A stretch of DNA of 64,000 nt, from the NCBI GenBank assembly GCA_021806135.1, contig JAJZYB010000003.1:28797-92796 (forward strand), written 5' to 3'. The stretch is from Thermoplasmata archaeon. Its GTDB lineage: Archaea > Thermoplasmatota > Thermoplasmata > Lutacidiplasmatales > UBA184. Under the pieces are notes generated by a model. The model saw only the letters and a program-made list of their open reading frames with translations. It ran no database searches and had not been told where the DNA came from. This document shows positions 1-64,000 of the stretch, one piece after another (the first letter of the stretch is position 1; each line of letters starts with the position of its first letter). A program made the position numbers and the translations under genes.

Positions 1-179
1 TCGATGGCCGTGGGGGTCTTGATGCGCGGAACGGGAAGTTGGTTCATCCACCACGCCTCCTCCTTCCGTTGGAGGCCGAAGTTGTAGGCATAGCGAGCGC
101 ACCCGGCGTGCTGGCGGAAGGCCGTCCGCTGGACGTTCGTCGGGTCCAACTCGGTGCGGTAGGCTCTCTGGACCTTCAC
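1..179 (-). CDS. tnpB: TnpB (IS607/IS605-type RNA-guided nuclease), N-terminal part only, truncated by window edge
   Basis: Reverse strand from GTG at 179 reads VKVQRAYRTELDPTNVQRTAFRQHAGCARYAYNFGLQRKEEAWWMNQLP..., a typical TnpB N-terminus; start overlaps the TnpA stop (GTGA). Confidence 0.88.
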   Translation of the reverse strand, partial: MKVQRAYRTELDPTNVQRTAFRQHAGCARYAYNFGLQRKEEAWWMNQLPVPRIKTPTAI

Positions 180-775
180 GGGCTCTTCACCATCTTGCGG
201 GCCTCGGAGAGGAGGCGCTTTGTCTTGGGGCTACGGAGTCCGTAGAGCCGGGCGGAGAAGGAGGTGATGATAGCAATGAGGTCGTTCGCCAGTTCGGACT
301 CAGGGGTATCCTTCGGCTTTGGCTCCAGCACATCGAGGGTCGTCCCGTAGGCGGCGAAGACCTGCCGGAGCAGGTCCACACCGAACCGTGCCAGTCGGTC
401 CTCGTAGGCGACCACGACGCGGGAGACCCGTCGCTCCTGGACGGCTTTGAGTACCGCGAGGAAACCCGGACGGTCGAACTTGAGCCCCGAACGTATGTCC
501 GTGTGCATCTCGGCCCCGGGGAAGGCCCGCTGGAGCCGCTCCTTCTGGCGCTCCAGGTCGTCCTTCTGTCCGTGGGACGAGACCCGGGCGTAGAGGACAG
601 GGAGGCGAGTCTCCTGCTCGCCCATGAGCCGATGGACCTCGGACAACGGGACGCGCCGCATCCCACCCAACGTCCGTACGACACGAAGTTTCCCCTGTCG
701 GTCCCATCTCTGTAGGGTAGTGACGGTGAGCCCGAGACGACGAGCGGCTTCCCCGATACGGAGGAGAACGTCCAC
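176..775 (-). CDS. tnpA: IS607-family TnpA serine recombinase (MerR-like HTH + resolvase domain)
   Basis: IGEAARRLGLTVTTLQRWDRQGKL...VPLSEVHRL HTH followed by LYARVSSHGQKDDLERQKERL...YEDRLARFG serine recombinase motifs. Confidence 0.93.
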   Translation of the reverse strand: MDVLLRIGEAARRLGLTVTTLQRWDRQGKLRVVRTLGGMRRVPLSEVHRLMGEQETRLPVLYARVSSHGQKDDLERQKERLQRAFPGAEMHTDIRSGLKFDRPGFLAVLKAVQERRVSRVVVAYEDRLARFGVDLLRQVFAAYGTTLDVLEPKPKDTPESELANDLIAIITSFSARLYGLRSPKTKRLLSEARKMVKSP

Positions 776-792
776 GATTTAGCCATAGGCTA

Positions 793-1827
793 TCACCCAT
801 GTATATACTTTCCATTAGTTGTTAGAGCCCTCCTTCCCTCTTTCGGAGCCCTGGAGAACGGGTTCCCTCTAAAGGGGAGGGCCGGAAGGGGGTCTCCCCG
901 ATCCCGGCCAGCCCTCAGCGTGGCCGCGGCTGCGCTGAGGCCCCCCTTCAGGCATGCCTGGAGCGGCCAACCCCGGAACCATCCCGCGTAGAACCCTCCC
1001 CGAAAGGCGTCACCGGCCCCGGTCACGTGCCCCAGGGACCCCACGGGGAGCGCAGGGAGGTCCACGTTCCCGGCCCGGCTGAAGGCCGAGACCCCGCGCG
1101 GGCCCCGGGTCATCACCACCAACGGGACCACGCTGAGCAACTCCCGCGGGTCGCCAAATCCCCCGATCTCGCTGAGTCGCTGGATCTCGCCCTCGTTGCC
1201 GAAGAGGATCTCCGTGAGGGGAAGCATCCGCCGCAGGTCGGAAGGCTTCCAGCGATACCGGATCTCCTGGGCCGGATCGAACGCCACGGGGCGGCCCCCG
1301 CTCCTTGCGACCTCGGCCACGGCCAATTGGTAGCCCGGGTCGCCGGTGGTCAGATGGACCCAGGCGGACCGGCGAAGGACCCCCCGGGGAAGGTTCCGGG
1401 AGTCCAGCCGTCCCATGGCCCCCTGGTCGATCACGGTGGTCTGGCCCCCATGACCGTCCTCCAGGATCCAGCAGGTGGGGGTCCGACGACCAGGCAAGGA
1501 CCGGAAGCCGGCGAGGTCCACCCCCTCCTGCCGTAGCAACCGCCGGTAGCGGACCGGGAAATCCGGCCCCACAAAGGAGGCGAGGGCGCTGCGGACCCCC
1601 AGCTTGCGCGACCACCGCGCGATGTTGGCCGCCGTTCCCCCCAGTCGGACCTCCCGACCAAGGACCGGCACGGTCGTGTCCGGCTCGGGGAGGTGGGGCA
1701 GGGTCAGCAGAACATCCAGGTTAGTGTGCCCGACCACCAGCAGATCCAGCGGGAAGGGCGAGAGGCCCGGTCCCGTTCCCGACGTGGAGTTCGACCGGGG
1801 GGAGGGGGACCGCCACGGGGAGACCAT
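793..1827 (-). CDS. PfkB-family carbohydrate/nucleoside kinase
   Basis: LLVVGHTNLDVLLTLPHLPEPDTTVPVLGREVRLGGTAANIA and GHVTGAGDAFRGGFYAG (PfkB signature 2). Start at 1827 is more plausible than the 1932 ORF start. Confidence 0.85.
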   Translation of the reverse strand: MVSPWRSPSPRSNSTSGTGPGLSPFPLDLLVVGHTNLDVLLTLPHLPEPDTTVPVLGREVRLGGTAANIARWSRKLGVRSALASFVGPDFPVRYRRLLRQEGVDLAGFRSLPGRRTPTCWILEDGHGGQTTVIDQGAMGRLDSRNLPRGVLRRSAWVHLTTGDPGYQLAVAEVARSGGRPVAFDPAQEIRYRWKPSDLRRMLPLTEILFGNEGEIQRLSEIGGFGDPRELLSVVPLVVMTRGPRGVSAFSRAGNVDLPALPVGSLGHVTGAGDAFRGGFYAGWFRGWPLQACLKGGLSAAAATLRAGRDRGDPLPALPFRGNPFSRAPKEGRRALTTNGKYIHG

Positions 1828-1852
1828 GGGGGTAGGGCCAAGGTGCCTGAGC

Positions 1853-2497
1853 CTAAACCCTTGCCCCGACGTCCGGGCGGCGCGGCGCGGAGGCAGGACG
1901 CCGGCGCGAAAGCAGTCCGGCTCCGGCCGCAAGCGCGAGGAGAAGGGGAAAGGTCACCGCCACCGCCCAGGGCCACCCGGGCCAGCCCCACGCTCCCTCT
2001 CCCCAGAGCAGGATCCCCAGCCCGAGGGCGGCTCCTCCGACAAAGCCGACGTAGCGGCGACGGAGGACCGGGTCGCTTCCCCCATCCTTCCAACGCTGGA
2101 GGACCCCCCACACCCCCAGGGAGATCGCCAGGTCAGCCACCACCAGATCGAACGGATCGTAAAAGTCCCCGAGCAGTTTCGTGACGCCGAAGGGGATCCC
2201 GTAGACCCCCAGGAAGAGCAGGAAGAAGGCCGGGGCCCGCCCCCGGGGGTAGACGACTTGGGCGACCAGGGTCAGCCCCCCGACGAGGGCGAAGAGAGCG
2301 ATGGTGGTGTCGTACAGGTCCCGGTAATCGGTCAGGACCTTGATGGTGCCCAGGGCGATCCCGTTCAACCCCAGGGCGAGTTCGAAGCCTCGTTCCCGGA
2401 AAAACAGGTAACCCAGGGCGAAAGCCAGGGGAAGCTCCAACGCCACCGCTCCGACCAGCGCGGGGGTGATGCCGGGGGAAAGTTCGAATACGGTCAT
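1853..2497 (-). CDS. Multi-pass membrane protein, uncharacterised
   Basis: MTVFELSPGITPALVGAVALELPLAFALGYLFFRERGFELALGL... with several hydrophobic segments; the upstream part of the long ORF looks non-coding. Confidence 0.6.
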   Translation of the reverse strand: MTVFELSPGITPALVGAVALELPLAFALGYLFFRERGFELALGLNGIALGTIKVLTDYRDLYDTTIALFALVGGLTLVAQVVYPRGRAPAFFLLFLGVYGIPFGVTKLLGDFYDPFDLVVADLAISLGVWGVLQRWKDGGSDPVLRRRYVGFVGGAALGLGILLWGEGAWGWPGWPWAVAVTFPLLLALAAGAGLLSRRRPASAPRRPDVGARV

Positions 2498-2829
2498 GAA
2501 AGGAGGCCCAGGGCTGCTCCCGGCGGGTGAGGAGCCGCGACCCCTTAGCCCTTCGGAAAAAGGGTCCCCGACGGGCCGAGGGCTCGCCGCCACCGAGGGG
2601 TGTCTTCGCCACGGGGTGTGGGCGAACCTTCGTGGCGGGAGCGTGGTTCGTTTATCGTGCCCAAAAGTGAGGGGTCGTCTCGCCGCTCTGGGCCCCTCCC
2701 CCGCTCCTCCCGACGAGGCACCGATCCTGGGGGTGGCCGCCGATCGTCCCCTGCCCCTCTCCGGGCGGTGTGCAGGTTCGTCGGAACCGGGGCCGACACA
2801 GCGCCCTTGACCGCGCCGCTTTTGCCTTC

Positions 2830-3771
2830 CTACCGCCACCAGACGGGTTCCGGTATGGGTCGGACCTTGAGGCCGAACTCCCGTTGGAACAGTCCGGGGA
2901 CTCCGGTTTCCATGACGGCATGCTCCGAGGCCGCGTGCGAGCACCCCAGCAGAGCCATCCGCGACGACCGGGCCAGCCGCTCGACATCCCGGAAGTTGCT
3001 GCGCCCCCTTTCCCCTTCCCACCGGAGGTGGAGCTCGCCGGTCAGGTAGACGTCCACCCCGAGCCCCTGCGCCCGGACCATCTCCTCCACGCGATCACCG
3101 CATCCTCCCACCACCGCAATGCGCTCCACAGAGGGTGGGGAACCCCCTTTCTTCTCCAGGAAGGGGACATGGAACTGCTCCGCCACCCGCCGAAGGAACT
3201 CTGGCCAGTCCAGTTGGGGGATCCGACAGACGATGCCCGCGGTCCCGGGGCCGTAGGGGAAGAACCTGGCCTCGGTCGTGCCTCCGAGCCGTTCCACCAT
3301 GGCGGCCGAGGTGCTGACCTCGGGGTGGATGTCCAAAGGAGCATGGCACGCATAGACGGACAGCCCCCGCTCCCGAAGGGCCTCCCGTTGCTGAGGGACG
3401 AGCGGCCGGGCCGCCATCTCGGGATCGACCCAGGTCCCGTCCGGGGTCCCTTCCGGGGTCCCGTTGCGCAGGTCCACCGCGTGGTGGACGAACAAGAGAT
3501 CGCCGGTCTCCGCCTCAGAGAGGAAGGTCTGGATGACGTCCACCGACGGGAATGCCGCCGCAAAGGCCCGGTGGACGGTGGGGCTCCCCCGCACCATCAA
3601 ACCGTTGAAGAGGGAGCGGAAGGCGGGTTCGAATCCTTCGAGGCCACCGGATCCCGGCCTTGCGTACGCCTGGGGGACGAATCGAGACATCGATGGGTCG
3701 GGGCCAAACGAGGGAACGCCGAAGAAGGAATCCAGGCGCGGAGAAAGCGTCTCTAAGGGCACCCCGGACAT
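2830..3771 (-). CDS. Nif3/DUF34-like dinuclear metal protein
   Basis: LLFVHHAVDL, VYACHAPLDIHPEVSTSAAMVERLG, AVVGGCGDRVEEM, DVYLTGELHLR, LLGCSHAASEHAVMETGV. Confidence 0.85.
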   Translation of the reverse strand: MSGVPLETLSPRLDSFFGVPSFGPDPSMSRFVPQAYARPGSGGLEGFEPAFRSLFNGLMVRGSPTVHRAFAAAFPSVDVIQTFLSEAETGDLLFVHHAVDLRNGTPEGTPDGTWVDPEMAARPLVPQQREALRERGLSVYACHAPLDIHPEVSTSAAMVERLGGTTEARFFPYGPGTAGIVCRIPQLDWPEFLRRVAEQFHVPFLEKKGGSPPSVERIAVVGGCGDRVEEMVRAQGLGVDVYLTGELHLRWEGERGRSNFRDVERLARSSRMALLGCSHAASEHAVMETGVPGLFQREFGLKVRPIPEPVWWR

Positions 3772-4023
3772 GAGGGAAGGACGGTCTGCCCGATATCAAT
3801 GTTGCGAGGGTGCCTGCAGCGTCCGGGCATGCGCCGCAGAGGCCCCGGCTCCCGGGAGTCCCCAGCGCTATCTTGTACGAGGGCACGGCACCAGAGTCCC
3901 TTCGCATGGGGGGACGGTCCACCGCTGGTCGCACCTCGGCCTTCATTCCGCGCCACGGAAACGGGCAATGCCCGAACTTCCTCGAGAGGATGATCACCGG
4001 GTGGCGGCCGTCTCCGGGCCATT

Positions 4024-4053
4024 GTTGACCGCCACACAAGCGTAGCGGTCAAC
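4024..4053. repeat. Perfect 9-bp inverted repeat GTTGACCGC-N12-GCGGTCAAC
   Basis: Read directly from the intergenic sequence between the Nif3-like and amidohydrolase genes. Confidence 0.8.
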
Positions 4054-4201
4054 CGTGGAACGGGTGGGCGGGCCCACCGATCTGAGCTTTCGCGGACCAT
4101 GCGCACCTGCTCGTTGATGCCACGAGGGCAAAGAGGACCCCCCTGGGGGGAGGCTTGAAAGGTTCTCGGGAGTCCGGGCAAGGGGAGGGGGGTGACGGCT
4201 G

Positions 4202-5317
4202 TTGACCGGGCCGAGCCGGGAGATCCGTTGGCGCCTGGAAGGGGCCATCGTGGACGACGAAGGCATCGCCCCTGGCTACCTCCGGCTTGACGCCTCGGGC
4301 CGGATCGTCGAACGTGGGCAGCGGGGAACGGCAGGTCCCGGGCCGGGCGGGGAGCGCCGGGTCCGGGGGATCGTGCTCCCCTGGGGCGTGAACGGGCACA
4401 CCCACCTCGCCGACGGGGTCTATCTCCGAGAGCCTCCTCCCCTCTCCCTGGCCCAACTCGTGGCCCCCCCCGGGGGGCTCAAGCACCGTCTTCTTGCAGA
4501 GACTCCCGACCCGGTCAAAGCGCGGAGCATCCGGGGGTCCCTCCATGCGATGGCTCGCGCTGGCGTTGCGGGCGTGGTCGACTTCCGGGAGGAGGGGATC
4601 CGGGGAGTTCGGATCCTCCGGGAAGCGGCCCGGGGGCTCCCCCTGCGGGTCTGGGCCCTGGGCCGTCCGTCCACCACCCCGACCAGTGTCGAGGAGCTCT
4701 CCGCGCTCCTGAAGGAGGCGGATGGACTGGGGCTGAGCTCGGTGAGGGACCTTCCCCCCGGGGAGGACCGCCGGCTCGCCAGCGCATGCCGGTCCGGTCA
4801 TCGGCTCCTCGCCCTTCACGCGAGCGAAGGGGTCCGGGAGGAGCTCGGGCCGATCCTTCGGCTGAAGCCGGATCTCCTCGTCCACCTCTGCAAGGCCAGC
4901 GCCGGCGACCTGGACGACGTGCGGAGGGCCCGGGTGGGGGTGGCCGTCTGCCCCCGGTCCAACGCGCTCTTCCGTCGCTTCCCTCCCCTCGCCGCTCTCG
5001 AGGCCCGGGAGATCCCCTTCCTTCTGGGGACGGACAATGCCATGTTCGGGGCGCCCGACCTCTTCCGGGAGATGGAGTTCGCTTACTTGTCCGCCCGGTC
5101 CCGGGGCGAGCCGGTCCGTCCGGAGACCCTCGTCCGGGCCGTTTTCGTCAATCCGTGGAACGTCCTGGGGGACCCCCGACAGGCGTCCCTCGTCCCGGGC
5201 TCACCGGCGGGAACGATCCTGCTGAGGCTGCCGATCGAGGACCCGGCCTATCAGATCGTGGCCCGGGCAAGTCCCGGAAAGCTATTTGTCCCGCCCCGAC
5301 CCGGCCCCTTCCCCTAG
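4202..5317 (+). CDS. Amidohydrolase / metal-dependent hydrolase superfamily
   Basis: VLPWGVNGHTHLADG, LLALHASEG, VAVCPRSNALF, FLLGTDNAMF: metal-ligand motifs of the amidohydrolase fold. Confidence 0.83.
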   Translation: MTGPSREIRWRLEGAIVDDEGIAPGYLRLDASGRIVERGQRGTAGPGPGGERRVRGIVLPWGVNGHTHLADGVYLREPPPLSLAQLVAPPGGLKHRLLAETPDPVKARSIRGSLHAMARAGVAGVVDFREEGIRGVRILREAARGLPLRVWALGRPSTTPTSVEELSALLKEADGLGLSSVRDLPPGEDRRLASACRSGHRLLALHASEGVREELGPILRLKPDLLVHLCKASAGDLDDVRRARVGVAVCPRSNALFRRFPPLAALEAREIPFLLGTDNAMFGAPDLFREMEFAYLSARSRGEPVRPETLVRAVFVNPWNVLGDPRQASLVPGSPAGTILLRLPIEDPAYQIVARASPGKLFVPPRPGPFP

Positions 5318-5326
5318 GAGCCTTTC

Positions 5327-6844
5327 GTGCTGGCCGAGGAGCTGTTCGCGCTGTTCAAGCGGCGAGGGGTCCTCTGGCCGAGTGCCGAGATCTACGGCGG
5401 GGCCCAGGGGCTCTACGACTACGGTCCCTCCGGGCTCGCCCTGAAACGGAAGGTGGAGGAGGCCTGGGTCGGCTGGTTCCTGGGCCTCTCCTCCGATTAT
5501 TACCTCATCGACCCGGCCGAGCTCCTGCCGGAGGCGGTGGTCCGGGCGAGCGGACACCTGGAGAACTTCGCCGACCTCGAGGTGGTCTGCGAGAAGTGCC
5601 ACACGGCTTCCCGGGCCGATGCCCTCCTGGAGGAACACGGTGTGACCAACGCCGAGGGCCTTCGGGTGGAGGAGGTCTCCGCGCTCCTGGCCGAGAAGGC
5701 GATCCCCTGTCCCCGCTGCGGGGAACGGGCCCTGAGCGTCCCCCGCCCGTTCAACCTGATGTTCTCCGTGGAGTTCGGGGCCGTGGGCCGCGAACGCGCC
5801 TACCTGCGGCCCGAGACCGCCCAGGGGAGCTACCTCTCGTTCGCCCGGATGTGGGAGGTGGGGCGTAAGCAACTGCCCCTGGGCCTGGCGGTGGTCGGAA
5901 AGGCGTTCCGCAACGAGATCGCCCCCCGGCAGGTGCTCTTCCGGATGCGGGAGTTCACCCAGGCCGAACTGCAGATCTTCTTCGATCCGGAGAGCTTTTC
6001 CGTCCCCTTGGAGAAGGTGAAGGACCTGTCCCTACCGGTGCTCCGGGCCGAGGCCCGTGCCCGCGGCGAGACCGAGGCCACCGGGACCGCCCCCTCCGAT
6101 CTGGTCGCCGCCGGGCTTCCCGCGTTCTACGTCTACCATCTGGCACAGGAGTTCCGATTCTTCACCCGGGTGCTCCGCTACCCGGCGGACCGGCTCCGCT
6201 TCCTGGAGAAGAACGAGAAGGAGCGGGCCTTCTACAACCGGATCCACTTCGATCTGGAAGGGGATCTGCCGTCGCTGGGGGGGTTCCGGGAACTGGGTGC
6301 GCTCCACTATCGCGGGGACTACGACCTCGGGAGGCACAGCCAGGGGTCGGGGACCGACCTCTCCGTCACCACCGCCACCGGACGCCACGTGCTTCCGCAC
6401 GTGCTCGAGCTCACCTTCGGCGTGGACCGGAACGTCTGGGCCTTGGGGGACCTTCACCTTTCCCGCGAAGGCCCCGGGACCCCGGGCGAGGAGGAGGCGC
6501 GAACGGTCTGGAAGCTCCCGGCCCACTTGGCCCCGACCCCGGTCGCGGTCCTTCCGCTCATGCGAAAGGAACACGGCCCCACGGCCGAAGCCTTGGCGCT
6601 GTCCTTCCGCGAGGCCGGGATCCCCGCGACCGTTGGATTGACCGCCTCCATCGGGAAACGGTACGCACGGGAGGACGAGCTCGGGACCCCCTTCTGCCTC
6701 ACCGTGGACGCCACCACCCTCGCGGACGGGACCGTGACGGTCCGGGACCGGGACACCCGAAAGCAGGAACGGCGCCCCATGGAGGGGCTCCCCGAGCACC
6801 TCCGGCCCGCTTTTTTCCTTCCCCGCCCATGGAAAACGGCCTGA
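5327..6844 (+). CDS. glyS: Glycyl-tRNA synthetase (archaeal/eukaryal alpha2 type)
   Basis: FKRRGVLWPSAEIYGGAQGLYDYGPSGLALKRKVEEAW, RPFNLMFSVEFGAVG, LRPETAQGSYLSFARM, KAFRNEIAPRQVLFRMREFTQAELQIFF. Confidence 0.97.
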   Translation: MLAEELFALFKRRGVLWPSAEIYGGAQGLYDYGPSGLALKRKVEEAWVGWFLGLSSDYYLIDPAELLPEAVVRASGHLENFADLEVVCEKCHTASRADALLEEHGVTNAEGLRVEEVSALLAEKAIPCPRCGERALSVPRPFNLMFSVEFGAVGRERAYLRPETAQGSYLSFARMWEVGRKQLPLGLAVVGKAFRNEIAPRQVLFRMREFTQAELQIFFDPESFSVPLEKVKDLSLPVLRAEARARGETEATGTAPSDLVAAGLPAFYVYHLAQEFRFFTRVLRYPADRLRFLEKNEKERAFYNRIHFDLEGDLPSLGGFRELGALHYRGDYDLGRHSQGSGTDLSVTTATGRHVLPHVLELTFGVDRNVWALGDLHLSREGPGTPGEEEARTVWKLPAHLAPTPVAVLPLMRKEHGPTAEALALSFREAGIPATVGLTASIGKRYAREDELGTPFCLTVDATTLADGTVTVRDRDTRKQERRPMEGLPEHLRPAFFLPRPWKTA

Positions 6845-6912
6845 CCGGGGGCTTCCGGTACCCGGGCCGGCTCAACGCTACGGATTTATCTCCAAGGAGC
6901 GATAGGCCATCT

Positions 6913-7524
6913 ATGGTCTCTGGCAACGAACCCCCCCCACCGCCGTCCCCTGCCGGGAACGCCCCTCCCCCTTCTGCACGGGCCGTGGTGGAGGGGGCGC
7001 GCCTGTCGCGGGTGTCGAGCCAGGGGTTCGCCGACATCTCGAAACTTCGCCAGGAATCGGCCAAGTTCGAGCGGCGGGCCTACAAGATGCGCCAGAAGGC
7101 CGCCCACCACACGACCCAGATGGAGAAGCACCGGCACCGGGCCACCATCTACCGGGAGCGTGAGCAGGGGCTTCTGGCCCGGGTCCCCACCCTGGAGCAG
7201 GAGATGGGCGAGCTCGAAAAGGAGTTGCGGGCGGGCGCCGCCGGGGCGGGGACCGGGGCGGTGCGGGCCCAGGACCAGTCCCGGATCCACGTGAAGATCC
7301 GCAAGATCCAGGAGCGGATCGCGGGCCTGCAACGCAAGGCGAAGGACAACGAGCATCGGGCATCCATGCAGATGCAGGCCGCTTCGGAACAGAAGGTCCA
7401 GGCGGACATGTTCACCGAACGGGCCAAGGTGTTGGAGGCGGAGGCCGCCGCCTTCACCCAGCGGGCGGACCGGATGCAACGGGCCGCCGAGACCGAGCCT
7501 GCCAATCCGATGGCCGGGCACTGA
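6913..7524 (+). CDS. Coiled-coil protein, uncharacterised
   Basis: Long Lys/Arg/Glu/Gln-rich heptad-like region (FADISKLRQESAKFERRAYKMRQKAAHHTTQMEKHRHRATIY...). Confidence 0.7.
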   Translation: MVSGNEPPPPPSPAGNAPPPSARAVVEGARLSRVSSQGFADISKLRQESAKFERRAYKMRQKAAHHTTQMEKHRHRATIYREREQGLLARVPTLEQEMGELEKELRAGAAGAGTGAVRAQDQSRIHVKIRKIQERIAGLQRKAKDNEHRASMQMQAASEQKVQADMFTERAKVLEAEAAAFTQRADRMQRAAETEPANPMAGH

Positions 7525-7529
7525 GGACC

Positions 7530-8090
7530 GTGCCCGGCGCCATGAAACTCGTGGTCACTGTGGGCATGCCGGGCTCGGGCAAGGACGAGCTGGTGAAGGT
7601 GGGCCAGGAGCTCGGGCTGAGCGTCATCAAGATGGGGGACCTGGTCCGGGACGAGACCCGGCGCCGGGGGATGGCGCTCAACGGGCCGAACATCGCCCGG
7701 GTCGCCAATGAGGAACGGGAGAGGCATGGCCCCTCAGTCTGGGCCAAGCGGGCGATCCCGCTCATCGGGGAGACCAAGGTCCTGGTCGATGGCTGCCGGG
7801 GGGACCAGGAAGTGAACGTGTTCCGGCACAACTTCGGGGACCTGACCGTGGTGGGGATCTACGCGTCCCCGGAGACCCGGTTCGAGCGGCTGAGCCGGCG
7901 GGGACGGGGCGACGACGGGATGAATCTGGAGGACTTCTCCGAACGGGACCGCCGGGAGCTCAAGTGGGGGATCGGGAACGCCTTCGTTCTCGCGGACCGG
8001 ATGCTGATCAACGAGGGACCCCTCGAGGAGTTCCGTCGTCAGGCGCGGGACCTCCTGAAGGCGATCCTCGCCCGCGAGGAAGAGGATTGA
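7530..8090 (+). CDS. UPF0200-type P-loop nucleotide kinase-like protein
   Basis: MKLVVTVGMPGSGKDELVKVGQELGLSVIKMGDLVRDE...; P-loop GMPGSGKDE. True start probably the internal ATG at 7542. Confidence 0.8.
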   Translation: MPGAMKLVVTVGMPGSGKDELVKVGQELGLSVIKMGDLVRDETRRRGMALNGPNIARVANEERERHGPSVWAKRAIPLIGETKVLVDGCRGDQEVNVFRHNFGDLTVVGIYASPETRFERLSRRGRGDDGMNLEDFSERDRRELKWGIGNAFVLADRMLINEGPLEEFRRQARDLLKAILAREEED

Positions 8091-8617
8091 CCCCGGGCAC
8101 CCCAACGGGCCGGCTCATCCTGCTCCGTCACGCTCCCGCGGCTCCCCGGGACCCCCGGCGTTGGCCCGACGACCGGGACCGTCCCCTCTCCGACGAGGGG
8201 GCGGAGGATTTCCTGGGGGCGGCCCGCGGCCTGAGCCGGCTGCTCTCGGAGGAGGGAGAGATCCTGACGAGCGCTCTACGTCGGGCCCGGCAGACCGCCG
8301 CGCTGCTCCACCGGGCCTGGAAGGGCTCTTCCTCCCCTCGCCTCTTCCCTCCCTTGAACGAGACGGGCGACTCCGGGGGCCTCCTCGCGGCGCTCGGTCG
8401 ACGGCCCTGGCGCGGGGATCGGGTCCTGGTCGGGCATGAACCCCAACTGGTGGGCCTGGTGGGGCTCGCCCTGACCGGAGAGGCCATCCCCGTGGTGGAC
8501 CTCTCCCGGGGCGGGGCCATCGCCCTGGCCTTCTCCGGTCCCCCCGGCCCCCAGCGGGGGACCCTTCTCTGGGGGCTCAGCCGGAAGCAGCTGCGTCTGC
8601 TGGGCGAGCAGGAGTAA
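8087..8617 (+). CDS. SixA-like histidine phosphatase
   Basis: ILLRHAPAAP...RPLSDEGAEDF...ILTSALRRARQTAALL...VGHEPQLVGL: RHG and GHEP phosphatase motifs. TTG start inferred, overlapping the upstream stop. Confidence 0.85.
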   Translation: MTPGTPTGRLILLRHAPAAPRDPRRWPDDRDRPLSDEGAEDFLGAARGLSRLLSEEGEILTSALRRARQTAALLHRAWKGSSSPRLFPPLNETGDSGGLLAALGRRPWRGDRVLVGHEPQLVGLVGLALTGEAIPVVDLSRGGAIALAFSGPPGPQRGTLLWGLSRKQLRLLGEQE

Positions 8618-8653
8618 GGGGTGGGACCCCCGACCGGGTCCGCCGGTGGAGAG

Positions 8654-10024
8654 ATGGCGAAAGACCCGCAGGCCGCTCCGCGGGGGCGACCGTTGCCGGT
8701 GTATGTGTTCCCCTGCCGGATCCAGCAGGGGCTCGGGGAATGGGTGGAGACCGCCCGGGCGGTCCGCCTCCTCCCCCGGGCCGGATACCCCCTCTATCAC
8801 CTGAGGTCTGCCCTGCCGCAGGGGGAGTCTCGCCGCGACCCCCGGGCGGTGCCGCTGGACCCCAGCCGGAAGGGAACGGAGCCGTTTCCCCCGGTTCGGG
8901 CCCTTGCCACTCCGGTACGGGCCCCGCGTGCCGTAGCCGTGGTCACCTGGTTCGGCGTCACCGCCCGGCGGGTGGATTCCGCGGGGGACCCGATGCCGGG
9001 CCCGTTGGCCGACCGGTTCGAGCGGCTTCGGGAGGCCCACCCCGAAGGGCTCCTCGTCCTCAGCCTGGAGGAGTTCGGGACCGCCCGGACCTCACGGGAA
9101 GCGATGACGGAGGGCCTACGGCAGGCCGGGTTCACCGGCGAGCAGATCCGGCAACGGCTCAGGACCCCGGGAGGGACGGACCACCTCCGGCGTTACCGGG
9201 AGGCGTTCCGGCAGGCGCGGGCCGGCGAGCGGGACGACGTGCTGCACCTCTTTCCGGAGTTCTCCCCCTCCCTCCCCGCGCTCCGGGAGTTCCCGTTCGC
9301 GCTGCCGATCGGTCCCTTCTCGCCCCCGGGGGACGGCCTTCGCCCCTGGCGCCCCTCCATCCCCCGACGGCCGCTCCGGGTGGTCTGGTACGCCAGCGCG
9401 TCCAGTGCCCCCCGCCTGATGGCCCCGCTCCTCGACGCCCTGGGAGACCTCTCCCGCCCGGTGGACCTTGCCGTCCGCCCCGGCCCGTCCTGGGGACCGT
9501 TCGTCCTCCCCTCGGCCCGGCCCCGTTCCGTTCAGGTCACCGGGCTGGCCCCCGAAGGACGGCGACGTTGGGAGCAACGGCTTCGCCGTGCGGACCTGAG
9601 GGTGGTGGGGGGGAGCCAGAGCCTCCTCGAGGCCATCTCCGGCTCGGTACCCTTCCTCTACTTCAACGGCGCGCTCTCGACCCCTTCCGGAGGATCCGTG
9701 GGATTCCGGCGGGAGAAACTGCTCTCCTTCCTCCGGGGGTCCGCCCACCGGCCGGCGGAACGGCAGGTGGCCCGGGACCTGAGAGCCTTCGCCGACCTTC
9801 GGGGGATCCCCGGGGTGGTCCGCCGCGCGGCCGGGTCCCCGGCCTGGCGTTCCAGTTGCGTGCGGATGGAGCGGAACGCCGGGAAGAGCTTCCCGGTCCC
9901 GCTGAGGGTCGGGGAACGCTACGTCCTGCGCCTCATCCGGGCCTTCGAGGGAACGGACGAACCGGTCCCCCGGTTCGTCCAGAGGACCCGGGCCTGGCAC
10001 CGCCATGCGCTCGGGGCGGGCTGA
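8654..10024 (+). CDS. Uncharacterised protein, possibly GT-B glycosyltransferase-like
   Basis: Long ORF starting MAKDPQAAPRGRPLPVYVF; GT-B-like resemblance (RVVGGSQSLLEAISGSVPFLYFNG) is weak. Confidence 0.5.
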   Translation: MAKDPQAAPRGRPLPVYVFPCRIQQGLGEWVETARAVRLLPRAGYPLYHLRSALPQGESRRDPRAVPLDPSRKGTEPFPPVRALATPVRAPRAVAVVTWFGVTARRVDSAGDPMPGPLADRFERLREAHPEGLLVLSLEEFGTARTSREAMTEGLRQAGFTGEQIRQRLRTPGGTDHLRRYREAFRQARAGERDDVLHLFPEFSPSLPALREFPFALPIGPFSPPGDGLRPWRPSIPRRPLRVVWYASASSAPRLMAPLLDALGDLSRPVDLAVRPGPSWGPFVLPSARPRSVQVTGLAPEGRRRWEQRLRRADLRVVGGSQSLLEAISGSVPFLYFNGALSTPSGGSVGFRREKLLSFLRGSAHRPAERQVARDLRAFADLRGIPGVVRRAAGSPAWRSSCVRMERNAGKSFPVPLRVGERYVLRLIRAFEGTDEPVPRFVQRTRAWHRHALGAG

Positions 10025-10039
10025 CCGGGGGAGAAGGGA

Positions 10040-10873
10040 TCACCGGCTCCCCGGGCCGGAGAGGGCGGAGAGGATCCGGGCGAGCCGGCGGCGTTCCTCC
10101 GCCCGGAACGCGCTGTCCAGGTCCTCCTCCGAGGGAGAGGGGAGCCGGACGATCCACCGGCGGAGGACCTCCACGTCGTGGAGCCGTCCCAGTTCACGCT
10201 GGATCCAGTCGGGGGAGCCCCGGCGGGCGGCCGGGCCGGTCCGGGCGAGGGCGGGCAACGTCCCGGCGAGGAGGGCCTGGTTGCGGAGGGCCCGACGGAG
10301 CCGGTGAAGCCTTCGGGAGGAGGGACGGCGCCGGGCCCGCTTGAGCGCCCGGCGGGTGCGGTGGGACCGGAAGCGCTGCTCTTGCTCGAGCGCCCGCCGG
10401 AAGGAGGGGGGGCCGGCCTTGAGCCGGCTCCAGGCCCTGCGTTCCCAACGGAGCCCCCGGCGGAAGCCCGTGCTCGTGAGGAGGGTCTGGAGAAGGGCAC
10501 GGCCCACCTCCTCTTCCCGGCGGAGCAGGTGATGGGCGAGCTCCAGGGTCACCGCCGGGATCCGGGAGGAGATCTCGGGTCGGTCGAGGAGCTCTCCCAC
10601 CACGGTCCGGTCCCGCAGCTCGCCGACCCGCCGGGCCATCCGGGAGACCCGTTCCCGCTCGGTCCTCGCCCTGGCGCGCTCCCCACCGCAGGAGAGACGG
10701 GCCAGCAGCCCGAGGTCCACCCGCAGGGCGCGGAGCTCCCGGTGGAGGCCGTGGACCTCCTCGCCCGTGAGCCCCTCGGGCCGGTCCGCTTTGGAGAGGA
10801 GCCCCTCCAACCGGTCGAGCCGCCCCAGGCCGCTGCGCCGGAGCCCCGCAAGGGTGGCGGTCTCTCGCGGCAC
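10040..10873 (-). CDS. CHAD-domain protein
   Basis: Arg/His-rich helical protein with repeated RxLRxLR patterns (HGLHRELRALRVDLGLLARL, LHRLRRALRNQALLAGTLPAL, ELGRLHDVEVLRRWIVRL). Confidence 0.85.
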   Translation of the reverse strand: MPRETATLAGLRRSGLGRLDRLEGLLSKADRPEGLTGEEVHGLHRELRALRVDLGLLARLSCGGERARARTERERVSRMARRVGELRDRTVVGELLDRPEISSRIPAVTLELAHHLLRREEEVGRALLQTLLTSTGFRRGLRWERRAWSRLKAGPPSFRRALEQEQRFRSHRTRRALKRARRRPSSRRLHRLRRALRNQALLAGTLPALARTGPAARRGSPDWIQRELGRLHDVEVLRRWIVRLPSPSEEDLDSAFRAEERRRLARILSALSGPGSR

Positions 10874-10876
10874 GGG

Positions 10877-11587
10877 CTAGGCCCGGGAAGTGAAGAGCGA
10901 GCGGACAGCGGCACTGACCTCGGCATGCACCGCACCGGGGGTGCGGTTCCCGTTCACGGGGACGAACCCGTACTCCCGGGCCATCCAATCGAACTCCTTG
11001 CGTAAAAGGGCCTGGAAGGCGAAGAAGCTCTCGAACCGGTCCCGGGAGAGACCCAGGTCCATCCCCGACTCCCAGTAGTCCAGCGACCCGTAGCGGGCGA
11101 AGGCCCGGTGCAGGAGCAGTTCCTCCCGGGTGTCTAGGAAGACGGTGAGGTCCGGCTTGAGCGCGAAGGAGTAGAGCCGACGGGCCCACGCCCGGGGTGC
11201 GCCCCGGACGATGGCCCGCGCCATGAGGGTGTAGATGTAGCGGTCCGCGAGCACCACCGAGCCGGAGGCCAGGGCCGGGATGATCTTGTTCTCGAGCTGG
11301 TCCGCAAAGTCCACGGCATAGAACAGGGCCATGGTGGTGGCGCCCAAAACGTGCCCCTGCTTGGCCTGGTCGATCTCCTCGCTGACCAGGGTCGAGCGGC
11401 GCAGCCCGGTGTCCACCACCGCGTGGCCCTGGATCTCGAGGTCCTCCTTGAGCAGGGAGCACTCCGTGGTCCGGCCGGAGCCGTCGGCCCCCTCCACCAC
11501 GATGAGCTTACCCTGGAGCCGGCGGAAGGGGACGCCCGGCAGCCGGGTGCCGAAGGTTCGCTCCGGGGGGGCCACCCTAGGCGTCAT
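10877..11587 (-). CDS. Thymidylate-kinase-like P-loop protein, paralog 1 (Walker A Lys replaced by Arg)
   Basis: LIVVEGADGSGRTTECSLLKEDL, VVLADRYIYTLMARAIVRG, KPDLTVFLDT. CGG (Arg) read at the Walker A Lys position. Confidence 0.85.
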   Translation of the reverse strand: MTPRVAPPERTFGTRLPGVPFRRLQGKLIVVEGADGSGRTTECSLLKEDLEIQGHAVVDTGLRRSTLVSEEIDQAKQGHVLGATTMALFYAVDFADQLENKIIPALASGSVVLADRYIYTLMARAIVRGAPRAWARRLYSFALKPDLTVFLDTREELLLHRAFARYGSLDYWESGMDLGLSRDRFESFFAFQALLRKEFDWMAREYGFVPVNGNRTPGAVHAEVSAAVRSLFTSRA

Positions 11588-12278
11588 GGAGCAACGACTC
11601 CTCCTTCGGGAAGCCCGACAGGTGGGGGGCGAGCCGGCGCCGGACCTCCCGTTGGAGCACCTCGATCCCCCGGCCGGCGCGGATGACCTCAAAGTGCTCC
11701 GTCCGGGCGAGCCGGTCGTACTCGCGCTTGAGCATCCCCTGGAAGCGACGGTAGCTCTCCCCCACGTTGTCGGAGAGCTTCAGGTCCATGCCCGCCTCGT
11801 AGTAGCTGATCTTGTCCCGGGAGACCTTCTTGCGCTGGAAGGTGGTCTCCACCGGGACCTGGAAGTAGAAGGTGAGGTCGGGAGCCTGGGCAAAGGAGTA
11901 GAGGCTCCGGACCCAGCCGGGGTCGCAACCCCGGGCCACGTCCCGGCTGAAGGCCGTGTAGATGTACCGGTCGCAGATGACCACGTAGCCGGCCCGAAGC
12001 GGGGGCAGGATGTGCCGTTCGTACCGGTCCGCGAAGTCCGTGGCGTGAAGCAGCGAGAAGGTGGTGGGGGTGAGGAGCCCCCGCTTCTTGCCCCGGCGGA
12101 TGATGGCCGCCACCAGGTCCGAGGAGTTCCACTCGGTGAAGAAGACCCGGTGGCCCTGGGACCCGAGCCACTTCCTCAGCAGCTGGGCCTGGGTGGACTT
12201 TCCGCTCCCATCCAGCCCTTCGAAGACCACCAGGCAGCCAGGTCGGGTACCGGGAGCGCCATCAGCGGAGGATACCAA
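11577..12278 (-). CDS. Thymidylate-kinase-like P-loop protein, paralog 2
   Basis: LVVFEGLDGSGKSTQAQLLRKWL, VVICDRYIYTAFSRDVARG, APDLTFYFQVPVE. Confidence 0.87.
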   Translation of the reverse strand: MVSSADGAPGTRPGCLVVFEGLDGSGKSTQAQLLRKWLGSQGHRVFFTEWNSSDLVAAIIRRGKKRGLLTPTTFSLLHATDFADRYERHILPPLRAGYVVICDRYIYTAFSRDVARGCDPGWVRSLYSFAQAPDLTFYFQVPVETTFQRKKVSRDKISYYEAGMDLKLSDNVGESYRRFQGMLKREYDRLARTEHFEVIRAGRGIEVLQREVRRRLAPHLSGFPKEESLLHDA

Positions 12279-13857
12279 GGCGCACCTCCATGTCGAATGC
12301 CCTCTTGAAGAAGCGCTTGGCGCGCTGGAAGGAGCGGGGAGAGGGGGGGATCCCCCGGGCGAGCCGGACGAAGAGCAGCGGTCCCCTCAGGGAGACCTGC
12401 GGTCGGGGCCGGCCCTCGGCCAGGGCCTCCGCGATCGCGAGCATCGCCCCCAACCGATGGACGGAGGGAAGGTCGTCGGCCCCGAGGACCGGGCGTAGTC
12501 CGGGGAGCTCGTCCTCCCGGGTCTCGTCCCCCTCGTGCTGGGCCACCGCGAGGGAGGCCAGCAGGAGCTCCCGATGGGTGAGGCCGTAGAGCGGGTGGTT
12601 CTCCACCAGGTAGCTCGAGTGCTTCGGATGCTCCGGGTAGGAGATCACGGTCCCGCTGTCGTGGAGCAACGCGGCCACCTCCAGGGCGAGGCGTTCCTCG
12701 TCCCCCAGCCCGTGCCGGGAACGCAGGAGGTCGAAGAGGCTCAGCGTCATCTGCCGGACCCGACCCCCGTGCCCGAAGGAGAGATGGAACCCCCAGGCCA
12801 TGGATTGGGCGCTGCCCAAGGTGAGGTCCCGCCGGGAGAGGGGAGCCGGCCGGCCCAGCAGCTCCTGGGCGAGCCCCTCCCGGATGCCGCAGGCGCTCAC
12901 CGTGAAGCGCTTCAGGGTGACCCGGCGGAGGAGCCGGGAGATCACCACCAGGCCGGCAAGGATGATGTCGGAGCGGTCCGCGCTCAGTCCGGGGACGTTC
13001 CGTCGTTCCTCGGAGGGAAGCTCTGAGAGCCGGGCGGTCTCGGAGAGGAGGAACCGACGGCCCACCTCGAGCCCGTGGACCCGGACCAGCGGATAGTGGC
13101 GGGAGGCCTGGAGGAGATGGCCGGTGGCCCGGAACGTGCCCCCCACTCCCACCAGCCGGCTGGGCAACGGGTCGGCCCAGCCGATCCCGTCCTCCAAGGT
13201 GGCGTCCACGTAGTCCCGCAGCGCCTGGAGCTCCCGGCGCTTCGGGGGGTCGTGCGGCAGGAACTCCCGGTGCATCCGGAGGGCCCCCAAGGGAAGGGAG
13301 ACCACATGGACCGGGTTGCCGGAACGGATCCGCAGGAGCTGCAAGGTGCCGCCGCCCAGGTCGGCCACCAGGTCGTCCCCCAGGGTGAGGGAACTGCGGA
13401 CCCCCAGGTAGGCGTAGCGCGCCTCTTCCTCCCCGGAGATCACCCGGAGCGGGAGGGTGGTCCGCTGTCGGACCTGGGAAAGGAAGGAGCTCTTGTTGAC
13501 CGCCTGCCGGACCACGCCGGTGGCCACGGCCGCCCGGCGACGGACGCCCCGGTCGTCGAGGATCTTCTGGAACCGCTCCAGGGTCTCCAAGGCTCCGCGC
13601 TGGGCCGGGCGGGTGAGCCGGCCCCGTTCGTCGATGCCCGTGGCGAGGCGGGGGAGCTCCTTGCTCTCGTAGACGATCCAGGGGGGGCCCATGGGGGCGG
13701 CCGCGTAGATGGCCAGACGGGCGGAGTTGGAACCTAAGTCCACCACGCCGATCTCCTCCGCGCCATGGGCCAGGGGGGTGACCCCCAGTTCGGTCCGTGC
13801 GGTCCCCCGTCCGGTCCGGGGGATGGGCTCGGGGAAGTGGACCTGGCGCGCGGTCAT
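12262..13857 (-). CDS. Ppx/GppA phosphatase family protein with C-terminal HD-like region
   Basis: IGVVDLGSNSARLAIY, VISGEEEARYAYLGV, LVADLGGGTLQLL, LVGVGGTFRA; HD-like ALEVAALLHDSGT...HSSYLVENHPLYGLTHRE. Confidence 0.92.
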   Translation of the reverse strand: MTARQVHFPEPIPRTGRGTARTELGVTPLAHGAEEIGVVDLGSNSARLAIYAAAPMGPPWIVYESKELPRLATGIDERGRLTRPAQRGALETLERFQKILDDRGVRRRAAVATGVVRQAVNKSSFLSQVRQRTTLPLRVISGEEEARYAYLGVRSSLTLGDDLVADLGGGTLQLLRIRSGNPVHVVSLPLGALRMHREFLPHDPPKRRELQALRDYVDATLEDGIGWADPLPSRLVGVGGTFRATGHLLQASRHYPLVRVHGLEVGRRFLLSETARLSELPSEERRNVPGLSADRSDIILAGLVVISRLLRRVTLKRFTVSACGIREGLAQELLGRPAPLSRRDLTLGSAQSMAWGFHLSFGHGGRVRQMTLSLFDLLRSRHGLGDEERLALEVAALLHDSGTVISYPEHPKHSSYLVENHPLYGLTHRELLLASLAVAQHEGDETREDELPGLRPVLGADDLPSVHRLGAMLAIAEALAEGRPRPQVSLRGPLLFVRLARGIPPSPRSFQRAKRFFKRAFDMEVRLGILR

Positions 13858-13937
13858 GGAGTTCCCCGCCCCGGTGCAGGAGGGGTTCGTGCGCTGCCGG
13901 CCGGTCGGGCCGGAAAGCACGGGCATCCTCCCCCCAT

Positions 13938-14621
13938 TCAACCTCCCGTGTCGGTATACTGAGCTAGCGCCACTTGAGCTTCGGGGGGTGTCGGCCCCAG
14001 GAGCGGTTCCAGGCTGGGGAAGCGCTCGATGTCCACGAGCACGGCAAGCCTTCCCCGGGGGCCGAGGGCCTGGCGGAGGGCGTGGATGCGTTCGGCGGAG
14101 AACTTGGCCCGGGCCTGTTCCAGGCGGCGCGAGCCGGCGCTGCGTCCGAGCCGGGACTCCCATTCCTCGGCGTATCCTTCGGCATCGGCCCGGGCCGGAG
14201 GCGCCCGGGCGAGGGAACGCTCGGAACGGTTCCGCCGCAGGAGATCGAAGTAGCCGATGTTCTTCACGTAGAGCTCGGAGTAGTGCTCGTCTCCCGGATC
14301 GAGCGCCCGGACCGGTAGGCGGCGCTCGTCGGCCCAGGTGAGGGCGAGGAGGAACGAGGGCGACGGGACGCGGACCTCACCGAAGCGGCAGAGCCCCCGG
14401 GCGTACCCCATCTCCGACGGGGAGAGCGGGACCAACGGTTCCGGTCCATCCGGGGGAAAGTACCGGCGCAGGCTCGCCAACTCCTCCTCGGAGAGGCTCA
14501 GCGCGATCTCCTGCGGAGCGAAAGCCTCCAGAACGGGCCGGAGCGCGGCGGTCTCGCTCTCCAACCCTCGCACCGCCCCCACGAGGAGCGTTGGCGGGTC
14601 GGTGCCCATCCGGTGCTTCAC
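13938..14621 (-). CDS. Uncharacterised protein
   Basis: GTG start overlapping the upstream regulator stop (GTGA); coherent sequence VGAVRGLESETAALRPVLEAFAPQEIALSLSEEE... Confidence 0.6.
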   Translation of the reverse strand: MKHRMGTDPPTLLVGAVRGLESETAALRPVLEAFAPQEIALSLSEEELASLRRYFPPDGPEPLVPLSPSEMGYARGLCRFGEVRVPSPSFLLALTWADERRLPVRALDPGDEHYSELYVKNIGYFDLLRRNRSERSLARAPPARADAEGYAEEWESRLGRSAGSRRLEQARAKFSAERIHALRQALGPRGRLAVLVDIERFPSLEPLLGPTPPEAQVALAQYTDTGG

Positions 14622-15604
14622 GGGACCCGGCGTCGCTCCCGCAGGAGCTCCCGTAGCTCCTGGGGGTCGGCGTGGCGGCGCAGCTCCTGATAGGTCACCA
14701 GGGGAACTCCCTCCACGTCGGTCCGGGTCCTCCGGTCCGGCACCAGGAACACCGAGATCCCCTCGGCCACCCGGGAGATCTGCCAGAGCAGGAGGCTCCG
14801 GCGCGGGGTGGACTCGATGGGGCCGACCCCCATCACCAGGACGTCCTGGCGTTGCGCCCGCTCCTCCCGGGCCAGCGCATCGAAGGGGGTCCGGATGGTG
14901 AGGGTGACGTCCCAACCGTTCTCGTCCAGGTCGGAGACCACCTGCGCGGGGACGGAGGTGCTGGGGGGCCGATCCGGGTCCGGGTCTTCGTTGGAGTCCC
15001 GGTAGAGGAGGGCCGTGCCCTCTTCGAACGGGTCCAGCGCAGCGGCCAGCGGCACCTGGAGGAAAGCCTCCAGCCGGGCCACCACCTCGGCGTCCGCCCC
15101 CCCGCCCTGCTCGTAGAGCTGGATGGTCCGGCGGGAGACCCCGGCAATATCGGCGGCGGCCCCCAGGGAGAGGGACCGGGCCTCCCGCGCCCGGCGGAGG
15201 GCCCGGCCATCGATCCGTACGAACTTGCCTCCCGGGCTCGAGAAGAGGAACGGGGGGACGCCCCGGAGCAGGTACTCCTCCAACCCGGCGAGAGAGAGGA
15301 TCGGCACGCCGTGACGGCTGTAGAGCACGCTGTCCTGGAGCGCCCGGGCCCCCGTGGCCCGTCCGACCACGAGGGGGACGGCCCCCAGGGCCTCCGCCAG
15401 GGTGCGCAGCAGCGTGGCGTCCTGCGGATCGAGGGCATCCACGTTCTTGAGGACCTTGATGAGCAGGAGCGTCGAGTCCCTCCGGGCGATGAGGTCGAAG
15501 GGCGTGGGCCTCACGTGATGCAGATCGAAGAGGTAGAAGCCTGCGCGCTCCAGAAGGCGCGTGACCCCCCGGAGCCCGGATTCCCGGTCGGTGAAAGGGG
15601 GCAT
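14618..15604 (-). CDS. Archaeal HTH (XRE/Cro-type) transcriptional regulator with nuclease-fold-like N-terminus
   Basis: RRAREARSLSLGAAADIAGVSRRTIQLYEQG HTH; N-terminal FDLIARRDSTLLLIKVLKNVDAL resembles a restriction-endonuclease-like fold. Confidence 0.82.
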   Translation of the reverse strand: MPPFTDRESGLRGVTRLLERAGFYLFDLHHVRPTPFDLIARRDSTLLLIKVLKNVDALDPQDATLLRTLAEALGAVPLVVGRATGARALQDSVLYSRHGVPILSLAGLEEYLLRGVPPFLFSSPGGKFVRIDGRALRRAREARSLSLGAAADIAGVSRRTIQLYEQGGGADAEVVARLEAFLQVPLAAALDPFEEGTALLYRDSNEDPDPDRPPSTSVPAQVVSDLDENGWDVTLTIRTPFDALAREERAQRQDVLVMGVGPIESTPRRSLLLWQISRVAEGISVFLVPDRRTRTDVEGVPLVTYQELRRHADPQELRELLRERRRVP

Positions 15605-15624
15605 GAGCTCGTTCTCTCCTACCC

Positions 15625-15640
15625 CTGGCGTATATATATG
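15625..15640 (-). promoter_or_regulatory. TATA-box-like element upstream of the HTH regulator
   Basis: CATATATATACGCC on the minus strand, about 30 nt before the ATG at 15604. Confidence 0.65.
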
Positions 15641-15674
15641 GGCCCGGGAGCGGAGCCGGACCGTTCACCGGAGT

Positions 15675-16235
15675 TTACCGACCCTTGCGTTTCCGGCCGG
15701 AGGCGCCGGGCCGGGCCGCTGGCGCCGGACCGCCGCGGGGGGTCGGTCGGACCGGGGCGTGCATCGAGGGGGGGGACGGCGGCGCCGGCGGCCGGGCCGG
15801 AGGGGCCCAATGCAGGCGCTGCTCGAGGGCCTGGTCCCGGAGCCCCTTGATCTTCAGATACGGGACTTCCACGGAGAACCGCTCGGTGCCCGGGACCTCC
15901 GCGAGGGTCCCCACGTACGATCGGAGCCAGGTGGAGAGCCCGTCGAGATCCTTGAGAAACCCCTCCCGTTCCGGGGCGGAGGGGGAGTTGCCCCGGAGGC
16001 TCAAGGCGCGCCGGGCGGAGGAGAGGGAGCCGAGCGCCTCGGTGATCGCCTGGCGGACATCGGCGGCCATGCGCTGGGCACCCCGCCCCGGGTCGAGGGT
16101 GGTGAGCGTCCGGTCCAGGGCCATGACCAGGTGCTCGAGCGCGACGGCGTGGGACTCGGTATCCGGCACTGGGGACCGGTAGGGGCTCCCGGGAGAAATA
16201 GGCTCGGACGGAGGGCAAGGGCTCAAGGGCTCCAT
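15675..16235 (-). CDS. Uncharacterised protein with Pro/Arg-rich C-terminus
   Basis: ESHAVALEHLVMALDRTLTTLDPGRGAQRMAADVRQAITEAL...VPYLKIKGLRDQALEQRL; helical N-terminus and basic tail. Confidence 0.5.
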   Translation of the reverse strand: MEPLSPCPPSEPISPGSPYRSPVPDTESHAVALEHLVMALDRTLTTLDPGRGAQRMAADVRQAITEALGSLSSARRALSLRGNSPSAPEREGFLKDLDGLSTWLRSYVGTLAEVPGTERFSVEVPYLKIKGLRDQALEQRLHWAPPARPPAPPSPPSMHAPVRPTPRGGPAPAARPGASGRKRKGR

Positions 16236-16258
16236 CCGCTGCCGGTAAGCGGTGGGAC

Positions 16259-17077
16259 ATGGTCGGACTCCCGGTCCCGCCGCCGTTGAGACCGGTCCCC
16301 GGTGAGCCGGTGCTCCGGGTGCAGGAGGATCCTCCCGTCCTGGTGGCTGCCGACATCCACGTGGGGCTGGGGAGTTGGGAGCCGAGGGCTCCCCGGCCAT
16401 ATGTGGCGACGGGGGAAGGGCTCGCGGAACGCCTCGTGACCGTGGCCCGACGGGAGCGCGCGCACCGGCTCCTGCTCCTCGGGGATGTGAAGGACCCCAT
16501 CGGCCGGGTCCCCTGGTGGCTCCGGGCCGAGCTCGAAGGCTTCTTCCTGCAGCTCACCGGAGCCGGTCTCGACGTGGAGGTGGTCCTCGGCAACCATGAT
16601 GCGGGCCTGGAGGACCGCCTGCCGAGCGGGATCCGGGTCCGTGGGGCCGAAGGGCTCCTCCGGCGCGGGGTGGGATACTTCCACGGTCATGCGTGGCCAT
16701 CGGACCGGCTCCTTCGGGGGGCACGGGCGCTGGTGATGGGCCACCTGCACCCCGGGTACCGGCTCGCCCTCCCCCGGGAAGCGGGAGGGTCGGGGAAGGA
16801 GCGCTGCTGGGTGCGGACGCTTCTCCCTCCGAACTCCCGGACCGAGCTCGCCCGGCCGCGTCGTCATCCGTTGCCCCGGGCCCGGGAGGTGCTGGTCCTG
16901 CCGGCGTTCAATCCCCTGTGTGCCAACGAGGCCCTGAACCGTTTCGCCCCGGCCCGGGGGCACCGGTTCATGGTCCGTCGCTTTCTCCTACGCGGGAGGT
17001 CCCGGGCCTTCCTCCTCGATGGGACCGACGTGGGAGAGCTGACGTGGGGACCCTCCGGCCGCCGTGGAGAACGGTGA
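16259..17077 (+). CDS. Metallophosphoesterase (archaeal calcineurin-like)
   Basis: VLVAADIHVGLGS, LLLLGDVKDPIG, VVLGNHDAGL, YFHGHAWPS, LVMGHLHPGY. Confidence 0.88.
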   Translation: MVGLPVPPPLRPVPGEPVLRVQEDPPVLVAADIHVGLGSWEPRAPRPYVATGEGLAERLVTVARRERAHRLLLLGDVKDPIGRVPWWLRAELEGFFLQLTGAGLDVEVVLGNHDAGLEDRLPSGIRVRGAEGLLRRGVGYFHGHAWPSDRLLRGARALVMGHLHPGYRLALPREAGGSGKERCWVRTLLPPNSRTELARPRRHPLPRAREVLVLPAFNPLCANEALNRFAPARGHRFMVRRFLLRGRSRAFLLDGTDVGELTWGPSGRRGER

Positions 17078-17100
17078 GGGCGTAGACCGGGCGGGGCCGC

Positions 17101-18156
17101 TCAGTCCTGGCTTTCCACCGAGAGGAGCCGGTTGAGGCCATCACAGGTCAGGATGACCCCCAGGCCAAAGACCAGGATCCAGAGGGCAGGAAAGACCACC
17201 CCCCACCACGGGTTCGCGGAGGCGAGCGGGGTCCAGGCGGTGGCCCCATTGGCGAGGACCCAGGTCCATTCGGGAAAGTTGAAGGAAGGGAGGAAGGGAA
17301 GGGGCGGGGGAGCGAGGGGGGGTGCCACCAGGCCGTGGCAGAGGGCGGGATTGATGAGGGTGTACGCGTACTGCAGCCCTCCCAGGATGGTCAGCACGGA
17401 GGCGAGCGTGGTGGGGACCTGGGCAAAGACCGGATAGACGCTGTTGGGCAGCACGTGCCGGATCATCAACCGGGAGCCGGAGGCGCCCGAGGCCCGGGCC
17501 GCCTCCACGAAGGGCAACTGGGCGACGGTCCGGGCCCGGGCCCGGACCACGCGGGCGTACGGCGCCCAGACCACGGAGAGGACCAGGAGGCCGAAGACCC
17601 AGAGCCGGTCTGCAGGGTTCACCACGTCGAGGACGTAGATGCTGGCCAGCGCCACCACCACGAACTCCGGGACGGCGAGGAAGGAGTCGGTCAGGGCCAT
17701 GAGCACATCGTCGAGGATCCCTCCTCGCAGGCCGGCAAGGGTGCCCACGAGCAGCCCGACCAACACGGCCGGGACGATGATCTCGGTGAGCAGCAGGAGG
17801 TCGTACGGGGTGCCCTTCACGAGGCCCTGGAGCACGTTGAACCCCAGGCCGCCGGTCTCTCCCAACGGGAAGGCACCTCCCTGGAGCGGCCAGAGGCTGA
17901 AGGTCGGGCCGCTGATCGTCGGACAGGCGAAACCGGTGCCCACGTGGATGGGCAGGACGGCGGGGTTCCCCGGATAGAGGAGAGGGGAGAGCGCCCCCAC
18001 CCCGGCGTAGATGCCCAGGAGCACGATCCCCGCGATCAAGGACGGGGTCCGGGCCAGCCCGGCGAATCTCGCCCGTCCCTTCCGGTCGCCGGTGCCGGTC
18101 TCCTCGTCGCCCGGCACGGAGGCCCCGCCCGTCGGGCTCTTCGGTCCCGGGGCCAC
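17101..18156 (-). CDS. ABC transporter permease (DppC/OppC-like)
   Basis: Several TM segments; EAARASGASGSRLMIRHVLPNSVYPVFAQVPTTLASVLTILGGLQY EAA-loop motif. Confidence 0.85.
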   Translation of the reverse strand: MAPGPKSPTGGASVPGDEETGTGDRKGRARFAGLARTPSLIAGIVLLGIYAGVGALSPLLYPGNPAVLPIHVGTGFACPTISGPTFSLWPLQGGAFPLGETGGLGFNVLQGLVKGTPYDLLLLTEIIVPAVLVGLLVGTLAGLRGGILDDVLMALTDSFLAVPEFVVVALASIYVLDVVNPADRLWVFGLLVLSVVWAPYARVVRARARTVAQLPFVEAARASGASGSRLMIRHVLPNSVYPVFAQVPTTLASVLTILGGLQYAYTLINPALCHGLVAPPLAPPPLPFLPSFNFPEWTWVLANGATAWTPLASANPWWGVVFPALWILVFGLGVILTCDGLNRLLSVESQD

Positions 18157-20901
18157 TCAGCGTCCTCCTCCCCGGGACGGCTCGGCGACCCGGGGGTCCA
18201 GACGCCGGCTCAGGGCATCCGCTGCGATGTTCACGGCGAGGATGACCAGAAGGAAGAGGAAGGCGAGCACGGCCACCAGCGGGGGCGCGTTCACGGAGTA
18301 GGCCTGCCCCAGGATCCCTTGGACGAGGAACGCGCCGAATCCGGTGTCGTTGAAGAACCACTCCGCCAGGGTCTGGATGACGAGGAAGATGGCGAAGGTG
18401 TTCCCGAACGTGTATACGTAGACGGGCAGGACCAGGCGAGAGGTGTCGTGCCAGAGAAGGCGCCGTTCTGGCACCCCGCGGGAGCGGGAGGCCACCAGGT
18501 GGAAGTTCTGCCGGTGGCTCGCGGCCCCCAGACGAGCGAACCGGAGGAAGAGGGCGGAGTAGGCGATCCCGATGACGAACGACTGGAAGAGCGTCTTGGC
18601 GAGGATCACCTCCTCGGCCGGCCAGGCACCGGCCAGGGCCCCGTCCATCAGGGGGAAGCCGGTCGGGAGGGTCTGGCCGAAGTAGCCGATCCAGGAGGGA
18701 AAGCCTCCTCCGTGGATCGAGAACCAGGTCCCGGAGGGCAGGGTACCAAAGGGGGAGTCACCAAAGGCCTGGTTGAAGGGACTGTAGAAGACGAAGGTCA
18801 AAACCAAGACCAGGGCGACCAGGGGGAAGTACCCTCCGAAGGCAGCGAGGGTCCGGGCGGCGTGGTCCGCCTCTCGTCCTTGTCGCCAACCCGCGAGAAG
18901 GCCCAGGGGGTAGGAGACCAGGGTGGCGACCGCCAACGAGATGGCGGCGAGTTCCAGCGTATCCGGCAGGTAGAACTCTAGAAGGGTGATCACGGGGGCT
19001 TGGGAGATGAGGCTCCCGTTCGGCTCCAAGCGGTAAACGAATCCCCACTGGCCGGTGAACAGCTGAGTGTTGAAGGTCACCCAGCCGGGGAGGAATCCCG
19101 TTCCCGACGCGGTGCTCCCGGTGAGGGTGGGCACCACCACGGAGAGGACGTAGAGCAAGGTCGTGCCGAGAAGGACCTGGGGGATCGCGAGCAAGAGCCG
19201 GCGTCCGAGCCAGAGGAGGAACGGGTTCGCCGCTCGCTTCTGGTGCCGGGTCTGCCAGCCGGGGAGCCAGGTGGGGAGGAGCCCCGGCAGTAGTCCTCCC
19301 CATTCCCCGGTCCGGAGGGCCGTTCCCACCAGGACGGCGGTCTGGCGCGTCCGAGAGAGAGGGTGACCCACGCCAGCCCGGATCCGCCGGGTGACGAGGG
19401 CGCTGGAGAAGGCCCCGGCGCCGCCCCAAAGGGCCACCCCGCCCACCACGGCCAGGAGCGCCCACACCGGCGGCCCCCCCAGGAAGGTGAAGGGGGAGAC
19501 CGGGGCCGGCGGCTGTGCGTGGATGGTGAGGTTGGCGTCGGAGACCTCCCCCACCGCGTCGGTGACGTTAACGAAGACCACGTAGGTCCCGGCCTGCGCG
19601 AACGTGTGGACCTCCACCGGTGAGCCACTGGACGAGGGCCCGTCCCCGAAGCTCCAGGAGTACAGGAACGGACCTTCCCCTCCGGCAACGGCGGCCTGGA
19701 ACGTCACCGTGAGGGGCGCGGTGCCGCTGCTCACGCTGGCGGTCAAGTGGGTGGTGAGTGGCGCGGTCCCGTTGGGGGCCCCGCCGAAGGGAACGTAGAG
19801 CGTCCAGCCCTGCTCCGTCACCCCCCCGGGTGCGGCGTACCCTCCCAAGAAGGTGTAGAAGTCGTTCCCGAGGGAAGGGTCGGGCAGGAGCGCGCCCGAG
19901 ACCAGGGGCGGGGGGCCCACACCGGAGGCATATCCCACGGGGACCCACGTCCCGTTGGTCCACAGGAACGAATCATTCAGGGGCCCCGTGCGTCCGACCC
20001 CTCCAAAGACCAGGGGACGGCCGTTCCCCGTGCTCACCTCGGCCGCACCGGACCGGGGGGAGGGCGCGCTGGAGGGAGACAAGGCCCGCCAGGCTCCAGA
20101 GCGGAAGGTCCACGTGTCGTTGTAGAAGCCCTGGGAGCCTTCTCCTCCGAAGAGGACCAGGCGGCCGGTCTGGGCATCGTAGCTCAGATCCGCCCCCGAG
20201 CGGGGGGAGGGGGAAGGGCTCAGGGAAAGCAGGGTCCAGGTCGTCCCGTTGAAGACCCAGGTCTCCCCTGACGGGCCTGCCGTTCCCTCTCCTCCGAAGA
20301 GCAGGAGTTCCCCGAGCGCCGGATCGTAGGCCAGCGCGGAACCGGAGAGGGGAGGGGGGGAGGACCGGGGGAAGAGCTCGGTCCAACCGGAGGTACGGAC
20401 GTAGGCCCAGGTGTCGTTCAGCGGCCCGTGGGGCCCCAATCCTCCGAAGAGCACCAAGGCCCCGAGGATCGGGTCCCACGCGAGGGTTGCGTCCGCCCGG
20501 GGAGGCGGACTGTGGATGGTGGAGATGTCGTACCAGGCCTGGGTCCCGAAGGCGTTGAAGAACCCCAGGGTCTCGTTGCAGAAGAGCCCGCAACTCGAAT
20601 TCCCCCCGAAGACGAGGGGGAATTGAGGGCTCCCTTCGTAGAGGGCGGCGCTGGCGTTCGCTACCGGGATGCCACTGCCGGGGCCCTGGCTCCACACCAC
20701 CGTGAGACTACCCGGGACTGCCGCCGCAAAGGTCCCCGACCCGGAGGGACCTGCGGTTCCCGGGCCGCTGGAGAGGCGGGGGGCCGCAGCGGGCCCGAGG
20801 AGCAACACGACCGCGAGAAGCGCGATCCCGAAGGCCAGGAGGTACCTTGGACGGCGGCCGCGAGGCCAGGTCCACGGGCCGGGAGCGGCCTTCACCGCCA
20901 T
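18157..20901 (-). CDS. Fusion protein: signal anchor + kelch-like beta-propeller + PKD domain + TM + DppB-like ABC permease
   Basis: Kelch-type repeats (LVLFGGLGPHGPLNDTWAY, LLLFGGEGTAGPSGETWVF, LVLFGGEGSQGFYNDTWTF); PKD (FLYSWSFGDGPSSSGSPVEVHTFAQAGTYVVFVNVTDAVG); permease (LLLAIPQVLLGTTLLYVLSVVVPTL...DTSRLVLPVYVYTFGNTFAIFLVIQTLAEWFFNDTGFGAFLV). Confidence 0.88.
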   Translation of the reverse strand: MAVKAAPGPWTWPRGRRPRYLLAFGIALLAVVLLLGPAAAPRLSSGPGTAGPSGSGTFAAAVPGSLTVVWSQGPGSGIPVANASAALYEGSPQFPLVFGGNSSCGLFCNETLGFFNAFGTQAWYDISTIHSPPPRADATLAWDPILGALVLFGGLGPHGPLNDTWAYVRTSGWTELFPRSSPPPLSGSALAYDPALGELLLFGGEGTAGPSGETWVFNGTTWTLLSLSPSPSPRSGADLSYDAQTGRLVLFGGEGSQGFYNDTWTFRSGAWRALSPSSAPSPRSGAAEVSTGNGRPLVFGGVGRTGPLNDSFLWTNGTWVPVGYASGVGPPPLVSGALLPDPSLGNDFYTFLGGYAAPGGVTEQGWTLYVPFGGAPNGTAPLTTHLTASVSSGTAPLTVTFQAAVAGGEGPFLYSWSFGDGPSSSGSPVEVHTFAQAGTYVVFVNVTDAVGEVSDANLTIHAQPPAPVSPFTFLGGPPVWALLAVVGGVALWGGAGAFSSALVTRRIRAGVGHPLSRTRQTAVLVGTALRTGEWGGLLPGLLPTWLPGWQTRHQKRAANPFLLWLGRRLLLAIPQVLLGTTLLYVLSVVVPTLTGSTASGTGFLPGWVTFNTQLFTGQWGFVYRLEPNGSLISQAPVITLLEFYLPDTLELAAISLAVATLVSYPLGLLAGWRQGREADHAARTLAAFGGYFPLVALVLVLTFVFYSPFNQAFGDSPFGTLPSGTWFSIHGGGFPSWIGYFGQTLPTGFPLMDGALAGAWPAEEVILAKTLFQSFVIGIAYSALFLRFARLGAASHRQNFHLVASRSRGVPERRLLWHDTSRLVLPVYVYTFGNTFAIFLVIQTLAEWFFNDTGFGAFLVQGILGQAYSVNAPPLVAVLAFLFLLVILAVNIAADALSRRLDPRVAEPSRGGGR

Positions 20902-20927
20902 GGAGGAAAGTGGAGGGCGGCGGGATA

Positions 20928-23105
20928 CTATACCGTTCGGTCACGGGAAGGCCCCGTGGGGGAAGCTCGGAGCGCCTCCCGGAGCCGGTTCGCCTCGAGG
21001 ATCGGGGGGAGGCACGAGGTCCCGGCGCAGACGAGGGCGCGGGGCTCGCCAGAGCCCTGGATCTCTCCCGCGGCCCCCGACGGGAGGGCGAACGCCCCGT
21101 CGAGGGGGGCCCGCAGGACCACCTTCCTCGGGTGGAAGGTGGTGAGGGCCGCCTGGAGAAGCGGGCTGCCGGTCCCCTTGGGACCCTGGATGAGCACGTG
21201 GACCGGCTCCGTCCGGGCGATCCCTGCGGCCAGGGCGCTCCCGGCGGCGAAGAGGCCATGATGGGCCAGGCGACGGCTCAGGGAAGCGACCAGAGGCAGG
21301 TAACGGTCCCTCACCAGGGGATCAGAGGTGAGGGCCTCCAGATGCTCCCACGCCAGGGCCGCGGCGGCGTTGGGGGAGAGGTGCGGGGTGTCCTCCAGGG
21401 GGACATTGGGAAGTTCCCAGTTCCCCACCTTCGGGCCGTCGTAGAGGGAGGGGGCGAGGTCCCGCAACAATCCGTCCGTCGGGGAAAGGTAGGACTCCTG
21501 AGCGAGCTCCAGGATCTTCCGGGCCGTTCTGAGGTAGCGGTCCTCCTGCGTCGCCTCTGCCACCTTCAGGAGCCCCCCGGCGAAGCTCACCTGGTCCTCC
21601 AGGAGTCCCCAGATCCGGGGCCCGTCGGGGGTGAGCTGGTGGGCGACCCCGCGGGAGGGTTCGTATGCCTCGTCCAGGAACCGGTCCACCGCGGCCCGGG
21701 CCCGCTCCAGCAGCATCTTTTGGCCGGTCAGGCGGCCCGCGAGGGCGAGATTGCCGGCGAGGATCCCGTTGAGGGACGCGTAGAGGGCCGGGTCCACTGC
21801 CGGGGTGGGGCGTCCCTCCCGCGCCCTCCGCATCTTCGCCTCCGCCTTTAAGAGCAGGTCCTGGGCCTCTTCCGGCTTGCGTCCCAGGGTGGCGGCGAGC
21901 TCCGTCAGGGGCAGGAGGCGGTAGAGCACGTTGCGCTCCGGGTCGTGGGGCATCCGTCCTTCGGAGCCGATCCCGTAGCGCCAGCTGATCGCCTTGAGCT
22001 CGTCCGGGCTGAGCAAGTGCTTGAGCTCGCTGCGGGACCAGGTGAAGTAGCTCCCGTCGTCCCCCGGGGCGTTGTCCGCGTCCTGGCTGGCGCCGAACCC
22101 GCCCCGGGGGGCCTGGTCGAGCACGGAGAGGACCCACGTGGAGATCCCCTCCATCGCCTCACGGAACCGGGGCTCCCCGAGGGCCTCGAAGCCTTCCCGG
22201 TACGCCCCGAGCAGGTGTCCGTTGTCCACGGCCATCTTCTCGAAGTGGGGGATGTGCCAACCCTCGTCGACGGAGTAGCGGTGGAAACCCCCGCCCAGCT
22301 GGTCGTACAGCCCGCCCTCGGCCATGCGGGTGAGGGTGAGACGTGCCATCTCCGCCGGGGCAGGATCGCCGGTCTGGTGGGTCAGGTAGAGCTGGAACGA
22401 GGAGGCCATCGGATGCGGGAACTTCGGGGCCCCACCGAATCCCCCGTGCGTGGGGTCGAAGTGTTCCTGGAGCGCCTGCGCCACCTCGTGGACGAAATCG
22501 TGCCCGGCCGGTGGTTCCCGGGGGGCCGCCATCCCCTTCAATCCCTCTTGGATCGCTCTCGCCTGCCCCTTGAGGGCGTCGCGCTCCTCCCGCCAGAGCC
22601 GTGCCACCTCCCGGAGCACGCGTCGGAAGCCGGGCCGTCCTCCCTGATCTTCCGGGGGGAAGTACGTGCCCCCCAGGAAGACCTCCCCCTGGGGGGTCAG
22701 GAACGCGGTCAGCGGCCATCCCCCCTGCCCGGTGAGCGCGTTCACCTGGAGCTGGTAGCGTCGGTCCACCTCGGGGTTCTCGTCCCGGTCCACCTTCACC
22801 GGCACGAACAGTTGGTTCACCAGCGCCGACACTTCAGGGTCGGAGTAGGTCCCCTCGTCCATCACGTGGCACCAATGGCACCAGGCCGCCCCGATGTCGA
22901 GCAGGATCGGCCGTCCGGTCTCCCGGGCCGACCGGAAGGCGTCCTCCCCCCAGGGATACCAACCGATCTCCTGCTCGGCCGCGGAGCGCAAGTAGGCCGA
23001 GGGGGAGCGAGCGAGGCGGTGGGCGGGGGGAACGGGGGACCGGGTCACGGGGCTCCTTGGGCCGGGGCGAGCCCTCGACGGAGGGAAAAAGGCTTCCCCG
23101 CTCAA
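20928..23105 (-). CDS. DUF255 / thioredoxin-domain protein (YyaL/SSP411 type)
   Basis: IGWYPWGEDAFRSARETGRPILLDIGAAWCHWCHVMDEGTYSDPEVSALVNQLFVPVKVDRDENPEVD...GQGGWPLTAFLTPQGEVFLGGTYFPPED. Confidence 0.95.
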   Translation of the reverse strand: MSGEAFFPPSRARPGPRSPVTRSPVPPAHRLARSPSAYLRSAAEQEIGWYPWGEDAFRSARETGRPILLDIGAAWCHWCHVMDEGTYSDPEVSALVNQLFVPVKVDRDENPEVDRRYQLQVNALTGQGGWPLTAFLTPQGEVFLGGTYFPPEDQGGRPGFRRVLREVARLWREERDALKGQARAIQEGLKGMAAPREPPAGHDFVHEVAQALQEHFDPTHGGFGGAPKFPHPMASSFQLYLTHQTGDPAPAEMARLTLTRMAEGGLYDQLGGGFHRYSVDEGWHIPHFEKMAVDNGHLLGAYREGFEALGEPRFREAMEGISTWVLSVLDQAPRGGFGASQDADNAPGDDGSYFTWSRSELKHLLSPDELKAISWRYGIGSEGRMPHDPERNVLYRLLPLTELAATLGRKPEEAQDLLLKAEAKMRRAREGRPTPAVDPALYASLNGILAGNLALAGRLTGQKMLLERARAAVDRFLDEAYEPSRGVAHQLTPDGPRIWGLLEDQVSFAGGLLKVAEATQEDRYLRTARKILELAQESYLSPTDGLLRDLAPSLYDGPKVGNWELPNVPLEDTPHLSPNAAAALAWEHLEALTSDPLVRDRYLPLVASLSRRLAHHGLFAAGSALAAGIARTEPVHVLIQGPKGTGSPLLQAALTTFHPRKVVLRAPLDGAFALPSGAAGEIQGSGEPRALVCAGTSCLPPILEANRLREALRASPTGPSRDRTV

Positions 23106-23162
23106 CGGCGGCGCTTGCCCCGGGGAGAGTGACGCGCCGGGAGGCTCCCGGTTCCGACTATC

Positions 23163-23170
23163 CTTATAAG
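23163..23170 (+). promoter_or_regulatory. TATA box upstream of proteasome alpha
   Basis: CTTATAAG about 40 nt upstream of ATG 23210. Confidence 0.6.
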
Positions 23171-23209
23171 TGGGGGCGTAGTCCGCCTCGAAGTCCAGGG
23201 GAATTATCC

Positions 23210-23956
23210 ATGGAGATGCAGCCCGGCCAGATGGCCTACGATCGCGCGATCACGGTCTTCTCTCCCGACGGACGCCTCTTCCAAGTGGAGTACGCCCGCG
23301 AATCGGTCCGCCGGGGCACGGCCACCGCCGGGGTGGTCTTCAAGGACGGCGTGGTCCTGGTGGCCGACCGCCGCATCGCGAACCCGAAGCTCGCGGAACC
23401 TTCCAGCGTGGAGAAGATCCACCAGATCGATGGGCACATCGGGGCCGCCACGGCGGGCCTGGTGGCGGATGCCCGGGTCCTGGTGGACTTCGCGCGATTG
23501 CAGTCCCAGATCAACCGGGTCACCTACAGCGAGCCCATCAGCCTCGAGGTCCTGGTGCGGCGGATCTGCGACTACAAGCAGCAGTACACCCAGTTCGGGG
23601 GCGTCCGACCGTTCGGCACGGCCCTGTTGATCGGCGGTTTTGACGACACCGGCGTGCATCTGTTCGAGACCGACCCCTCCGGCTCGTTGACCTCCTTCAA
23701 AGCCTCGTCCATCGGCGGGAACCGTGCCCCGGTGATGGAATTGTTCGAGCAGAAGTTCCAACCCGGAATGGAGCAGGACCAGGCCGTCGCCCTGGCGCTG
23801 GAGGGCCTCCAGCAATCCATGGAGGACCCCAGCAACCTGGCCAGCGTGGAGATCTGCGTGGTGGCCAAGGAGCGCGGTTTCCAGCGGATGGGCCCGGACC
23901 AGGTCCAGCGCGCCGTGAGCAAGCTCGCCCCCAAGGAACGCCCGGCGAAGAGCTGA
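23210..23956 (+). CDS. psmA: Proteasome subunit alpha
   Basis: MAYDRAITVFSPDGRLFQVEYARESVRRGTATAGVVFKDGVVLVADRRI. Confidence 0.97.
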   Translation: MEMQPGQMAYDRAITVFSPDGRLFQVEYARESVRRGTATAGVVFKDGVVLVADRRIANPKLAEPSSVEKIHQIDGHIGAATAGLVADARVLVDFARLQSQINRVTYSEPISLEVLVRRICDYKQQYTQFGGVRPFGTALLIGGFDDTGVHLFETDPSGSLTSFKASSIGGNRAPVMELFEQKFQPGMEQDQAVALALEGLQQSMEDPSNLASVEICVVAKERGFQRMGPDQVQRAVSKLAPKERPAKS

Positions 23957-24009
23957 AAGGTCCCCGAGGGGAGAGGACCTCGTCCCCGAAGGCCACGGCG
24001 ACCCGAACC

Positions 24010-24705
24010 ATGGTGCGCGTAGAGGATGCGGTGGTCGCCCGCTTGGTGCACGCCGGGAACCATTACGAGGTCCTGGTGGACCCCACCGCCGTGCAGGCGC
24101 TGAAGGACGGCAAGGAGGTGGACCTCCGGGACCGGCTCGCCCAGGACCACATCTACAAGGACGCTCGCAAGGGGGACAAGATCTCGGACGAGTTCTTGGA
24201 GAAGCAGTTCCACACCCGGGACGTCTACGCCATCGCCCGGGAGATCATCCAGAAGGGGGAGGTGCAGGTCACCACCGAGCAACGCCGTGCGTTGGCGGAG
24301 ACGAAGCGCCGGCAGCTGGTGGACTACGTGGCGCGCAACGCCATCAACCCCCAGACGAATGCTCCCCACCCTCCGGCGCGCATCGAAGCGGCGATGGAGG
24401 AGGTGAAGTTCCACGTGGACCCCTTCCGTCCCATGGAGCCGCAGGTGGAGGAGCTCCTCCAGCGGCTCCGGCCGCTCCTGCCGATCCGGCTGGAGCGGGT
24501 GAAGTTCCGCATCCGCGTGCCGGCGCAGTACTACCCACGGGTGATCGGCGAGATCAAGTCCGCTGGCCGTTTGCTCTCCGAGGAGTGGGGACCCGACGGC
24601 TCGTACGGATGCGTGGTGGAGATCCCGGGCGGGGTCCAGCAGGACCTCGCCGAACGGCTGAATGCGCGGACGAAGGGCGCGGCCGAGACCGGCATGGTTA
24701 AATAA
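24010..24705 (+). CDS. SBDS-family ribosome maturation protein
   Basis: MVRVEDAVVARLVHAGNHYEVLVDPTAVQALKDGKEVDLRDRLAQDHIYKDARKGDKIS. Confidence 0.95.
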   Translation: MVRVEDAVVARLVHAGNHYEVLVDPTAVQALKDGKEVDLRDRLAQDHIYKDARKGDKISDEFLEKQFHTRDVYAIAREIIQKGEVQVTTEQRRALAETKRRQLVDYVARNAINPQTNAPHPPARIEAAMEEVKFHVDPFRPMEPQVEELLQRLRPLLPIRLERVKFRIRVPAQYYPRVIGEIKSAGRLLSEEWGPDGSYGCVVEIPGGVQQDLAERLNARTKGAAETGMVK

Positions 24706-24748
24706 GCCGGACCGGCTCGCCGCGTCCCGTACCGAGAACGATCAGCCA

Positions 24749-25723
24749 ATGGGAGACCAGTCGTCTCCTTCCTCCACGTCCGAACGATCCGGCCGCAGGA
24801 GAGAGGGAGGCCACGGCAGGGACCGTGGCAGGAGGGACCATCCGGGTCCCGGCCGCCGGGGAGGAGGGGAGGATTCCCGTCACCGTGACCGGGGGCGGCC
24901 CGGTGGGCGCGGCCCGCCCCGGGATGACCGGGGGGGTGGACGGCGCTTCTTCGGTCCCCGGGAGGGCCACGAACGGCGGCTCGGCGGCGGGGGCGCTCCC
25001 GAGGCGACGGGCGAGCGGGTCTTGGTTCTTCCCGGTGAGGAGCTCAAGGTCAGCGGCTTGAGGCCGGGGTTCGGAACGTACCGGGAGGATGGCCGTCTTT
25101 ACGCCTCCGTGATGGGGCTGTTGAGCGCCCGGCCCCCTTTCGCCCGGGTGATCCCCCTGGCGGGACGCTACATCCCGCAGAAGGACGACTTAGTCCTCGG
25201 GGTGGTCCAGGCGGTCGGCCCCACCTACTGGCTCTTGGACATCCGGGCGCCCCACTTCACCCCTCTGCACGTGAGCGGGGTCCCCTGGCAACTGGACTAC
25301 GGCGAGACCGTGGAGTACCTCCGGCCGGGGGAGACCGTGCTGGTCCGGGTGGAAGGGCTCGACGAGAACCGTCGGGTGGGGGTCAGCATGAGCGGGCCGA
25401 ACCTGGGCAAGCTCGATGGCGGGTTCCTGGTGGAGATCTCCCCTTCCAAGGTCCCCCGGGTGATCGGGAAGAGCGGGAGCATGATCCAGCTCATCCAGGG
25501 CTCCACCGGCGCCCGGCTCGTGGTGGGCCAGAACGGGCGCGTCTGGATCGAAGGCGGTCCGGAGCAGATCCGGAAGGTCCGGGAGGTCCTGCAGCTCATC
25601 GATGAGGAGGGGCAACGCCGGGGTCTCACCGACCGGGTGAAGGCCCTCCTCGCTGCCCAGGGCTCCGGGGGCCGGGGTTCGGACGCTTCTTTCCAGGACC
25701 AAGCGGAAGAAGAGAAGGAGTGA
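24749..25723 (+). CDS. rrp4: Exosome RNA-binding subunit Rrp4 with RG-rich N-terminal extension
   Basis: [34 protein letters not shown]1 domain, KH motif [33 protein letters not shown]; ~75-aa RGG-like N-terminus. Confidence 0.93.
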
Positions 25724-26487
25724 GGAAAGTGGGAAGCGTAGGCGCCAAGGAGATCCCGCAGTTGCTGGATTCCAATGGGAAGCGGATCGACGGACGGGGT
25801 CTCGAGGACCTCCGGCCGCTGAAGATCGAGGCCGGAGTGCTCCGCCGGGCCGACGGATCGGCCCTGGTGGAGTGGGGCGAGAACAAGGTCATGGCCGCGG
25901 TCTACGGACCCCGGGAGGTCCACCCCCGGCACCTGCAGCAGACCACCAAGGCCGTGGTGCAGTGCCGGTACAACATGGCCTCCTTCTCCGTGGACGAACG
26001 CAAGCGCCCCGGGCTCGACCGGCGCAGCCAGGAGATCAGCAAGGTGATCAGCGAGGCGTTCGAGTCCGTGCTCTTCGTGGAGGAGTACCCCCGGACCTCC
26101 ATCGACATCTACATCGAGGTGCTCCAGGCGAACGCGGGCACCCGGTGTGCCGGCGTGGTGGCCGCGAGCGTGGCCTTAGCCGATGCCGGCATCCCCATGG
26201 TGGACCTCATCCCTGCGGTGGCGGTGGGGAAGGTGGCCGGCAAGATCGCCCTGGACTTGAAGAAGGAAGAGGACAACTACGGGGAGGCGGACCTCCCCAT
26301 GGCCCTGGTCCCCCGGAGCGGGCGGCTCGTCCTCCTGCAGATGGAGGGCCACATGACCCGGGAGGAGCTTGCCCAGGCCCTGGACCTCGGGGTACGGGGC
26401 TGCCTTCAGATCTACCAGGTCCAGAAGGAGGCCCTGCGCACCCGCTACAGCCTGGAGAGTGTCCCTTCCGCGGGGGTGGAAGCATGA
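25720..26487 (+). CDS. rrp41: Exosome catalytic subunit Rrp41
   Basis: [55 protein letters not shown] start overlaps the rrp4 stop. Confidence 0.97.
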
Positions 26488-27263
26488 CCGACGAGGTCAG
26501 CGCCGAGATCCTGGCCACCCACCTGCTGGAGCTCGCCAAGGGGGGGAAGCGCCTGGACGGACGGGGGATGGACGAGTTGCGGCCGGTGAAGATCACCAAG
26601 GGATTCGTCACGAGCGCGGACGGGAGCGCGCTGGTGGACCTGGGGGGCACCAAGGTCCTCTGCGGCGTCAAGCTGGAGATGGGCAGCCCCTTCGGCGACA
26701 CCCCCAACGCGGGGGTGCTCACCACCAACGCCGAGCTGGTCCCTCTCTCCTCCCCGGCCTACGAGCCCGGCCCGCCGAGCCTGCAGAGCATCGAGGTCTC
26801 GCGCGTCGTGGACCGGGCCATCCGGGCGGCCGAAGCGGTGGACCTCGCGGGCCTCTCGGTGGTCCCGGGCGAGAAATGCTGGATCTGCTACGTCGACATC
26901 CACATCCTGGACGATCTGGGGAACCTCATCGACGCCGCGCTGCTGGCGGCCTCCTCCGCGCTGAGCGCGGCGGTGCTCCCGGCGAAGCGCTTCGGCGTTG
27001 GGGAGGATGCCCCGCTCACGGTGAAGCACGTCCCCATCGAGACCACCTTCGTTCGGCTGGGGGAAAGCCTTTTGGTCGATCCCACCAGCGAGGAAGAGGC
27101 GGCCTGCCAGGGCCGGCTGACCATCGCCACGGACGAGGAAGGGAACGTGTGCGCCATGCAGAAGGGCAAGGTGGGAGCCTTCTCTCCCCAGGACGTGGTG
27201 AGCCTGGCGGAGCGGGCGCAGGCCCACGGCGACCGGCTTCGGGCCCTCATCCGGGAGGGTTGA
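26484..27263 (+). CDS. rrp42: Exosome subunit Rrp42
   Basis: [46 protein letters not shown]. Confidence 0.96.
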
Positions 27264-27268
27264 GCCCC

Positions 27269-27592
27269 ATGTCCAAGCGAACGAAGAAGGTGGGGCGCAC
27301 GGGCTGGATGGGTCCCCGCTACGGGATCCGGGTCCGTCGGCGGGTGCTGGAGATCGACCGGGCCCGGGACCAGTCCTACGCGTGCCCGAAGTGCTCCACG
27401 GTGACGCTGCGGCGCTCGGGAAGCGGGATCTACGAGTGCCACCGCTGCCACACCTCCTTCGCCTCGGACGCTTATGTCTTCCACCCCGCCCCCGCGCTCT
27501 TCAGGAGCGAGGAGATCGGGAAGGAGACGCCGCCTGCCGAGGGGAAGGCCCGGGCGGCCGCCGAGCGGCCCGGCGCTTCCAAGGCGGGCTGA
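27269..27592 (+). CDS. rpl37ae: Ribosomal protein L37Ae (eL43)
   Basis: MSKRTKKVGRTGWMGPRYGIRVRRRVLEIDRARDQSYACPKC...CHRC zinc ribbon. Confidence 0.95.
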   Translation: MSKRTKKVGRTGWMGPRYGIRVRRRVLEIDRARDQSYACPKCSTVTLRRSGSGIYECHRCHTSFASDAYVFHPAPALFRSEEIGKETPPAEGKARAAAERPGASKAG

Positions 27593-27647
27593 GACCCCGC
27601 TCGGACTAGGCAAGGGTTAAGCCCGGAAAAGGATAGAACGGAGGGTC

Positions 27648-27782
27648 ATGTTCCGCTGCATCCGCTGCCACGAGCCCTTGCCCTCCGATGCCGGTGTCTT
27701 TGGGGTCCGCTGCGACAACTGCGGGGGCAAGGTGTTCTACAAGGAGCACCCGAACGTCAAGAAGGTCCTCAAGGCCCGCTGA
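27648..27782 (+). CDS. rpoP: Rpb12/RpoP-like zinc-ribbon RNA polymerase subunit (44 aa)
   Basis: MFRCIRCHEPLPSDAGVFGVRCDNCGGKVFYKEHPNVKKVLKAR; below the ORF-track cutoff. Confidence 0.85.
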   Translation: MFRCIRCHEPLPSDAGVFGVRCDNCGGKVFYKEHPNVKKVLKAR

Positions 27783-28256
27783 GGGCCTGTCTTCCAGTTC
27801 CGCCGCTGGATCTGGGAACCCGCCCGGCTGGGAAGGGTGGACTTCGCCGGTGACGGGTCGTCCGTGCGGCCGCCGGCGCGCCCAGGCGCGGGATCCTCCT
27901 CATCCCTTTCGCGGTTCAGAGCCCCCTCGCGGGAGCCTCGGGACAGCTCGCACTGGGGAACGGCCTCCCCTTCGCAGGCAGGTTCCCGGCGCTGCAGCAG
28001 CCGGGGGTGGAGGGGCTGGGGTCCTGGCCACCGGGGTCACCCTCTCGTTCCCGGTCATGCGGGTGCTCTCGGGGTCCCTGCAGCGGATCACCCAGGACCA
28101 TACCGGGGTCAGACCTGCCCCTCCGTGGAACGGGCGGGAAGAGAGGGTGGCACGTCGGCGAGTGCCCTCACGGACGTGCCCCGGGGCACCATGGGGCGGA
28201 CTCCCGGGGCGGGGGGACAGGCTTTGACCCCTCCCCCCTTCCCAGGAGAGGCGGGC

Positions 28257-28949
28257 ATGAACGGACGCCGGCTTCCCTTTGGGGTGGAGACCTTGGATGC
28301 CCTCCTCGACGGGGGCATCGAGGCCGGTTCGTTGACCCAACTCTACGGGGAGGGAGGGTCGGGGAAGACCAACCTCTGCCTGGCACTCAGCGTGGAAGCC
28401 GCGCTGGAGGGCCGCTGGACCATCTACCTCGACACCGAGGGGCTCTCTCTGGCCCGGCTCGACCAGATGGCCCGGGGAAGAGGGACCACCCTTTCCGCGG
28501 TCCTCCGCCGCCTCCTGGTGACCACCCCCCGGACCCTCGAGGAGCAGGAACGCTCCGTGGAGCGCGCCTGCGCGCTGGCCTCCCAGCGCGACCGGCAGGT
28601 GGGGCTGCTCGTCCTCGATTCGGCGACCCTCCTTTATCGCCTGGACCTTGGGATGGAGCAGGAGGGGCTCTCCCGCCAGTCCCTGACCCAGCAGATGGCC
28701 GACCTGCTCCACACCGCGGTGGAGCTCCAGGTTCCCGTGGTCTTCACGAACCAGGTCTTCCGGAACCCCGAGACCCGGGATCTCGAGCCCATCGGGGGGT
28801 CCTTCCTCCAGCACGCCTCGAAGACCCTGATCCGCTTGGACCGGGGCCAGGACGGGTGGCGCCGGGCCGTCCTTCTGAAGCATCGCTCCTTGCCGGAGGG
28901 AGGGATGGCCGAGTTCCGTCTGACGGACCGGGGGTTGGGGGTCTCCTAG
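28257..28949 (+). CDS. radB: RadB, RecA/Rad51-family recombinase paralog
   Basis: LPFGVETLDALLDGGIEAGSLTQLYGEGGSGKTNLCLALSVEAAL; LLVLDSATLLYRL. Confidence 0.88.
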   Translation: MNGRRLPFGVETLDALLDGGIEAGSLTQLYGEGGSGKTNLCLALSVEAALEGRWTIYLDTEGLSLARLDQMARGRGTTLSAVLRRLLVTTPRTLEEQERSVERACALASQRDRQVGLLVLDSATLLYRLDLGMEQEGLSRQSLTQQMADLLHTAVELQVPVVFTNQVFRNPETRDLEPIGGSFLQHASKTLIRLDRGQDGWRRAVLLKHRSLPEGGMAEFRLTDRGLGVS

Positions 28950-29000
28950 GGCCCCGGGCAGGAGGGGACCGGCGAGGGCCGGAGCCGCCCACGACCCGGT

Positions 29001-32000
29001 TCACGACTCCGCGGAGGATCTCGGCAGGGTCCGGCAGTCGCAGTACGGGTCCGGGCACTCCGGTGGGAGATCCTGGGCGCGCAGTGTGCTCCGCATCCTC
29101 TCCAGCGTCTGAGAGAGTTCCTGCCGGAACCGCGTAAGCTCCTCGTTGGTGAGCATCCAGAAGTGTCCTCTCCCATCCGGGGGGTGGAACACCCCCACCT
29201 CGATCGGGGCCGGCAGCGCGAGAGCGTAGCAGGAGAGCTGGAAACCGAAGCGCTCCCGGGCCTCCCCGATCTCGGCGGGGACGTCCCCGGTCTTGTAGTC
29301 CACCAGTCGGGGAGGCTGCAGGGAAGGGAAGTACGCATCCCACCGGCCGTGGACCGACCCATGCTCCGTCACCACCGTGACCTCCTCCTCGCGGATCACC
29401 GGCCCCGGGAACCGGTCCTCCACCGAGCGGGTGAGCCTCACCCAGTCCTCGACCGGATCGCCCGCGTCCCCGCCGGGCAAGGGTGGCTTCCCGGCCCGAT
29501 GGATCCGTTCATGGAAACGGATGCCCTGCTCCCGGGCCGTCCTTTCCGGGGCTCCTGTGCCTTCCCGGCCTTCCCGGGGCTCCTTCCCGCCCGGGAGGCG
29601 TCCCGCCCGGAAGCCTTCCTGGAGGAGGACGAACGCCCGGGGGCAACGGTGGAAGAGCTCGACCTCGGAGACCGTCCAGGAGACCTCGGGGGGGATCCAC
29701 AGGGAGGGGCCCGCCCATCGGACAAGAGGCGGGTCCCTCGAAGCGGGCAGCCCCTCCATCGAGGGCGAAGGGGGGGACATCCCCGGGGTTGCGCCCGTCC
29801 TAACCGCTCCCGGGGAGAGGGACCCGCCCCCCGGCATCCCCGCGGCCGGGAGCATCCGGCTGAGCGCCTGATGCCATCGCTCCAGCCGGTGGATCCGCAC
29901 GCTCCCGCGGGGATCCCCCACCCCGGTCACCAACAGGTGCGTCATGGCCCGGGTCATCCCCACGTAAAGCAGCCTCTCTGCCTCCGCCTGCTCGGCGGCG
30001 TGGAGCTCCTCTTCCAAGGGGCTACGGGCCCCGGGAGGGCGCAGGGGGGCGTCCGGATGGTCGGTGGGCAAACGGAATTCGACCTCCCGTCCCGTGGGAG
30101 AGACCAGCAGGCGGTCAGAGAGCGCCTTCCACTGTCGGTGGGTCTGGGGCAGGACGACCACCGGGAACTGGAGACCCTTGGCTCCATGCACGCTCAGCAC
30201 GTTCACCGCCTCCCGGGCCAACTCGACCTCCGCCTCCCCCTCGTCCTCTCCCGAGCGCATCCACTCGGTGAGCTTCCCGCGGATGCCCTCCAGGGTGGAC
30301 ACCCCCTCCCGGGTGAGCTCGCGGATACGGTCCAGGAGCTTCTCCACGTTGGCCAAGGCCAGACCACCCCGGTCGTCGTCGGCCAGCGGGGCCCAGGCAC
30401 CGAGGCGGTCCAGGGCCTCCCGGATCAGGGCGGCGGGGGGAAGATCGCCGGTCCGGGCGCTCAGGTCCTCCAGAAGGTGCCACGAAGCGGCCACCGGCCC
30501 GTCCGGTTCCTCCCGGGCGGCGTTCTCGAAAGCGAGCCGGAGCGACGCTCCGGCGGGCACCCCCGCGAACCAGTCGGCGATCTCGGGATCGGAGAAGGCG
30601 AAGTACGGCGATCGGAGCAGCGCGTAGAGGGAGACGGTGTCTTCCGGGGCCACCAACGTGGACACGAGGTTGAGGACGTCCAGCACCTCTTGGCGCCTCA
30701 GGAACCCCCGGCTCTGTCCGGGAACGGCCGGGATCTTTCGCCGCCTGAGCTCCCGGAGGAAGAGTCCCTGGTGGGTCCGGGCCGACAAGAGAATGGCCAC
30801 GTCCCCCGGTCCCAGTGGATGCGGATCCTCTCCATCGTCCGCCCGCCAGGGAGGGACCATCCCTCCCTGCCGGAGCCGCTTTTCGATCCAGTCCGCCACG
30901 AAACGCGCTTCCCGGTCATCGTCGGGGGAAGGACGGAAGAGCACGCCGAGCGGGGTGGGGTCCACCACCGCCGGCCCCGGCACCCCTGGAGAAAGCGCTC
31001 CCGCGCGGGACCCGGATCTCGCCCGGTGCTCTTCCGGCAGGAAGAGGAACTGAACCTCGGTGCGGTAGGTCACTTCGGGCGCCTCCACCGGCGTGTAGGG
31101 GAATTCCGCGTTCCGGAAGAGCTCGATGAACCCCGCGTTCACCGTCCTGAGCAGCGGGTCCGCGAACCGGTGCGTCTCCGCCAACGTGGTCCGTCGCGCC
31201 GAGGGCAACCGTTGCTCCACCTGGCGCAGGGTGCCCACCGCCCCCCGGAACCCGTAGATGGACTGGTGGGGGTCCCCCACCGCGAAGAGGGTCCGGGCTC
31301 CGGGGTGCTCCGGTCCCCGCAGGGCGAGGATGAGCTCCACCTGCCTCAGGGAAGTGTCCTGGAACTCGTCCACCAGCAGGTGGTGGATGGTTCCCCTGAT
31401 CCGTTGTCCCGTTTCCTCTTCCCGGACGAGCGCGAGGGTCTGGGCCTCCAGATCGTCGAAGGTGAGGACCGAGCCGGCCCGTTCGGCTTCCCGAAAGGTC
31501 TCTTGGGTCTCCCTCACGAGAAGGCTCAGGGCCTGGAGCCGGCGGGGATGTCCGGGATCCGGGGACCTGCCGGTCCGGAGCTCCCGGTCGGCCTGGTCGA
31601 GGAGGTCCTCGGTCCGGAGCTCGAAGCCCCGTGTCATTCGACCGAGGACCAGTTCCCGGACCGCGTCCGGCCCGTAGGTGGAAGCGAGCTCCAGGTACGC
31701 CTCCCAGGCCATGCCCCCGGAACGGAAGAGCCGCTGTCGCGTCGCCTCCCAGCTCTCCTCGCGGAGCGTGGCGGAGTCCGCTTCCTCGAGGATATCGAAT
31801 CCGAGGGGAACGCCCAGCCGGAGCGCGCGCTGGGGGTGCTCGCGCAAGAGGCGGGCGCAGGCCCCGTGGATGGTCCCGATCCTTCCCGCTGGGAGGGCAT
31901 CGAGCACCTCCTTCCAGTAGGCGCGGCCGGGCGCGTCGGGGACTCCTTGACGTTCGAGCCGGACCGCCTGCTCGATCCGGCGTTGAAGCTCGTTGGCCGA

Positions 32001-32183
32001 GGCCCGGGTGAACGTGATGACCAGGAGAGACCCCACCGCCTCCCGTCCGTTCTTCCCGTCGGCCCGCCCCAGGCGGAGGATCCGCAGGACCCGCTCCACC
32101 AGCGCCCGGGTCTTCCCCGTCCCGGCCCCGGCCACGACGATCTCGTCCCCCAGCCCGGGGGAAGCGGTGCCCGGCAGGCTCAT
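29001..32183 (-). CDS. AddA/RecB-like UvrD-superfamily helicase-nuclease
   Basis: IVVAGAGTGKTRALVERVL, LLVDEFQDTSLRQVELIL, FAVGDPHQSIYGFRGA, SVHGAKGLQFPVVVL, LLYVGMTRAMTHLLV, C-terminal LVDYKTGD nuclease motif. Start M at 32183 follows the AddB-like gene with ATGA-type overlap. Confidence 0.9.
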   Translation of the reverse strand: MSLPGTASPGLGDEIVVAGAGTGKTRALVERVLRILRLGRADGKNGREAVGSLLVITFTRASANELQRRIEQAVRLERQGVPDAPGRAYWKEVLDALPAGRIGTIHGACARLLREHPQRALRLGVPLGFDILEEADSATLREESWEATRQRLFRSGGMAWEAYLELASTYGPDAVRELVLGRMTRGFELRTEDLLDQADRELRTGRSPDPGHPRRLQALSLLVRETQETFREAERAGSVLTFDDLEAQTLALVREEETGQRIRGTIHHLLVDEFQDTSLRQVELILALRGPEHPGARTLFAVGDPHQSIYGFRGAVGTLRQVEQRLPSARRTTLAETHRFADPLLRTVNAGFIELFRNAEFPYTPVEAPEVTYRTEVQFLFLPEEHRARSGSRAGALSPGVPGPAVVDPTPLGVLFRPSPDDDREARFVADWIEKRLRQGGMVPPWRADDGEDPHPLGPGDVAILLSARTHQGLFLRELRRRKIPAVPGQSRGFLRRQEVLDVLNLVSTLVAPEDTVSLYALLRSPYFAFSDPEIADWFAGVPAGASLRLAFENAAREEPDGPVAASWHLLEDLSARTGDLPPAALIREALDRLGAWAPLADDDRGGLALANVEKLLDRIRELTREGVSTLEGIRGKLTEWMRSGEDEGEAEVELAREAVNVLSVHGAKGLQFPVVVLPQTHRQWKALSDRLLVSPTGREVEFRLPTDHPDAPLRPPGARSPLEEELHAAEQAEAERLLYVGMTRAMTHLLVTGVGDPRGSVRIHRLERWHQALSRMLPAAGMPGGGSLSPGAVRTGATPGMSPPSPSMEGLPASRDPPLVRWAGPSLWIPPEVSWTVSEVELFHRCPRAFVLLQEGFRAGRLPGGKEPREGREGTGAPERTAREQGIRFHERIHRAGKPPLPGGDAGDPVEDWVRLTRSVEDRFPGPVIREEEVTVVTEHGSVHGRWDAYFPSLQPPRLVDYKTGDVPAEIGEARERFGFQLSCYALALPAPIEVGVFHPPDGRGHFWMLTNEELTRFRQELSQTLERMRSTLRAQDLPPECPDPYCDCRTLPRSSAES

Positions 32184-35100
32184 CCTTCCCTCCGGAACGT
32201 CCCCGCCAACCGTTCCGTGTCGAAACGGCAGCCCGAGGCGAAGGGACACCCGTCCGCGAACCGGCACCCTTCCCCGCCGGGGGAGACGAACATCCCGTTG
32301 AGCGGGAATCGCCCCTCCTCGATCCCCGACAGCGCTCTTCCCGCAAGGGCCCGCGCCCCTGCGACAAGCTCCCCCACCTGCCTTTCCGGGTCGCCCCGGG
32401 AGGACGTCAAGGAGAGCGCGGCGGCCCGCCCTGGGCGGCCGAGCCAGAGGTACCTCAAGCCTCCAGGGACGACCTTTCCAGCCACCGGGTCCTCGGGCAG
32501 GAGATCGGACAGGGCCGCGGCGTAGAGCGGAAGCTGGAGCGGAGGGAGCTCGCCCTTTCCCGGACGGGCGGGCGGCTTCGACCAGCCCGTCTTGAAGTCG
32601 TCCACCAGGAACCTTCCCGCCCGCCCCTGGTACCAACTCACCCGGTCCACCCGTCCGACCAGGGACCAGTCCCCCCCGGACCGCGATCCCATCCTCCACG
32701 CCGGAAGCGAGGGGGATCCGGGAGCGCTTCCGGCCCCCCGGGGTTGGGGTCCGAAGGCGAGCTCCACGTACGCGGGAGCATATTCCCCCGCGTCCGCCGC
32801 CAGGAGCTCCAGGGCCTGCCAGAGCACGCCGTCCCCCGGGCGCCCTGGCGGTCCAAGGAGGCGCTGACGGACCACTTCGAGACCCGGGGTCACCGGGCGG
32901 ACCCGGCGCAGCTCCTCCTCGATCTGGCGCGCCCCCTGGGCCGCAAGCCCGGCCACCTCCGCACGCTCGATCGTCCGGAGACGCCCGTGGGAGTCCACGA
33001 CGCCCCGTTGGATCTCCTCGAGCACCTTGTGGAGGATCGTGCCGACGGCGCGTCGGTCGTAGTCCTCGACAAGGGGCTCCTCCGTGGGGAGGGCGAGCAC
33101 ATGGGTGAGGTAGAAGCGGAAAGGGCACTCGAGGTAGTCCTGGATCTGGTGGACGTTGACCTGGCCCCGGGCCGTCCAGCCCGCCACCCGGTCCTGGACG
33201 CTCCTTTCCCCCAGGGGCCCGTCCCAAGGGGTCTCCCGGGGCCGGTGCCGTCGGGCGCTCTCCGCACGAAGCCCCCGGGAAGCTCGCGAGAGCGCCTCGG
33301 GGAGGCCACCCCGGGTTACTCTCTTCCGTCCTCCCGCCGTCTCGGGCGGGGCTCCGTCCTCCGCCGTTGCTCCGAGCAGGATGGCATCCTTCCACGAGTA
33401 GACGGCCGGCCCGCGCACTGCCGGCGGCGGGCTCGGCCCCAAGCCGGTGGCAAAGGTCAATTCGGTGAGGAAGGGAGAGGGCAGGGTCTCTTCTCGGGCC
33501 ACCCGACGGGGGTAGGAAAGGTCCAGGGAGCGGCGGGCCTGTCCCAGGAGAGTGAGGAAGACCTCCCGCTCCTGCGTCAGGAGATTGATCTCCCGGGGGA
33601 GGTCCAGGGCTCGGCGCGCCTCCGCCGGGATCAACGGGCTGGGCCCCGTCGAGGGGAACGCCCCCCGGCGGAGTCCGCCGACGAGCAGGTGATCCACCGG
33701 GAGGATCGCGGCATCCCTCAGCCCGCTGACCGGGACCCCGAGCCGGAAGGGCCTTCCCGGGGCCCGGGCGAGCGAGAGGAGCAGGTCCACGAAGGCACGG
33801 AGGTCCCGGACCGGCCACGGCTCGGTTGCCGGGGAGACCCCGAGCTCCCGGGCCCGGGAGAGAACGTCCCCCGGGTCGTTTCCCCCGTGGGCTGCATCCC
33901 ACGACGGCCCTTCCAGGGCGATCCGGGCGCTCCCGAGACGCTCCAGGAAGTCGAGGAGAGGCTGGGGCCGTGGTTCGGGAAGCGCTGCGAAGAGCTCCCC
34001 GAACCCCTTGGCCACATCAGTGAAGTCCTCCTCGCGCAGGGGGCGGGGGAGCCGGCCCAGCCGGGCGGGGGCATTCTCGACCAGCCGGGTGTAATCCTCC
34101 CGTCCCGACCGGGCCCCTGTGGCGAAGAGCACCCGCCGGACCGTCTCGACCGGTCGGTCGAAATACGCCGTGAGCCTCCCCCGGGAGTCCAGGGTCTGCA
34201 GCAGTTCGAGGACCGTCGGCAGGTCGAAATCCTCCTCCAGGACGGCCAGCAGGACCCGCAGCACCTGGGAGGAACGGTCGCTCCGGAGCTCCGGGCGTAG
34301 CTCGAGCCGGGGGCGGAGCCCGTACCGGGGGAAGACCTCGAGGACCCGGTCCGCATACCTCGGCAGGTCCGCCAGGGCCACCATCACCGAGGCCTTCGGG
34401 TCTGCGTCCAGCAACTCCCTCAGTCGGCGGGCAAGCCCCTCTACCTCGTCCTGTTCGTTCCGGTACGCGGTCAGGCGGACCGGGTCCGCCAAGGAGTTGC
34501 GCGTCCCCTCCGACGGGTCCTGCTGGATGGCTCGGAGGGTCGCCGGGGAGATGAGGAAGGGCGGGGACCCGGGCCCTTCCGTCGCGTTTCCTCCTTCCCC
34601 GGCGTCCAGATCCACCGACCGGGCCGCCCGTTGGAGCAGGAAGCCGCGGAGCGCGCGTTCGGCATGGCTCTGGGCGATCCAACCGTCGAGCACGACGAGG
34701 GCGGGAGAGAAGGCTGCCTTCGCCAGCCGGCCCGGCAGGTCCCAGAGGTCCGCCCCGGAGGTGGTGGCTCCCCTGCGGTCCAACTCCTGTTGGAACCCCT
34801 TCCAGCGTTCGACCAGTTCCCCGATCGATGGGGGAAACACGGGGGGAGGTCCAGGCCACCGTCCCTCCAGTTCCTTGATCCCCTGGTAGAGCTCCTCCAA
34901 GTAGCCGTTGGAGGGAAGCCCCCCTCCCCCGTCCCCGAGCCTTCGGGCAACCTGGGCCTGGAGCAGCCGGCTCTCGAGCTCAGGGAGGATCGGGCGGGGG
35001 GAGGGGAAGCGCTCCTGAAGCCCCTTCACGGTGAGGATCGTCCCGGTCCGGGCCGCTCCGCCGGCCAGGCGCGCGGCCTCCTCCTGGGCCCACCGGACCA

Positions 35101-35239
35101 GACGCTCAGAGGTGCTCAGGTAGAGTGCCCCGTCCCGGGCGGACCGTTCCCAGACCTCCCGTATCCACCGGCTGCGCGGGCGCCTTTCGAAAGGGGCCCG
35201 AGGCTCCTCCGGGACGGCCAAGGGTCTCTCGCTCCCCAC
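32180..35239 (-). CDS. AddB-like nuclease/inactive helicase subunit (PD-(D/E)XK superfamily)
   Basis: QDYLECPFRFYLTHVLALP...GRFLVDDFKTGW...CRFADGCPFASGC; no Walker A seen at the N-terminus. Confidence 0.82.
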   Translation of the reverse strand: MGSERPLAVPEEPRAPFERRPRSRWIREVWERSARDGALYLSTSERLVRWAQEEAARLAGGAARTGTILTVKGLQERFPSPRPILPELESRLLQAQVARRLGDGGGGLPSNGYLEELYQGIKELEGRWPGPPPVFPPSIGELVERWKGFQQELDRRGATTSGADLWDLPGRLAKAAFSPALVVLDGWIAQSHAERALRGFLLQRAARSVDLDAGEGGNATEGPGSPPFLISPATLRAIQQDPSEGTRNSLADPVRLTAYRNEQDEVEGLARRLRELLDADPKASVMVALADLPRYADRVLEVFPRYGLRPRLELRPELRSDRSSQVLRVLLAVLEEDFDLPTVLELLQTLDSRGRLTAYFDRPVETVRRVLFATGARSGREDYTRLVENAPARLGRLPRPLREEDFTDVAKGFGELFAALPEPRPQPLLDFLERLGSARIALEGPSWDAAHGGNDPGDVLSRARELGVSPATEPWPVRDLRAFVDLLLSLARAPGRPFRLGVPVSGLRDAAILPVDHLLVGGLRRGAFPSTGPSPLIPAEARRALDLPREINLLTQEREVFLTLLGQARRSLDLSYPRRVAREETLPSPFLTELTFATGLGPSPPPAVRGPAVYSWKDAILLGATAEDGAPPETAGGRKRVTRGGLPEALSRASRGLRAESARRHRPRETPWDGPLGERSVQDRVAGWTARGQVNVHQIQDYLECPFRFYLTHVLALPTEEPLVEDYDRRAVGTILHKVLEEIQRGVVDSHGRLRTIERAEVAGLAAQGARQIEEELRRVRPVTPGLEVVRQRLLGPPGRPGDGVLWQALELLAADAGEYAPAYVELAFGPQPRGAGSAPGSPSLPAWRMGSRSGGDWSLVGRVDRVSWYQGRAGRFLVDDFKTGWSKPPARPGKGELPPLQLPLYAAALSDLLPEDPVAGKVVPGGLRYLWLGRPGRAAALSLTSSRGDPERQVGELVAGARALAGRALSGIEEGRFPLNGMFVSPGGEGCRFADGCPFASGCRFDTERLAGTFRREG

Positions 35240-35308
35240 GGGAAGGGCCTCCCGGGAGTTCAGCCTTCCCGGCCCTCGTAAGGCTTTCCCCGGCAGAAAG
35301 GCCCGGTC

Positions 35309-36025
35309 CTAGGTGTACACGAGCCGGACGGCATCCCTTTCGAGGACCGCCTTCTGCTCGGCGGAGAGGGAGTTGGGGTCCAAAGAGACGAGGAAGGCGC
35401 CTTGGTGCTCCATCGCCTTCTCCCTCCCGAGTTCCAAAAGACGCCGCACGCTGCGGAGGTTACCGGACTCCAGCAGGGTCTCCACCCCCGGGAGGATGGC
35501 CACCCGGCCCGGCCCCTGCCCGAGGTGCTGCTCCAAGAGGAAGCCCAGCCGGTCGGCATCGGAGGGAGCGATGACGCCCTCCCCCTCCAGACGGCTGACC
35601 CGGTAGAGCGTGGCGTCCGTGAGCCCGTAGGAGGCCTTCACCGCGCCCGGGGTGTCCCGGGTGAACCCCAGCAGGAGTCGGGGGTCCACCTTTTGCTCGG
35701 AGAACGCCTTCCAGACATCGCTCTCCTTTGCGGTCTCGTAGACCGCGAAGATCTGCTGAGGGGACCAGGAAGGAGGCCGGGTCGGGACCACCGGGGGAGC
35801 GCCTGGGGTGGGGGACCGGGAACGGTGGCGGATCCGCCGCTCCAGGAGCATCGCGGGGAGCCCGAAGAGGATCCCCAGGAGCACGGCGAAGAGGATCAGG
35901 TAGGGTAGCAGCAGGCCGGGGGTGACGAAACCCAGGAGCCATAGGACCAGCGCCAGGACCAGCCCGAGGACCACTCCTGAGGCCGCACTGTTCCGGCCCA
36001 GGGCGAGCGGAGCCTCCCCGGTCAT
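35309..36025 (-). CDS. Membrane protein with DUF835-like C-terminal domain
   Basis: N-terminal TM pair; C-terminal VETLLESGNLRSVRRLLELGREKAMEHQGAFLVSLDPNSLSAEQKAVLERDAVRLV. Confidence 0.65.
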   Translation of the reverse strand: MTGEAPLALGRNSAASGVVLGLVLALVLWLLGFVTPGLLLPYLILFAVLLGILFGLPAMLLERRIRHRSRSPTPGAPPVVPTRPPSWSPQQIFAVYETAKESDVWKAFSEQKVDPRLLLGFTRDTPGAVKASYGLTDATLYRVSRLEGEGVIAPSDADRLGFLLEQHLGQGPGRVAILPGVETLLESGNLRSVRRLLELGREKAMEHQGAFLVSLDPNSLSAEQKAVLERDAVRLVYT

Positions 36026-36753
36026 CCCGTCCCTCCCGGGGCCGGGGGGGTGGAACTTCGCAAGTATCGTCGCGCCCGGACCAGGTCGGCGGCCACGGCG
36101 TAGGCCTCATAGATCCCCAAGAGGATGAGCGGGACGGTGAGGATGGTGAGCCCGGAGAAGGGAGGCAGAACCCTCACGTGGAAGGTGGTGTTGCTGATGG
36201 CGTTCCCTCCGCCGTCGTACACGGTCACGGACCCGTCGAAGGTCCCGGAAAGGATGTAGTCGTAGTTGGTCAGGCTGGCGTTGCTCTTCCAGGCTCCCGC
36301 TGCCCCGGCGGGGCACAGGACCGGTCCAGCACTGCTCGAGAGGATGCCCGTGTCGGTGTAGAGGACCACGTTGAAGAGGGAGAGCCGGAAGATGACCTCG
36401 CTCACGGAGGTGGGGGCCACGCAGCTCCAGTTGACGAACAGGAACAGGGGGGTGCCGAAGTTCACCGTGGCCACGCTTCCAGGGGTCACCGTGTTGTTGT
36501 TCGCGAGGGGGGTGGAGCCCACGCTCGGGAGGTTCCCCAGGACGATCCCCGTCTGGGAGAACGGCCCGTTCGTCGGCTGGGGTGGGGGGCCCTTCGCAGG
36601 GGCCGCCGAGGAGAGGCCAGGGATCAACGCCACCGTCAAGAGGAGGCAAAGGAGAACCGCGAGGCCCCTCCAGAGGACGGGTTGGAAACCCTGACGCCCC
36701 CTGCCCCTGGGCGTCCGGTGGTCCATCGAAGGTCGACCCGTCTTCCCGCTCAT
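36022..36753 (-). CDS. Uncharacterised exported/membrane-anchored protein
   Basis: N-terminal hydrophobic segment, C-terminal TM GLTILTVPLILLGIYEAYAVAADLV; overlaps the upstream-strand neighbour start. Confidence 0.6.
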   Translation of the reverse strand: MSGKTGRPSMDHRTPRGRGRQGFQPVLWRGLAVLLCLLLTVALIPGLSSAAPAKGPPPQPTNGPFSQTGIVLGNLPSVGSTPLANNNTVTPGSVATVNFGTPLFLFVNWSCVAPTSVSEVIFRLSLFNVVLYTDTGILSSSAGPVLCPAGAAGAWKSNASLTNYDYILSGTFDGSVTVYDGGGNAISNTTFHVRVLPPFSGLTILTVPLILLGIYEAYAVAADLVRARRYLRSSTPPAPGGTG

Positions 36754-36807
36754 AAACGTATGGGATTGGCGAGGGGGATCCGGTCCGCAGGACCCGGACG
36801 GTCAGTT

Positions 36808-37458
36808 TCAGGGCGATCCGCCCAAAAGGAACAGTTGCGCGTAATGGTGAGGGCCGGGTTCCCAGGAATCCTTCAAGGAGAGCCCCACGGCGGAGAGGCG
36901 TGCCTCGGCCTCCCTCGGGGTGAGACGGATCTCCAGGGGGGGGCCCTGCGGCGTGCCCTCCTTCTTCCAGTCGAGGTTCACGAACCGTCCCTCCGGTGCG
37001 AGCAGGCGCCGGGCCTCGGTGAGCGTGGGGTCCGGGACATCGTGTAGGACGTTCGCGAGCAGCACGAGCGAGGCCACCGCGTCCGGCAGGGGGATCCGAT
37101 CGTGCGTGCTCCGGACCGGGACGAGGGTGGGTAGCCTCTGGCTCACTTTCCGTTCCTCCAGCAGTTCGATGAGCTCTGCCGAGATGTCCACGGCATAGAC
37201 CCGGCCGGTCGGGCCGACCCGGCGGGCCGCCGGGATGGCGAAGTACCCGGTCCCCGCACCCACCTCCAGTACGGTGGCCCCGGGGGAGAGGCCCACCCGG
37301 TCCCAAAAGCGCTCCGGATCGAGGCTTCGCCTGCGTTCCGGGCTCTCCAGCCGGGCGATCGCGTCCTCCCGGGACCATCCGGCATGGCCCGCGTGGGGAT
37401 GCCCCTCCTGGGCGGAGCGGTGGCCGCCCGCCTGAGTCGCTGGTAGCTTTCCGGACAA
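36808..37458 (-). CDS. Class I SAM-dependent methyltransferase
   Basis: ATVLEVGAGTGYFAIPAARRVGPTGRVYAVDIS; PLPDAVASLVLLANVLHDV. Confidence 0.88.
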   Translation of the reverse strand: MSGKLPATQAGGHRSAQEGHPHAGHAGWSREDAIARLESPERRRSLDPERFWDRVGLSPGATVLEVGAGTGYFAIPAARRVGPTGRVYAVDISAELIELLEERKVSQRLPTLVPVRSTHDRIPLPDAVASLVLLANVLHDVPDPTLTEARRLLAPEGRFVNLDWKKEGTPQGPPLEIRLTPREAEARLSAVGLSLKDSWEPGPHHYAQLFLLGGSP

Positions 37459-37476
37459 TCTGGCCTCCGAGAACCG

Positions 37477-38943
37477 TCAGTAAGAGGGGATGCTGGGGTC
37501 CACGTCGGCCGCCCAGGCGTCGAGGCCCCCCTTGAGGTTCCGGACCTTGACGAACCCCATGGACCGGAGGAACTCGGAGGCCTGGGCGCTCCTTCCGCCC
37601 ATTTTGCAGACGAGGACCAGGTCATCGGCGGTGGAAAGCTCTCCCAACCGGTCCGCCAACTGGGCCCGGGGGATCAGTCGGGAGCCGGGAAGGTGATACA
37701 GGTCGAACTCTCCCGGTTCGCGCACGTCCACCAGCACGACCGGCGCCCGGGCGTCCAGCTGCCCTTTGAGCTCCTGCGCGGTGATCTCCGGCCCCGAGGG
37801 GGGTGCCCCCACTCCGCAGAAGGCCTCGTAGTCGATGAGCTTCGTCTGGGTGGGGGTGGGACTGCAGATGGGGCAATCCGGGCTCTTGCGCACCTTGAGC
37901 TCATGGAAGGAGTTGGTGAGGCCGTCGAAGAGGAGCAGCCGACCGAGGAGGGTCTCCCCCTTCCCCAAGAGGATCTTGAGGGTCTCCAGCGCCTGGAGGG
38001 TGCCGATGATGCCGGGGAGCACCCCCAGAACGCCTCCCTCCGCGCACGAGGGGACGAGCCCGGCCGGGGGCGGTTCGGGGTAGAGGCACCGGTAGCAGGG
38101 CCCCGTCCGTGCGTCGAAGACCGTCACCTGGCCCTCGAACCGGTAGATGGACCCGTAGACCACCGGTTTGCGAAGCAGGACCGAGGCGTCGTTGACCAAG
38201 TAACGGGTGGGGAAGTTGTCGGTCCCGTCCACCACCACGTCGTAACCGGAGAGGAGCTCGAACGCATTGGCGCTGGTGAGCCGCCCGTCGTGCCGGACGA
38301 TGGCCACCTCCGGGTTGAGGGCCCTCAGGTGGTCCTCCGCCGCCTGGAGCTTCGCCCGGCCAACGTCCGGGGTGGTGTACAGGATCTGGCGTTGGAGGTT
38401 GCTCTCGTCCACGGTGTCGAAGTCCACCAGGCCGAGCTTCCCCACCCCCGCCGCGGCGAGGTAGAGGGCGAGGGGGCTTCCCAGCCCGCCGGCGCCCACC
38501 ACGAGGACCTTGGAGTCCAGGAGCTTGCGCTGCCCGGCGGCTCCGACCTCGGGGAGGAGGAGCTGGCGGCTGTAGCGTTTCAACTGCTCCCGGGAGAGCG
38601 CCTTCGGGGCTGAGGGAGCGGTGGGTCGGTCCAACCGGCTCAGGGAAGGGTAGGCCACAGCACCGGGGGAGCCCCCGGCGATGGACGGGACGATCCGAAG
38701 GGTGTCCCCTCCCTTCACGGGGGTCGTCTCCCGGCCCAGGTAGCGGATGTCCTCGTCGTTCACGTAGATGGAAACGAAGCTCCGGACGTGTCCGTCCTCG
38801 GTGAAGAGGTGCCGTCGAAGGCCCTGGAAACGGTCCGCCAGGGCTCGGAGGGCCTCGGCCACCGTGGACCCCTCCACCTCGACCCGGGGGGCTCCCTCGG
38901 TGAAGCTGCGTAGCGCCGTGGGGATCTCGATCTTCACGGTCAT
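37477..38943 (-). CDS. Fusion: N-terminal CysO/MoaD-like sulfur carrier + ThiF/MoeB E1-like domain + C-terminal rhodanese
   Basis: Carrier SFVSIYVNDEDIRYLG...GDTLRIVPSIAGG; E1 VLVVGAGGLGSPLALYLAAAGVGKLGLVDFDTVDESNLQRQ; Zn Cys PCYRCLYP/CPIC; rhodanese VVLVDVREPGEFDLYHLPGS...LVCKMGGRSAQA. Confidence 0.95.
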   Translation of the reverse strand: MTVKIEIPTALRSFTEGAPRVEVEGSTVAEALRALADRFQGLRRHLFTEDGHVRSFVSIYVNDEDIRYLGRETTPVKGGDTLRIVPSIAGGSPGAVAYPSLSRLDRPTAPSAPKALSREQLKRYSRQLLLPEVGAAGQRKLLDSKVLVVGAGGLGSPLALYLAAAGVGKLGLVDFDTVDESNLQRQILYTTPDVGRAKLQAAEDHLRALNPEVAIVRHDGRLTSANAFELLSGYDVVVDGTDNFPTRYLVNDASVLLRKPVVYGSIYRFEGQVTVFDARTGPCYRCLYPEPPPAGLVPSCAEGGVLGVLPGIIGTLQALETLKILLGKGETLLGRLLLFDGLTNSFHELKVRKSPDCPICSPTPTQTKLIDYEAFCGVGAPPSGPEITAQELKGQLDARAPVVLVDVREPGEFDLYHLPGSRLIPRAQLADRLGELSTADDLVLVCKMGGRSAQASEFLRSMGFVKVRNLKGGLDAWAADVDPSIPSY

Positions 38944-38947
38944 GGAC

Positions 38948-39427
38948 TCACCGGGAGTCCCCCAGGGGAAGGAGCGGAAAAAGCCGCCGGGGCTCGAACG
39001 TCCGCGTCTCCGGGTCCAGTTCGAAGGCCCCGAGCTCCCGGGCGTGCCCCCGCTCCACGGCCAGGACGAGGTAGGCGAACCCGGGCCAGGCGTGGTCCCG
39101 GTCGAACTCGCTGGGAACCGCCGGATGGTCGGGGTGGGAATGGTAGTATCCCACGATGGTCTCCCCGGATCCCTCCAACTCCCGCTCCACGGCGAGGACC
39201 TCCGGTGCGGGGATGACGAAACGGTGGGTCCGTTCCTCGGTCTTGGCGTTGGCCGCTTCCCGCACCGTCCGGACGCTCCGGCGCTCCGAGGGACGCCCGT
39301 CCCAGGGGCCCAGGAGGAAGCCGCAGGCCTCCTCCGGGTAGGCCCGCTCCCCGTGCCGGACGATGGCGAGTCGTGGCGTGGAAGGAAGTTCCACCTCGAC
39401 GAAGGTCTTCCGGAGGACGCCGCTCAT
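38948..39427 (-). CDS. JAMM/MPN+ metalloprotease (Mec+-like)
   Basis: YPEEACGFLLG...VGYYHSHPDHPAVPSEFDRDHAW: Glu, HxH and D metal-ligand pattern. Confidence 0.93.
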   Translation of the reverse strand: MSGVLRKTFVEVELPSTPRLAIVRHGERAYPEEACGFLLGPWDGRPSERRSVRTVREAANAKTEERTHRFVIPAPEVLAVERELEGSGETIVGYYHSHPDHPAVPSEFDRDHAWPGFAYLVLAVERGHARELGAFELDPETRTFEPRRLFPLLPLGDSR

Positions 39428-40404
39428 GCCGGGCCCCGTCCGTCCCCCTGGGGGCTCCGGTAGCGGTCTCCCCCGTCCGGGAGGATCGTCACGACCACTC
39501 CTCGGTCCAGGCGGCGGGCCAGTTCGAGCGCCGCATGGACCGCCGCACCGGAGGAGGTTCCCGCGTACAGGCCCTCTTCCCGGGCGAGACGCCGCGCCAC
39601 GGCGATGGCCTCCTCCGTGCTCACCGGGACCTGCTCGTCGATCACCGTGAGGTCCAGGGTGCCGGGGAGCTGGCTCGTGGGCAGGTGCTTCAACCCTTCG
39701 ATCCCGTGGAGGGGTGCATCGGGGACCACCCCCAGGATCTGGAGCGAGGGAGAGCGTTCCTTCAGGTAGCGCCCGGCCCCGGAGATGGTCCCCCCGGTGC
39801 CGATGCCCGCCACGAAGTGGGTGATGATCCCGCAGGTGTCCCTCCAGATCTCCGGTCCGGTGGTCTCGTAGTGGGCCCTGGGGTTCGCCGGATTGTTGTA
39901 CTGGTCGGGGTAGAAGTAGCGGTCCGGGTCCGCCTCCGCGAGTTCCCGGGCGCGCCGTTGGGCCCCGTCGGTACCCTCCAGCGCGTCGGTGAAGGTGATG
40001 GTGGCCCCGTAGGCCTCCAGGCGCTGGAGGCGTTCGGGCCCGGCGTTCCGGGGGATCACGATCTCCACGGGGAAGTTCCAGATGGCGCCCAGGAAGGCGT
40101 AGGCGATCCCGGTGTTCCCGCTCGACGCATCGAGGAGGGTCTTGCCCGGTGAGAACCGGCCTTCGCGCTGCCCCGACTGCACGATCCCGAGGGCGGTCCG
40201 GTCCTTCACCGAGCCCCCGGGGTTGAAGAACTCGGCCTTCGCCCAGAGCTCCACGCCCCGGGGGAGGTCGCCGCCGATCCGGCAGAGCCGGAAGAGCGGG
40301 GTGTTCCCGATCCGGGACGCCGCGTTCCCGTGGGTCTGCGGGACCGGACCGGCCGGGGGCCAGGTCGCTCTCGGAAGCGTGCCCGGGGCGGGGATGCCGG
40401 TCAT
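39424..40404 (-). CDS. cysM: PLP-dependent cysteine synthase family (CysM-like)
   Basis: RIGNTPLFRL, FFNPGGSVKDRTALGIV, DASSGNTGIAYAF, FVAGIGTGGTISGAGRYLKE. Confidence 0.92.
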   Translation of the reverse strand: MTGIPAPGTLPRATWPPAGPVPQTHGNAASRIGNTPLFRLCRIGGDLPRGVELWAKAEFFNPGGSVKDRTALGIVQSGQREGRFSPGKTLLDASSGNTGIAYAFLGAIWNFPVEIVIPRNAGPERLQRLEAYGATITFTDALEGTDGAQRRARELAEADPDRYFYPDQYNNPANPRAHYETTGPEIWRDTCGIITHFVAGIGTGGTISGAGRYLKERSPSLQILGVVPDAPLHGIEGLKHLPTSQLPGTLDLTVIDEQVPVSTEEAIAVARRLAREEGLYAGTSSGAAVHAALELARRLDRGVVVTILPDGGDRYRSPQGDGRGPA

Positions 40405-40444
40405 CTTCGCGGCCCTCCGTGGGTGAGGGGGCCGCTCCGGCCGG

Positions 40445-41107
40445 TCAAACGGCGTTGAGGTGGATCAGGTGCTGACAAGCCACCCCTCCGTGGGAGATCG
40501 CGGTGCCCATCTCCAGGTCCATCGGTCCGATCAGCCGTTCCAGCAGCCGGCGGTCGAACACCTCGCAGATAAGGTGGGCGTGGGAGACCGCCGTGGCCCG
40601 GAAGATGCAGTTGTGCCGGATGAGCTGCGGCACCCCGTTGCGCTCCACCACCTCGGCCCGCTGGCCGAGCCGGTCCAAGACCACCGCCGTGAGGCGGAGC
40701 CGCTCCCGGAGATCGGTGGTCTGGGAGAGCGCGGGGAGCTCCTCGGTCAGGCGGTCGGCCAACTGGTCGGCCGCCCGCTGGAAGAGCAGGGTGAGGTACC
40801 CCTCCCCGCTCTGCTCCAGCACCGCGTCGATGAGCGAGTTCAGCAGAAGCTCGTAGTGGCGAGGGAAGAGCTCCTCCCCCTCCCGGGTCAGCTGGAAGCG
40901 CTTGCGGGGTCTTCCGATCCCCTCCCGGTGGAAGCTCGGCACCACGATCCCCCGCTTGACCAAGCTCTCCAGGTGGGTCCGGATGGCGCTCTCCTGGATG
41001 CCGAGCCGGGAGGAGAGCTCTCCCGCGGTCCGTGGACCCGAGGTGAGCTCCTCCAGGATCTTCCCCTTGGTCCCTTCGCCCAGGAGGAGTTCCGCTGCGC
41101 CGCCCAT
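40445..41107 (-). CDS. Winged-helix regulator, SufR-like (probable Fe-S sensor)
   Basis: LLLGEGTKGKILEELTSGPRTAGELSSRLGIQESAIRTHLESLVKRGIV; C-terminal RHNCIF...HLICEV...GGVACQH cysteines; divergent from sufC. Confidence 0.8.
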   Translation of the reverse strand: MGGAAELLLGEGTKGKILEELTSGPRTAGELSSRLGIQESAIRTHLESLVKRGIVVPSFHREGIGRPRKRFQLTREGEELFPRHYELLLNSLIDAVLEQSGEGYLTLLFQRAADQLADRLTEELPALSQTTDLRERLRLTAVVLDRLGQRAEVVERNGVPQLIRHNCIFRATAVSHAHLICEVFDRRLLERLIGPMDLEMGTAISHGGVACQHLIHLNAV

Positions 41108-41208
41108 GACTCCCCGGAGTACGGGAAAGCCCCGGGCGGCTATTTGTAGACCGCTTGGCGGAGGTCTCCGTTGCCCGGGGCCAGGATCCTCTCGGTCGGT
41201 CTTGCGGG

Positions 41209-41217
41209 CTTATATAC
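41209..41217 (+). promoter_or_regulatory. TATA box upstream of sufC
   Basis: CTTATATAC about 32 nt before ATG 41249. Confidence 0.65.
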
Positions 41218-41248
41218 GGCGCGCCGGTCTTGAAATCCGGGAGCGCCG

Positions 41249-42025
41249 ATGAGCGAAGAGCACACCCTGGCCGTGAAGGGGCTGCACGCCTCGGTGGCGG
41301 GGAAGGAGATCCTCAAGGGCGTGACGCTCACGTTGAAGAGCGGGGAGCTGGTGGCCATGATGGGCCCCAACGGTTCCGGGAAGAGCACGCTCGCCTATGC
41401 CCTGGCCGGGCACCCGAAGTACACGATCACCGCCGGGGAGGCGCTGCTGGACGGGAAGAACCTGCTCGCCATGAGCCCGGACCAACGTGCCCGGGCCGGA
41501 CTGTTCCTCGGGTTCCAGTACCCCGTCGAGGTCTCCGGGGTCTCCCTGAGCAAGTTCCTGTGGACCGCCTACAGCCAGATGCATGTGGGGGACGAGGCGG
41601 ACAGCGACCGGTTCGGGGCTGACCTCACCAAGCACCTCGGGTACCTCGGCCTCGACAACTCGTTCCTGAAACGCCCCCTGAACGAGGGGTTCTCGGGAGG
41701 CGAGAAGAAGCGCACGGAGGTGCTCCAGATGGCCACGCTCGCTCCCCGGTTCGCCATCCTCGACGAGCCGGACAGCGGGCTCGACATCGACGCGATCCGG
41801 TCGGTGGGGGAGACGGTGGCGAAGCTGCACAACCCCGGGATGGGGACCATGGTGATCACCCATTACCAGCGGATCCTGAAGTTCATCCGGCCCGATCGGG
41901 TGCACGTCATGGTGGACGGGGTCATCGCGCTGTCGGGGGGTCGGGACCTCGCCGAGGAACTGGAGCGGAAGGGGTACGACTGGGTGAAGGTGGGCCTCGC
42001 GGCCTCCCAGGCCTCCGGCACGTAG
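41249..42025 (+). CDS. sufC: Fe-S cluster assembly ATPase SufC
   Basis: LVAMMGPNGSGKSTLAYALAGHPKYTITAGEALLDGKNLL; FSGGEKKRTEVLQMATLAPRFAILDEPDSGLDIDA. Confidence 0.97.
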   Translation: MSEEHTLAVKGLHASVAGKEILKGVTLTLKSGELVAMMGPNGSGKSTLAYALAGHPKYTITAGEALLDGKNLLAMSPDQRARAGLFLGFQYPVEVSGVSLSKFLWTAYSQMHVGDEADSDRFGADLTKHLGYLGLDNSFLKRPLNEGFSGGEKKRTEVLQMATLAPRFAILDEPDSGLDIDAIRSVGETVAKLHNPGMGTMVITHYQRILKFIRPDRVHVMVDGVIALSGGRDLAEELERKGYDWVKVGLAASQASGT

Positions 42026-42033
42026 GCGGGAGC

Positions 42034-43332
42034 ATGGCACACCCGAGCCCGGCCCGGCCCGAGGCTCCTGCGTCCGCGACGGTCTCACCGCCGGGTGGCC
42101 GCGGGGTGGGGGGGTGCCGCCGGGACTTCCCGATCCTCTCGAGGACCTTCGGGGGTCATCCGCTGGTCTACCTCGACTCGGCCGCCACCAGCCAGAAGCC
42201 ACAGCGCGTGATCGAAGTCGAAGCGGACTTCTATCGTCGGCTCAATGCCAACGTCCACCGGGGGGTCTACGCCCTCTCGGAAGAGGCCACCGAGGCCTAC
42301 GAGGGGGCCCGGGCGAGGGTGGCCCGGTTCCTCCACGCCCGTGACCCGGCGGAGGTGGTCTTCGTCCGGGGGACATCGGAGGCGCTGAACCTCATGGCCG
42401 AGGTGCTCGGCCGGGGACCCCTGAAGGAGGGGGGCCGGATCCTCCTCACGGACATGGAGCACCATTCCAACCTGGTGCCCTGGCAACTCGTCGCGGCGGA
42501 CCGGGGCTGGGAGCTCGACTACGTCGGGGTCACCGACGACGGGGAGCTCTCGCCCGAGGACCTCGACGGGAAGTTGACCCGGGGGACCAGCGTCTTCTCC
42601 TTCACCCACGTCTCCAATGTCCTCGGCACCGTGAACCCGGTGCCCGCCCTGGCCGCCCGGGCCCGGGAGGTCGGTGCCCTCACCATCCTGGACGCCGCCC
42701 AGTCCGCTCCGCACCTGCCCCTCGACGTGCAGGCGTTGGGGGTGGACGCCTTGGCCTTCTCCGGGCACAAGATCTTCGGGCCCACCGGCATCGGCGTCCT
42801 CTGGGTCCGCAAGGAGCTTCTGGAGACCCTGCCCCCCTACCAGGGAGGCGGGGAGATGATCATGGAGGTGACCCGCGAACGGAGCACTTACAAGGACGCC
42901 CCGCTCCGTTTCGAGGCGGGGACCCCCAACACGGCGGGGGCTGTGGTCCTCTCCAGTGCTCTGGACTACGTGGAACATCTGGGGTACGACCGGATGGCCC
43001 ATCACGAGCAGGGGCTGCTGAAGGAGGCCTGGGAGGGCCTCTCCGCCCTGGCCGGGGACGATCTCACGATCTACGGACCCCCCTTGTCCCGAGGGCACGT
43101 GGGGGTGCTCTCCTTCTCGTTGAAGGGGGTCCACCCTCACGATCTCGCGACACTGCTCGATGCGGAGGGGGTGGCTCTCCGGGCGGGCCACCACTGCGCC
43201 CAGCTCCTGATGCGACGCTATGGCGTGTCTGCCCTCTCCCGGGTGAGCTATGGCCCGTACAACGATGCGGAGGACAACCGGGCGTTCCTCCAGGCGATGG
43301 GCAAGGTCTGCCGTCTCTTTCAACGGCCGTGA
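42034..43332 (+). CDS. sufS: Cysteine desulfurase SufS
   Basis: VYLDSAATSQKPQRVIE, NANVHRGVYALSEEATEAYEGAR, FSGHKIFGPTGIGVLW, LRAGHHCAQLLMRRYGV. Confidence 0.96.
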   Translation: MAHPSPARPEAPASATVSPPGGRGVGGCRRDFPILSRTFGGHPLVYLDSAATSQKPQRVIEVEADFYRRLNANVHRGVYALSEEATEAYEGARARVARFLHARDPAEVVFVRGTSEALNLMAEVLGRGPLKEGGRILLTDMEHHSNLVPWQLVAADRGWELDYVGVTDDGELSPEDLDGKLTRGTSVFSFTHVSNVLGTVNPVPALAARAREVGALTILDAAQSAPHLPLDVQALGVDALAFSGHKIFGPTGIGVLWVRKELLETLPPYQGGGEMIMEVTRERSTYKDAPLRFEAGTPNTAGAVVLSSALDYVEHLGYDRMAHHEQGLLKEAWEGLSALAGDDLTIYGPPLSRGHVGVLSFSLKGVHPHDLATLLDAEGVALRAGHHCAQLLMRRYGVSALSRVSYGPYNDAEDNRAFLQAMGKVCRLFQRP

Positions 43333-43374
43333 CCGCCCTCCGCGGGGAGGTTGTCGGCGCGCTCTTGTCCAAGC

Positions 43375-43385
43375 AATTAAATACC
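43375..43385 (+). promoter_or_regulatory. TATA-box-like element directly upstream of sufB
   Basis: AATTAAATACC about 33-40 nt before ATG 43417. Confidence 0.6.
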
Positions 43386-43416
43386 TTTCTGTGTTGAAAA
43401 GCCTGAAGGTGTACCG

Positions 43417-44829
43417 ATGGCCCAGAACTCTGCCGAGTTGACCCCCCTGGATTACACCCGATACGATTTCAAGGACCCGGAGAGCTACAAGGTCCGGACG
43501 CACCGGGGGATCTCGGAGGATATCGTCCGGCAGATCTCGGAGCTCAAGCACGAGCCGGACTGGATGCTGGACTACCGGCTCCGCGCCTACCGACACTTCC
43601 TGGACCGGCCGATGCCGGACTGGGGCCCCGACCTGTCGGAGATCGATTTCGACGCCTACACCTACTACGCGAACCCCCTGGCCGAGGGGGACACCAAGAA
43701 GCGGTGGGAGGACCTGCCCTCCGACATCCGCAACACCTTCGAGCGGCTGGGGATCCCCAAGGCCGAGCGGGACTACTTTGCCGGGGTGGGCGCCCAGTAC
43801 GACAGCGGGACCGTCTACCACAAGATCCGGGACGATCTGGCGAAGAAGGGCGTCATCTTCACGGACACGGACACTGCCGTCCGGGAGCACCCGGAGATCC
43901 TCCGGAAGTACTTCGGGAAGATCGTGCCGTACAACGACAACAAGTTCTCGGCGCTGAACAGCGCCGTCTGGTCCGGCGGGAGCTTCGTCTACATCCCCCC
44001 GGGGGTGGACGCCGGCATCCCGCTGCAGGCCTATTTCCGGATCAACGCGAATGCCGTCGGTCAGTTCGAGCGGACCCTGATCATCGCCGACAAGGGCGCC
44101 AAGGTCCACTACATCGAGGGATGCACGGCCCCGGTCTATTCGGAGAACTCCCTGCACGCGGCGGTGGTGGAGGTGGTGGCGGAGCCTTCCGCGAAGGTCC
44201 GCTACACCACGGTGCAGAACTGGTCGAAGAACGTCTACAACCTGGTGACGAAGCGGGCCGTGGCCTACGAGAACGCCCTCGTGGAGTGGGTCGACGGGAA
44301 CATGGGCAGCCGGGTGACCATGAAGTACCCCTCGGTCTACCTCAAGGGCCGGGGCGCCCGCGCGGACATCCTCTCGGTGGCCTTTGCCTCCGAGGGGCAG
44401 GTCATCGATTCCGGCGCCAAGGCCGTGCACTCCGCCCCGGACACCTCCTCGAAGATCATCTCCAAGTCCATCGCCATTCGGGGGGGGCGGACCTCGTACC
44501 GGGGGCTGCTCCACGTGGCCAAGGGGGCGACCGGAGTGAAGGCGGCGGTCCGCTGCGACGCGCTGCTCCCCGACGCGATCAGCCGCTCGGACACCTACCC
44601 CTACAACGAGATCCACGAGGAGGACGCCACCATCACCCACGAGGCGGTGGTGGGCAAGATCGGCGAGGAGCAGATCTTCTACCTGATGAGCCGGGGCCTT
44701 CGGGAGTCGGACGCGATCCACCTCATCCTCATGGGATTCCTCGCCGAGTTCGCCAAGGAGCTCCCGGTGGACTATGCGCTGGAGCTCAACCGGCTCATCC
44801 AGATGGAGATGACCGGGGCGGTCGGCTAA
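43417..44829 (+). CDS. sufB: Fe-S cluster assembly protein SufB
   Basis: YFAGVGAQYDSGTVYHKIRDDLAKKGVIFTDTDTAVREHPEILRKYFGKIVPYNDNKFSALNSAVWSGGSFVYIPPGV. Confidence 0.97.
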   Translation: MAQNSAELTPLDYTRYDFKDPESYKVRTHRGISEDIVRQISELKHEPDWMLDYRLRAYRHFLDRPMPDWGPDLSEIDFDAYTYYANPLAEGDTKKRWEDLPSDIRNTFERLGIPKAERDYFAGVGAQYDSGTVYHKIRDDLAKKGVIFTDTDTAVREHPEILRKYFGKIVPYNDNKFSALNSAVWSGGSFVYIPPGVDAGIPLQAYFRINANAVGQFERTLIIADKGAKVHYIEGCTAPVYSENSLHAAVVEVVAEPSAKVRYTTVQNWSKNVYNLVTKRAVAYENALVEWVDGNMGSRVTMKYPSVYLKGRGARADILSVAFASEGQVIDSGAKAVHSAPDTSSKIISKSIAIRGGRTSYRGLLHVAKGATGVKAAVRCDALLPDAISRSDTYPYNEIHEEDATITHEAVVGKIGEEQIFYLMSRGLRESDAIHLILMGFLAEFAKELPVDYALELNRLIQMEMTGAVG

Positions 44830-45094
44830 GGCCGCCGCCAGCTTCCCGGGGGGAGGGCGGCGAGCCCCTTCCCCCGGAAGGTCCTCGCCCCGGACAGACC
44901 CCGCCGCTCCCCATCGGCGCTCGGGCGTGGGATATATCCGCCAGGCCGGCCCTTCTCCGGGGAGGATGGGCGCGGCGGGGCCCGGGCCCGGATGGCCCGG
45001 AAAGGCGAGGCGCGCACGACGTGAAGGGCACGTCGCGCGCCTGGCTCAAAGGCCCCGGTCCCCCGCGCGGCTCCGGGTCCGCCGGACCCGGGGC

Positions 45095-45994
45095 ATGCTC
45101 TTCCTGGTCGCCACCCTCCTCGCCGTCGGCGGTGCCGGGCTCCTCGTCTTGAGCGCATTCGAGCCCACCTGGACCTTCAACGCCGTGGAGTCCTCCGGCC
45201 CCTCCCCGGCGGACCAGACCCTCGCCTTCTACCCCGGCAGTTCGTTCACCCAGACCTGCGAGGCCTACTGCCCCTCCCCGGGCTCCTCCATATCGGTGAC
45301 CTACGCGGCCTGGGGCCTGACTGGCACCGGCGAGCTGTATGGCGCCTACCAGGTGGTTTGGCTGGCCCTTGGTGCCCTTGGCCTCTTCGTCGCCCTGGTC
45401 GTGGGGCTGGCCGCCCGCCCCTCGCGACGCCAGCAGTACCACCACCGGACGCTCCTCTGGGGGATGCGGCTCGCCGGGCTCCTCCCGCTGGTCGCCCTGG
45501 CGCTGCTCATCGCGGTCCAACCCGGGACCATCGCCGCGGACAGCGCCGGGGCGACGAGCGTGCATTGGGCGGGGGGCTCCCCGTCCCCTTCCCAGAGCTT
45601 TTCGGGGTCCTGCGCGGCAGGCGCTCAGGGCCCGGACGGCTCCTGCCCCGCCGGAGAGACACAGACCTGGGGACCGGGCATCGGGTTCTACCTTTCCCTG
45701 GTGGCGGGGTTCGTCGCCCTGGTCGGATCGGTCTCCCTCAGCCTGGCTCGCCGGGCCCTTCGGGATCCCCGGGGACCGCCGGCCGGGCCCGTGAGCCTGA
45801 CCGGAGGGACTCCAGGCACCCGGGTCCCGGGGCTGGAGGCTTCCGGCCTGGGGTCGCTCCGTCCCCCCCCCGCGGGGTTTGACCGACCCCCCATGCCGGG
45901 GCTCGCCCCCGGCGCCTGCCTCCGATGCGGTGCGTTCACTCCGTCTCCGGCCGCCTACTGTCGGATCTGCGGGGAGCGGCTTCCCACTCCATGA
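45095..45994 (+). CDS. Membrane protein with C-terminal zinc-ribbon
   Basis: TM segments; C-terminal ACLRCGAFTPSPAAYCRICGERLP. Start uncertain (could be upstream). Confidence 0.65.
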   Translation: MLFLVATLLAVGGAGLLVLSAFEPTWTFNAVESSGPSPADQTLAFYPGSSFTQTCEAYCPSPGSSISVTYAAWGLTGTGELYGAYQVVWLALGALGLFVALVVGLAARPSRRQQYHHRTLLWGMRLAGLLPLVALALLIAVQPGTIAADSAGATSVHWAGGSPSPSQSFSGSCAAGAQGPDGSCPAGETQTWGPGIGFYLSLVAGFVALVGSVSLSLARRALRDPRGPPAGPVSLTGGTPGTRVPGLEASGLGSLRPPPAGFDRPPMPGLAPGACLRCGAFTPSPAAYCRICGERLPTP

Positions 45995-46062
45995 GAGCCG
46001 GCCGACAGCTCTCCGGGCGGTGGAAGGACGGGCCACCGAAGGGCAACCGCCTGCGCACCGGA

Positions 46063-46707
46063 TCAATGTCGCCGAGCCTGCGTGGAGTAGCTCTCGAGCG
46101 TGGTCTTCAGGACCGGCAGGTGCCGCCGTAGGGTTCCTTCCAACCGGTGGAGATCCTCCGTTTGGAACGTCCCCTCCAACACGAGGGTCAGCGCATGCCG
46201 CCGGCGTGGATGGACCTCCCGGAGGGTGACCTCCGCCGTCCGTCCGTCCGCCCCGGCGAGGGTGGCGGTGAAGCCGGTCGCGTTCCGGGCCGCCTCGGAT
46301 CCGGAGGCATGCAGATGGCCCACCACCTCGTTGAGCGCCTCCCCTCCGCCATGGTCGCCTCCCTCGGGCACTCCCAGATGGCCGGTGGGTAGAAGGCGCC
46401 AGTCGGTCACCCGCCCCAGTCCCATCGTGCCCAGGGCGTGGAGGGTGCCGGAAGCGAGGGTGTAGAGCTCCTCCCGTTCCCGGAGGCGCTGGTCGTGGAG
46501 GGCTGCCCGCAGCTTGTCCAGGAAGGGGATCGGTTCGGCCACCGGCTCCGGACCCGCGAGGTCCACCTGAAGGACCAGCCGATGGAACCGCCGCTTCGTC
46601 GGGATGTGGACCGGTATCCCGGCGGGGTTCTGGATGCCGTAGGGCCCCCCGATGAGGTCCGGGGCCGAGAGGGGGGCCGGTCCGGAAAGCAGAGGGTCCT
46701 TGCCCAT
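46063..46707 (-). CDS. Uncharacterised protein
   Basis: Coherent ORF within the suf island, no recognised motif. Confidence 0.5.
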   Translation of the reverse strand: MGKDPLLSGPAPLSAPDLIGGPYGIQNPAGIPVHIPTKRRFHRLVLQVDLAGPEPVAEPIPFLDKLRAALHDQRLREREELYTLASGTLHALGTMGLGRVTDWRLLPTGHLGVPEGGDHGGGEALNEVVGHLHASGSEAARNATGFTATLAGADGRTAEVTLREVHPRRRHALTLVLEGTFQTEDLHRLEGTLRRHLPVLKTTLESYSTQARRH

Positions 46708-46770
46708 GGCGAGAGGGGAGGGGTGGAACCCCTTTGAGGTTGCCGCGGAACCTTCGGGCGGCCTGCCCGG

Positions 46771-48192
46771 TCAGGCCCGTCCTGCGGTGTCCCGCAGCTT
46801 GGTATCCATGCGCCAGTCTCCGATGGCCCCCCAGCCGACGATGTTCAGGGGAGGGAGGGTGGGGAGCGTCCCCTCGCTCGCCCAGAGGATCGGCCGCCGG
46901 TTCCACCGGGCGTCGAGGGCGGGGTACAGCACCTCCCGGAGCCCCTCCACGGGGGCCCGGTCGAGGACGGCGGAGAGGAAGCCCTCGGCGATCATCCGGG
47001 TGGCCGCGTCCTCGGGGATCCCCCGGGACTCCAGGTAGAAGATCCGCTCCGGGTCGATGGGGGCCACCGAGGAGGAGTGGGTGGCCTTCACGTCCTTGGC
47101 GGAGAGGATCTCGAGTCCGGGTACCGATTCCGAGCGCGCCTCCTTGGAAAGGAGCATGGCGTGCTCCGAGAGGTAGGAGACCACCTTCCGGGTGTCGGGC
47201 TGGATCCGCATCATGCCCCGGCTGGTGCCCCGGGAATGACCTTTGAAGATCCCCCGGGTGATGGATTGTCCCTTGGTGTCGTCCGCCTCGTGCGTGATCT
47301 CGGTGAAGTTGTTGTACGCGGTCTGCCCATCGCCGTACATCACCTGGAGGTCCTCCACCTCCGAACCCTGGGCGGAGAGGTGGCTCTCGTTTCGCACCGC
47401 GGTCCGGAAGCCGTCGAACCCCGCCCAGATCCAGCCCAACCGGTCGTTCTGGGAGACCCGGGACTCCCGGCTGTAGAAGGAGACCGTCTGGCTGTCGGGG
47501 GCGTGGACGGTCAGGTAGACCACCTGGGCGTCCTCGGCTGGGCTCGCGTCCACAGCCGAGGAGTACAGGCGGGGTTGGGCCACCGAGGCCGTGACATAGA
47601 CCTCCTCGCTGTAGAGCAGGCGGCTCCGGCGTCCGGGGCGGAGGACCCGCCGGACGATGAGCCCCTCGTCCGGGCGAGTAAAGACCGTGACATCCTTCAC
47701 CCGGACCGGGGTGTCGAGTCCGTCGGGGATCGAGAGGTAGACCCCCCGGTTGAACAGCGCACTGTTCAAGGCCCGGAACTTCTCCTCGCGGGGCTCTCCG
47801 GCGTGGAGGAACGCCTCCGCCTCCCGCGGGTGGTCCCAGAGCTCCGGGACGGTCAGGACCATCACGCCCGCCGCCCGCAGCGGCTCCGGTATGGTGAGAT
47901 GGCTTCCCGAACGGTCGTGGAAGAGAAGGATGGAACCGGGGTCCGGGTCGGGCAGGCGGACGGACCCGCTGGCCCGGTCCAGCCGGACCTCCTTGAGCCG
48001 GTCGAGCCCGGTGAAGGAGGAGTACTTCTTGAAGAGCGGATCGAGCTCCAGAGGGAGGCCCGCGAAGGCCTGATGGGAACGTTTCCGCTCCTCCGTCACG
48101 AACCCGGGTTCTGGCGCCCCCGCGGTGGCCTCTTCCCACCGGGACCAGGGAAACCACGTCTGGAAACCCGTCTCTTCCACCCGGGCGATCAT
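46771..48192 (-). CDS. sufD: Fe-S cluster assembly protein SufD (SufB/D family)
   Basis: VYLSIPDGLDTPVRV, FTEITHEADDTKGQSITRGIFKGHSRGTSRGMMRIQPDTRKVVSYLSEHAMLLSKEARSESVPGLEILSAKDVKATHSSSVAPIDPERIFYLESRGIPEDAATRMIAEGFLSAVLDR. Confidence 0.95.
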   Translation of the reverse strand: MIARVEETGFQTWFPWSRWEEATAGAPEPGFVTEERKRSHQAFAGLPLELDPLFKKYSSFTGLDRLKEVRLDRASGSVRLPDPDPGSILLFHDRSGSHLTIPEPLRAAGVMVLTVPELWDHPREAEAFLHAGEPREEKFRALNSALFNRGVYLSIPDGLDTPVRVKDVTVFTRPDEGLIVRRVLRPGRRSRLLYSEEVYVTASVAQPRLYSSAVDASPAEDAQVVYLTVHAPDSQTVSFYSRESRVSQNDRLGWIWAGFDGFRTAVRNESHLSAQGSEVEDLQVMYGDGQTAYNNFTEITHEADDTKGQSITRGIFKGHSRGTSRGMMRIQPDTRKVVSYLSEHAMLLSKEARSESVPGLEILSAKDVKATHSSSVAPIDPERIFYLESRGIPEDAATRMIAEGFLSAVLDRAPVEGLREVLYPALDARWNRRPILWASEGTLPTLPPLNIVGWGAIGDWRMDTKLRDTAGRA

Positions 48193-48214
48193 ATCGGCGG
48201 GTACGAGGCCCTTC

Positions 48215-48268
48215 GCCTTATAAACGGGTCCTGCCCCCGGGCCTGGCCTACCCCTGGTTTATAAGGGC
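48215..48268. promoter_or_regulatory. Divergent, mirror-symmetric TATA boxes between sufD and sufU
   Basis: GCCTTATAAAC ... GTTTATAAGGGC read in the sufD/sufU intergenic region. Confidence 0.7.
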
Positions 48269-48299
48269 CCCGGGAATCAACGACCGGAAGAGGAAGCTC

Positions 48300-48740
48300 A
48301 TGGCCTGGGACATGTACCAGGAACGGATCCTGGACCATTACCGGCGGCCCCGGAACTTCGGGCGGCTGGAGTCGGCCGACCTCACCGGGTCGGAGAGCAA
48401 CCCGCTGTGCGGGGACCACATCACCCTGGAGCTCCGCCTGGATTCCGCCCGGGAGCGGCTCGAGGAGGTCCGCTTCTCCGGCGACGGCTGCGCCATCTCC
48501 ATGGCCAGCGCCTCCATGCTCGCCCAGCGGATCCAGGGAAAGCCCTTGACCGAGGTCTCCCAGGTCCGCCGGACCGACGTGGAAGCGATGCTTGGCATCC
48601 CGTTGTCCCCGGTACGGGTGAAGTGCGCCCTGACCCCCCTGAAGGCGCTCGCCGAGGCTCTGGCCGGGACCCGGACCCCCCTGACCACTTCGGAGGCTCC
48701 CGGCACGGAGACCCCGGGAGTCGGGGAGAGCCCGCCGTGA
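48300..48740 (+). CDS. sufU: SufU/IscU-like Fe-S scaffold or sulfurtransferase
   Basis: MYQERILDHYRRPRNFGRL, NPLCGDHITLEL, FSGDGCAISMASASMLAQRIQGK, RVKCALTPLKAL. Confidence 0.93.
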   Translation: MAWDMYQERILDHYRRPRNFGRLESADLTGSESNPLCGDHITLELRLDSARERLEEVRFSGDGCAISMASASMLAQRIQGKPLTEVSQVRRTDVEAMLGIPLSPVRVKCALTPLKALAEALAGTRTPLTTSEAPGTETPGVGESPP

Positions 48741-48949
48741 TCGAGGTCGACCAGGACGCCTGCTGTCTCTGTGGGCTCTGCACGGGGGTCTGTCCTCCGA
48801 ACGCCCTGGACCTGACCGAGACGTCCTTGAGGGTCCTCTCGAACTGCTCTTCCTGCGGATACTGCGTTCCCTACTGTCCGGTGGGGGCACTCTCCGGCGG
48901 CCGGCCCCGGGCAGGCCCTCACCACCGGGTGGCGTCAGGGGTCCGGTAG
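48737..48949 (+). CDS. 2x[4Fe-4S] ferredoxin
   Basis: CCLCGLCTGVCPPNAL...CSSCGYCVPYCPVGAL; GTG start overlaps the sufU stop. Confidence 0.92.
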   Translation: MIEVDQDACCLCGLCTGVCPPNALDLTETSLRVLSNCSSCGYCVPYCPVGALSGGRPRAGPHHRVASGVR

Positions 48950-49154
48950 GCCGGGGTCCACCCGTGGGCTCTCCTGGTGCCCCGTGGGTCCCAGGGGCCG
49001 CTGGGCAGGGCCTGGGACCATCCCGCCGCCCTGCCCTTCTGCTCGCCTTCGGATCGCCCCGGGTAGCAACGGTCCGTGGGGGAAGCGTTCGGAGGGGTCG
49101 GCCCGACCGGTAACGCAACGTTCAAGGCCCCCGGCCCCGTGGGCTCCTCTCACG

Positions 49155-50660
49155 ATGCCGTTCACCTTGACCGCTTCTTTGGAGGGGCGACCCGTTCCGG
49201 GCCTCCGGGTGCTCCTCGTCGACCCCTACCTGCGGCGGGAGGACCCCATGGAACGCAAGGGGCAGGAGCAGTATCCTTCCCTTGGGCTCCTCTCCCTCGC
49301 CGCCTTCGCCCGGCAACAGGGGGCCGACGTGAGGGTGGTGGACCTCACCTTTGCCCGGGGCCTCGAGCCTTTCGACCGTGCGCTCCGTTCCTTCACCCCT
49401 GAGGTGGTGGGGGTGCACACCAAGACGCTGACCCTGCCCCGGGCCCTGGCCATCGCCCGGCGGGCCCGGGCCGGCGGTGCGTTCGTCCTGGCGGGAGGGC
49501 CGGATTCCAGCTCCCGTCCCGAGCCCTATCTGGCCGGCGGCTTCGATGCCGTGGCCACCGGGGAGGGGGAGACCACCTTGGTCGACATCCTGCAGGCAAG
49601 GGCCGAGGGCCAGAGCCTCTTCGGCCTGCCCGGGGTCGCCTTCCTGCACGAGGGGACCGTGGTCCAAGGCCCCCCTCGGCCTTTCCTTCCGGACCTCGAT
49701 GCCCTTCCCCTCCCGGCCTGGGACCTGATCGACCTGGAGGGCTACCTCTCCCGGTGGAAGCGGTTCACGGGTACCCGACGGATGGCGGTGGTCACCTCCC
49801 GCGGGTGCCCGTTCGATTGCTCCTGGTGCTCCAAACCCACGTTCGGGAGGTCGTTCCGCCAGCGATCCATCCGCTCCGTCCTCCAGGAACTGAGCGCGCT
49901 CCGGGAGCTCTATGGGGTGGACTACGTTCGGATCTGCGACGATGTCTTCGGGATCCAGCGACGCTGGACCGAGGGGTTCTTGGACGCCCTCATCGCCCGG
50001 CGCTGGGGCCTCCAGTTCGAGTGCCTCTCCCGGGCGGACCTCCTGAGGCCGGAGCTCCTTCCCCGCCTGAAGGAAGCGGGGCTCCGCCGGGTCTTCCTGG
50101 GGGTGGAGTCGGGCAGCCAGGCGATGCTGGACCTGATGAACCGGGGGATCACGCTCGGCCAGGTGGAGCGCGCCTCGGCCGCGCTCAGGGCCCACGGGAT
50201 CGACCAGTACTGGTTCCTCATGCTGGGGTACCCTGGGGAGACCCTCGGGGACCTGGATGCCACCGTCCGGCTCTTCCGGCGCTTCGCCCCCGAGGAGTAC
50301 TCGGTCTCGGTGGCGGTTCCCCTCCCGGGGACCCGGCTCGAAAAGCTCGTGGACGAGGGAGCCGGGGGAGGCTCTCCCCAGGAGAGGCCTTCGCTCCTCT
50401 ACGAGGGGGTCTTCCCGCCCCCCGTGTACCGGTGGACCCGCGCCCGGATGCGCTTCTGGCGGAGACTCGACCCGATTACCCGCCGGTACGTCCCCTTGGT
50501 CGGCGAGAAGCTGGGCTCCGCCACGGACTGGTGGAGCCACGAGATCGCGCGGAAGGTCCTCACCGGTGGCCCACCGGCGGAGATCCCGACGCGCGGTTCC
50601 CTTCTCCCGCCCTGGCTATCGAACCTCCTGGCCGGCCCTCCCCCGCGCCGGTCCCGTTGA
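49155..50660 (+). CDS. B12-binding-domain radical SAM protein
   Basis: SRGCPFDCSWCSKPTFG (CxxxCxxC); N-terminal LRVLLVDPYLRRED...SLGLLSLAAFARQQGADVRVVDL. Confidence 0.92.
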   Translation: MPFTLTASLEGRPVPGLRVLLVDPYLRREDPMERKGQEQYPSLGLLSLAAFARQQGADVRVVDLTFARGLEPFDRALRSFTPEVVGVHTKTLTLPRALAIARRARAGGAFVLAGGPDSSSRPEPYLAGGFDAVATGEGETTLVDILQARAEGQSLFGLPGVAFLHEGTVVQGPPRPFLPDLDALPLPAWDLIDLEGYLSRWKRFTGTRRMAVVTSRGCPFDCSWCSKPTFGRSFRQRSIRSVLQELSALRELYGVDYVRICDDVFGIQRRWTEGFLDALIARRWGLQFECLSRADLLRPELLPRLKEAGLRRVFLGVESGSQAMLDLMNRGITLGQVERASAALRAHGIDQYWFLMLGYPGETLGDLDATVRLFRRFAPEEYSVSVAVPLPGTRLEKLVDEGAGGGSPQERPSLLYEGVFPPPVYRWTRARMRFWRRLDPITRRYVPLVGEKLGSATDWWSHEIARKVLTGGPPAEIPTRGSLLPPWLSNLLAGPPPRRSR

Positions 50661-50666
50661 CGGATC

Positions 50667-50795
50667 TTACGGCGAGGTATCCCCCTCCTTCCGGCCATGG
50701 AGTGGGCAACGTCTTCCGAGGCGGCAGAGCCGGCACTTCTCCGGCTTGACCGGCGGGATCGGTTTCTGCATGCGCCCGTACTTCCTGCGCGGCAT
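50667..50795 (-). CDS. Small (42 aa) putative zinc-binding protein
   Basis: MPRRKYGRMQKPIPPVKPEKCRLCRLGRRCPLHGRKEGDTSP; CxxC-x5-CxxH arrangement. Confidence 0.45.
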   Translation of the reverse strand: MPRRKYGRMQKPIPPVKPEKCRLCRLGRRCPLHGRKEGDTSP

Positions 50796-50941
50796 CTGTG
50801 CTCCGGCCCGGACCTCCGGGGAGAGATGGGGAGCGCCAGACCCGGAAAGCGTTAACCGATCCCTCCCTTCGTCGCGCCGTGGAAGAAGGCCGGGGAGGCC
50901 ACGCCACGAGCCAGGGTACCCGGGCATTGGCCGACCGCGCC

Positions 50942-51985
50942 ATGGCCGGCGACCGGGCCTGTCCCCAGCACTTCCGGACCTTCGGCGGCCTCACGTTGGG
51001 CTCTCTCGGCATGGGCACGTACCTGGGGGATGCCGACCCCGCCACCGACCTCCGGGTGGCCGCTGCGGTGGCCGAGGGGCTCCGCTCCGGCGCGATGAAC
51101 GTGGTGGACACGGCGATCAACTACCGGCACCAACGGGCGGAGCGGTCGGTGGGTCGGGCGCTCCAGGAGGGGTTCCGGAAGGGCTGGTTCTCCCGGGACG
51201 AGGTCTTCGTGAGCACCAAGGGGGGGTACCTCGCTCCCGACTCCGAGTCCGGGCTCCCCGCTGCCGTCTGGATCGCCCGGGAGATCTTCGGGACCGGGGC
51301 GCTCCGGCCCGAGCAGGTGGTCGGAGGAAGCCATGCGATGGCGGTCCCCTACCTGCGGGACCAGCTGGCCCGGAGCCTTCAGAACCTCGGGTTGGAGACC
51401 GTGGACCTCCTCTACCTGCACAACGCCGCCGAGGCCGAGATGGAAGCGATCGGTCCCCGGCCGTTCGAAGAGCGGCTCCGGGAGGCCTTCGCCTTCTACG
51501 AGGAGGCCCGACGGATCGGGCGGATCCGCTGGTACGGCCTGGCGACCTGGGACTCCCTGAGGATGGGCCGTTCGGAGCCGGGGTATCTCTCCCTGGAAAG
51601 GACCGTGGAGCTCGCCCGGGAGGTGGGAGGGGACGAGCACGGTTTCCGGTTCATCCAGTTCCCCCTGAATCCGGTGATGCCCGAGGCCGCCGTCCTGCGT
51701 AACCAGCGGGTCGGTTCCCGATCGCTGACGCTGCTGGAAGCGGCGGGAGCCCTCGGGGTCGGTACCTTCTCCTCGGTACCCCTCCTTCAGGGCGAGGCGC
51801 TGGGGCAGATCCCGCCCACCGGAGCGCTCACCGGGGCGCAACCGGTGCTCCAGTTCAGCCGCTCGGCGCCGGGGCACCTGACCACCCTGGTCGGACAGAA
51901 GGACCCGGCCCATGTCCCGGAGAACCTGGCCCTTGCCCGGTTCCCACCGGTCGAGGAAGCGACGTTCAGGTCCTGGCTTCCCTGA
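50942..51985 (+). CDS. Aldo/keto reductase family protein
   Basis: LGSLGMGTYLG, NVVDTAINYRHQRAERSVGRAL, EVFVSTKGG, TVDLLYLHN, IRWYGLATWDSLR. Confidence 0.88.
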   Translation: MAGDRACPQHFRTFGGLTLGSLGMGTYLGDADPATDLRVAAAVAEGLRSGAMNVVDTAINYRHQRAERSVGRALQEGFRKGWFSRDEVFVSTKGGYLAPDSESGLPAAVWIAREIFGTGALRPEQVVGGSHAMAVPYLRDQLARSLQNLGLETVDLLYLHNAAEAEMEAIGPRPFEERLREAFAFYEEARRIGRIRWYGLATWDSLRMGRSEPGYLSLERTVELAREVGGDEHGFRFIQFPLNPVMPEAAVLRNQRVGSRSLTLLEAAGALGVGTFSSVPLLQGEALGQIPPTGALTGAQPVLQFSRSAPGHLTTLVGQKDPAHVPENLALARFPPVEEATFRSWLP

Positions 51986-51997
51986 GCCGTGCCGGGC

Positions 51998-52402
51998 TCA
52001 CTTCCCGGGCGATCGCTTCGCGGGCCCGCGGGCCGGAGCTGCCGGGTCCTTCGCGTCGGCGGACGCAGCTTCGCTCCCGGTCGAGCCGGTCCCCTTCTTC
52101 ACGATCGCGGCGAGCATGCCGAGCAGTGGCCCCGCCATGAGCAGGAACTCCTCGGTCCCGATGGTGATCCCGCCACTTCCCGAGGGGGCAGGGGGGACCA
52201 CCAAGACGGCCTCCGCCCGCGGCGCCCTCGGCGACATGGCCGGCGGCGGGGGGGGCTGGGCCATGCGCCGGAGCCCCTCCATCTCCCGGGACATGAGCGA
52301 GAAGAGTTCGGTGGCCTCCTCCATGGTGATCTCCCGGTTGGTGAGCCGCTGCATGAGGTAGACCCGCCGCTCGGGCGAGGGGTTTGCCCTCGGGTAGGCC
52401 AT
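51998..52402 (-). CDS. Uncharacterised small protein
   Basis: MAYPRANPSPERRVYLMQRLTNREITMEEATELFSLMSREMEGL...; helical N-terminus, hydrophobic stretch. Confidence 0.5.
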   Translation of the reverse strand: MAYPRANPSPERRVYLMQRLTNREITMEEATELFSLMSREMEGLRRMAQPPPPPAMSPRAPRAEAVLVVPPAPSGSGGITIGTEEFLLMAGPLLGMLAAIVKKGTGSTGSEAASADAKDPAAPARGPAKRSPGK

Positions 52403-52488
52403 GGCCCGGGCAGGGCGCGGCCCGTCAATAACCCTTCGTCCGTCGGTTTCCCCCTACGCTTATAGCCCACCGTTCAGTGGGATTCCCC

Positions 52489-52848
52489 ATGAGCAGCCCG
52501 ACCCCTCCCCCGCCGTCGCCCCCCCGCCATCTCCATGTCCGTCTGGTGGACGAGAGGGGCGCCATCTATGACCACCTCACGGAGTACCTGAAGGTGGCCG
52601 GGAAGGCCCCCGACTGGTATTGGCGGACCGTCGGACGCCTGGAGGGGCAGGAGGAGGAGAACATGGAGGAACTGCTCTCCAGCGCGTTCGAGGCCGGTGC
52701 CTATCTCGCCCACGAGCATCCGGAGGCGCTCGGCTTCTCCTGGGTCACGGAGGCGGAGTGTGAACGCGAAAGGAAGGCCGGGGAGCCCGCGGGGGGGAAG
52801 GACGAACAGCGCCAGCGGGACCGGGCCGCCCTGAGCCACTACGCCTGA
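52489..52848 (+). CDS. Uncharacterised protein
   Basis: MSSPTPPPPSPPRHLHVRLVDERGAIYDHLTEYLKVAGKAPDWYWRTVGRLEGQEEENMEELLSSAFEAG; TATA-like GCTTATAG upstream. Confidence 0.6.
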   Translation: MSSPTPPPPSPPRHLHVRLVDERGAIYDHLTEYLKVAGKAPDWYWRTVGRLEGQEEENMEELLSSAFEAGAYLAHEHPEALGFSWVTEAECERERKAGEPAGGKDEQRQRDRAALSHYA

Positions 52849-52876
52849 GCCCCCGGGACGGCGGGAGGCCCTGGAG

Positions 52877-53284
52877 ATGGCGGTCATCCAGAGTCTGGAC
52901 GAAGCGGACTTCCAGGGCCGCCATCTCTCCCGTCCCGGCCGGGTGGCCGTGCTCTTCCGGATGGCCACCTGCCCGTACAGCCGAGCCTTCCGGTTCGAGT
53001 ACGGGCACATGCCGGCGCCGGCGGGGGTCCTCCTCGCCGACTACGTGCTCGGGAACTTCTACGAACGGCTTCCCCTGACCTTTGACATTGCGGTGGTGCC
53101 CACCGTCCTGGGATTCGAGGATGGCACCCTTCGTTGGAGGCATGACGGGGCACCGGGAAAGGGCCTGGGCGAGGCCACCTTGCGGCAGATCCTCTCCTGG
53201 ACGCCGCCCCCGATGCCTGCCTCCTCAGCCAGGAGAGAGAGCCCCGGACCGGAGAAGGGTTCTGGACCGCTCCCGCCCCCCTGA
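52877..53284 (+). CDS. Thioredoxin-fold-like protein
   Basis: SRPGRVAVLFRMATCPYSRAFRFEY...DIAVVPTVLGFEDGTLRWRHDG; single Cys in CPYS. Confidence 0.65.
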   Translation: MAVIQSLDEADFQGRHLSRPGRVAVLFRMATCPYSRAFRFEYGHMPAPAGVLLADYVLGNFYERLPLTFDIAVVPTVLGFEDGTLRWRHDGAPGKGLGEATLRQILSWTPPPMPASSARRESPGPEKGSGPLPPP

Positions 53285-53345
53285 CCCCCCGGCCGCGGTG
53301 CCCGGAGGGAAGGGGTCCGGGCCCTGCCGGGGACACGCCGCGCGC

Positions 53346-54497
53346 TCAGAAGTCGACCGGCCTTCCGTCCCACGCGCAGAGGACCAGTCGGGAGAGCTCG
53401 GTGGTGGAGGGCACCCGCCCGCTGGCCACCACTCCCGTGAACCGTTCGGCTGCTTCGATGACGGAAGGGAGGGCCCCGACCAGGTCGTCCCGGCGGACCG
53501 GGATCGCGAGGGAAAGGTTCCTCGGCACCCCCAGGGCCTCCCAGAGCTCCCGGACGCGGCCGGCGATCTCCGGCCCGCTGCGCACGGCACCCTCCCCCAA
53601 CCAACGGCCGAGTTGACGGTACTTCTCACGGGCGGCGAGGAAGGTGAACTCCAGCACCGACGGAAGGAGCGCGGCCGCGACCTTCCCGTGGCTCACCCCG
53701 AACCGCGGCGCGAGGGCATGCGCCAGGGCGTGGCCCATCCCCATCTGGGCGTGCGCCTGCGCCAGCCCGGCGAGCCCGGAGGCGATGAGCAGATGCTCCC
53801 GGAGGTCGTCGGGTGGATCGGGCCTCAGGACCCGGGGAGCCCTCTCGAGCAGGGTCTCCACCGCCTGTTTGGCCAGGGCCTCCGAAAAGGGGTCGGACCA
53901 TTCCGATCCCAAGGACTCCAGGGCGTGGCTAAGGGCGTCCGCCGCTCCCAGGGCCACGGCAGCAGGCGGGAGGGAGCGGACCAGCAGCGGCTCCAGGAGC
54001 ACCCAATCCGCGGCCAGGTTCCGGTGCGTCAGTTCCCGCACCGGGCCCTCCCGGCTCCGCTTGAGCATGGCGGTCCAGGACATCTCGTTCCCGGGCCCCA
54101 CCGTGCAGGGGATCAGCACCAGGGGCGGGTGCGGTCCGCCCGGAAGGTCCACGAGCAGGGTGATCTCCGCCGGGTCGAGCCCGGGGCTCCCGCCCAGGGC
54201 GGAGGCCACCTTCGCCACGTCCAGGAGCTCCTCGCCTCCCAACCCCACGAGGAGGTCTGCGCCGCACTCCCGCGCACGCGCCGCTGCCCGGGCGGCCCCT
54301 CCCAGGTCGAGGGCGTCCACCTCCAGGAGCTCCACGGTCTTCCCCTGCTTCGCCCGCTGCTCCCGGGTAGCCAAGACCCCGGGCGATCCCGCAGCACCCG
54401 GCTCCACGAGAAGGAGCGTCCGGTCTCCCGGCAGGGAGGCCAAGGACTCCAGCGCACCGGGGCCGAAGCTCACCCGGGGGGGCGTAAAGAAACCCAC
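53346..54497 (-). CDS. Iron-containing alcohol dehydrogenase-like protein
   Basis: PPRVSFGPGALESLASL, LVGLGGEELLDVAKVASAL, DALSHALESL, MGMGHALAHALAPRFGVSHGKVAAALLPSVLEF. Confidence 0.88.
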   Translation of the reverse strand: MGFFTPPRVSFGPGALESLASLPGDRTLLLVEPGAAGSPGVLATREQRAKQGKTVELLEVDALDLGGAARAAARARECGADLLVGLGGEELLDVAKVASALGGSPGLDPAEITLLVDLPGGPHPPLVLIPCTVGPGNEMSWTAMLKRSREGPVRELTHRNLAADWVLLEPLLVRSLPPAAVALGAADALSHALESLGSEWSDPFSEALAKQAVETLLERAPRVLRPDPPDDLREHLLIASGLAGLAQAHAQMGMGHALAHALAPRFGVSHGKVAAALLPSVLEFTFLAAREKYRQLGRWLGEGAVRSGPEIAGRVRELWEALGVPRNLSLAIPVRRDDLVGALPSVIEAAERFTGVVASGRVPSTTELSRLVLCAWDGRPVDF

Positions 54498-54531
54498 AGT
54501 TCCGCCGTGGCCGGAAGGACCCCCTCCGGCG

Positions 54532-54936
54532 CTAAACGAACTCCGTGGGGATGAGGGTGGCGGTGTTGACCAGTTCCCGGGCCGCCCGGTTGTAGCGCAT
54601 GACCTTCAACATGTTCCCTTTGAACCGGAACTGCCCGCCCATGAGGGCCTGGACCGGATCGATCTCCTTGGCGATCAATTTCCTCCAGTTCCCGTAGCTC
54701 CCCTCGAGGCTGAAGGCCGCCGATCTCGCTTGTGGGTTCGGCAACATCTCCGCCTCGCGGCACTTCCCGTGGAAGAGGTCGAGGTAAAAGGTGGCCGGCT
54801 CGAGCAGCCCTTGATCCGGCTGGATGAGGAAGACGAAGTCCCCTTCCCAGGTCCGGGCTGCCTCCTCGTAGGCGGCGTTCCGGTTCAGTTCTTCCTGGAA
54901 GAGGGCGATCCACTCACGGGAGGGGAAGAGCGCCAT
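54532..54936 (-). CDS. SCP2 sterol-carrier-like domain protein
   Basis: WIALFQEELNRNAAYEEAARTWEGDFVF...IAKEIDPVQALMGGQFRFKGNMLKVMRYNRAARELV. Confidence 0.8.
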   Translation of the reverse strand: MALFPSREWIALFQEELNRNAAYEEAARTWEGDFVFLIQPDQGLLEPATFYLDLFHGKCREAEMLPNPQARSAAFSLEGSYGNWRKLIAKEIDPVQALMGGQFRFKGNMLKVMRYNRAARELVNTATLIPTEFV

Positions 54937-55001
54937 GATACTGCCGGACCGGAAGGGCCGAACGGTTAAGGTATTACCCCGGGCCGGGCCTGCGTAGTCC
55001 C

Positions 55002-56378
55002 ATGGAAGAGATGGAGAAGCGTGCTCCCGCCGGAGCCGGGGTCCCGGGGGAAGGCCCGTCCTTCCCCGAAGGATCGTCGCCCGCCATCGTCGAGGTACGG
55101 GGCAAACGGGTGGTCCTTCACGGGTTCGAGTTCGAGAGCGAGGAGCTCAGTGGGGCCTTGCTTCCCTTGGATGCGGCCGGACGGGAGGCCCATCTCCAGC
55201 GCGTCATCGAGGTGGGCGTCTATTGCCTGGAGCGGGCCGGGAACGTCCGGGACCTGGACTTCGTCCGGCAGCAGGTGCGTTCGCTCCTGGAGGAAGTGGA
55301 TGGGGCGGTCCGCTCGATCCCTTCCACGCTGGAGTCGCAGCTCGCCTCCCGGCTGGGGACCGACCCGGGGCAGGTGCTCGCCCCGGTCCGTACCGCCGTG
55401 GAGGCCGCCTCCGACGCGACCCATCGCCGGGTCCGCGAGGTCGAGGAACTGCTCCGGTCGGAGATCAACCCGACCAACGAGGCGTCCTCCCTCGGCCGGG
55501 CGCTGCGGTCGATCCAGGACCTCCTGGACCCCCGGAGGACCGATTCGGTCCAGGCCATGCTCGGGGAGGCGGTCCGCCAGCTCTCCGGGCCGGAAGGGAA
55601 CCTCACCGGGTCGGTCCGCTCGGTGGTCCAGGAGACGGTGCGGCCCCTTGTGGAGCAGGTGAACGCCCTGACCCAACGCATGGCGGAGGAGGCGGGGGCG
55701 GACTCGGTGGTCCAGCAGACCCCGCTCAAGGGGCAGGAGTACGAGGAGCACGTGGTGGGACTGCTCCAGGGGTGGGCCCGGATGGTGGGAGCCCAGGTGG
55801 AGCACGTGGGACCGGACAATTCTCCCGGGGACGTGGTGGTCACGCTTCCGAGCAGCGGCCTGACCGGAAAGCCGTACCGCCTGGCGGTGGAGGTGAAGGA
55901 CCGGACGGACCCCCAGGGACGCACGGTGATCCAGAGCGCGCTGACCCGGGTGATGCAGACCCGGCAGTGCCAGGCCGCGCTCTGGGTCGGCCGTTCGCCG
56001 GAGGGCTTTGCCCGGGAGATCGGGGATTGGGGAGAGGGGGAGCTGCCGGAAGGGCCGTGGGTGGCCTGCACCGAGGAGCACCTGAGGACGGCGCTCCGCT
56101 TTCTGGTGGTCCTGCTCTCGCTGAAGTCCAGGCAGGACGGGTCCACCGGGTTGCCGGCCGATCAGCTGCGCGACGAGATGCTGCGGCTGAGGGACGGATT
56201 GAACCACCTGAAGAACATCCGGACGAAGGTGACGAACGCGCGGGGTCTCCTGGACGAGATCGACGAGAACGCCCGGGACCTTCGGGAAGTGGTGGACGGC
56301 TCGTTGGACCGGCTGGAAAGGGCGTTGAAGGGTTCGTCGGTCGGCCGGGGAACGATCGATGGGCCGACGGCGGGTTGA
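55002..56378 (+). CDS. Coiled-coil protein with PD-(D/E)XK nuclease-like domain
   Basis: Long helical region; KGQEYEEHVVGLLQGWARMVGAQVEHVGPDNSPGDVVVTLPSSGLTGKPYRLAVEVKD: E...GD...VEVKD arrangement. Confidence 0.72.
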   Translation: MEEMEKRAPAGAGVPGEGPSFPEGSSPAIVEVRGKRVVLHGFEFESEELSGALLPLDAAGREAHLQRVIEVGVYCLERAGNVRDLDFVRQQVRSLLEEVDGAVRSIPSTLESQLASRLGTDPGQVLAPVRTAVEAASDATHRRVREVEELLRSEINPTNEASSLGRALRSIQDLLDPRRTDSVQAMLGEAVRQLSGPEGNLTGSVRSVVQETVRPLVEQVNALTQRMAEEAGADSVVQQTPLKGQEYEEHVVGLLQGWARMVGAQVEHVGPDNSPGDVVVTLPSSGLTGKPYRLAVEVKDRTDPQGRTVIQSALTRVMQTRQCQAALWVGRSPEGFAREIGDWGEGELPEGPWVACTEEHLRTALRFLVVLLSLKSRQDGSTGLPADQLRDEMLRLRDGLNHLKNIRTKVTNARGLLDEIDENARDLREVVDGSLDRLERALKGSSVGRGTIDGPTAG

Positions 56379-56390
56379 GCGCGGGGGGAT

Positions 56391-56552
56391 TCAGCGGTCC
56401 CTTTCGCGTTCCGGGAAGAGGACAAGGCTCACGCCGCAGACCCCAAAGAGGGCTCGCCCGGCCTCGGCGTAGGCCCGGTCCGCGGGGGTGGAGCCGAGGG
56501 CTCCGGTCACGGGTCTCGTCAACGGCGCCAGTTCGATCTTGATGGCCGTCAT
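56391..56552 (-). CDS. Small ORF (53 aa), uncharacterised
   Basis: MTAIKIELAPLTRPVTGALGSTPADRAYAEAGRALFGVCGVSLVLFPERERDR read on minus strand; preceded by TATA-like AAATATATAC and a perfect dyad. Confidence 0.5.
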   Translation of the reverse strand: MTAIKIELAPLTRPVTGALGSTPADRAYAEAGRALFGVCGVSLVLFPERERDR

Positions 56553-56562
56553 CTATGATGAC

Positions 56563-56588
56563 GTTTGTCAGACAAACCGTATATATTT
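56563..56588 (-). promoter_or_regulatory. Perfect dyad GTTTGTC-A-GACAAAC next to a TATA box
   Basis: gtttgtcagacaaaccgtatatatttg read directly. Confidence 0.7.
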
Positions 56589-56671
56589 GTCGGTCCAGGC
56601 GTCGCCAGCTCCGGGTCTAGTTGGAAGGCACGATTTCGCACCCCCCTTAGGAGAGCAGAGACCATCTCATT

Positions 56672-57097
56672 TCACGGAGTGCGAGTGAGACGGCCGACGG
56701 TGGTGACCACCGGCACAGGGTTCAGCGTGTTATGCTTCGCCCAATCACGCAGGATCTGGAAGACCTGGGAGAACTCCTGGCCCTTTTCGGTGATCTCGTA
56801 CTCCACCCGCGGCGGGATCTCGCTGTACGCCCGCCGGACCACGATGCCCGCCTCCACGAGGGTCTTCAACCGGTGGGTGAGGGTCTTGGGGGAGAGGTTC
56901 AGACGGTTCTGGATCTCGGTGAACCGGAGGGGCCGGCCCGGTGACCCGAGGAGCGCGCTCAGGATGTCGAGCATGTGGGGTTGACCGAGCATGGCGAAGA
57001 GGTCGGCGACAGGACACCCTGCCCGATAGCCCTGTGAGGTGGCCCGTCCCTCCCCTCTGGGGAACCGGACGAAGGGCGGCGGAGAAGTTTCGGACAT
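56672..57097 (-). CDS. HxlR-family winged-helix regulator
   Basis: CPVADLFAMLGQPHMLDILSALLGSPGRPLRFTEIQNRLNLSPKTLTHRLKTLVEAGIVVRRAYSEIPPRVEYEITEKGQEF. Confidence 0.9.
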   Translation of the reverse strand: MSETSPPPFVRFPRGEGRATSQGYRAGCPVADLFAMLGQPHMLDILSALLGSPGRPLRFTEIQNRLNLSPKTLTHRLKTLVEAGIVVRRAYSEIPPRVEYEITEKGQEFSQVFQILRDWAKHNTLNPVPVVTTVGRLTRTP

Positions 57098-57244
57098 GAC
57101 GTATAGTTCATTCCCGGCAAAGTATTAAAGTCCTTTCTCAACGGAATAGCCTCTCCAAAGTCCCTCCTCTACCCCTCGGCAGTGGCCCGTGATGTCCAGT
57201 AGCATTTGTAAAGCTAAAATAGTTTCCAGAGGGTATCATTGGCG

Positions 57245-57919
57245 ATGTCAGACACCCTGGTGTTGGGATCCCCTCCTTGGCCCGAGCCGGTCGACCCCCT
57301 GCGGAAGGGGCCCCGGAACCAGCTCTTACGGAGCCCGGAGGCCCGGGTCCATCCGGTCTTCCTGGAGCGCTGGTCCCCCCGCTCCTTCATCCCCGAGCCC
57401 ATCCCACCGAAGGAACTACGGAGCCTCTTCGAGGCCGCACGCTGGGCCCCCTCGGCGAACAACGTCCAGCCCTGGCTCTTCCTCTACGCCCAAAGGTCCG
57501 AGGACCGGCAGCGGTTCCTCGAGGGGCTCCACCCGCGCAACCGGGCATGGGCCGCCCGGGCGCCCGTGCTCGCCTACTTGCTCGCCCGTACCCACCTCCC
57601 CGGCCCGGAAGGGACCGGTCCGGTCCCCAACCCCAACGCACGGTTCGATGCGGGAGCCGCCTGGATGGCCCTCGCCCTCCAGGCCCGGTTCCTCGGGCTC
57701 TCCACCCACGCCATGGGCGGGTTGGAGCGTCCCGGGGTCTATTCGATCCTCGGGGTCTCCCCCGAGGAGTTTGAGATCCTCGTCGGCATCGCCATCGGAC
57801 GGAGCGGGGATTGGGACGCCCTCCCTCCGGATCTGGCCGCAAGGGAGCACCCGAGCTCCCGGAAGCCCCTCTCGGCGATCTACCAGGAAGGACCGCTCGG
57901 CAGCGCCGGGACCGGCTGA
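57245..57919 (+). CDS. Nitroreductase-family flavoprotein
   Basis: ERWSPRSFIPEPIPPKELRSLFEAARWAPSANNVQPWLFLY; LALQARFLGLSTHAMGG. Confidence 0.92.
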   Translation: MSDTLVLGSPPWPEPVDPLRKGPRNQLLRSPEARVHPVFLERWSPRSFIPEPIPPKELRSLFEAARWAPSANNVQPWLFLYAQRSEDRQRFLEGLHPRNRAWAARAPVLAYLLARTHLPGPEGTGPVPNPNARFDAGAAWMALALQARFLGLSTHAMGGLERPGVYSILGVSPEEFEILVGIAIGRSGDWDALPPDLAAREHPSSRKPLSAIYQEGPLGSAGTG

Positions 57920-57951
57920 GCCCCCCCCGTGGACGGGAAACCCCCCCCACC

Positions 57952-58917
57952 TCAGGCGTAGTCGTAGAACCCACGCCCGGTCTTCCGACCCAGGTGTCCG
58001 GCGTCCACCAGCCGCTTGAGCGCCAGGGAGGGACGGTACTTCGGATCCCCGTACTCCGTCTGGAGGATCTGCGCAACCTCCAGGCAGACGTCGAGGCCGA
58101 TCATGTCCGCCAGCTCCAGCGGCCCCATGGGAAGACCCGCGCCGGCCTTGAGCGCCTGGTCCAGCTCCCGGGCAGAGACCACTCCCTCATCCAGCGCGAA
58201 ACAGGCTTCGTTGAGCATGGGGATCAAGAGCCGGTTCACCAGGAAGCCGGGCACCTCCTTCACCCGGATCGGGACGAGCGGGTAGCGGTGGTTGCGGAGT
58301 CCCTGGAGGAACTCCAGCGTATCGGTCACCACGTCCTCCCGTGTGTCCACCCCGGCCACCACTTCCACCAGGGGAAGCGTGGTCGGGGGATTGAAGAAGT
58401 GGGTCACCAGGCTGTTCCGGGCATGGAGAAGGCCCCGGGCCAGGCGCGTGACCGAGAGGGAGGAGGTGTTGGTGGCGAGGACGGCGTGCTCCGGAAGGAT
58501 CCGGTCGAGGGCCTCGAAGATCCCCCGTTTCACCGGAAAGCTCTCGAAAGCGGCCTCCACCACGAGGTCCACGTCGCGGAAGGCGGAGTCCTCGGTCGTC
58601 CCCTCAACCCGGTGGACGATCTGCTCTGCCCGGGCGCGGCTGAACTTCGGCTTGAGACGTTCCTGGAGGATTCCCTCCTGCTCGGGAGTGAGCTTGAGCC
58701 CCATCCCTTCGAGGCGTTCCCGTTCCTTCTCCAGACGCGCTTCCTGGAAGCGGAGGAGCTCCTCGGTGAAGCCCCGTACCCGGTTCAACCCGCGTTGCAC
58801 CAGGTCCTCCCGCACATCCTTGAGGACCACCGGTATCTCGTTGAAGGCGAGCACCTCGGCGATGGCAGCTCCCATGGTCCCGGCCCCGACCACCCCGGCC
58901 TTCCGGACGTAGAGCAT
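57952..58917 (-). CDS. 3-hydroxyacyl-CoA dehydrogenase
   Basis: KAGVVGAGTMGAAIAEVLAFNEIPVVLKDV; LATNTSSLSVTRLA; NSLVTHFFNPPTTLPLVEVVAG; GRKTGRGFYDYA. Confidence 0.95.
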   Translation of the reverse strand: MLYVRKAGVVGAGTMGAAIAEVLAFNEIPVVLKDVREDLVQRGLNRVRGFTEELLRFQEARLEKERERLEGMGLKLTPEQEGILQERLKPKFSRARAEQIVHRVEGTTEDSAFRDVDLVVEAAFESFPVKRGIFEALDRILPEHAVLATNTSSLSVTRLARGLLHARNSLVTHFFNPPTTLPLVEVVAGVDTREDVVTDTLEFLQGLRNHRYPLVPIRVKEVPGFLVNRLLIPMLNEACFALDEGVVSARELDQALKAGAGLPMGPLELADMIGLDVCLEVAQILQTEYGDPKYRPSLALKRLVDAGHLGRKTGRGFYDYA

Positions 58918-59601
58918 GGAATTCCCGAGGGGGCGCAGCCGGCGGACGCTACTTAATCTCGCGGGCCGGGGGAAGGAGCCATGTCTCGCTCGGACTCCCG
59001 CGTCGCCGCCCTAAGGAATCCTCTTCGAACTCCCCCGGGGAACTCCGTGTCGGCATCCCGCAGCTCCTTCGCCGACGGCGTGGGGGAAGCGCTCCCCCCC
59101 TGACCCGCCCCTCGGTCTGCCGGTCCCGGGGGAGGTGGAGCAGGAAGAAGATGGAGCCGGCCCATGTGCCCTCGAACACCTCCTGGACGACCCCACGGCT
59201 CGGGGTTCGGCCAGCGCATGGCAACGCGGGTGGGCGAGCCCCGGAGGCGCTGCACCCCGGCGTAGCGGAAGGCCCTGGCCTTCTTGGATGACACGGCGGA
59301 GGGGTGGACCGGGAGGAACCCTACGAGGCGATGGACCCGGGTCTCTCGTTCGCCGATCCCCCCTCGTCTCTTTGGGCCGACTCTCCGCCCGTCCCTTCTT
59401 GGGGGCAGAAGTGGGCATGGGGGTTCGCCGCCCTCCCGGAGCCGGCCGGGGCCCCCCACGTCTCCCGGACTTCATCCCCGGCGCCGGCGCGGCGGGAGGG
59501 ACCTCGTTCCTCCTCCCGCGTAGCCTCGGGGCGCGTGTACGGCCGGTCCCATCCCCGCACGCCCTCGGGCCCGCAGTCCAGCCGATGCGCCACGACCAAC
59601 G

Positions 59602-59609
59602 CTTAAATG
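59602..59609 (+). promoter_or_regulatory. TATA-box-like element upstream of tRNA-Ser
   Basis: CTTAAATG about 26-33 nt upstream of tRNA position 1. Confidence 0.6.
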
Positions 59610-59634
59610 GCGGTCCAACTCTCCGAGAGCCCGC

Positions 59635-59750
59635 GCGGGGATGGCCCAGCCTGGTACGGCGCAGGATTGCTAATCCTGTGGTGCTTGCACCTCGGGGGTT
59701 CAAAGGCGCCGCGGAACCGCTCCGCGGGGCGGGATTTCCCCCTCCCCGCG
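59635..59750 (+). tRNA. tRNA-Ser(GCT) interrupted by a ~32-nt intron in the T-loop
   Basis: Acceptor GCGGGGA/TCCCCGC, T8, D-arm GCCCAGCCTGGTACGGC, anticodon arm CAGGA-TTGCTAA-TCCTG, long variable arm GGTGC-TT-GCACC, T-stem GGGGG/CCCCC with TTCAAA[59705-59736]T loop, discriminator G. All stems pair only if ~32 nt is removed from the T-loop. Confidence 0.88.
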
Positions 59751-59778
59751 TTCCCGGTCCCCCACGCGGCGAAACCCC

Positions 59779-60075
59779 CTACCCGATGAAATGGGCGAGC
59801 CCCTCCGGTGAGCGCTCCACCCGGCCCGAGGTCCCGGCTCCGGGCAACCCGCCGGGCGAGAGGGCCAGGACCCGCCCGCCGCCTTCGAGCTCCACCACCA
59901 CCAACCGATGGGGATTCGCCCAGCCGGCCGCCGGCACCGTGAGTTCCGTGGCGGCGACGACCCGACCGGCTCCCGTCCGCGTTTCCGAACGCAGCACCCC
60001 GCCGCAGGCGGGGCAACACGAGGCCCCGGGGAACAACACCCGGGGACAGCGTGGGCAGACCAGGACCTCCATCAT
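59779..60075 (-). CDS. DUF35-type zinc-ribbon/OB-fold protein (thiolase partner)
   Basis: EVLVCPRCPRVLFPGASCCPACGGVLRSETRTGAGRVVAATELTV; overlaps the thiolase stop. Confidence 0.82.
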   Translation of the reverse strand: MMEVLVCPRCPRVLFPGASCCPACGGVLRSETRTGAGRVVAATELTVPAAGWANPHRLVVVELEGGGRVLALSPGGLPGAGTSGRVERSPEGLAHFIG

Positions 60076-61208
60076 GCTGCCCCCGAGCGCTCGAGTATGG
60101 TCACGAAGTTGTGAGAACCCAACCCTCCCACGGACTGCGCCAATCCCACCCGGGGCCGGGCACGGATCTGATGCGCCTCGGCTTCACCGACCAGCTGCCG
60201 GTACACCTCCACCACCTGGGCAAGCCCCGAGGCCCCCACCGGATGGCCCCGGCCCAGAAGCCCCCCCGAGGGGTTGACCGGGAGGATCCCATCGGGGTCC
60301 CCCTTCCCCTCCTCCACGAACCGGAGGCCCTCTCCGGGTCCGCAGAACCCCAGGTCCTCCAGGTCCATGAGTTCGAAGGGGGCAAACGCATCGTGGACCT
60401 CCGCCACCCCCACCTCCTTCCTCGTGATCCCGGCCTCCTCGTACGCCCGGGCCGCCGCGAGCCGGGTCGCCCGGAAACCGCTCTCCGGGTCCCGCGAGAG
60501 CACGTGGAGGAGGTCGGTGGCCTGCCCGACCCCCGTCACCTCCACCTCTCCCTGGTCTCGCGTGAGGAGCACGGCCGCCGCCCCGTCGCTCACCGGGGAG
60601 ACGTGCAACAAGCGCAGTGGACTGGCGATGACCCGGCTCGCGTTCACCTGCTCCAGCGTCACCGGGGAGCTCAAGTGGGCGCGCCGGTTCCGGCTCGCGC
60701 AGGCCCGGTTGCGGACCGTGACCTCCCCCAGCCTCTCCAACGGGATCCCCCACTGTCGGAGGTAGAGCGAGGTGAGGAGCGCGGCCATCGCCGGCATGGT
60801 GGCCCCATGGCGGAATTCCTCCGGCGATAAGCTCCGGGAAAGGTCCCGGGTGAGCTCAGGACCCGGTCGGTCCGTCATCTTCTCTCCCGCCAGGACGAGG
60901 ACGGACCGCAGGCGGGACCCCCGGAGCCAGGCGTAACCGGCGTGCAAGGTGGCGGCGCCCGTGGCCGACGCGGCCTCTACGCGCCAGGCCGGCCTCCCGC
61001 TGAGCCCCAGCGCGTCCGCGACCTCCGCGGAGAGATTCTCCACTCCGGCGAGGGTCCCCGCCGCCATGCTCCCGACGAGGACCCCGTCCGGTCGGGTCCC
61101 GGGGGCCCTCTCCAGGGCCTCTTCCCCGGCCCGGGTCAGGAGTGCGACCAGTCCCTCCGGCCTGCGGCCGAAGGGGGTGAGGCCCCAGGAGACGATCCCG
61201 ATCCCCAT
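60072..61208 (-). CDS. Thiolase-family protein (archaeal acetyl-CoA acetyltransferase type)
   Basis: VSWGLTPFGRRPEGL, VSDGAAAVLLTRD, VAEVHDAFAPFELMDLEDLGFCGPGEG, VNPSGGLLGRGHPVGASGLAQVVEVYRQL. Confidence 0.92.
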   Translation of the reverse strand: MGIGIVSWGLTPFGRRPEGLVALLTRAGEEALERAPGTRPDGVLVGSMAAGTLAGVENLSAEVADALGLSGRPAWRVEAASATGAATLHAGYAWLRGSRLRSVLVLAGEKMTDRPGPELTRDLSRSLSPEEFRHGATMPAMAALLTSLYLRQWGIPLERLGEVTVRNRACASRNRRAHLSSPVTLEQVNASRVIASPLRLLHVSPVSDGAAAVLLTRDQGEVEVTGVGQATDLLHVLSRDPESGFRATRLAAARAYEEAGITRKEVGVAEVHDAFAPFELMDLEDLGFCGPGEGLRFVEEGKGDPDGILPVNPSGGLLGRGHPVGASGLAQVVEVYRQLVGEAEAHQIRARPRVGLAQSVGGLGSHNFVTILERSGAA

Positions 61209-61214
61209 GGTCCC

Positions 61215-61754
61215 TCAGGACGCCACGTAGAGGAGCCAGTCCAGGAAGGCCAGCAGGGGGACGCCTTTCTCCCAGCGGAGGACCCGGTGTCCGGCGGTGG
61301 TCTGGTCCACCGGCGGGATACGACGGGAGACGAGTCCCGCGAACCCGTCCAGCGGGACCACATCGGGCTCCGCCGAGAAGAGTCGCCACGGGTCCTCCCC
61401 CCTCAACCCCACGCGACGGAAGGCGTAGAGCAAAAGCAAGCGGGCTTCCCGGGTCTGGTGGACCAACTGACGGTACTGCTCGGAGGCCCGCCCGCTTGCG
61501 GCGGAGAAGTGGATGGTCTGCGATCCGGACGACTTCACCTCGATGGGGAGGATGAGCCGCTCCCTCAGGGCCACCAGATCGAAGCCGTGGGAGCCGGCGG
61601 CCCGGACCACCAGGAAGGGGCGCTGGCTCAGCCGGTCCAGCCGGGCAAGGTCCTCGGGCCGGTCCGCCTCGCGTCGATAGCGGCGGAGCGCCTCGCGCTC
61701 TCCCTGGAGCACCCCTTTGAGCTCCCTCTCGTAGGCCGAGGCGCTCGATCCCAC
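61215..61754 (-). CDS. hjc: Hjc-like archaeal Holliday junction resolvase
   Basis: YERELKGVL, VVRAAGSHGFDLVALRERLILPIEVKSSGSQTIHFS: Hjc catalytic E...GxDLVA...EVKSS pattern, with an internal insertion. Confidence 0.8.
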   Translation of the reverse strand: MGSSASAYERELKGVLQGEREALRRYRREADRPEDLARLDRLSQRPFLVVRAAGSHGFDLVALRERLILPIEVKSSGSQTIHFSAASGRASEQYRQLVHQTREARLLLLYAFRRVGLRGEDPWRLFSAEPDVVPLDGFAGLVSRRIPPVDQTTAGHRVLRWEKGVPLLAFLDWLLYVAS

Positions 61755-61778
61755 GCTCTCATCGACCGCCGGGACAAT

Positions 61779-61787
61779 ACATATACG
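61779..61787 (+). promoter_or_regulatory. TATA-box-like element upstream of the AAA ATPase
   Basis: ACATATACG about 32 nt before ATG 61819. Confidence 0.55.
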
Positions 61788-61818
61788 CTGCTCCGGCCTC
61801 GAACGGCCGGGAGCATCG

Positions 61819-63282
61819 ATGGTCTTGCCCGAGGGCTCGCTCGACCTCCCCCCGGAGGACCTGGGGGTGGCCCGGGTGCTCCTCGGGCTGTTGGACGGGG
61901 CGACACGGTCCGGCTCGACGGCGAACCCCGAGGCCCCGCGTCTCCTCCGGCTCTCCGAGATCCGGCGTGGCCTCTTGCGGGAACGCGTCTTTCAGGACCC
62001 GGCCCGCCTCCTGTTGAGGCTCAAGCGACGGGGCCTTCTGCAGGAGGACCTTGGACCCCGGGGAGACAAGGTCTACCGGCTCCCGGCCCTTTCCGACCTC
62101 CGGGAAGGGCTCCGGGAGTCCCTCGCCCGCACCCCCCCGCGGGAGGCCCCGTTCCGCGGCGGATACCGGCCCCCACCCGACGAGCGCCACGAGCTCGAGG
62201 AGATGGACACCGCCTTCCTCCTCCATCTCCACGACCTGCTGGAGGAGCGTTTGGAAGAGACCCTCCGATTCGGCAAGGAGTTCACCCTCGGGAAGCTCCT
62301 CGCCTACTGTCGGGGTCTCTTCGGTGAGGCCCTCTACCTGGACATCGCCCTCGGCCTCTTGCAGCAGTACGCCCTCGCCGACGTCCCGCTGGTGGCTCCC
62401 GGCGGCCGCAGCACGGGGACCACGGGATTCCACCTGGCCCTCTTCGGTCCCCCCGGTACCGGGAAGACCTTCGCCATCGACGACTTCCTGCGCGGGAACG
62501 AGCGGACCGGGGTACCGGCCCATGGGCTGCCCGGCCGGAACCGCTACTGCGGGGGCATCACCCCGGCGCAGTTCCTCCGGGTGGGTTCCTACTACCAGGG
62601 CCGGACGTTCAACTTCATCGTCCCGGAATTCAACGACTGGTTCAAGTACCGTGGGATGGTGGAGCCGCTCAAGCTGGTGATGGAACAACGGGAGGTCAAG
62701 TGGGAGACCACGCTGGGGACCATCGGTCCGTACACCTTCCGCTCGTACTTCTCCGTGAACTACAACGTCCGGGTCCTCGGGGGCAACGCCTGGGAGAGCA
62801 CCATCCTCGACCCGAACTTCGCCGCCCTGGAGGACCGCATGCTCCTGCGTTTCCATCTCATGACCCGGGAACGCTTCCGGGCCGTGGAGCAGAGCGCGGA
62901 ACGCCTGGAGCTCGGAGAGCTCTCCTTCGACCTGGCCGGGAAGATCCGGGACCACCTCACGCTCCTGCACGCCATCCAGACCGGGCATCCGCTCGCCCGA
63001 CGCTGGGCCCCCCGGGGAGTGGCGCTCTCCCGGGAGCTCTACCAGACCCTCCGGGAGGTCTCCGAACGCTCCCTCGACCGCAACCCCCATCCCCGCTTCT
63101 CCCCCCGGCTCCGGAGCCGCGCCGTGAAGCTGGCCGCGGCCGGAGCCCTCGTGGGGTTCTTCCACCGTGACCGCCCGGAGCGGACGCCGCTACCGGTCGG
63201 CCGGGAGGAGGAGGCGCTCGCCCGGCTCTTCTATCAGCAGGAGATCGACGCCCGGGAAGGTCGCCTCCTTCCCGCCCGCTGA
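61819..63282 (+). CDS. Divergent AAA+ ATPase with N-terminal winged-helix-like region
   Basis: LALFGPPGTGKTFAIDDFL Walker A; TFNFIVPEFNDWFKYRGMVEPLKLVMEQREVKWET atypical Walker B region; AALEDRMLLRFHLMTRERF. Confidence 0.75.
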   Translation: MVLPEGSLDLPPEDLGVARVLLGLLDGATRSGSTANPEAPRLLRLSEIRRGLLRERVFQDPARLLLRLKRRGLLQEDLGPRGDKVYRLPALSDLREGLRESLARTPPREAPFRGGYRPPPDERHELEEMDTAFLLHLHDLLEERLEETLRFGKEFTLGKLLAYCRGLFGEALYLDIALGLLQQYALADVPLVAPGGRSTGTTGFHLALFGPPGTGKTFAIDDFLRGNERTGVPAHGLPGRNRYCGGITPAQFLRVGSYYQGRTFNFIVPEFNDWFKYRGMVEPLKLVMEQREVKWETTLGTIGPYTFRSYFSVNYNVRVLGGNAWESTILDPNFAALEDRMLLRFHLMTRERFRAVEQSAERLELGELSFDLAGKIRDHLTLLHAIQTGHPLARRWAPRGVALSRELYQTLREVSERSLDRNPHPRFSPRLRSRAVKLAAAGALVGFFHRDRPERTPLPVGREEEALARLFYQQEIDAREGRLLPAR

Positions 63283-63694
63283 CCTTCCGCCGCCTTCCCC
63301 GGCCTTCCACCGCCCCTCCGGGGAGACGGTCCTCTACGAGGCCATCGCCGTCCTCGCCCGGCACCGGGGCGGGTCCCTGAGCCAGCAGGCGCTCCTCCGG
63401 GCCCTCGGCGGCTTCCTCGGGAAGGAAGACCCGCCCGGCCGCCTCGGGGGGGCGCGCCTCCGGCGGATCATTGTCCGTTCGCCCCGGGTCCGGCTGGAAG
63501 TGCTCTACGCGGACCGCCCCGGAAGGCGCCCGTACCTCCACTGCCCGGTCTGCGGCGGGGACCTCCTGCCCCGGTTCAACCAGACCCTGGAGGGGGGAAG
63601 GGCGCTCCTGGGCTACCGCTGCAGCACCTGCCCGTTCTGGACCCCCCGTCGTTGGAGGGTTCCCGCCCGCTACCGCTTCTGGCTCCGACGCTGA
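63167..63694 (+). CDS. Zinc-ribbon protein, start uncertain (probably downstream of 63280)
   Basis: LEVLYADRPGRRPYLHCPVCGGDLLPRFNQTLEGGRALLGYRCSTCPFW; immediately follows the AAA ATPase. Confidence 0.6.
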   Translation: MTARSGRRYRSAGRRRRSPGSSISRRSTPGKVASFPPADLPPPSPAFHRPSGETVLYEAIAVLARHRGGSLSQQALLRALGGFLGKEDPPGRLGGARLRRIIVRSPRVRLEVLYADRPGRRPYLHCPVCGGDLLPRFNQTLEGGRALLGYRCSTCPFWTPRRWRVPARYRFWLRR

Positions 63695-63701
63695 GCGGGG
63701 A

Positions 63702-63995
63702 TCACGTCACGGAGTTCATGATGGCCATCTTCTGGCCATCGACCAAGAGGATGGTCTGCTCCTTCTTGTGCTGGAAGGTGAAATACCAGGTCGGGACGTG
63801 CATCAGCTCCCCCTCCGAGGCGTCGGCCTTGGTGGTGAGCTGCTGGACCATCCGGTGCTGCTTGTGGGCCTTCTGTGCCTGGACCTCGGTGACGTAGTTC
63901 TTGGCCGTGTACTGCGCCGCGTCCTCTCCCACGTCCCCGTTGAGGATGGGGGCCCCCGAGGGAAGCCGGCGCTTGTCGAAGGGTTCCCGGGCCAT
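63702..63995 (-). CDS. Uncharacterised protein, possibly truncated at the window edge
   Basis: MAREPFDKRRLPSGAPILNGDVGEDAAQYTAKNYVTEVQAQKAHKQHRMVQQLTTKADASEGELMHVPTWYFTFQHKKEQTILLVDGQKMAIMNSVT. Confidence 0.55.
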   Translation of the reverse strand: MAREPFDKRRLPSGAPILNGDVGEDAAQYTAKNYVTEVQAQKAHKQHRMVQQLTTKADASEGELMHVPTWYFTFQHKKEQTILLVDGQKMAIMNSVT

Positions 63996-64000
63996 GAGGT

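Follow-up and report, generated by a model that had tools for sequence, protein, structure and literature searches.

The 64-kb stretch of Thermoplasmata DNA analyzed here (the window) carries on its minus strand a gene that encodes a surface-type module and a membrane permease as one chain (Table 1). The frame runs for 914 aa from its ATG with no internal stops, and in order from the N-terminus it comprises a signal anchor, a six-bladed kelch propeller, a PKD domain, a transmembrane (TM) helix, a cytoplasmic linker and then a full permease domain of the DppB type. A sequence-only reading of the window had described a single uninterrupted frame with a signal anchor, PKD domain, TM helix and permease, and the ORF call, Pfam matches and hydropathy agree with it. 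The Pfam matches are to kelch models (PF24681 at 1.5e-22, also PF13415 and PF13418), PKD (PF00801, residues 388-455, 2.2e-10) and BPD_transp_1 (residues 664-901, 8e-18), and the hydropathy profile places the anchor at residues 21-39 and a TM helix at ~473-503, followed by the permease helices. Where that reading had counted at least four kelch-like repeats, six blades can be seen by eye in the alignment, in company with the Pfam kelch models and a propeller in the AlphaFold2 model. The DppC-like gene reported directly behind the fusion (18156..17101) indeed starts at the first base past the fusion stop codon, and the thioredoxin-like gene upstream may possibly be co-transcribed with the fusion.

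Table 1. Coordinates of the fusion gene, its domains and its neighbours in the window
Feature	Position	Strand	Basis
Kelch-PKD-TM-DppB fusion, B2 type, 914 aa	18157..20901	-	Single ORF, ATG start; Pfam; four paralogues in own genome
Signal anchor, aa 20-39	20785..20844	-	Hydropathy 2.57; helix 20-35 in AlphaFold2 model, low confidence at that spot
Six-bladed kelch beta-propeller, aa 70-375	19777..20694	-	Pfam; profile matches to kelch structures; AlphaFold2 pLDDT mostly 70-90 for aa 80-350; Foldseek matches to kelch
Conserved Cys pair C104-C108, first blade, putative disulfide	20578..20592	-	Invariant in 13 aligned kelch domains
PKD domain (stalk), aa 388-455	19537..19740	-	Pfam PF00801, 2.2e-10
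TM helix between ectodomain and cytoplasmic linker, aa 473-503	19393..19485	-	Hydropathy
Arg-rich linker preceding permease TM1, predicted cytoplasmic, aa 504-565	19207..19392	-	Sequence; positive-inside reasoning
DppB-type permease domain, B2 clade, aa 566-905	18187..19206	-	BPD_transp_1; profile match to DppB 8z1v; tree
Coupling (EAA-type) loop of DppB domain, ASRSRG....LLW..TSR.VLP, aa 805-830	18412..18489	-	Alignment of 26 B2 permeases and EAA loop of DppB
DppC-type permease partner C2, 351 aa	17101..18156	-	BPD_transp_1 3.4e-19; also follows the fusion directly in most relatives
Canonical EAA motif of C2 (VEAARASGA...HVLPN)	17446..17511	-	Sequence; conserved alignment columns
Thioredoxin-like DsbH/DUF255 gene, upstream, gap to fusion 26 bp	20928..23048	-	Pfam 9e-62; L027/L075 synteny

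Several other genes of the window, all on the minus strand, may be recorded here. These are two adjacent thymidylate-kinase-like genes (10877-12230), a UvrD-type helicase with a PD-(D/E)XK nuclease domain beside a further PD-(D/E)XK protein (29001-35239), which together form an AddAB-like pair of a kind that is, to our knowledge, unusual in archaea, and a Resolvase-domain protein of 161 aa (176-661), possibly derived from a mobile element.

The kelch-PKD-DppB fusion is real and recurrent, and the proposal that a kelch-PKD module is joined in cis to a DppB-type permease holds in paralogues and relatives alike. A search of the same genome for BPD_transp_1 returned 20 places, among them four DppB-type domains in frames of 904-956 aa, each adjoining a DppC-type gene; all four frames, located on four contigs, translate as kelch-PKD-DppB fusions, and the other three are 49-52% identical to the window copy from end to end. 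At the window locus, a sister genome (G161) keeps the same order of DsbH-like gene, fusion, dppC and phosphoesterase-like gene, and the order around a second fusion locus (contig C37) is also kept in that genome. The sequence-only reading had named separate genes for head and permease in sister genomes as the outcome that would speak against a fusion; for the kelch form we found the reverse, as same-genus sisters carry the fusion intact and in the same order. More distant relatives encode the permease without a head, and the head is therefore a lineage-specific addition or loss. The source assembly is a fragmented draft of 65 contigs, which lends some room to the idea of two genes joined by an assembly or sequencing error, but a frameshift or assembly artefact is ruled out by the four intact paralogues on four contigs, the further copies in genomes of four genera of one Thermoplasmata family and a uniform GC3 across the joint (0.81-0.91), so that the chance of such an error is vanishingly small.

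The sequence-only reading had also proposed a search for other kelch/PKD-permease fusions, and these occur in a narrow part of the class. In a class-wide search of 400 genomes, with two candidates scored per genome, the whole fusion was found only in one family (f1), in genera g1, g3, g5 and g6. In 71 genomes of this family, a profile built on the permease alone (A3) assigned 332-453 bits to 51 family members and, across a clear gap, at most 196 bits to the next best proteins, which include canonical OppB. Nothing outside the family exceeded 157 bits when another 220 genomes of the class were sampled. We refer to the permeases of this profile group as B2 and to their DppC-type partners as C2. 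In a tree of 46 rows, B2 and the canonical OppB of the same genomes form separate clades with support of 100/100.

The heads carried by B2 differ among genera. Kelch-PKD heads are found in g1, g3, g5 and g6, heads composed of a PQQ_2 (PQQ/BamB-type) propeller and CarboxypepD_reg in members from g2 and g4, and bare B2 permeases in g2 and g7. Head type follows clade, with all labels requiring 5 changes on the 46-row tree versus 25 in shuffles. The kelch head may have been gained once and then replaced, or it may have been lost, the root of the tree not being fixed. In one genome (G057, L069:7144-11049) the kelch-PKD-DppB chain runs on into DppC to give 1301-1310 aa with two BPD_transp_1 stretches, and a second gene of that genome (L070:1-3600) has the same kelch-PKD-DppB-DppC layout, these single polypeptides measuring about 1200-1300 aa. 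Another genome (G248, L066:3572-7453, minus strand) encodes an apparent fusion, seen once, in which a DppC-type subunit makes up the C-terminal part of a thermopsin acid protease of 1293 aa (Thermopsin 1.4e-35, BPD_transp_1 5.3e-15); it adjoins a bare B2, and another bare B2-C2 pair of the same genome is flanked by two thermopsin genes. We considered thermopsin-DppC chains as a recurrent type and rejected this, as the only instance is in G248 and the other long DppC frames, some of which were checked, were taken as read-through in GC-rich DNA.

Both permease subunits have the features expected of transporter components. B2 and C2 score 65.2 and 69.7 bits against BPD_transp_1 (cut-off 26.4), and the closest solved relatives of B2 are DppB and OppB structures (8z1v at 1.9e-22, 8wd9, 8z21, 8j5q). 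Matches of the fusion to the NCBIfam equivalogs DppB, OppB, NikB and SapB all fall far under the curated cut-offs; SapB, annotated as a putrescine export permease, is the model that covers the permease region in one stretch, likewise far under its cut-off. EAA-type coupling loops are retained in both B2 (26 aligned permeases) and C2. In six genomes (G041, G201, G115, G326, G350 and G197) a single B2 has two or three DppC-type genes in tandem nearby, which may be alternative partners for it.

The source of energy appears to lie elsewhere in the genome. No peptide-transporter ATPase gene was found in the 64-kb window, in agreement with the sequence-only reading; the only ABC ATPase gene found there (41249-42025) was considered as a local motor and set aside, as its neighbours are cysteine-desulfurase-like and SufB-like and it probably encodes SufC. 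Similarly, no peptide ATPase was found beside any B2-C2 pair of the genome; the genome's sole OppD-OppF pair belongs to a canonical oppB-oppC-oppD-oppF cluster on another contig (C36). None of the examined genomes with the kelch form has more than one OppDF pair. Exactly two oligo_HPY matches occur in 11 of the 12 genomes examined from g1, g3, g5 and g6, and none in the remaining one (G115). In one relative (G242, L099) the genes follow each other on one strand as kelch-B2, C2, OppB, OppC, OppD and OppF, and in three others (G263, G314 and G359; L111, L115 and L105) a bare B2-C2 pair comes directly after OppF, with G359 showing OppF alone, at a contig end. Because of this linkage in relatives and the retained EAA-type loops, the simplest reading is that B2-C2 would use OppDF, and the motor is likely an OppDF pair common to several permeases, as judged from a survey of ATPases of the oligo_HPY type. 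The single OppDF pair is thus the best candidate for the cognate ATPase. The OppC of the C36 cluster (L024:7884-9563, plus strand; 559 aa) has ~130 additional N-terminal residues ahead of the OppC_N domain, flanked by two hydrophobic segments; this region has weaker matches in g3 and g6 relatives, and the OppC of g2 is shorter.

A further question is how such a permease would receive its substrate. E. coli DppB inserts a scoop motif, located between TM1 and helix 3, into the cleft of DppA (PMC12136057). The corresponding segment, taken to begin at the TM1 arginine and end at the conserved Trp, has 52 aa in the window protein, compared with 71 for E. coli DppB, 76 for the canonical OppB of the same genome and 72-90 for canonical OppB across the family. 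Nearly all kelch-B2 have 50-61 aa (one has 78) and bare B2 have 50-55; PQQ-type B2 have 72-78 aa in a different, mostly Cys-containing loop without the canonical motif. A scoop stretch of the GL(D/N).P type was looked for in this segment of the window B2 and not found. Given this short segment without a scoop, the established manner of docking a DppA-like protein is unlikely to apply to kelch-B2, although a different mode is possible. The idea that loss of the scoop marks permeases with a head proved only partly right: bare B2 also lack the scoop, and the loss is not uniform because PQQ-type B2 carry their own long loop.

No binding-protein gene was found beside the fusions of this genome, and none lies in the 64-kb window, as had been remarked from the sequence. 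On other contigs there are divergent genes of this kind, with SBP_bac_5 matches under the cut-off: two tandem full genes of 1029 and 1043 aa on contig C29 (L118:6386-12965) and a third, a fragment, on contig C63. Genes similar to the C29 proteins lie near OppBCDF in relatives. The earlier suggestion of a tethered receptor is consequently only partly sustained; it fits the missing scoop, but bare B2 is scoopless as well and large SBP_bac_5-like proteins are encoded elsewhere in the genome. That the head replaces a binding protein is plausible from these comparisons, and the surface anchor that the same reading had offered may likewise be its role.

The head itself is best defined as a propeller. 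In an AlphaFold2 model from an alignment of 5 rows, residues ~80-350 and 380-465 reach pLDDT values mostly of 70-90, with a mean pLDDT of 50.5 and the permease half below 50, and Foldseek matches the head best to propellers of the kelch type (dynein-associated, KLHDC2/3, LZTR1, designed SAKe proteins and galactose oxidase). Invariant across 13 kelch heads are C104, C108, Arg135, Arg234, Arg283 and several Trp. The abundance of N-x-S/T sequons in the ectodomain noted from the sequence was borne out by counting: 11 of its 14 Asn residues lie in sequons, 3 of them belonging to the kelch motif N-D-(T/S), and the permease half has 2. Shuffling predicts 2.4 for the ectodomain, and none of 5000 shuffled sequences reached 11. 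This skew fits an outside, presumably glycosylated head, and together with the signal anchor and topology it points to an extracytoplasmic location. KLHDC2-type propellers, which are intracellular ubiquitin-ligase receptors, supply the best Pfam kelch model and are among the best fold matches, which suggested a similar pocket for peptide C-termini, one that would suit a peptide importer. In KLHDC2, Arg236 and Arg241 bind the carboxylate of such termini (PMC12169847); in a profile alignment the two positions are V and P in the window protein and variable across the family, so a pocket of this type is not supported.

The surroundings of the fusions bear on the possible substrate. In two genomes (L021:2224-5979 and L028:3673-7491) a pro-kumamolisin/S8-like protease with a PKD domain is encoded divergently from a kelch-permease fusion, and Lutacidiplasmatales, to which the host is probably related, have been described with a peptide ABC system and S53, thermopsin and A4 peptidases (PMC9287336). 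The host may have a similar lifestyle.

Our leading reading, to which we assign a probability of about 0.42, is an ATP-driven peptide importer whose head acts as a tethered receptor or docking head. In this mechanism the B2 fusion and C2 would form the membrane channel, and the OppD-OppF pair encoded elsewhere in the genome would power it while shared with the canonical transporter. The propeller-PKD head, held outside by the signal anchor and the second TM helix, would gather or position peptides at the mouth of the channel, or else the polymer or protease from which they come, and would do so instead of docking a free DppA-type binding protein. Import direction, peptide substrate and substrate binding by the head are each inferred. 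The full-length fusions, the distinct B2 clade, the limit of one OppDF pair per examined kelch-type genome, OppDF linkage, EAA loops, missing scoop, nearby acid peptidases and the precedent of GlnPQ argue for this importer. Against it stand the unconserved KLHDC2 arginines (R236, R241), the long loop of PQQ-B2, the C29 SBP_bac_5-like proteins, which could serve B2-C2, the distance of the genome's own B2-C2 pairs from OppDF, the common occurrence of kelch and PKD modules on surface proteins across the class, and the bare B2-C2 pairs, because of which the head cannot be essential to the module everywhere.

The main alternative, somewhat less likely, is that the head serves for docking or anchoring rather than as a substrate receptor. 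It would bind the S-layer, glycans, surface polymers or secreted acid proteases and keep the permease where peptides arise, the substrate entering directly or being handed over by a large, separate binding protein. That homologous permeases carry unrelated heads (kelch-PKD, PQQ-CarboxypepD_reg and the thermopsin on DppC) suggests such a positioning role, as do the Ig-like stalk domains in both propeller types, the dispensability of heads in some lineages, the binding proteins encoded elsewhere and the PKD domain on the neighbouring pro-kumamolisin-type protease. It is weakened by the absence from kelch-B2 of a scoop-length loop to engage a DppA-type binding protein, and by invariant head residues that include several Arg and Trp besides framework glycines, although these could be structural. 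An exporter or sensor resembling SapBC, working without a binding protein and using the head to sense or secure an exported product, seems improbable: the closest solved relatives are DppB/OppB importers, and OppDF linkage in four genomes and the nearby secreted peptidases point to peptide uptake, even if the lack of a scoop-type loop, the one-stretch but far sub-threshold SapB match and the absence of binding-protein genes beside B2-C2 pairs would suit it. A neutral head, from a surface-protein gene fused by chance upstream of a permease and later duplicated, would draw on the stand-alone kelch genes of the class and of this genome, but it is highly improbable given that the heads of the paralogues are ~50% identical, that they keep invariant Cys, Arg and Trp residues, that 11 sequons are present and that an equivalent head of another fold occurs on the same permease.

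In the prevailing view, ABC importers of the Dpp/Opp type require a Venus-flytrap binding protein. Like DppABCDF and OppABCDF, the B2-C2 system has homologues of DppB and DppC in which coupling loops are kept, and its genome encodes an OppD/OppF pair, but the B2-C2 pairs of this genome lack a scoop-length loop and adjoining ATPase genes, and a head is added. SapBCDF likewise has Opp-type permeases, is named a putrescine exporter by NCBIfam and works without a binding protein; unlike B2 it has no fused ectodomain, and the B2 match to it lies far under the NCBIfam cut-off. Sharing of one ATPase set among several permease pairs, which we infer for B2-C2, is familiar from MsiK-type importers, in which MsiK serves sugar transporters; in contrast, the candidate motor of B2-C2 is an OppDF heterodimer. 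GlnPQ and OpuA-type importers have an extracytoplasmic domain covalently joined to the TM domain, and in GlnPQ the binding domains are fused N-terminally to the permease (PMC8025302). Theirs, however, are Venus-flytrap domains on a permease of another family, and the B2 head is a kelch or PQQ propeller with an Ig-like stalk and an additional intervening TM helix on a DppB-type permease. Binding domains fused to permeases are thus known; for a propeller head on a DppB-type permease, the swapping of heads and a protease-permease chain, as for kelch- or thermopsin-permease fusions in general, no description was found in the open-access literature searched.

It is conceivable, as a tentative generalization, that these proteins represent a class of ABC importers without Venus-flytrap binding proteins, in which interchangeable propeller heads (kelch-PKD or PQQ-CarboxypepD_reg), and in one case a protease fused to the partner, serve as receptors or feeders and several heads share one OppDF within a cell. 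If true, this would be a second way to feed an importer, it would make testable the question of whether the receptor must be a flytrap, and it would bear on how uncultured Thermoplasmata may obtain peptides.

Follow-up and report, generated by a model that had tools for sequence, protein, structure and literature searches.

The tRNA-Ser(GCT) gene of this Thermoplasmata genome is very probably a working, single-copy gene that carries a protein-spliced archaeal intron between tRNA positions 59 and 60, that is, within the T-loop. The gene occupies positions 59635–59750 on the forward strand of the window, by which we mean the whole stretch of 64,000 nucleotides that was analysed (G+C content, 70%). 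Read base by base, it is a class II tRNA-Ser(GCT) with the acceptor stem GCGGGGA/TCCCCGC and discriminator G, the anticodon arm CAGGA-TTGCTAA-TCCTG with anticodon GCT, the variable arm GGTGC/GCACC and the T-stem GGGGG/CCCCC. Its intron is one member of a T-loop intron set that extends over the whole family to which the genome belongs.

Structure of the gene, the intron boundary and the predicted splicing motif

Deletion of the 32-nt intron (59705–59736) leaves an 84-nt tRNA that is called tRNA-Ser(gct) by ARAGORN, and the same product is given by intronless orthologues. These results bear out the original prediction, in which a T-loop intron had been proposed for a tRNA-Ser(GCT) of what looked like a euryarchaeal or Thermoplasmatota-type genome, together with a perfect class II tRNA (acceptor, anticodon, variable and T stems; loop TTCAAAT) upon removal of this very segment, its boundary being uncertain by 1 nt. 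Intronless orthologues read GGGGGTTCAAATCCCCC at the junction, corresponding to a mature loop TTCAAAT, and this junction (TTCAAA-TCCCCC) matches the predicted spliced product letter for letter. Since the empty site is thus seen directly, the 1-nt ambiguity disappears and the intron can be assigned to 59/60. The features of the gene are listed in Table 1.

Table 1. Features of the tRNA-Ser(GCT) gene and of its predicted bulge-helix-bulge (BHB) motif, in window coordinates
Feature	Positions	Strand	Remarks
TATA-like element CTTAAAT	59602–59608	+	some 30 nt ahead of the 5' end of the tRNA
tRNA-Ser(GCT) exon 1, positions 1–59	59635–59704	+	acceptor 5' strand to T-stem 5' strand, plus TTCAAA
T-stem 5' strand GGGGG	59694–59698	+	outer helix h of the BHB
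U54–A57	59699–59702	+	exon strand of central helix H
5' bulge A58 A59 ^ G1	59703–59705	+	predicted 5' splice site after 59704; boundary from intronless orthologues
32-nt intron at 59/60	59705–59736	+	missing in orthologues of G005, G015, G020 and G024
Intron hairpin 5' strand	59706–59714	+	inner helix h'
Intron hairpin 3' strand	59722–59730	+	inner helix h'
GGGA	59731–59734	+	intron strand of H; pairs with U54–C56, G faces A57
3' bulge U U ^ U60	59735–59737	+	predicted 3' splice site after 59736
tRNA-Ser(GCT) exon 2	59737–59750	+	U60, T-stem 3' strand, acceptor 3' strand, discriminator G

A pattern of 49 bases taken from the gene's 5' half matched 85 contig stretches, nearly all labelled as Thermoplasmata MAGs and including Candidatus Lutacidiplasma silvani AcS3-62, which is placed by NCBI in the Thermoplasmatota, order Candidatus Lutacidiplasmatales; from this we infer that the family of the window's genome is the Lutacidiplasma family. 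Most genomes of the same family contain a full-length match, intron included, and exon 1 is the same or nearly the same among family members. Within genus g4, the intron is present in G010 and absent from G005, G015, G020 and G024, where the T-loop reads TTCAAAT, and in other families of the class the Ser(GCT) gene is intronless in five genomes. Comparison of the 80 distinct intron-bearing orthologues reveals that the exon junction is constant and the intron position kept, while the intron sequences diverge.

A single fixed register fits the whole initial set of nine T-loop introns from this genome, and the same register fits those of at least nine tRNAs other than Ser(GCT) here and of many in relatives. 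It comprises two 3-nt bulges around a central helix, with an exon helix on the outer side and an intron helix on the inner side: helix h is the T-stem, helix H is formed by positions 54–57 and intron positions -3 to -6, the bulges are 58-59^1 and -2,-1^60, and helix h' begins at intron position 2. The hairpin that had been described within the intron, CCGCGG/CCGCGG, is present and proves longer than described (GCgCCGCGG/CCGCGGgGC, with one G.G mismatch). Over the 80 Ser introns, 8.1 of the 9 positions of h' are paired, compared with 3.5 in shuffled introns (z about 30), and the corresponding values for eight other tRNAs of this genome are 8.4 and 3.6. In an ungapped alignment of 40 introns, changes on both sides are observed for all eight h' pairs, with a covariation score of 0.322 as against 0.139 for shuffled sequences (reached in 0 of 500 shuffles), which falls to 0.06–0.13 when the register is slid. 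The pairs of H at positions 54–56 are always formed in this alignment and vary on one side only, the exon being invariant. RNAfold leaves H open in the minimum-energy structure and forms h and h'; likewise RNAalifold, applied to the Ser introns, recovers h and the greater part of h' and misses H, a short helix lying between bulges. The assignment of H is therefore based on conservation and not on energy. Taken with the fixed register, the pairing and the covariation place the BHB-compatible fold asked for by the original prediction exactly at the junction, and an intron kept in the same place in 80 orthologues, with a hairpin in register and two-sided changes, is far beyond chance.

Helix H of the Ser(GCT) gene consists of three base pairs (U-A, U.G and C-G) and an A57.G mismatch; the junction in the window is a relaxed BHB, the strict form with a four-base-pair H being excluded by this count. 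Once transcribed, the gene would fold into a BHB composed of the T-stem (h), of U54–C56 paired to the intron's 3' end (H) and of the intronic hairpin (h'). EndA would then cut within both 3-nt bulges and RtcB, a ligase encoded in the genome, would join A59 to U60, that is, GGGGGTTCAAA to TCCCCC, to give the T-loop TTCAAAT.

T-loop introns in the genome and its relatives

Sub-threshold matches and custom covariance models together yielded no fewer than ten T-loop introns at 59/60 for this genome, all in different tRNAs: Ser(GCT), Ser(GGA), Gly(TCC), Gln(CTG), Arg(TCT), Arg(TCG), Asp(GTC), Ala(GGC), Lys(TTT) and His(GTG). In relatives, further ones were found in Ser(CGA), Glu(CTC), Asn(GTT), Gly(GCC) and Leu(TAG). 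The genome also has D-loop introns, as well as canonical 37/38 introns in the Tyr, Met, Leu(TAA) and Trp tRNAs. Several individual genes of this kind may be mentioned. The tRNA-Lys(TTT) gene L033 (G000:C21, about 74688–74840) contains two non-canonical introns, one in the region of the D-arm and one of 41 nt in the T-loop, the latter with a perfect UUCG/CGAA central helix. Apparent D-loop introns with approximate boundaries are seen in tRNA-Arg(GCG) (L032, G000:C57:2654–2726, minus strand) and tRNA-Leu(TAG) (L036, G000:C27:13240–13307), and the canonical 37/38 intron of tRNA-Trp(CCA) (L038, G000:C33:4345–4416 and upstream, minus strand) is long and may include a box C/D guide RNA.

Of the three covariance models, R1 was built mostly from Ser introns and was too narrow, and R2 and R3 were built wider. 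R2 gave 5–13 matches per genome in 37 family genomes. When 250 genomes of the class were scanned with R3, 4–13 matches were found in each of the 45 listed family members, and outside the family matches occurred in 82 of 205 genomes, usually one or two per genome with a maximum of five. A draw of 194 genomes from the phylum produced single matches in six genomes outside the class, three of which were read; two correspond to T-loop-intron tRNAs and the third is without clear identity. A restriction of T-loop introns to the family was rejected, as weak matches outside it turned out to be real. For some outgroup tRNAs with two introns the anticodon calls of ARAGORN are unreliable (L285, called Trp, reads as Arg(CCG)), and only T-arm features were used. 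In G038, from a sister family of the same order, the T-loop introns are only 13–14 nt long with a UUCA/UGAA helix (L292, L294 and L296–L299), and the tRNA concerned often has an anticodon-loop intron as well.

Comparison of intron identities gave no signal of recent copying between tRNAs: the mean identity is 0.58 between tRNAs within a genome and equally 0.58 between different tRNAs of different genera, and it reaches 0.73 for the same tRNA within a genus. The introns thus differ from the transposed ones of Thermoproteales type, in which similar introns are found in different tRNAs of a genome.

The T-loop introns of other Thermoplasmata families mostly have the full four-base-pair H, whereas those of the family mostly have A57.G. 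A Watson-Crick partner faces position 57 in 37 of 40 introns outside the family, namely 14/15 in a set obtained mainly with R2, which does not model this pair, and 23/25 with R3, which does model it and is biased towards paired cases. Inside the family, such a partner is present in only 11 of 142 introns and A57.G in 125, these counts including many orthologues and being non-independent; as A57 usually faces G, the fourth pair of H has been lost in the family. Among family introns, C stands opposite G57 in 6 of 8 cases and opposite A57 in 2 of 134 (Fisher p = 7e-8; orthologues again included). The contrast could be read as involving no change in enzyme specificity, the family introns happening to lie in A57 tRNAs and the fourth pair never having been needed by Thermoplasmata EndA. 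It would fit this reading that the introns outside the family are mostly in G57 tRNAs, that two or three of them also have A57.G, and that a single evolutionary transition is seen; on the other hand, the contrast persists when only A57 introns are compared, A-U being found in 12/15 of them outside and 5/134 inside the family. We regard the reading as possible, if on the doubtful side.

The splicing endonuclease

The EndA of this genome is encoded by one ORF of 373 residues (L071:1444–2565, minus strand) in which PF02778 and PF01974 each match twice. With two N-domain/C-domain repeats and a single catalytic triad, all on the same polypeptide, it is by its sequence an enzyme of the alpha'2 type. 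It aligns along residues 26–292 of the alpha'2 EndA from Archaeoglobus fulgidus, and the best PDB match by sequence is the Methanopyrus kandleri entry 5X89. No separate gene for an EndA beta subunit was found, a search of the genome with PF01974 to E = 1 giving the one ORF, and of 61 relatives, the 59 that gave a match likewise showed no second EndA ORF. A broad-specificity enzyme had been expected for introns of this kind; this expectation failed, as the only EndA is the fused alpha'2-type one without a crenarchaeal loop (CSL). Alignment at the CSL site reveals no insert after GYYGE or GYGSR, where the Aeropyrum pernix enzyme has its loop; at the level of the primary structure, and as judged at the CSL position, the lysine-bearing loop of broad-specificity enzymes is absent. 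The alpha'2 enzymes of A. fulgidus (305 residues) and Thermoplasma acidophilum (289 residues) have the same two repeats and likewise lack the crenarchaeal loop insert. They differ from the present one in length, in the basic residue that the family has fixed between its catalytic Tyr and His, and in that the present enzyme serves a genome rich in relaxed T-loop introns.

This residue emerged from a comparison that sought residues constant in 16 family EndAs and rare in 15 from other Thermoplasmata; R/K313, A306, S233, R238, E240 and Q346 are invariant across the family, with other residues at these sites in the rest of the class. R/K313, flanked by the presumed active-site residues Tyr311 and His319, is found in 16/16 family enzymes and 0/15 of the others, and appears the most suggestive of these positions. 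It can be taken as a lead only, because one evolutionary transition is involved and because A. fulgidus has basic residues just after its Tyr. One may speculate that the family possesses a lineage-specific, co-evolved splicing variant, in which an alpha'2-type EndA without CSL or ASL would cut a BHB with a conserved A57.G, perhaps aided by R/K313, and would thereby have let T-loop introns become fixed in many tRNAs; we consider this rather unlikely as it stands.

The alpha'2 enzymes have been described as narrow, only the (alpha beta)2 and epsilon2 forms removing relaxed introns efficiently (PMC6379350). Together with the fact that a shortened H is the rule in the family, this could suggest removal of the intron by something other than EndA and RtcB, such as self-splicing or a nuclease, as yet unknown, that tolerates the shortened helix. 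We judge this very unlikely, as a BHB geometry with 3-nt bulges is the signature of EndA, a group I or group II ribozyme would not fit into some 30 nt, and no Rfam family matched at the locus. Moreover, BHL-like motifs are reportedly cut by homodimeric enzymes (PMC8707768), so that a relaxed H would not lie beyond this class. Splicing by EndA and RtcB is retained as the probable route, and the EndA of the family would accept the shortened H.

Copy number, detection and comparison with known systems

The unspliced Ser(GCT) gene is not called by ARAGORN and gives nothing at the Rfam gathering threshold; it appears as a sub-threshold RF00005 match of 24.8 bits (C16:88431–88485). Because ARAGORN and Rfam at its default threshold miss such genes, Thermoplasmata MAGs of this group can seem to lack some tRNAs. 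tRNAscan-SE 2.0 includes models for non-canonical introns and may recover many of them (PMC8450103). In the tRNA set of G000 (L001–L040 and L192), the expected tRNAs Thr(GGT), Pro(TGG), Pro(GGG), Asn(GTT) and Gly(GCC) are missing; they may lie on missing contigs or be even more disrupted.

The original prediction had made the existence of another intact tRNA-Ser(GCT) a point to be settled, and none was found when the genome, a 1.85-Mb draft that is 93.75% complete, was searched with RF00005 and at the DNA level. An intact extra copy on a missing contig is just conceivable, although the entire family shows the same Ser(GCT) pattern. AGC codons are used in the genes near Ser(GCT) and in EndA. 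The neighbours of the tRNA gene are a 3-hydroxyacyl-CoA dehydrogenase gene on one side and a small OB-fold/thiolase gene pair on the other. TATA-like elements were found upstream of 8/12 tRNA genes with non-canonical introns and 7/28 other tRNA genes of this genome, compared with 0.6% of background stretches. That the insertion killed the gene, leaving a pseudogene or representing a chance event while another tRNA reads the serine AGC/AGU codons, might be argued from the failure of tRNA finders and the draft state of the genome but is extremely improbable, given that 80 distinct orthologues have conserved exons with every stem intact, that the position and fold of the insertion are kept despite sequence change, that no other Ser(GCT) was found, and that ten different tRNAs of the genome share the design.

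The kind of element, that is, the 59/60 position and the splicing chemistry, is known. Position 59/60 is listed as a non-canonical site mainly in Crenarchaeota and Nanoarchaeota, notably Thermoproteales, while euryarchaea whose EndA is of the alpha4 or alpha2 form are said to bear only a few tRNA introns, which are single and canonically placed (PMC4090602); non-canonical introns are mentioned for three thermophilic euryarchaeal methanogens (PMC3218864). The T-arm introns of Crenarchaeota and Nanoarchaeota resemble those described here in their T-loop 59/60 site, their shortness, the BHB-type junction and the presence of further introns elsewhere in the genome. They belong to other phyla and are associated with an (alpha beta)2 enzyme with the crenarchaeal loop instead of a fused alpha'2-type one, whereas here A57.G is the rule and recent copying between tRNAs is not seen. 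Canonical 37/38 introns of euryarchaea share the BHB and the EndA/RtcB pathway; the present introns differ from them in the T-loop site, in the use of the T-stem as helix h and in the many tRNAs affected. The Asgard Atabeyarchaeia and Freyarchaeia are likewise soil archaea outside the Thermoproteales with many non-canonical introns, but theirs occur in various places, in 92–95% of tRNA genes (PMC11291895), whereas here 59/60 dominates among the non-canonical sites. The introns go unmentioned in the genome paper of the order (PMC9287336) and in a later survey of the phylum (PMC12220078), and no description of this lineage, this scale or the relaxed motif with an alpha'2-type enzyme was found in the open-access literature searched. 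What is new is the lineage, the scale, and the occurrence of a relaxed motif together with an enzyme of a class regarded as narrow.

If the co-evolved splicing variant were true, it would add another way, independently evolved, of relaxing substrate specificity. A large clade that combines an alpha'2-type enzyme with many relaxed T-loop introns stands beside sister clades in which this intron has its strict form, and these clades constitute a natural experiment on the joint evolution of EndA specificity and intron spread.
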